Assembly (NCBI GenBank): GCA_017743275.1
Contig: JAGHZG010000017.1
Coordinates: 1-11,809, forward strand
Direction of reading: 5' to 3'
Source of the DNA: Chloroflexota bacterium
GTDB lineage: Bacteria; Chloroflexota; Anaerolineae; B4-G1; DUEL01
Length of the DNA stretch: 11,809 nt
Made by a program: the position numbers and the translations under genes. Position 1 is the first letter of the stretch, and the number at the start of each line of letters is the position of its first letter. This document shows positions 1-11,809 of this stretch, one piece after another. The notes under the pieces are model-generated. The model saw only the letters and a list, made by a program, of their open reading frames with translations, searched no databases and had not been told where the DNA came from.

Positions 1-658
1 TCAGGTTGGAGGGCTTCATATCCCGGAACACGATGGGCTGGGGCTTGTGGGTGTGGAGGTACGTCAGCACGTCGCAGACCTGAATGGCCCACTGAACCAC
101 CTGCGCCTCGGGGAAGAAGCCCTCGGTCTCGTTCAGCAGGGCCTCCAGGTCCTTCCCCTGGATCAGTTCGGTGACCAGGTACGCCCGGTCGCCCTCAATG
201 AAGTAGTCGTAGACCTGGGGGATGGCCGGGTGGTTCAGGGTCGCCAGGATGCTGGCCTCCCGCTCAAAGTTCTGCATCATCAACGCCCGCACGCGGGGGT
301 CGGTCGCGGTGTTGATCATTTCCTTCACCGCGCAGAGGCGCTGGACCTTGGAGAAGCGCAGGTCCTGAGCCTTGTAGACGGTGCTCATCCCCCCGGAGCC
401 CAGGACGCCCAGGATGCGGTAGCGGCCCTGGAGAATCGTGCCCTCTGCCAGTTGCCCCGATCCGGGTCGCGCGGGCTCTCCCCGCCGTGCCGAATCGGGG
501 GGCTGGGGAGCCTCCGCCCCGGGCCCCGGAGCGGGTATCCCCGTCAGGCGCGTGCTGCCGACCCGGGCGGCCAGCCCCGGCATCACCCGGGTGCTCAGGT
601 CCTCCTTCGGTGGCGTCCCGGCGCCCTCCTGCGGGTCCTTATCCTGTCCCTGTGCCAA
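1..658 (-). CDS. Serine/threonine protein kinase, N-terminal part (runs off the left edge)
   Basis: This is the N-terminal 219 codons of a Hanks-type Ser/Thr kinase; the rest lies outside the window. Residues 1-72 are a Pro/Ala/Gly-rich, probably disordered leader. The kinase fold begins near residue 79 (GRYRILGVLGSGGMSTVY). It has a glycine-rich loop at 84-94, the ATP lysine K112 in CAVKEM, and a catalytic loop with D213 in FRDMKPSNL, so the usual HRD histidine is phenylalanine. No transmembrane segment is seen; one could follow in the missing part. The start is TTG at 658-656, preceded on the minus strand by AAGGAG with 7-base spacing; no ATG fits as well. The start lies inside the 3' end of the miaB-like gene (20-base overlap), so the two genes are probably co-transcribed and perhaps translationally coupled. 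The kinase assignment is firm; its target and sensor domains are unknown. Confidence 0.93.
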   Translation of the reverse strand, partial: MAQGQDKDPQEGAGTPPKEDLSTRVMPGLAARVGSTRLTGIPAPGPGAEAPQPPDSARRGEPARPGSGQLAEGTILQGRYRILGVLGSGGMSTVYKAQDLRFSKVQRLCAVKEMINTATDPRVRALMMQNFEREASILATLNHPAIPQVYDYFIEGDRAYLVTELIQGKDLEALLNETEGFFPEAQVVQWAIQVCDVLTYLHTHKPQPIVFRDMKPSNL

Positions 659-2048
659 TTCCTTTCTCCTTACGGCTAACCGCTGACGGCTGACGGCTCA
701 CTGCTAACGGCTCACGGCTAACGGCTAATATCTCCCCGATCAGCGACCACGGCCCGGCCCAGGTGATGCGCACGACGACCCGCTGACCCGTCAGGTCGCG
801 GGGGTCCTCAAAGAAGACCAGTTTATCCGTGCGGGTGCGGCCCCACCAGCGGCCCTTCTTCCGTCCCTCCACCAGGACCTCCACCGACTGCCCGACCAGG
901 CGGGCGTTGATCTCCCCGGCGATGCGGGCCTGCAACTCGTCCAGCGCCTTGCGGCGGCGCTCCTTCTCCTCCGGCGGGACGTCGTCGGGATAGCGGCGGG
1001 CCGCCAGGGTCTGAGGACGGGGGGAGTAGCGGGCGATGTGGGCCTTATCCAGTCGCAGTTCCGCCAGCAGGTCGTGGGTGCGCATGAACTGCGCCTCCGT
1101 CTCCCCCGGGAAGCCGACGATGACATCGGTCGCGATGGAGACACCGGGAATCGTGGCCCGGGCCCGCGCGATCAGGCGGCGGTAATCGTCGGCGGTATAG
1201 CCCCGGCGCATCCGGGCCAGCACCTCGTCGTCCCCGGCCTGGACCGGCACCTCCAGATGCTCGCAGACTTTGGGCAGACGGGCCACAGTCTCCAGCAGTT
1301 CATCCGTCATCCAGGACGGGTGGCTGGTGAGGAAGCGGATGCGTTCCAGGCCCTCTATCTCGTGGAGGCGCTCCAGCAACTCCACCAGAGGGGGACGGTC
1401 TGCCTGCGGGAAGAGGTCATACCCGTACCGGTCCACAATCTGCCCCAGCAGGGTGATCTCTTTGACCCCCTGGGCGACCAGCGCGCGGGCCTCGTCCAGA
1501 ATCTCCTCCGCCGGTCGGCTGCGCTCCGGCCCCCGGCGGTAGGGGATGATGCAGTAGGTACAGGCGTGGGAGCACCCCAGGACGGCGGGGACGTAGGCAG
1601 CGACTTGCCGGCCCCGCTCCTGGCGCGGCAAGAGGAAGGGAACGGGGATGCGCCGGGCGGCGTCCTCTGCGGCCAGCGCCCGCCCCGCGTCGGCCAGCCC
1701 CCGCTCGGCCAGGTGGTCCAGCAGCGGCCCGGGGTCCGACGGCGGGGCGAAAACGTCCACCCACGGGAACCGCTCCCGCAGCGGCGCCGGGTCCCGGCGC
1801 CCCACCAGGCAGCCCATCAGGCCGATGACCACGTCCGGGCGGCGGGCCTTCAGGGGGCGCAGAGAACTCAGCCGCCCGTAGACCTTATCCTCCGCCTGCT
1901 GCCGGACCACGCATGTGTTCAGGACAATCACATCGGCCTCTTCGGCCCGGGAAACCGGAGCGTACCCCAGATGCTCCAGCGCGGCCGCCAGCCGCCGGGA
2001 GTCGGCTTCGTTCATCTGACAACCGATGGTCCAGATATGATATCTCAT
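639..2048 (-). CDS. miaB: MiaB-type tRNA (N6-isopentenyl adenosine(37)-C2)-methylthiotransferase
   Basis: This 469-aa radical SAM enzyme adds a methylthio group to position 37 of tRNAs, using two [4Fe-4S] clusters. The N-terminal UPF0004 domain carries Cys10 (GCQMNEADS), Cys46 (LNTC) and Cys80 (LMGC), the auxiliary-cluster ligands. The radical SAM triad CxxxCxxC is Cys159/163/166 (GCSHACTYC). A TRAM domain follows from about residue 375 and would normally end near SLIGEI. Here the frame continues about 28 residues into a heptamer array, giving LAVSREPLAVSRQPSAVSR and then a Lys/Gly/Thr tail up to TAA at 641-639. ATG 2048 is chosen; an in-frame GTG two codons upstream is possible. A good promoter lies at 2073-2100. 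GCQMN fits MiaB better than MtaB or RimO, but substrate choice is by family resemblance only. Confidence 0.92.
   Translation of the reverse strand: MRYHIWTIGCQMNEADSRRLAAALEHLGYAPVSRAEEADVIVLNTCVVRQQAEDKVYGRLSSLRPLKARRPDVVIGLMGCLVGRRDPAPLRERFPWVDVFAPPSDPGPLLDHLAERGLADAGRALAAEDAARRIPVPFLLPRQERGRQVAAYVPAVLGCSHACTYCIIPYRRGPERSRPAEEILDEARALVAQGVKEITLLGQIVDRYGYDLFPQADRPPLVELLERLHEIEGLERIRFLTSHPSWMTDELLETVARLPKVCEHLEVPVQAGDDEVLARMRRGYTADDYRRLIARARATIPGVSIATDVIVGFPGETEAQFMRTHDLLAELRLDKAHIARYSPRPQTLAARRYPDDVPPEEKERRRKALDELQARIAGEINARLVGQSVEVLVEGRKKGRWWGRTRTDKLVFFEDPRDLTGQRVVVRITWAGPWSLIGEILAVSREPLAVSRQPSAVSRKEKGIGTGTG
672..727. repeat. Heptamer tandem array ACGGCTN, 8 copies
   Basis: Eight head-to-tail 7-base units (plus strand ACGGCTA, ACCGCTG, ACGGCTG, ACGGCTC, ACTGCTA, ACGGCTC, ACGGCTA, ACGGCTA) occupy 672-727. 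The seventh base varies (A, G or C) and two units have one internal change. The array lies just upstream of the kinase start and encodes most of the C-terminal extension of the MiaB-like protein. Three units make one 21-base, 7-residue protein repeat (LAVSREP, LAVSRQP, SAVSR). Confidence 0.9.
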
Positions 2049-2072
2049 CTCCACAGAGAAACGCTGCTGCTT

Positions 2073-2100
2073 ATTATACACGTTTTCGGGGAAGAGACAA
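2073..2100 (-). promoter_or_regulatory. Probable sigma-70-type promoter of the miaB-like gene
   Basis: On the minus strand, TATAAT (2078-2073) is a perfect -10. TTGTCT (2100-2095) is a 4/6 match to the -35, with 16-base spacing. Transcription would start near 2066, leaving a leader of about 18 bases before ATG 2048. Confidence 0.65.
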
Positions 2101-2110
2101 TCTTCTGACC

Positions 2111-2254
2111 CAGGGCTTATCAACGCTCTAACGAAGATGCTCGTAGTAAGCCACGAAGCGAAGCGGAGTGGCGTCCAAAAGGCTCGGAACGGCACTCCGC
2201 TGGCGCTCCGTGCCTGACTACGAACGAAAAATATTAGAGCGCTGATAAGCCCTG
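2111..2254. mobile_element. 144-bp palindromic MITE-like element with 21-bp terminal inverted repeats
   Basis: The outer arms 2111-2131 and 2234-2254 are inverted repeats matching at 20 of 21 positions (cagggcttatca.. and ..tgataagccctg). Inside, 2141-2172 and 2191-2223 form a second, imperfect inverted repeat (about 27 of 32 paired, one base gapped) beginning TCGTAGT and containing AGCGGAGTG. The element has no coding capacity, and no clear target-site duplication is visible. It sits exactly between the miaB promoter and the promoter of the EF-G-like gene. It could be a non-autonomous transposon relic, a REP/BIME-type repeat, or a long RNA hairpin. Confidence 0.75.
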
Positions 2255-2270
2255 TAGGTAGTGACCCGGA

Positions 2271-2299
2271 TTGACAGTTTCGCTGTTTTCCGTTAGAAT
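2271..2299 (+). promoter_or_regulatory. Strong sigma-70-type promoter of the EF-G-like gene
   Basis: TTGACA (2271-2276) is a perfect -35, followed after 17 bases by TAGAAT (2294-2299), a 5/6 -10. The start point would be near 2306, giving an unusually long leader of about 160 bases before the TTG start at 2466. Confidence 0.75.
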
Positions 2300-2318
2300 A
2301 CCCGCGATACCTGTTCCG

Positions 2319-2376
2319 CCTCATCCCTCCCCCAGCGGCTTCGCCGCCCGCCGCAGGCGGCGGGGATGGGGTGAGG
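2319..2376. repeat. REP-like hairpin element in the EF-G leader
   Basis: This 58-base palindrome has ends CCTCATCCC and GGGGTGAGG. Inside are two hairpins: GCGGC-ttc-GCCGC (2335-2347) and CCCGCCG-cagg-CGGCGGG. The left 29 bases recur, inverted, at 11781-11809 with a single visible mismatch, so this is one copy of a dispersed family. It lies within the transcribed leader of the EF-G-like gene and could influence its mRNA. Confidence 0.7.
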
Positions 2377-2465
2377 AAACCCGAATGGTTACTGCCCGCG
2401 CAAAATTGCCAACCGACTTGTGGACAGTCGGCCTGTGAGTAACGAATCCCTGTCAGGAGGTTGAG

Positions 2466-4541
2466 TTGAAGGAGTACACGACCCCAAATATTCGCAACCT
2501 GGTTCTGCTGGGCCACGGCAGCAGTGGCAAGACGTCCCTGGCCGAGGCAATGCTCTTCGCCAGTGGCGCCATCAACCGTATGGGGCGGGTGGAGGACGGC
2601 ACCACTGTCTCCGATTTTGACGAGGAGGAAATCCGACGGCGCATCTCCCTGAGCATGGCCCTGATCCCGGTGGAGTGGGAGGGATGCAAACTGAACGTCC
2701 TGGACACCCCCGGCTACCTGGACTTCATCGGAGAGGTCATCAGCGGCATCCGCGTCGCCGACCTGGCGCTGGTGCTGGTGGACCCCGTCGGCGGGGTGGA
2801 AGTCGGCACCGAACTGGTCTGGAACTACGCCGACCAATACAACTTGCCCCGCGTGGTGGTGGTCAACAAGATGAACCGGGAGAACGCCGACTTTGCCCGC
2901 ACCCTGGAGGCGCTGCGGGACGCGTTCCGGCGCAATTTCGTCCCCCTCCAACTTCCCATTGGCGCGCAGGCCAGTTTCGCGGGAGTGGTGGACCTGGTCC
3001 GGATGCGGGCGCTGATGGGCCCCGAGGCGAAGGTCGCCGACATCCCCGCCGATATGAAGGCCCAGGCCGAGGAGGCGCGGGTCCAGTTGGTGGAGGCCGC
3101 CGCCGAGGGCGATGACGAACTCATTATGAAGTACCTGGAGGGCGAGGAACTGACGGAGGAGGAAATCCGACGTGGCCTGCGGGCGGCCATCCTGAAGGGA
3201 AGTGTAGTACCGGTCCTTGTGACGGCCGCGACGGAGAACATCGGCACGCGGGCTCTGCTGGACGTGCTGGTCGCCTATGCCCCGTCCCCCGCCGACCGGG
3301 GTCCGGAGAAGGCCGAGGGGCCCACCGGTGAGGAAGAAGAGATTGAGCCCAGCGACACGGCCCCTCTGGCCGCGCTGGTCTTCAAGACCGCCGCCGACCC
3401 CTATGTGGGCAAACTGACCTATTTTCGGATTTACGGCGGAATGCTGGAATCGGACACACGGGTCTGGAACAGCCGGGCCAACACCGAAGAGCGGCTGGGC
3501 ACCCTCTACGTGATGCGGGGCAAGGAGCAGATCGCCGTCCCGCGCCTGCACGCGGGCGATATCGGCGCGGTCGCCAAACTCTCCGAGACCGTCACCGGCG
3601 ACACCCTCTGCGACCGGGGCCACGCGGTGAAAATCCCCGGCCCCGTCTTCCCGCATCCGCTCTTCGCCGTCGCCGTCCGTCCCAAGAGCAAGGCCGACCA
3701 GGCCAAGATGGCCCCCACCCTCACCCGCATCTGCGAGGAGGACCCGACCCTGCGCTGGCGGCAGGAGCCGGGTACCCGGGAGACCATTCTGGAAGGCATG
3801 GGCGAGGCGCACGTGGAGATTGCCGTCCGGCGGATGGAGAACCGCTTCGGCGTCGGCGTGGAGACCTCTACCCCCAAAGTCCCCTACCGGGAGACCATTA
3901 CCCGCGTCCACTCCGACTACTACCGGCACAAGAAGCAGACGGGCGGCGCGGGGCAGTTCGCCGAGGTCCACATGCGCCTGGAGCCGCTGCCGCGCGGGAC
4001 CGGCTTTGAGTACGGATGGGAGGTCTTCGGCGGCGCCATCTCCTCTTCCTTCCAGCCGTCCATTGAAAAGGGCATCAAGCAGGTGCTGGAGAGCGGCGTC
4101 ATCGCCGGGTACCCCGTCGTAGACGTGAAAGCGGTCGTCTACGATGGCAAGGAGCACCCGGTGGACTCCAAAGACATCGCCTTCCAGATTGCCGGACGGG
4201 AGGCGTTCAAGAAGGTGATGCTGGGTGCCGGGCCCGTGCTCCTGGAGCCCATCTACAAGGCGGTCATCACCGTTCCGGAGGAGTTCACGGGCGACGTGAT
4301 GGGCCACCTGAACACCAAGCGGGCCCGCGTATTGGGGATGGAGCAGCAGGGAGGAAAGAGCATCATCACTGCCCTGGTCCCGCTGGCGGAGATGCAGCGG
4401 TACGCCACCGAACTGCGCAGCATGACCCAGGGGCGGGGGCTGTTCTGGATGGAGTTTGACCACTACGAGGAGGTCCCGCCCCACCTGGCGCAGCCCATCA
4501 TAGAGGCCGCCAAACGGGAGCGGGAGCAGGAGCGGGAGTAG
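2466..4541 (+). CDS. EF-G-like translational GTPase (EF-G-2 type)
   Basis: A 691-aa protein of normal EF-G length. The GTPase domain has P-loop GHGSSGKT (16-23), a switch I region with IRRRISLSM instead of the classical RGIT, DTPG (80-83), and NKMN (134-137) where NKxD is expected. Domain II follows around 300-390. Domain IV starts near residue 488 with HKKQTGGAGQFAEV, and domain V follows near 595 (LLEPIYKAVITVPEE). This pattern suits the second bacterial EF-G subfamily rather than housekeeping FusA, so a role in ribosomal translocation or rescue is likely but not certain. The TTG start is set by AGGAGG at 2455-2460, five bases upstream. It has its own strong promoter and ends at a hairpin facing the convergent DegV gene. 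Confidence 0.9.
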   Translation: MKEYTTPNIRNLVLLGHGSSGKTSLAEAMLFASGAINRMGRVEDGTTVSDFDEEEIRRRISLSMALIPVEWEGCKLNVLDTPGYLDFIGEVISGIRVADLALVLVDPVGGVEVGTELVWNYADQYNLPRVVVVNKMNRENADFARTLEALRDAFRRNFVPLQLPIGAQASFAGVVDLVRMRALMGPEAKVADIPADMKAQAEEARVQLVEAAAEGDDELIMKYLEGEELTEEEIRRGLRAAILKGSVVPVLVTAATENIGTRALLDVLVAYAPSPADRGPEKAEGPTGEEEEIEPSDTAPLAALVFKTAADPYVGKLTYFRIYGGMLESDTRVWNSRANTEERLGTLYVMRGKEQIAVPRLHAGDIGAVAKLSETVTGDTLCDRGHAVKIPGPVFPHPLFAVAVRPKSKADQAKMAPTLTRICEEDPTLRWRQEPGTRETILEGMGEAHVEIAVRRMENRFGVGVETSTPKVPYRETITRVHSDYYRHKKQTGGAGQFAEVHMRLEPLPRGTGFEYGWEVFGGAISSSFQPSIEKGIKQVLESGVIAGYPVVDVKAVVYDGKEHPVDSKDIAFQIAGREAFKKVMLGAGPVLLEPIYKAVITVPEEFTGDVMGHLNTKRARVLGMEQQGGKSIITALVPLAEMQRYATELRSMTQGRGLFWMEFDHYEEVPPHLAQPIIEAAKREREQERE

Positions 4542-4544
4542 AGG

Positions 4545-4593
4545 AATGGATGGATTTTGCGGCGGCCGGAGGCCGCTGCAAAATCCATCCATT
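4545..4593. terminator. Convergent hairpin between the EF-G-like and DegV genes
   Basis: Arms 4545-4560 and 4578-4593 are perfect 16-base inverted repeats (AATGGATGGATTTTGC and its complement). An inner perfect stem GCGGCC-gga-GGCCGC (4562-4576) is joined by one G-T pair, giving about 23 pairs closed by a 3-base loop. It starts 4 bases after the EF-G stop and overlaps the DegV stop codon (4594-4592). No T-tract follows on either strand, so a bidirectional terminator or mRNA-end stabiliser is inferred. Confidence 0.7.
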
Positions 4594-5464
4594 ATCGCTT
4601 TGCCTGCCCGGTCGGGAAGAAACAGACCCCCACGGTTCCCGGGCCGGAGTGGACGGCCAGGGCCGGGGAGAGATTGGTGACGATGACCTCAATGCACTCA
4701 AAGTGTTCCAGCACCCGCTCCTGCAGTTGCCGCATCCGGTCCAGCGCCGCCACGTGGGTGAAGGCTACCTTGATGCGTGCCCCCTTCCCCACTTTTTCCT
4801 CCATCAGTTCCACCATTCGGGCGTAGGCCCGGGAGAGGCTGCGAGCCGTCCCCAAGGCAACGATCACGCCGTCCTCCATCCCGATGAGCGGCTTGATGTT
4901 CAGGAGCGTCCCCACCAGGTGCTGCGCCCGCCCGATGCGACCGCCCATGTGCAGGTAGCGGAGGGTGTCGGCGGTCTGAATCATCATCGCCCGGCGGGCC
5001 ACCTCGCGCGCCCGCTCCACGACGTCCCGCAGACTCTGCCCGGCCAGGGCCGCGCGCGCGGCCTCTATGGCGGCCCAGCCGTGCGCCATCGCCACCTGCA
5101 GGGTGTCCACGACCTCCACCTGTAACTGGGGCAACCGTTCTTTGATGATTTCCACCGCCGCCCGGCAGGACTGAAACGCCCCGCTCCCCTTAGAGGTCAT
5201 CGTCAGCGCGACGATTTCGCGCGTCCGCTCCGCCAGCCGTTGCAGCCCGCTCAGATAGTCCCCCGGGCTGGGGTTGGACGTCGTCGGCAGGGTGTCTGCC
5301 CGCTCCAGGTACCGGGCCAGCGTGTCGGTGTCTATATCCACCTCGTCCCGCAACGTCTCCAGGCCGCGATGGACATAGTAGGGCACCAGTTCTATGCCCA
5401 GTTCCTCCGCCAGCGGCCGGGGAATGCTGGCGGTGGTGTCGGTCAGAATGCCCACAGTGGCCAT
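4592..5464 (-). CDS. DegV family protein (FakB-like fatty-acid-binding)
   Basis: This 290-aa protein matches the DegV/FakB fold, whose known members bind a fatty acid and present it to the kinase FakA for phosphorylation. Visible signatures are the N-terminal GILTDTTASIP (5-15), the TTSNPSPGDYL lipid/phosphate-binding motif (61-71), and GGRIGRAQHLVGTLLNIKPLI in the C-terminal half. No signal peptide or membrane segment is present, so it is cytoplasmic. The start is ATG 5464, because GGAGG lies five bases upstream; an in-frame ATG 21 bases further upstream would place that Shine-Dalgarno sequence inside the gene. No fakA-like gene is in the window. A separate repeat-filled gap divides it from the radical SAM gene upstream. 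The family call is firm; the ligand is unknown. Confidence 0.92.
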   Translation of the reverse strand: MATVGILTDTTASIPRPLAEELGIELVPYYVHRGLETLRDEVDIDTDTLARYLERADTLPTTSNPSPGDYLSGLQRLAERTREIVALTMTSKGSGAFQSCRAAVEIIKERLPQLQVEVVDTLQVAMAHGWAAIEAARAALAGQSLRDVVERAREVARRAMMIQTADTLRYLHMGGRIGRAQHLVGTLLNIKPLIGMEDGVIVALGTARSLSRAYARMVELMEEKVGKGARIKVAFTHVAALDRMRQLQERVLEHFECIEVIVTNLSPALAVHSGPGTVGVCFFPTGQAKR

Positions 5465-5485
5465 CTCTTCCTCCAAAAAGGTCAT

Positions 5486-5556
5486 TTCACCGCCGAGACG
5501 CAGAGTACGCAGAGGCTATATATAGAACTCTGCGCTCTCGGCGTCTCTGCGGTGAG
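5486..5556. repeat. Palindromic intergenic repeat with CTATATATAG centre
   Basis: Arms 5487-5514 and 5528-5555 (TCACCGCCGAGACGCAGAG.. and ..GCGTCTCTGCGGTGA) are complementary at 24 of 28 positions. The loop contains the self-palindrome CTATATATAG (5516-5525). It resembles the dispersed CTCTGCG..CTCTGCGGTGA palindromes found in intergenic DNA of several bacterial phyla. It lies immediately upstream of the DegV gene and may lie within its leader or promoter region. Confidence 0.75.
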
Positions 5557-5570
5557 TTTTTGCCGTGAAG

Positions 5571-5615
5571 TCACGAATGAAAATAAAAATTCGTGTCAAT
5601 TCGTGAAATTCGTGG
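5571..5615. repeat. Degenerate ATTCGTG repeat cluster
   Basis: Three direct ATTCGTG units (from about 5589, 5599 and 5608) are spaced by 9-10 bases. An inverted copy TCACGAAT at 5571-5578 can pair with the first across an A-rich loop. It is a second repeat type next to the 5486-5556 palindrome. Confidence 0.65.
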
Positions 5616-5623
5616 CCCCTTCC

Positions 5624-5643
5624 AATTAAACCCCAGAATGGGG
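5624..5643 (-). terminator. Weak possible terminator after the radical SAM gene
   Basis: On the minus strand, 18 bases after the radical SAM stop codon, CCCCA-ttc-TGGGG (5643-5631) is followed by TTTAATT. The stem is only five pairs and the T-run is interrupted, so termination may be partial. Confidence 0.35.
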
Positions 5644-5661
5644 AAAAATGCAACTGGCTCT

Positions 5662-6849
5662 TTACGGGCACCGCACGATGTCCTGCGCCCAGAGGCAATC
5701 GGCGCAGGACGGGCACCACCCCCAGCAGCCATCGTTGGATTCGGCGATGTCGCAGGTATCCCGGAGTGGACAGTCCACGCACGAGGGGAAGTGGAAGCCC
5801 CGCACCTCGGCCCGGAAGCGGACGTATTCGCCCGAGGTCCAGATGTCCGCCAGACTCTGCTGCTGGACGTTGCCCAGGACGTAGCGGGTCACGTTCTTGC
5901 GGCGGCCGAAGATGTAGTAGGGGTACGTGTGGGAGAGGGCGTAGCAGGGGCTGACCCCGCCGTCCCACCCCACCACCAGCGCCTTCCCGGCGACAAAGCG
6001 GCAGCGCCGCTCGGCCCCCCAGTTCATCCGGGGCAGTTCCACAATCCCCCAGAGGAGCCAGCCGCCCACGTTCAGCGCCCAGCCGGGGGGAAGGGGAAAC
6101 GACGGCGTCTCGTCCCGCCCGTACAGAGCATCGGCGGCCATCTCCGGGGTGTGGGGCAGGACGTGGGTGACCAGGACCCGGTTGGCCTCCAGCCGACGGG
6201 CCAGGTCCGAAAGCGCGGGCAGGTCGTCCACGTTCCGCCTCAGGGCGACGAACTCCAACTGAATCCGCGGGAGCGTCTGGCCCCGTTCCCGCTTGATGCG
6301 GTTCAGGACCTCCACGTTCTCCACCACAGTCCGCAGGTCGGCGCCCCGCCGGACGTCGGCGAAGACCTCCGGACGGGCCCCGTCCACGGAGACGCTCAGG
6401 ACATCCGCCCCGATGTCCACCAGCGCCCGCGCCCGTTCCTCATCCAGCAGCGTGCCGTTGGTGCTGACGGTCACCCGGACCCCCAGGCCCTTCACCGCCG
6501 CCAGGTAGTCCAGAAAGCGGGGGTGGGCGAAGGGCTCCCCGTACCCGCCGAAGAGGACCTCCCGCAGGTCGGGCAGTTCCCGCATCCCCTCTAACACCCG
6601 CCCGAAGGTCGCGTCGGTCATATCCGCCAGCGGCTCCCCCCAGACGTTGCGGACGCAGGTACGACAGGCCAGGTTGCAGCGGGTGGTCACTTCCAGATAG
6701 ACTTTGCGGACGTCGGGGCGGAGCGGGAAGAGAACGATGCCCGTCTCCGTCCCCTCCACCAGCAGTTCCCCTCCGGCCTCCAACCCCCAGCGGCGCCGCA
6801 GCCCCTCCGGCAACACCACGCGCCCTTCCGCATCCACCTTCACCTTCAT
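5662..6849 (-). CDS. Radical SAM/SPASM protein with N-terminal AbrB-like domain; tungsten-cofactor oxidoreductase maturase-like
   Basis: A 395-aa protein. Residues 1-43 form a SpoVT-AbrB-like swapped-hairpin domain (MKVKVDAEGRVVLPEGLRRR). The radical SAM domain then begins, with the SAM-cluster triad Cys58/62/65 in TTRCNLACRTC, GGYGEP, and STNGTLL. The C-terminal quarter holds about ten cysteines in SPASM-like auxiliary-cluster motifs, ending CWGWCPSCADCLWAQDIVRCP-like (final Cys394). That C-terminus and the AbrB-like N-terminus recall the radical SAM maturases encoded beside tungsten aldehyde:ferredoxin oxidoreductases (the Pyrococcus cofactor-modifying protein and the TIGR04317 group). This is recalled resemblance, not a search. 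ATG 6849 has GAGGGGAG just upstream. It is the last gene of the leftward series. No AOR-type oxidoreductase gene lies in the window, so its partner must be elsewhere or differ. The radical SAM call is firm; the maturase call is moderate. Confidence 0.85.
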   Translation of the reverse strand: MKVKVDAEGRVVLPEGLRRRWGLEAGGELLVEGTETGIVLFPLRPDVRKVYLEVTTRCNLACRTCVRNVWGEPLADMTDATFGRVLEGMRELPDLREVLFGGYGEPFAHPRFLDYLAAVKGLGVRVTVSTNGTLLDEERARALVDIGADVLSVSVDGARPEVFADVRRGADLRTVVENVEVLNRIKRERGQTLPRIQLEFVALRRNVDDLPALSDLARRLEANRVLVTHVLPHTPEMAADALYGRDETPSFPLPPGWALNVGGWLLWGIVELPRMNWGAERRCRFVAGKALVVGWDGGVSPCYALSHTYPYYIFGRRKNVTRYVLGNVQQQSLADIWTSGEYVRFRAEVRGFHFPSCVDCPLRDTCDIAESNDGCWGWCPSCADCLWAQDIVRCP

Positions 6850-6860
6850 CTCCCCTCACT

Positions 6861-6944
6861 TTTTACGTTTCACGTTTTACGTTTCACGTTTTACGTTTCA
6901 CGTTTTACGTTTCACGCTTCACGTTTCACGTTTCACGTTTCACT
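6861..6944. repeat. Heptamer tandem array TTTYACG, about 12 copies
   Basis: Eleven full 7-base units plus one partial occupy 6861-6944. The first eight alternate regularly TTTTACG / TTTCACG; then come CTTCACG and TTTCACG copies. The array fills the gap between the radical SAM gene and the 61-aa gene upstream. It encodes the last residues (VKRET) and the stop codon of the latter. It has the same period as the 672-727 array but a different sequence. Confidence 0.92.
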
Positions 6945-7111
6945 CCCCACGGCTCCTCAAACTCCAGCACGAACCTCCCATACCCGTCCACGTAGAAAAT
7001 CATCTCCTTCGCTCCCGGCTTCAACATTTCCAGCAGTTTGCGGGAGACGTAGACGGTCAGGTCATCGGCGGAGAAGCGGACGAAGTCGTCGGGGTTTTCG
7101 GGTTCGCCCAT
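6926..7111 (-). CDS. Small protein of unknown family (61 aa)
   Basis: I do not recognise this 61-aa protein. It reads as a compact alpha/beta domain: an acidic N-terminus, a strand (DDLTVYVS), a helix (RKLLEMLKPG) and two strands (KEMIFYVDGYGRFVLEF). It has no cysteine, signal peptide or membrane segment. Clear amphipathic patterning and an ATG supported by in-frame stops just upstream make it likely real, though no strong Shine-Dalgarno is seen. The last five residues (VKRET) and the stop come from the heptamer array, so the ancestral C-terminus probably ended near EEPWG. It lies between the activase and the radical SAM gene on the same strand. An accessory role to the radical SAM protein (chaperone, carrier or substrate) is conceivable but unsupported. 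Confidence 0.6.
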   Translation of the reverse strand: MGEPENPDDFVRFSADDLTVYVSRKLLEMLKPGAKEMIFYVDGYGRFVLEFEEPWGVKRET

Positions 7112-7141
7112 CCGACCGGATGAGCCCTCAAAGAAGATTCA

Positions 7142-7237
7142 TCAATCCAGGCAGACGAGGCGGCGGGCGATGTTCAGCACGCCGCCCCGCTGACGGATGA
7201 AGTCCTGCAGCCAGGCTGAGGGAATCCGGACATTCAT
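7142..7237 (-). CDS. Possible 31-aa ORF coupled to the activase stop codon
   Basis: This 31-codon frame starts at ATG 7237, overlapping the activase stop by one base (TAATG), and ends at TGA 7144-7142. The peptide begins MNVRIPSAWLQDFIRQRGG and ends RRLVCLD, with one cysteine and a basic helix-like middle. GGGAGG lies about 10 bases upstream within the activase gene, which would suit coupled re-initiation. I do not recognise it. It may be a genuine small protein, a remnant of a longer gene, or chance. Length and lack of homology keep confidence low. Confidence 0.35.
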   Translation of the reverse strand: MNVRIPSAWLQDFIRQRGGVLNIARRLVCLD

Positions 7238-8190
7238 TAGAGCACCTCCCAGCGGTCACAGCGCCCGCCCCAGCGGGCCATCACCTGCCCGTCCATCCGA
7301 ATCTGCGCGATCTCGCACAGGTTGGGACAGGCGCGGCACTCAAACGAGGTCGTCTGCACATCGGCGTGGACGACGTCAAAGCCCCGGAACTGGCTGGGCC
7401 GGCCGTCGCTCCACTCCCGCGCCAGCAGCGCCGCGCCCAGGGCCCCCATCACCTCGTGGTGCGGCGGGACGAGAATCTCCGTCCCCAGGGCCTCCCGGAA
7501 GGCCCGCACCACCCCGGCATTGGCCGCCACCCCGCCCTGGAAGACCACCGGTGGCTCTATCGTCTTCCCCAGGGCCAGGTTGTTCAGATAGTTCCGCACC
7601 AGCGCCTGACAGAGGCCGTAGAGGATGTCGTCCACCGGGAAGCCCATCTGCTGCTTGTGGATCATATCCGACTCGGCGAAGACGGTGCAGCGGCCGGCGA
7701 TGCGCACCGGGTTGGACGACCGCAGGGCCCGCCGCCCCAGTTCCTCAACGGGGATGCCCAGCCGGTACGCCTGCTGCTCCAGAAACGACCCCGTCCCGGC
7801 CGCGCAGACGGAGTTCATCGCGAAATCCACCACGACGCCGTCCCGGAGCAGAATCAGTTTGGAGTCCTGCCCGCCGATGTCTATGACCGTGCGGACATCG
7901 GGGACGAAGTGCAGGGCCGCCACCGCGTGGGCCGTAATCTCGTTTTTGACCACGTCCGCGCCGACAATGGCCCCCGCCAGTTGGCGGCCACTCCCGGTGG
8001 TGCCCACCCCCAGGACGCGGACCCGCGAGGGGAGCAGAGTCGCCATCCGGCTCAGCCCCTCCCGGACCGCCTGGACAGGCTGTCCGGCGGTGCGGAGATA
8101 GTCCGAGGCGACCAGGTTCCCCTGGGGGTCCACGGCTGCGAACTTGGTCGTCACCGAACCCACGTCAACGCCCAGGAACACCTCATCCAT
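7237..8190 (-). CDS. BcrA/BadF/HgdC-like ATPase: acyl-CoA dehydratase-type activase with C-terminal Cys tail
   Basis: A 317-aa ASKHA-fold ATPase. Known relatives are homodimers with one [4Fe-4S] cluster between the subunits, and use ATP to inject a low-potential electron into a partner reductase or dehydratase. Visible motifs are phosphate-1 DVGSVTTK (9-16), phosphate-2 DIGGQDSK (104-111), bridging-cluster cysteines Cys129 (VCAAGTG) and Cys168 (GRCTVF), and the adenosine motif FQGGVAANAG. After the usual end of the fold comes an extra segment, FECRACPNLCEI...GGRCDRW, with four cysteines, perhaps a second cluster site. It resembles the tail seen in long fused activase/DUF2229 proteins. ATG 8190 has GGAGG seven bases upstream and overlaps the preceding gene's TGA by 8 bases, so translation is probably coupled. 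Confidence 0.93.
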   Translation of the reverse strand: MDEVFLGVDVGSVTTKFAAVDPQGNLVASDYLRTAGQPVQAVREGLSRMATLLPSRVRVLGVGTTGSGRQLAGAIVGADVVKNEITAHAVAALHFVPDVRTVIDIGGQDSKLILLRDGVVVDFAMNSVCAAGTGSFLEQQAYRLGIPVEELGRRALRSSNPVRIAGRCTVFAESDMIHKQQMGFPVDDILYGLCQALVRNYLNNLALGKTIEPPVVFQGGVAANAGVVRAFREALGTEILVPPHHEVMGALGAALLAREWSDGRPSQFRGFDVVHADVQTTSFECRACPNLCEIAQIRMDGQVMARWGGRCDRWEVL

Positions 8191-9112
8191 CGGCCTTCCT
8201 CCAGCGCAGCATGTCCACGAACGCTTCCAATCGGGTGACCAGACCGGCCTCACCGCTGTGCTCGTCCAGCACCAGGGCCATCATCGGGACGCCCGCCTCC
8301 TGGCACAACTGCCGGACCTCGTCCACCAGGACCGCGTCCGGCCCGCAGCCGAAAGCGACCACGGCGATGACGCCCCGCACGCCCCGCTCCAGCGCCAGGC
8401 GGGCCGCGCCGACCAGTTCGTGCTCAAAGGCCCAGTAGTCCGCTCCCGGCTGGGGGCCCAGCCGCTCCGGGGTCAGCGGGTTCACCCCCAGGCGGGCCAG
8501 CCGGACCAGCAGTTGGTGGTTGATGAACGGGTCGTACAGGTTGTAGGGGTGCCCGACGACGGCCACCGGGATGCCGTAGGGGGGCCAGGGCGGAGCCTTC
8601 CCCGGACGGTCAAAGTCGGCGGGGGTCAGGCGGCCCTCCTGCATCGCCTGACGGGCGGCGCGGTAGGCGTCCCAGGCCGCCGTCACCGCGTCGCGCAGGG
8701 TCAGGGGATTGCGGCTGAAGGGTGCCCCAGCCTCCAGCACCAGCGACAGCAACGCGCGGGCCTCTTGTGCCAGGTCTATGTCCGGCGCAATGAGTGGTGG
8801 CAGGTCCGGCATCGTGGCCCGCAAGAGGTCGGGCAGGCCGATCTGCCGGGCGCAGTTGGTGGAGCCGGGGGCCAGGCGCTGGATAGAGGGCACCAGCAAC
8901 TGGTCCACCTGCCCGACCAGCGCCCGGACGTGGCCGTAGAACAACTTCATCGGGAGACAGGTCTCCGCCACAGCGTAGCGCAGTCCCGCCTCCAGCGTGG
9001 CCCGGTTCGTCGGCGGAGAGACGACCAGTTCCACGCCCAGGCGGTCAAAGAAGGCCGCCCAGGCCGGGTGGAACCGGTAGAAGGAGAGGGCTCTGGGGAC
9101 CCCGATGCGCAT
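8183..9112 (-). CDS. DUF2229/HgdB-like 2-hydroxyacyl-CoA dehydratase-type subunit (309 aa)
   Basis: This protein belongs to the HgdA/HgdB/BcrB superfamily, the electron-accepting partner of the downstream activase. It opens with the DUF2229 signature MRIGVPRALSFYRFHPAW and VVSPPTN (30-36). It carries three candidate cluster cysteines, Cys52 (AETCLPMK), Cys87 (STNCARQ) and Cys256 (AFGCGPD). It ends with the family motif LDEHSGEAGLVTRLEAFVDML. At 309 aa it is shorter than classical HgdA/HgdB subunits (about 380-480). ATG 9112 has GGAGG six bases upstream and lies three bases after the stop of its paralogue. Relatives dehydrate 2-hydroxyacyl-CoAs, reduce benzoyl-CoA, or hold double-cubane [8Fe-9S] clusters. 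The substrate here cannot be told from sequence. Confidence 0.9.
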   Translation of the reverse strand: MRIGVPRALSFYRFHPAWAAFFDRLGVELVVSPPTNRATLEAGLRYAVAETCLPMKLFYGHVRALVGQVDQLLVPSIQRLAPGSTNCARQIGLPDLLRATMPDLPPLIAPDIDLAQEARALLSLVLEAGAPFSRNPLTLRDAVTAAWDAYRAARQAMQEGRLTPADFDRPGKAPPWPPYGIPVAVVGHPYNLYDPFINHQLLVRLARLGVNPLTPERLGPQPGADYWAFEHELVGAARLALERGVRGVIAVVAFGCGPDAVLVDEVRQLCQEAGVPMMALVLDEHSGEAGLVTRLEAFVDMLRWRKADG

Positions 9113-9115
9113 CGC

Positions 9116-10201
9116 TCACCTCCGCCGTCGGCGGGCCGACCAGAGCATGTCCACGAAGGCCTCCAGACGGGTCATCACGCCCGCCGCGCCGGTCTGCTCG
9201 TCAAAGGAGAGGCTGAGGACGGGCACGCCCCGTTCCCGCTGCAGGGCGACCAGCGCGCTCTGGGCCACGGTCTCCGGCGTGCAATTGAAGGGGGCCACGT
9301 GGATCAGGCCGTCCACCTCCCCCTCGGCCATCAGCGCGGCCTCCGCGACGGTGGAACGGGCGAACCCGCCCACATCTCGCTTCAGGTAGCGGCTCCCGGC
9401 CCGCCGGGCCCGTCCGCCCCGGTCCATCCGCAGGAAGTCGGGCAGGGGCAGGCTGACGCGGCCCGTGTAGCGGAACCAGCGGCGGACCTCCACCCCCATC
9501 CGCCCCAACTGGACCTCCAGGTTGTGGTTGAGGAAGGGGGTCAGAATGGTGTAAACGTCGCCCACCAGGCCGATGCGCAGGACCGGACGGTCTTCGTCCA
9601 GGCCCACCGCGTTCAGCAGGCCCAGGATGTCGTCCCGCTGCTCTTCCAGTTCCTCGCGGGTGCGCAGCGCGGCGATGCGCTCCCAGGCTGCGGCATAGGC
9701 CCGGTCCGCCGCGCCCCGTTCCCGCTCCCGCGGCCGCGCCACCAGCACGCCTGTCTCCAGCGCGTCGGTCAGGTCCAGCAGCGCCAGCAGGAAACGGATC
9801 GGCTCCACCAGTTCGGTGGCCGGACGCCCGTCGGCAAAGGCGCGGGTCAGGCGGAAGATGTCCCGGTGGACGTGGTAGAGGTCCAGCGTGTGGACGCGCA
9901 CCGCGAACCCCCACTCCTGGAGACGGCGGGCCTGCTGGGCGACGGAGTAGCCCAGGCGGCAGGTGCCGGGCCCGCCCAGCATGACGATGTCGGTGGCGCC
10001 CCGCTCCGCCGCCTCCACGTAGTTGCCGAAGAGGAGTTTGCAGGGGATGCAGATCATCTCCGGCGAGCCCTGCACGCCGATGTCCAGGGTACGGCGGGAC
10101 GTGGGCGGCGGGGTGACCGTCTCCACCCCCAGCGCGTGGAGGTAAGTTTCGGCCACTCGGCTTAGGAAACCCAGAGGCGGGAACGCCACGCGTCGGGTCA
10201 T
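9116..10201 (-). CDS. Second DUF2229/HgdB-like subunit (361 aa)
   Basis: This is a paralogue of the next gene, with the same plan. The N-terminus VAFPPLGFLSRVAETYLHAL is followed by PPPTSRRTLD (31-40). Four candidate ligand cysteines are Cys51 and Cys54 (MICIPCK), Cys81 (GPGTCRLGY) and one near 305 (APFNCTPE). The terminal motif is SFDEQTGAAGVMTRLEAFVDMLW. Residues about 150-200 form an Arg/Glu-rich helical insert absent from the shorter paralogue. The C-terminus is a run of arginines. ATG 10201 has GGGAGGAG with seven-base spacing, 14 bases after the Fe-S gene. A heterodimer of the two HgdB-like subunits, fed by the activase, is the simplest model and parallels HgdAB or BcrBC. The exact reaction is unknown. 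Confidence 0.88.
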   Translation of the reverse strand: MTRRVAFPPLGFLSRVAETYLHALGVETVTPPPTSRRTLDIGVQGSPEMICIPCKLLFGNYVEAAERGATDIVMLGGPGTCRLGYSVAQQARRLQEWGFAVRVHTLDLYHVHRDIFRLTRAFADGRPATELVEPIRFLLALLDLTDALETGVLVARPRERERGAADRAYAAAWERIAALRTREELEEQRDDILGLLNAVGLDEDRPVLRIGLVGDVYTILTPFLNHNLEVQLGRMGVEVRRWFRYTGRVSLPLPDFLRMDRGGRARRAGSRYLKRDVGGFARSTVAEAALMAEGEVDGLIHVAPFNCTPETVAQSALVALQRERGVPVLSLSFDEQTGAAGVMTRLEAFVDMLWSARRRRR

Positions 10202-10215
10202 CCCGTTGCTCCTCC

Positions 10216-10767
10216 CTACCGTTTGGGGCCAATGGCGGGCAGGTCCACGTCTATCAGCGCGGCCAGTTCCTCCCGCTGCGGCGCGTACTGCGGGTCCTCA
10301 AAGAGCGGCGTGCAGGCCTCCAGCCGGACCTGCCCGGCGGCCAACTTGTTGGCGAAGGCGAAGCAGGAAGCCTCGCCGCAGGCCTTGCAGTTGGTGCGCG
10401 GCAGGAGTTTGTAGACTTCCAGGCCGGTGGGACGGCGGCGGGTCTCGTAGTTGGGCTCAATCTGGTCCCGCCGCTCCCAGGTACGGTTGACCAGGGCGAT
10501 GATTCCCTCTATTTCCTTGATCGCCGCCTCCCGGTCCTCCACGTTGCTGACGCCAATCTGGTTGGGCTGGAAGACGACGTAGTGGCCGGCCTTGCGCCAA
10601 CTCACCGAGGGGACCGCCGGTTCGTAGACCGCGCCGCGCAGGGTGGCGTTGAGGTACGGGAAGACCTCCCGGATGTCGTTAGGCAGGTGGGCGTTCGCGC
10701 TGAAGCGCTCCGCCCCCGGCTCGCAGGGCGGCGTGAAGACCTCCAGGTCATACTTTTCTATCAGCAT
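10216..10767 (-). CDS. Fe-S protein with CFeSP/RnfB-type [4Fe-4S] domain (183 aa)
   Basis: First gene of the operon. Residues 1-115 are a domain I cannot name (VFTPPCEPGAERFSAN, DIREVFPYLNATLRGAVY, SWRKAGHYVVF). Residues 119-155 are the Fe-S domain also found in the AcsC corrinoid protein and in RnfB/RsxB: LLPRTNCKACGEASCFAFA, with ligands Cys127, Cys130, Cys135 and Cys152. An extra Cys15 lies in a conserved-looking PPC motif. Soluble, with no membrane segment. The start is ATG 10767, with AGGAGG five bases upstream; an ATG five codons earlier would place the Shine-Dalgarno inside the gene. Its position suggests a dedicated electron donor or scaffold for the HgdB-like/activase machine downstream. 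The Fe-S domain is firm; the role is inferred. Confidence 0.88.
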   Translation of the reverse strand: MLIEKYDLEVFTPPCEPGAERFSANAHLPNDIREVFPYLNATLRGAVYEPAVPSVSWRKAGHYVVFQPNQIGVSNVEDREAAIKEIEGIIALVNRTWERRDQIEPNYETRRRPTGLEVYKLLPRTNCKACGEASCFAFANKLAAGQVRLEACTPLFEDPQYAPQREELAALIDVDLPAIGPKR

Positions 10768-10776
10768 AACTCCTCC

Positions 10777-10805
10777 TTGCATCGGATAGAGGGTGAGGGT
10801 ATAAT
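10777..10805 (+). promoter_or_regulatory. Promoter of the PIN toxin-antitoxin-like unit
   Basis: TATAAT (10800-10805) is a perfect -10. TTGCAT (10777-10782) is a weak -35 with 17-base spacing. The start point would be near 10812, about 12 bases before ATG 10824. The -35 overlaps the leader of the divergent Fe-S gene. Confidence 0.6.
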
Positions 10806-10829
10806 AGCACAGGGGACAGGAATATGGAA
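10801..10829 (-). promoter_or_regulatory. Possible divergent promoter of the Fe-S / HgdB-like operon
   Basis: On the minus strand, TATTAT (10806-10801) overlaps the opposing -10 almost completely. TTCCAT (10829-10824), a poor -35, lies 17 bases upstream and covers the start codon of the divergent gene. Transcription would start near 10794, leaving about 26 bases before ATG 10767. The -10 is good; the -35 is weak. Confidence 0.4.
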
Positions 10830-11135
10830 GCGGTAGAACGGGAACTGCTGGAAATTCGGACCCGGCTGGACCGGCTGGAGCAGCGAGTCCGGCAACTGGC
10901 GGGCGAGGAGGTGGAAATCTCTCCGCCGACGCCGGGCATCCCGCCGGACCCCCAGCGTCTCCTGGCCTGGCTGCGGGCCCAGGGGCTGATCCGGGAGCCC
11001 ACCCCTGAGGAGCGGCGGCTGGCCGAGGAATGGGACGCGTTACCCGAGGAGGAGAAGGAAGCCCACATCCGTCTGATGCATAGTTTGGTCCTTGACCCAC
11101 CCCTCAGCCAGATTATCATAGATAACCGCCGGTGA
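10824..11135 (+). CDS. Small helical protein, probable antitoxin partner of the PIN protein (103 aa)
   Basis: The family is not recognised. Residues 1-29 (MEAVERELLEIRTRLDRLEQ...) form a short coiled-coil-like helix. A Pro-rich linker follows (ISPPTPGIPPDPQ, about 33-45), then a charged helical half containing EEWDALPEEEKEAHIRLM. No AbrB, ribbon-helix-helix or Phd signature is visible, so DNA binding cannot be claimed. The protein is acidic, as many antitoxins are. ATG 10824 is preceded by ACAGGAAT and a good promoter. Its TGA overlaps a GTG candidate start of the PIN gene and lies two bases before that gene's ATG. The antitoxin call rests on gene order and coupling alone. Confidence 0.65.
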   Translation: MEAVERELLEIRTRLDRLEQRVRQLAGEEVEISPPTPGIPPDPQRLLAWLRAQGLIREPTPEERRLAEEWDALPEEEKEAHIRLMHSLVLDPPLSQIIIDNRR

Positions 11136-11137
11136 GC

Positions 11138-11644
11138 ATGGCTCTCTACTATTTTGACGCCAGTGCGCTGGTCAAGTACTATGTAACCGAGCCGGGAAGC
11201 ACCTGGGTCCGCTATCTCGTGGAAGATTGGGATACCCGGACCGCCCGATGGGCTCACACGATTTTTGCTGCAGAAATCACGCGCGTAGAAGTCGCTGCAG
11301 GTCTGGCCGTGATAGAGCGCACGGGGCGGATTCGGAGAGCCCAGCGGGACCGGGAATATCGGCGTTTTGCCAGCCAGTTTGTCTACCGATATACGGTCAT
11401 TCCCCTGACCACAGCAGACCTGGAATACGCGGCAGATTTGACCCAGCACCACCCCCTGAAGGCCTACGACGCCGTCCAGTTGGCCGTCGCCCTGCGGTAC
11501 GCCAGCATCCTGGCGGCCCTCGGGCTTCCCCTGACCTTCGTCAGCGGGGACGCGACGCTGCTGGCCGCGGCGCAGGCCGAAAGCCTCCCCACCGAGAACC
11601 CCTTTGACCACGTCGCCCCCGAGGATACGCCGGGCCCGCCCTGA
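11138..11644 (+). CDS. PIN-domain protein, probable VapC-type RNase toxin
   Basis: A 168-aa PIN-domain protein; relatives are Mg2+-dependent RNases, commonly toxins of VapBC modules that cut tRNA or rRNA. Acidic active-site residues are visible: Asp7 in YYFDASALVK, Glu51 (or Glu46) in AAEITRVEVAAGL, the Asp of AYDAVQLAVAL, and the Asp of FVSGDATLLAAA. The last 20 residues are a Pro/Glu-rich tail. ATG 11138 is chosen because the PIN fold usually starts directly with such a strand. An in-frame GTG at 11132 would overlap the upstream TGA by 3 bases and is a real alternative. It forms an operon with the small gene upstream, and repeat hairpins follow within 30 bases of its stop. The PIN fold is firm; the toxin role is inferred. 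Confidence 0.88.
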   Translation: MALYYFDASALVKYYVTEPGSTWVRYLVEDWDTRTARWAHTIFAAEITRVEVAAGLAVIERTGRIRRAQRDREYRRFASQFVYRYTVIPLTTADLEYAADLTQHHPLKAYDAVQLAVALRYASILAALGLPLTFVSGDATLLAAAQAESLPTENPFDHVAPEDTPGPP

Positions 11645-11672
11645 GAGTATATCGGAAAATCTGCCAGCCATA

Positions 11673-11809
11673 TTTCCTCACCCCTCCCCCACCGCCCTCG
11701 GGCCGAAGGCCCTTCGGGCCGAGGCCTGTGGCGGCACCTCTTCCCCTCTCCTGAACTTCGTTCAGGAGAGAGGAGGGGGTAGCGGCGAAGCCGCTGGGGG
11801 AGGGGTGAG
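11673..11809. repeat. Nested-hairpin REP-like element (truncated by the window edge)
   Basis: A composite palindrome with perfect 15-base ends: CTCACCCCTCCCCCA (11677-11691) and its complement at 11795-11809. Inside, in order, are a near-perfect stem around CTCGGGCCGAAGG / CCTTCGGGCCGAG, a perfect 11-base stem CTCTCCTGAAC-ttc-GTTCAGGAGAG, and AGCGGC-gaa-GCCGCT. Its last 29 bases are an inverted copy, with one mismatch, of the left part of the 2319-2376 element. It follows the PIN gene closely and may also terminate its transcript. Confidence 0.75.

What the first reader, a model, noticed from the sequence alone, without database searches (positions are those of the whole stretch)
7237..10767. 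Split, four-gene ATP-driven Fe-S electron-transfer machine with unknown substrate
An Fe-S protein, two different HgdB/DUF2229-like subunits and one activase lie in order on one strand, with gaps of 14 and 3 bases and an 8-base overlap, so equal co-translation is likely. In many bacteria the activase and DUF2229 domains are fused in one very long protein; here they are separate. Established knowledge: such pairs run 2-hydroxyacyl-CoA dehydratases, class I benzoyl-CoA reductases and double-cubane [8Fe-9S] proteins. Seen: cluster-type cysteines are kept in all four proteins. No CoA transferase, acyl-CoA dehydrogenase or aromatic pathway gene is adjacent, so the substrate may be non-canonical.
Basis: partly seen in the sequence, partly recalled or inferred. 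Interest (0 to 1): 0.75.

Follow-up and report, generated by a model that had tools for sequence, protein, structure and literature searches.

The report
Twin-selenocysteine protein beside ATP-driven reductase
The four-gene run is real, but it is part of a longer operon that also encodes a small, overlooked protein predicted to carry two selenocysteines side by side, and relatives of that protein often sit among arsenic-resistance-type genes.

Summary
The four genes lie exactly where described. Two HgdB-like subunits and an activase belong to the ATP-driven dehydratase/benzoyl-CoA reductase/double-cubane superfamily. The "four-gene machine" is not a stable unit: the Fe-S gene occurs in 79 of 396 class genomes, the close HgdB subunit in 7. 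Its ATG overlaps the activase stop by one base and its frame holds TGA-TGA (7139-7144), conserved in 28 of 28 loci inspected, with coding signatures on both sides and a SECIS-like stem downstream with a GGUC loop and compensatory change. The genome has SelB and tRNA-Sec. All 116 database homologues found begin after the doublet. So it is a predicted Sec-Sec selenoprotein. Relatives often lie near ArsR, ACR3, an SO_0444-like permease, the Fe-S gene and a radical SAM gene. Genomes with close HgdB carry it in 6 of 7 cases, others in 19 of 389. Best reading: ATP-driven reductant for a metalloid, probably arsenic, system; substrate unproven.

The parts
10216..10767 (-). Fe-S protein: about 115-aa N-terminal part without a Pfam match plus a C-terminal PF04060 [4Fe-4S] domain closest to the N-terminus of the CFeSP large subunit
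   Evidence: PF04060 46.8 bits; CFeSP gamma chains E 4.7e-10 over residues 116-160 of P0001, which has two extra leading residues; in 79 of 396 class genomes and 18 of the 25 with the selenoprotein
9116..10201 (-). HgdB-like subunit A, four invariant Cys (C51, C54, C81, C307)
   Evidence: model pLDDT 89.6; all 14 Foldseek matches at E<=0.001 are HadBC/DCCP/BzdNO/MbdON
8183..9112 (-). HgdB-like subunit B, three invariant Cys (C52, C87, C256), so a possible open iron site (inference)
   Evidence: DUF2229 152.1 bits, HGD-D 31.1 bits; alignment of 11
7237..8190 (-). BadF/HgdC-type activase (ASKHA ATPase)
   Evidence: PF01869 181.1 bits; TIGR00241 197.1 bits over cut-off 125.4; five solved activase sequences match within residues 5-259
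7240..7344 (-). four-Cys C-terminal tail of the activase (C-x2-C-x3-C...C), beyond the part matched by solved activases
   Evidence: 57 of 57 activase hits that reach it, from 57 of 59 loci with an activase hit; two loci end before it, and a second, distant activase in L041 is matched only to residue 259; solved chains of 243-276 aa
6926..7237 (-). Predicted Sec-Sec selenoprotein, 103 aa (ATG overlaps the activase stop by 1 base)
7139..7144 (-). tandem TGA-TGA codons = Sec32-Sec33
   Evidence: conserved in 28 of 28 loci inspected, the window included
7106..7125 (-). SECIS-like stem (8 bp as modelled) with GGUC loop; the loop starts 21 nt after the second UGA
   Evidence: alignment of 24 loci, closing pair C-G 14, A-U 9, other 1; the covariance model built from them gives 27 matches at selenoprotein genes in 48 sources plus one weak match judged chance
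5662..6849 (-). Radical SAM/SPASM protein with an N-terminal MazE/AbrB-like domain, TIGR04317
   Evidence: 406.3 bits over cut-off 380; PF04055, PF13186, PF04014; relatives within 150 bp of the selenoprotein gene in 8 of 25 loci

Best explanation
This is a six-gene operon: Fe-S protein, HgdB-A, HgdB-B, activase, Sec-Sec protein, radical SAM/SPASM protein. Shown by sequence: the domains, the order, and two in-frame UGA codons with a SECIS-like stem in a genome that has SelB and tRNA-Sec. Inferred: the activase hydrolyses ATP to push single electrons into the A/B heterodimer (A with a four-Cys cluster as relay, B with a three-Cys cluster that leaves one iron open). The Fe-S protein feeds electrons to it or passes them on. 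The two adjacent selenols of the small protein bind or reduce a soft metalloid, most likely an arsenic species, in a detoxification or organometalloid pathway. The radical SAM protein matures one of the partners. A-B-activase is an optional booster added to a wider Anaerolineae system.
For: Sec-Sec: TGA-TGA in 28 of 28 loci inspected; 26 of 26 class matches with at least 2 TGA inside, in 25 of 396 genomes and nine family labels; third-position excess before and after the doublet; stem with compensatory changes, covariation score reached by 0 of 500 shuffles; own SelB 348.8 bits over cut-off 242.25; tRNA-Sec, anticodon UCA (a second over-cut-off match is tRNA-Ser); SelB in 21 of 25 positive against 7 of the 20 listed nearest negative genomes; 116 homologues at E<=0.001 (772 candidates from 5.8 billion proteins) all start after the doublet, none has Cys-Cys there. 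Linkage: close A co-occurs with the selenoprotein in 6 of 7 genomes against 19 of 389 (Fisher 2.3e-7; 5 of 6 and 3.1e-6 without the duplicate species), on one contig in two gene orders (window/L121, L124). Arsenic: ArsR in 17, SO_0444-like permease in 13, ACR3 in 8 of 25 loci; 7 of 19 ACR3 matches (two are pieces of one gene) lie within about 6.5 kb of a selenoprotein gene, 0.10 expected within 9 kb; L125 of the same genus has ArsR upstream. Reductase fold.
Against: The window shows no ars gene, and G000 has no ACR3 match at E<=1e-30 (genome 76.5% complete). A-B-activase is beside the selenoprotein in only 2 of 25 loci, one of them the window's own species, and one A-positive genome (G631) lacks the selenoprotein. 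The arsenic context is not tied to the selenoprotein: 11 of 16 Fe-S loci without it also show ArsR, 5 of 16 ACR3. Minimum-energy folds that include the UGAs do not show the stem in full in any of three sequences (z -0.63, -0.01, 0.30); it appears in window and L004 folds from every downstream start tried, in L094 from one of four. The numbers of pairs changed on both sides and of pair types are not above shuffles (326 and 450 of 500 reach them). Four of 25 selenoprotein-positive genomes show no SelB at E<=1e-60. L120 lacks the stem. No Cys homologue supports Sec by the classical test. Co-occurrence tests ignore phylogeny.
Confidence: 0.5

Rival explanations
1. A-B-activase is a stand-alone reductase or dehydratase for a CoA or ACP thioester, as perhaps elsewhere in bacteria, and it neighbours the selenoprotein by chance or shared regulation only.
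For: Of 68 loci with an A relative only L002 and L004 show the Fe-S protein or the selenoprotein. Beyond the triad no ORF cluster is shared by more than 11 of the 68 loci, and in five of them (L036, L038, L044, L047, L068) an acyl-carrier-protein-like ORF (named by eye) lies in the fetched stretch. L003, L005, L006 and L007 show no Fe-S or selenoprotein on their short contigs.
Against: Genome-level co-occurrence 6 of 7 against 19 of 389; 1-base overlap with the selenoprotein gene in the window; second arrangement with another gene order in L124.
Confidence: 0.3
2. The cluster serves tungsten (aldehyde oxidoreductase) maturation: the radical SAM protein is a tungsten-cofactor maturase and the rest supplies low-potential electrons or metal.
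For: Radical SAM over the TIGR04317 cut-off (406.3 against 380; L128 387.2); six AOR matches in the same genome; an AOR-like ORF (identified by eye) in L130 and L131.
Against: No AOR among the window proteins scanned. Radical SAM relatives also sit in ars-type clusters, e.g. L159 (278 bits, below cut-off). The family name is an annotation, not a tested function.
Confidence: 0.1
3. TGA-TGA is a genuine double stop: the 5' ORF is a short protein and the 61-aa ORF a separate gene.
For: The database's gene predictions treat it so (116 of 116 homologues). TGATGA in otherwise open frames is common in this kind of DNA: 26 cases in 20 control loci.
Against: 28 of 28 conservation within one continuous family (down to 34% identity to the window protein), a stem at fixed distance with compensatory change, own SelB and tRNA-Sec, and the SelB correlation.
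Confidence: 0.04
4. The small protein is an Fe-S or metal carrier on an A-type (IscA/SufA) fold with the Sec pair at the metal site, delivering clusters or selenium rather than binding arsenic.
Against: Model pLDDT 68.3, under 50 around the pair; best Foldseek E 0.044, none at E<=0.001; profile comparisons not significant (P 0.55 and 0.13); C-terminal Cys-Gly-Cys ligands absent.
Confidence: 0.25

Closest known systems
2-hydroxyacyl-CoA dehydratase HadBC / class I benzoyl-CoA reductase BzdNO, MbdON / double-cubane protein with activase
   Same: Activase family, two HgdB-type subunits, fold of A
   Different: Far below the equivalog cut-offs (double_cubane 15.9 and 18.8 against 350; BCR A 111.6 against 578); activase has an extra four-Cys tail; no CoA-pathway gene seen beside it; placed in a selenoprotein operon
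NF041239 CC/Se motif family (seleno)protein (Moorella type)
   Same: 19 of 21 members scanned match at E<=0.01; small protein with a Sec motif
   Different: Window protein scores 25.6 against cut-off 40; the review table gives that family CxxU and one Sec (PMC13188914), here two adjacent Sec
SAO (Sec-assisted organometallic) and Tso selenoprotein operons
   Same: Multi-gene selenoprotein operons; several of their proteins are linked to metal or metalloid resistance (passages in PMC13188914). ArsR-type, SaoE-like and thioredoxin-like genes also occur near relatives here
   Different: SaoE model 68.9 and 35.8 against 325, TsoR 53.1 against 115, TsoB 35.6 against 805 for neighbours of relatives
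Algal PDI_e selenoprotein (GUGUU)
   Same: Two consecutive Sec residues; called the first of its kind in PMC7539508 (passages)
   Different: Eukaryotic PDI with three neighbouring Sec; this is a bacterial protein of another kind
TIGR04317 tungsten cofactor oxidoreductase radical SAM maturase
   Same: 406.3 bits over cut-off
   Different: Next to a selenoprotein gene, with no AOR found in the window
CFeSP large subunit N-terminal [4Fe-4S] domain
   Same: 45-residue alignment, E 4.7e-10
   Different: Rest of the protein does not match CFeSP (PF04060 is its only Pfam match)

Membership tests
HgdB/activase ATP-driven reductase superfamily | BadF/HgdC-type ATPase | tested here: met
   PF01869 181.1 bits; TIGR00241 197.1 over 125.4
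HgdB/activase ATP-driven reductase superfamily | two HgdB-type subunits with cluster cysteines and the fold | tested here: met
   (fold tested for A only)
HgdB/activase ATP-driven reductase superfamily | ATP-dependent electron transfer to a substrate | not testable with these tools
   needs enzymology
Double-cubane protein (NF040772) | curated cut-off 350 bits | tested here: not met
   15.9 and 18.8 bits
Benzoyl-CoA reductase (TIGR02259/02261/03192) | curated equivalog cut-offs | tested here: not met
   111.6/578, 83.1/312.85, 88.7/380.2
Bacterial selenoprotein | conserved in-frame UGA within a conserved ORF | tested here: met
   28 of 28 loci; codon-position signal both sides
Bacterial selenoprotein | SECIS-like stem-loop just downstream | tested here: met
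   24 aligned loci; absent in L120, L119 cut off
Bacterial selenoprotein | SelB and tRNA-Sec in the genome | tested here: met
   other positive genomes SelB 21 of 25
Bacterial selenoprotein | Cys homologues at the Sec position | tested here: inconclusive
   none among 116 homologues; the distant NF041239 family may hold them
Bacterial selenoprotein | selenium in the protein | not testable with these tools
   needs 75Se or mass spectrometry
NF041239 CC/Se family | curated cut-off 40 bits | tested here: not met
   25.6 bits for the window protein; bit scores of the other members are not shown
TIGR04317 radical SAM maturase | curated cut-off 380 bits | tested here: met
   406.3
TIGR04317 radical SAM maturase | tungsten oxidoreductase (AOR) gene nearby (recalled) | tested here: not met
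   none among the window proteins scanned; six AOR matches on other contigs
SAO/Tso selenoprotein operons | Sao/Tso families over cut-off in the neighbourhood | tested here: not met
   for nine genes of L094 and L004; none among the families listed for six window proteins (where 25 of 55 were listed for the radical SAM protein)
A-type Fe-S carriers (IscA/SufA/ErpA) | fold | tested here: inconclusive
A-type Fe-S carriers (IscA/SufA/ErpA) | C-terminal Cys-Gly-Cys ligands | tested here: not met
   alignment

The most novel reading that the evidence does not exclude
A bacterial selenoprotein family with an obligatory Sec-Sec pair, decoded from two consecutive UGAs by one SECIS, acts as a diselenol metalloid carrier on an IscA-like scaffold. 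In some lineages it is recharged by an ATP-driven HgdB/activase reductase through a CFeSP-like Fe-S protein: an undescribed arsenic (or other metalloid) reduction pathway.
Probability: 0.25. Interest if true: 0.92.

Novelty: new variant of a known kind. Interest (0 to 1): 0.76.

Why it matters
If confirmed, this is a bacterial protein family that needs two adjacent selenocysteines and that the searched protein database holds only as ORFs cut off at the doublet (116 of 116 homologues found). It would test whether one SECIS can drive two consecutive Sec insertions without loss. It would also give the HgdB/activase reductases a possible role outside acyl-CoA chemistry and add a selenium-based branch to arsenic handling.

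Tried and rejected
Acyl-CoA dehydratase or benzoyl-CoA reductase as a family assignment: rejected because the equivalog cut-offs are far from met and no pathway gene was seen in the window. Corrinoid reductive activation, suggested by the CFeSP-like Fe-S domain: I recognised no corrinoid or methyltransferase gene in the neighbourhoods looked at, but did not search for one, so it is dropped and not excluded. Rfam scan of 6800-7400 gave only one weak match (13.8 bits). Family NF041239 searched in the own genome gave nothing at E<=0.001; the search rang nowhere, so it shows no absence. Phylum searches found the selenoprotein in 2 of 400 and 2 of 331 genomes, both times G000 and G011; the class search found 25 of 396. 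Fe-S-positive, selenoprotein-negative loci (16 fetched, from 16 of 61 such genomes) held no hidden selenoprotein (the 19.3-bit match in L163 does not read as one). Foldseek/VIA listings for the small protein name no family beyond A-type carriers with confidence.

Papers: Haft and Gwadz 2023 and Haft and Tolstoy 2025 are not held and are known here only from citations and a review, so they may report part of this. Searches for tandem, adjacent or consecutive Sec wording: one search was swamped by an unrelated phrase (20 of 385 papers listed, none on selenium); one search listed 5 papers and one search listed 7; of these I opened only the algal one (PMC7539508), and an Ebola paper on tandem UGA codons was seen as a listing only. 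PMC13188914: passages and section 7 part 1 read, the rest not. PMC10418091 and PMC7539508: passages only.

Resemblance of the GGUC loop to the E. coli fdhF SECIS, and the open iron site of three-Cys HgdB subunits, are recalled, not tested.
Full report
What is there. The four minus-strand genes are at the stated coordinates with the stated spacing. They encode a PF04060 Fe-S protein, two DUF2229/HGD-D proteins and a BadF-type activase. The genome is a 2.26-Mb, 442-contig, 76.5% complete assembly. A public contig with 99% identity at A is labelled Thermoflexus sp..

The operon goes on. The activase stop overlaps an ATG by one base. The reading frame from 7237 continues through two consecutive TGA codons to 6926, giving 103 residues with Sec32-Sec33. 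The 61-aa ORF is only its C-terminal part. The full read-through raises the match to NF041239 from 16.0 to 25.6 bits, still under the cut-off of 40. Then comes a radical SAM/SPASM protein over the TIGR04317 cut-off.

Why it is Sec-Sec. A search that reads through stops found relatives in 25 of 396 genomes of the class; all 26 matches have at least two TGA inside. In the 28 loci I inspected (window included) the doublet is conserved in 28; L095/L096 are one species and L099 is the same locus as L004. For the stem alignment I dropped four of the 28: L095 and L099 as near-duplicates, L119 cut off by a contig end, and L120, in which the stem region is missing. In the remaining 24 the doublet is followed at constant distance by a stem-loop region, loop GGUC in most rows. 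Of the eight modelled pairs, 92.7% of cells pair. The outermost pair holds in 12 of 24; the closing pair is C-G in 14, A-U in 9 and broken in 1. Covariation score, cells paired and cells changed on both sides exceed all 500 shuffles; the number of pairs changed on both sides and of pair types do not. By inspection the C-G to A-U swap links a synonymous Ser codon change to an Arg/Leu change. Substitutions favour third codon positions before as well as after the doublet. A covariance model built from these rows returns 27 matches at selenoprotein genes in 48 sources and one weak match that is not such a gene. Minimum-energy folds that include the UGAs do not show the stem in full; folds started downstream do for window and L004, and from one of four starts for L094. 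The genome has SelB and a UCA-anticodon tRNA-Sec. SelB at E<=1e-60 is found in 21 of 25 other selenoprotein-positive genomes and 7 of 20 negative ones, the latter being the nearest relatives listed and not a random draw. Of 116 database homologues, 116 start after the doublet and none carries Cys-Cys there.

What it travels with. In 25 fetched loci, several on short contigs, tblastn finds ArsR in 17, the Fe-S protein in 14, an SO_0444-like permease in 13, the radical SAM protein in 10, ACR3 in 8, and A-B-activase in 2. Within 150 bp on the same strand the neighbour is the Fe-S gene in 10, radical SAM in 8, ACR3 in 3. Of 19 ACR3 matches in 26 genomes (two are pieces of one gene), 7 lie within about 6.5 kb of a selenoprotein gene, one of these beside the stemless copy L120, against 0.10 expected by random placement within 9 kb. 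A same-genus locus (L125) has ArsR upstream and another (L122) has Fe-S and selenoprotein side by side without A-B-activase. The Fe-S protein is found in 18 of 25 selenoprotein genomes and 61 of 371 others. Sixteen Fe-S loci without the selenoprotein show ArsR in 11, ACR3 in 5, the permease in 3 and radical SAM in 2. One of them, on a single-contig genome (L159), has ArsR, permease, thioredoxin, radical SAM, Fe-S, a second ArsR-like ORF (by eye), an arsenate-reductase-like protein (103 bits, cut-off 215) and ACR3. The arsenic context is therefore well supported for the wider cluster; for the window it is by relationship only.

The HgdB part. A has four and B three invariant Cys. The A model (pLDDT 89.6) matches only HadBC, DCCP, BzdNO and MbdON at E<=0.001 (14 of 14). 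The activase carries a C-terminal four-Cys tail in 57 of 57 hits that reach it, beyond the part matched by solved activases. Close A relatives (E<=1e-80) occur in 7 of 396 class genomes, and 6 of these have the selenoprotein against 19 of 389; the two searches report the same totals, so I take the draw to be the same. Two of the six are the same species; without one of them it is 5 of 6, P 3.1e-6. In three of the six (G663, G723, G408) the A and selenoprotein matches are on different contigs. Across 68 loci with an A relative, mostly from other phyla, the Fe-S protein and selenoprotein are found only in L002 and L004, and no further ORF cluster is shared by more than 11 loci.

The small protein's fold. 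The model is weak (pLDDT 68.3). Its best structural neighbours are A-type Fe-S carriers, and an alignment puts Sec33 on their first cluster Cys. Sequence profiles do not support homology. I treat this as a lead.

Verdict. The finding is real, but its most unusual part lay just outside its coordinates. The HgdB/activase module is a known kind in a new setting. The Sec-Sec protein appears to be a new subfamily related to the CC/Se motif family. In my literature searches (few of the listed papers opened) I saw tandem Sec described only in an algal PDI, and two key papers are not held.

Noticed in passing
window 6850-6935: Short direct repeats (gtgaaac/gtaaaac units) between the selenoprotein C-terminus and the radical SAM start (seen).
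   Followed up: no
window 10824-11644 (+): A 103-aa ORF followed by a PIN-domain protein (34.6 bits): looks like a VapBC-type pair; related PIN genes lie near the Fe-S gene in L122 and L154.
   Followed up: no
window 2466-4541 (+), 4592-5485 (-), and the minus-strand ORF ending at 639: EF-G-like GTPase and DegV protein; the ORF ending at 639 contains a MiaB-like sequence (by eye).
   Followed up: no
L120 (G592:C358): Second selenoprotein copy in one genome keeps TGA-TGA but lacks the stem region; may be a decaying copy.
   Followed up: partly
L036, L038, L044, L047, L068: HgdB-activase triads in Syntrophaceae and Spirochaetes MAGs lie in the same stretch as acyl-carrier-protein-, acyltransferase- and glycosyltransferase-like ORFs (named by eye); the substrate there may be ACP-bound.
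   Followed up: no
L151-L166: The Fe-S gene without selenoprotein is often near ArsR (11 of 16) and DGC-domain relatives (6 of 16): a wider Anaerolineae metalloid cluster.
   Followed up: partly
G000 contigs C207, C429, C29, C273, C37, C176: Six aldehyde ferredoxin oxidoreductase matches in the same genome.
   Followed up: no
activase C-terminus, window 7240-7344 and 57 loci: Conserved C-x2-C-x3-C...C tail of the activase subfamily that accompanies split DUF2229 proteins.
   Followed up: partly
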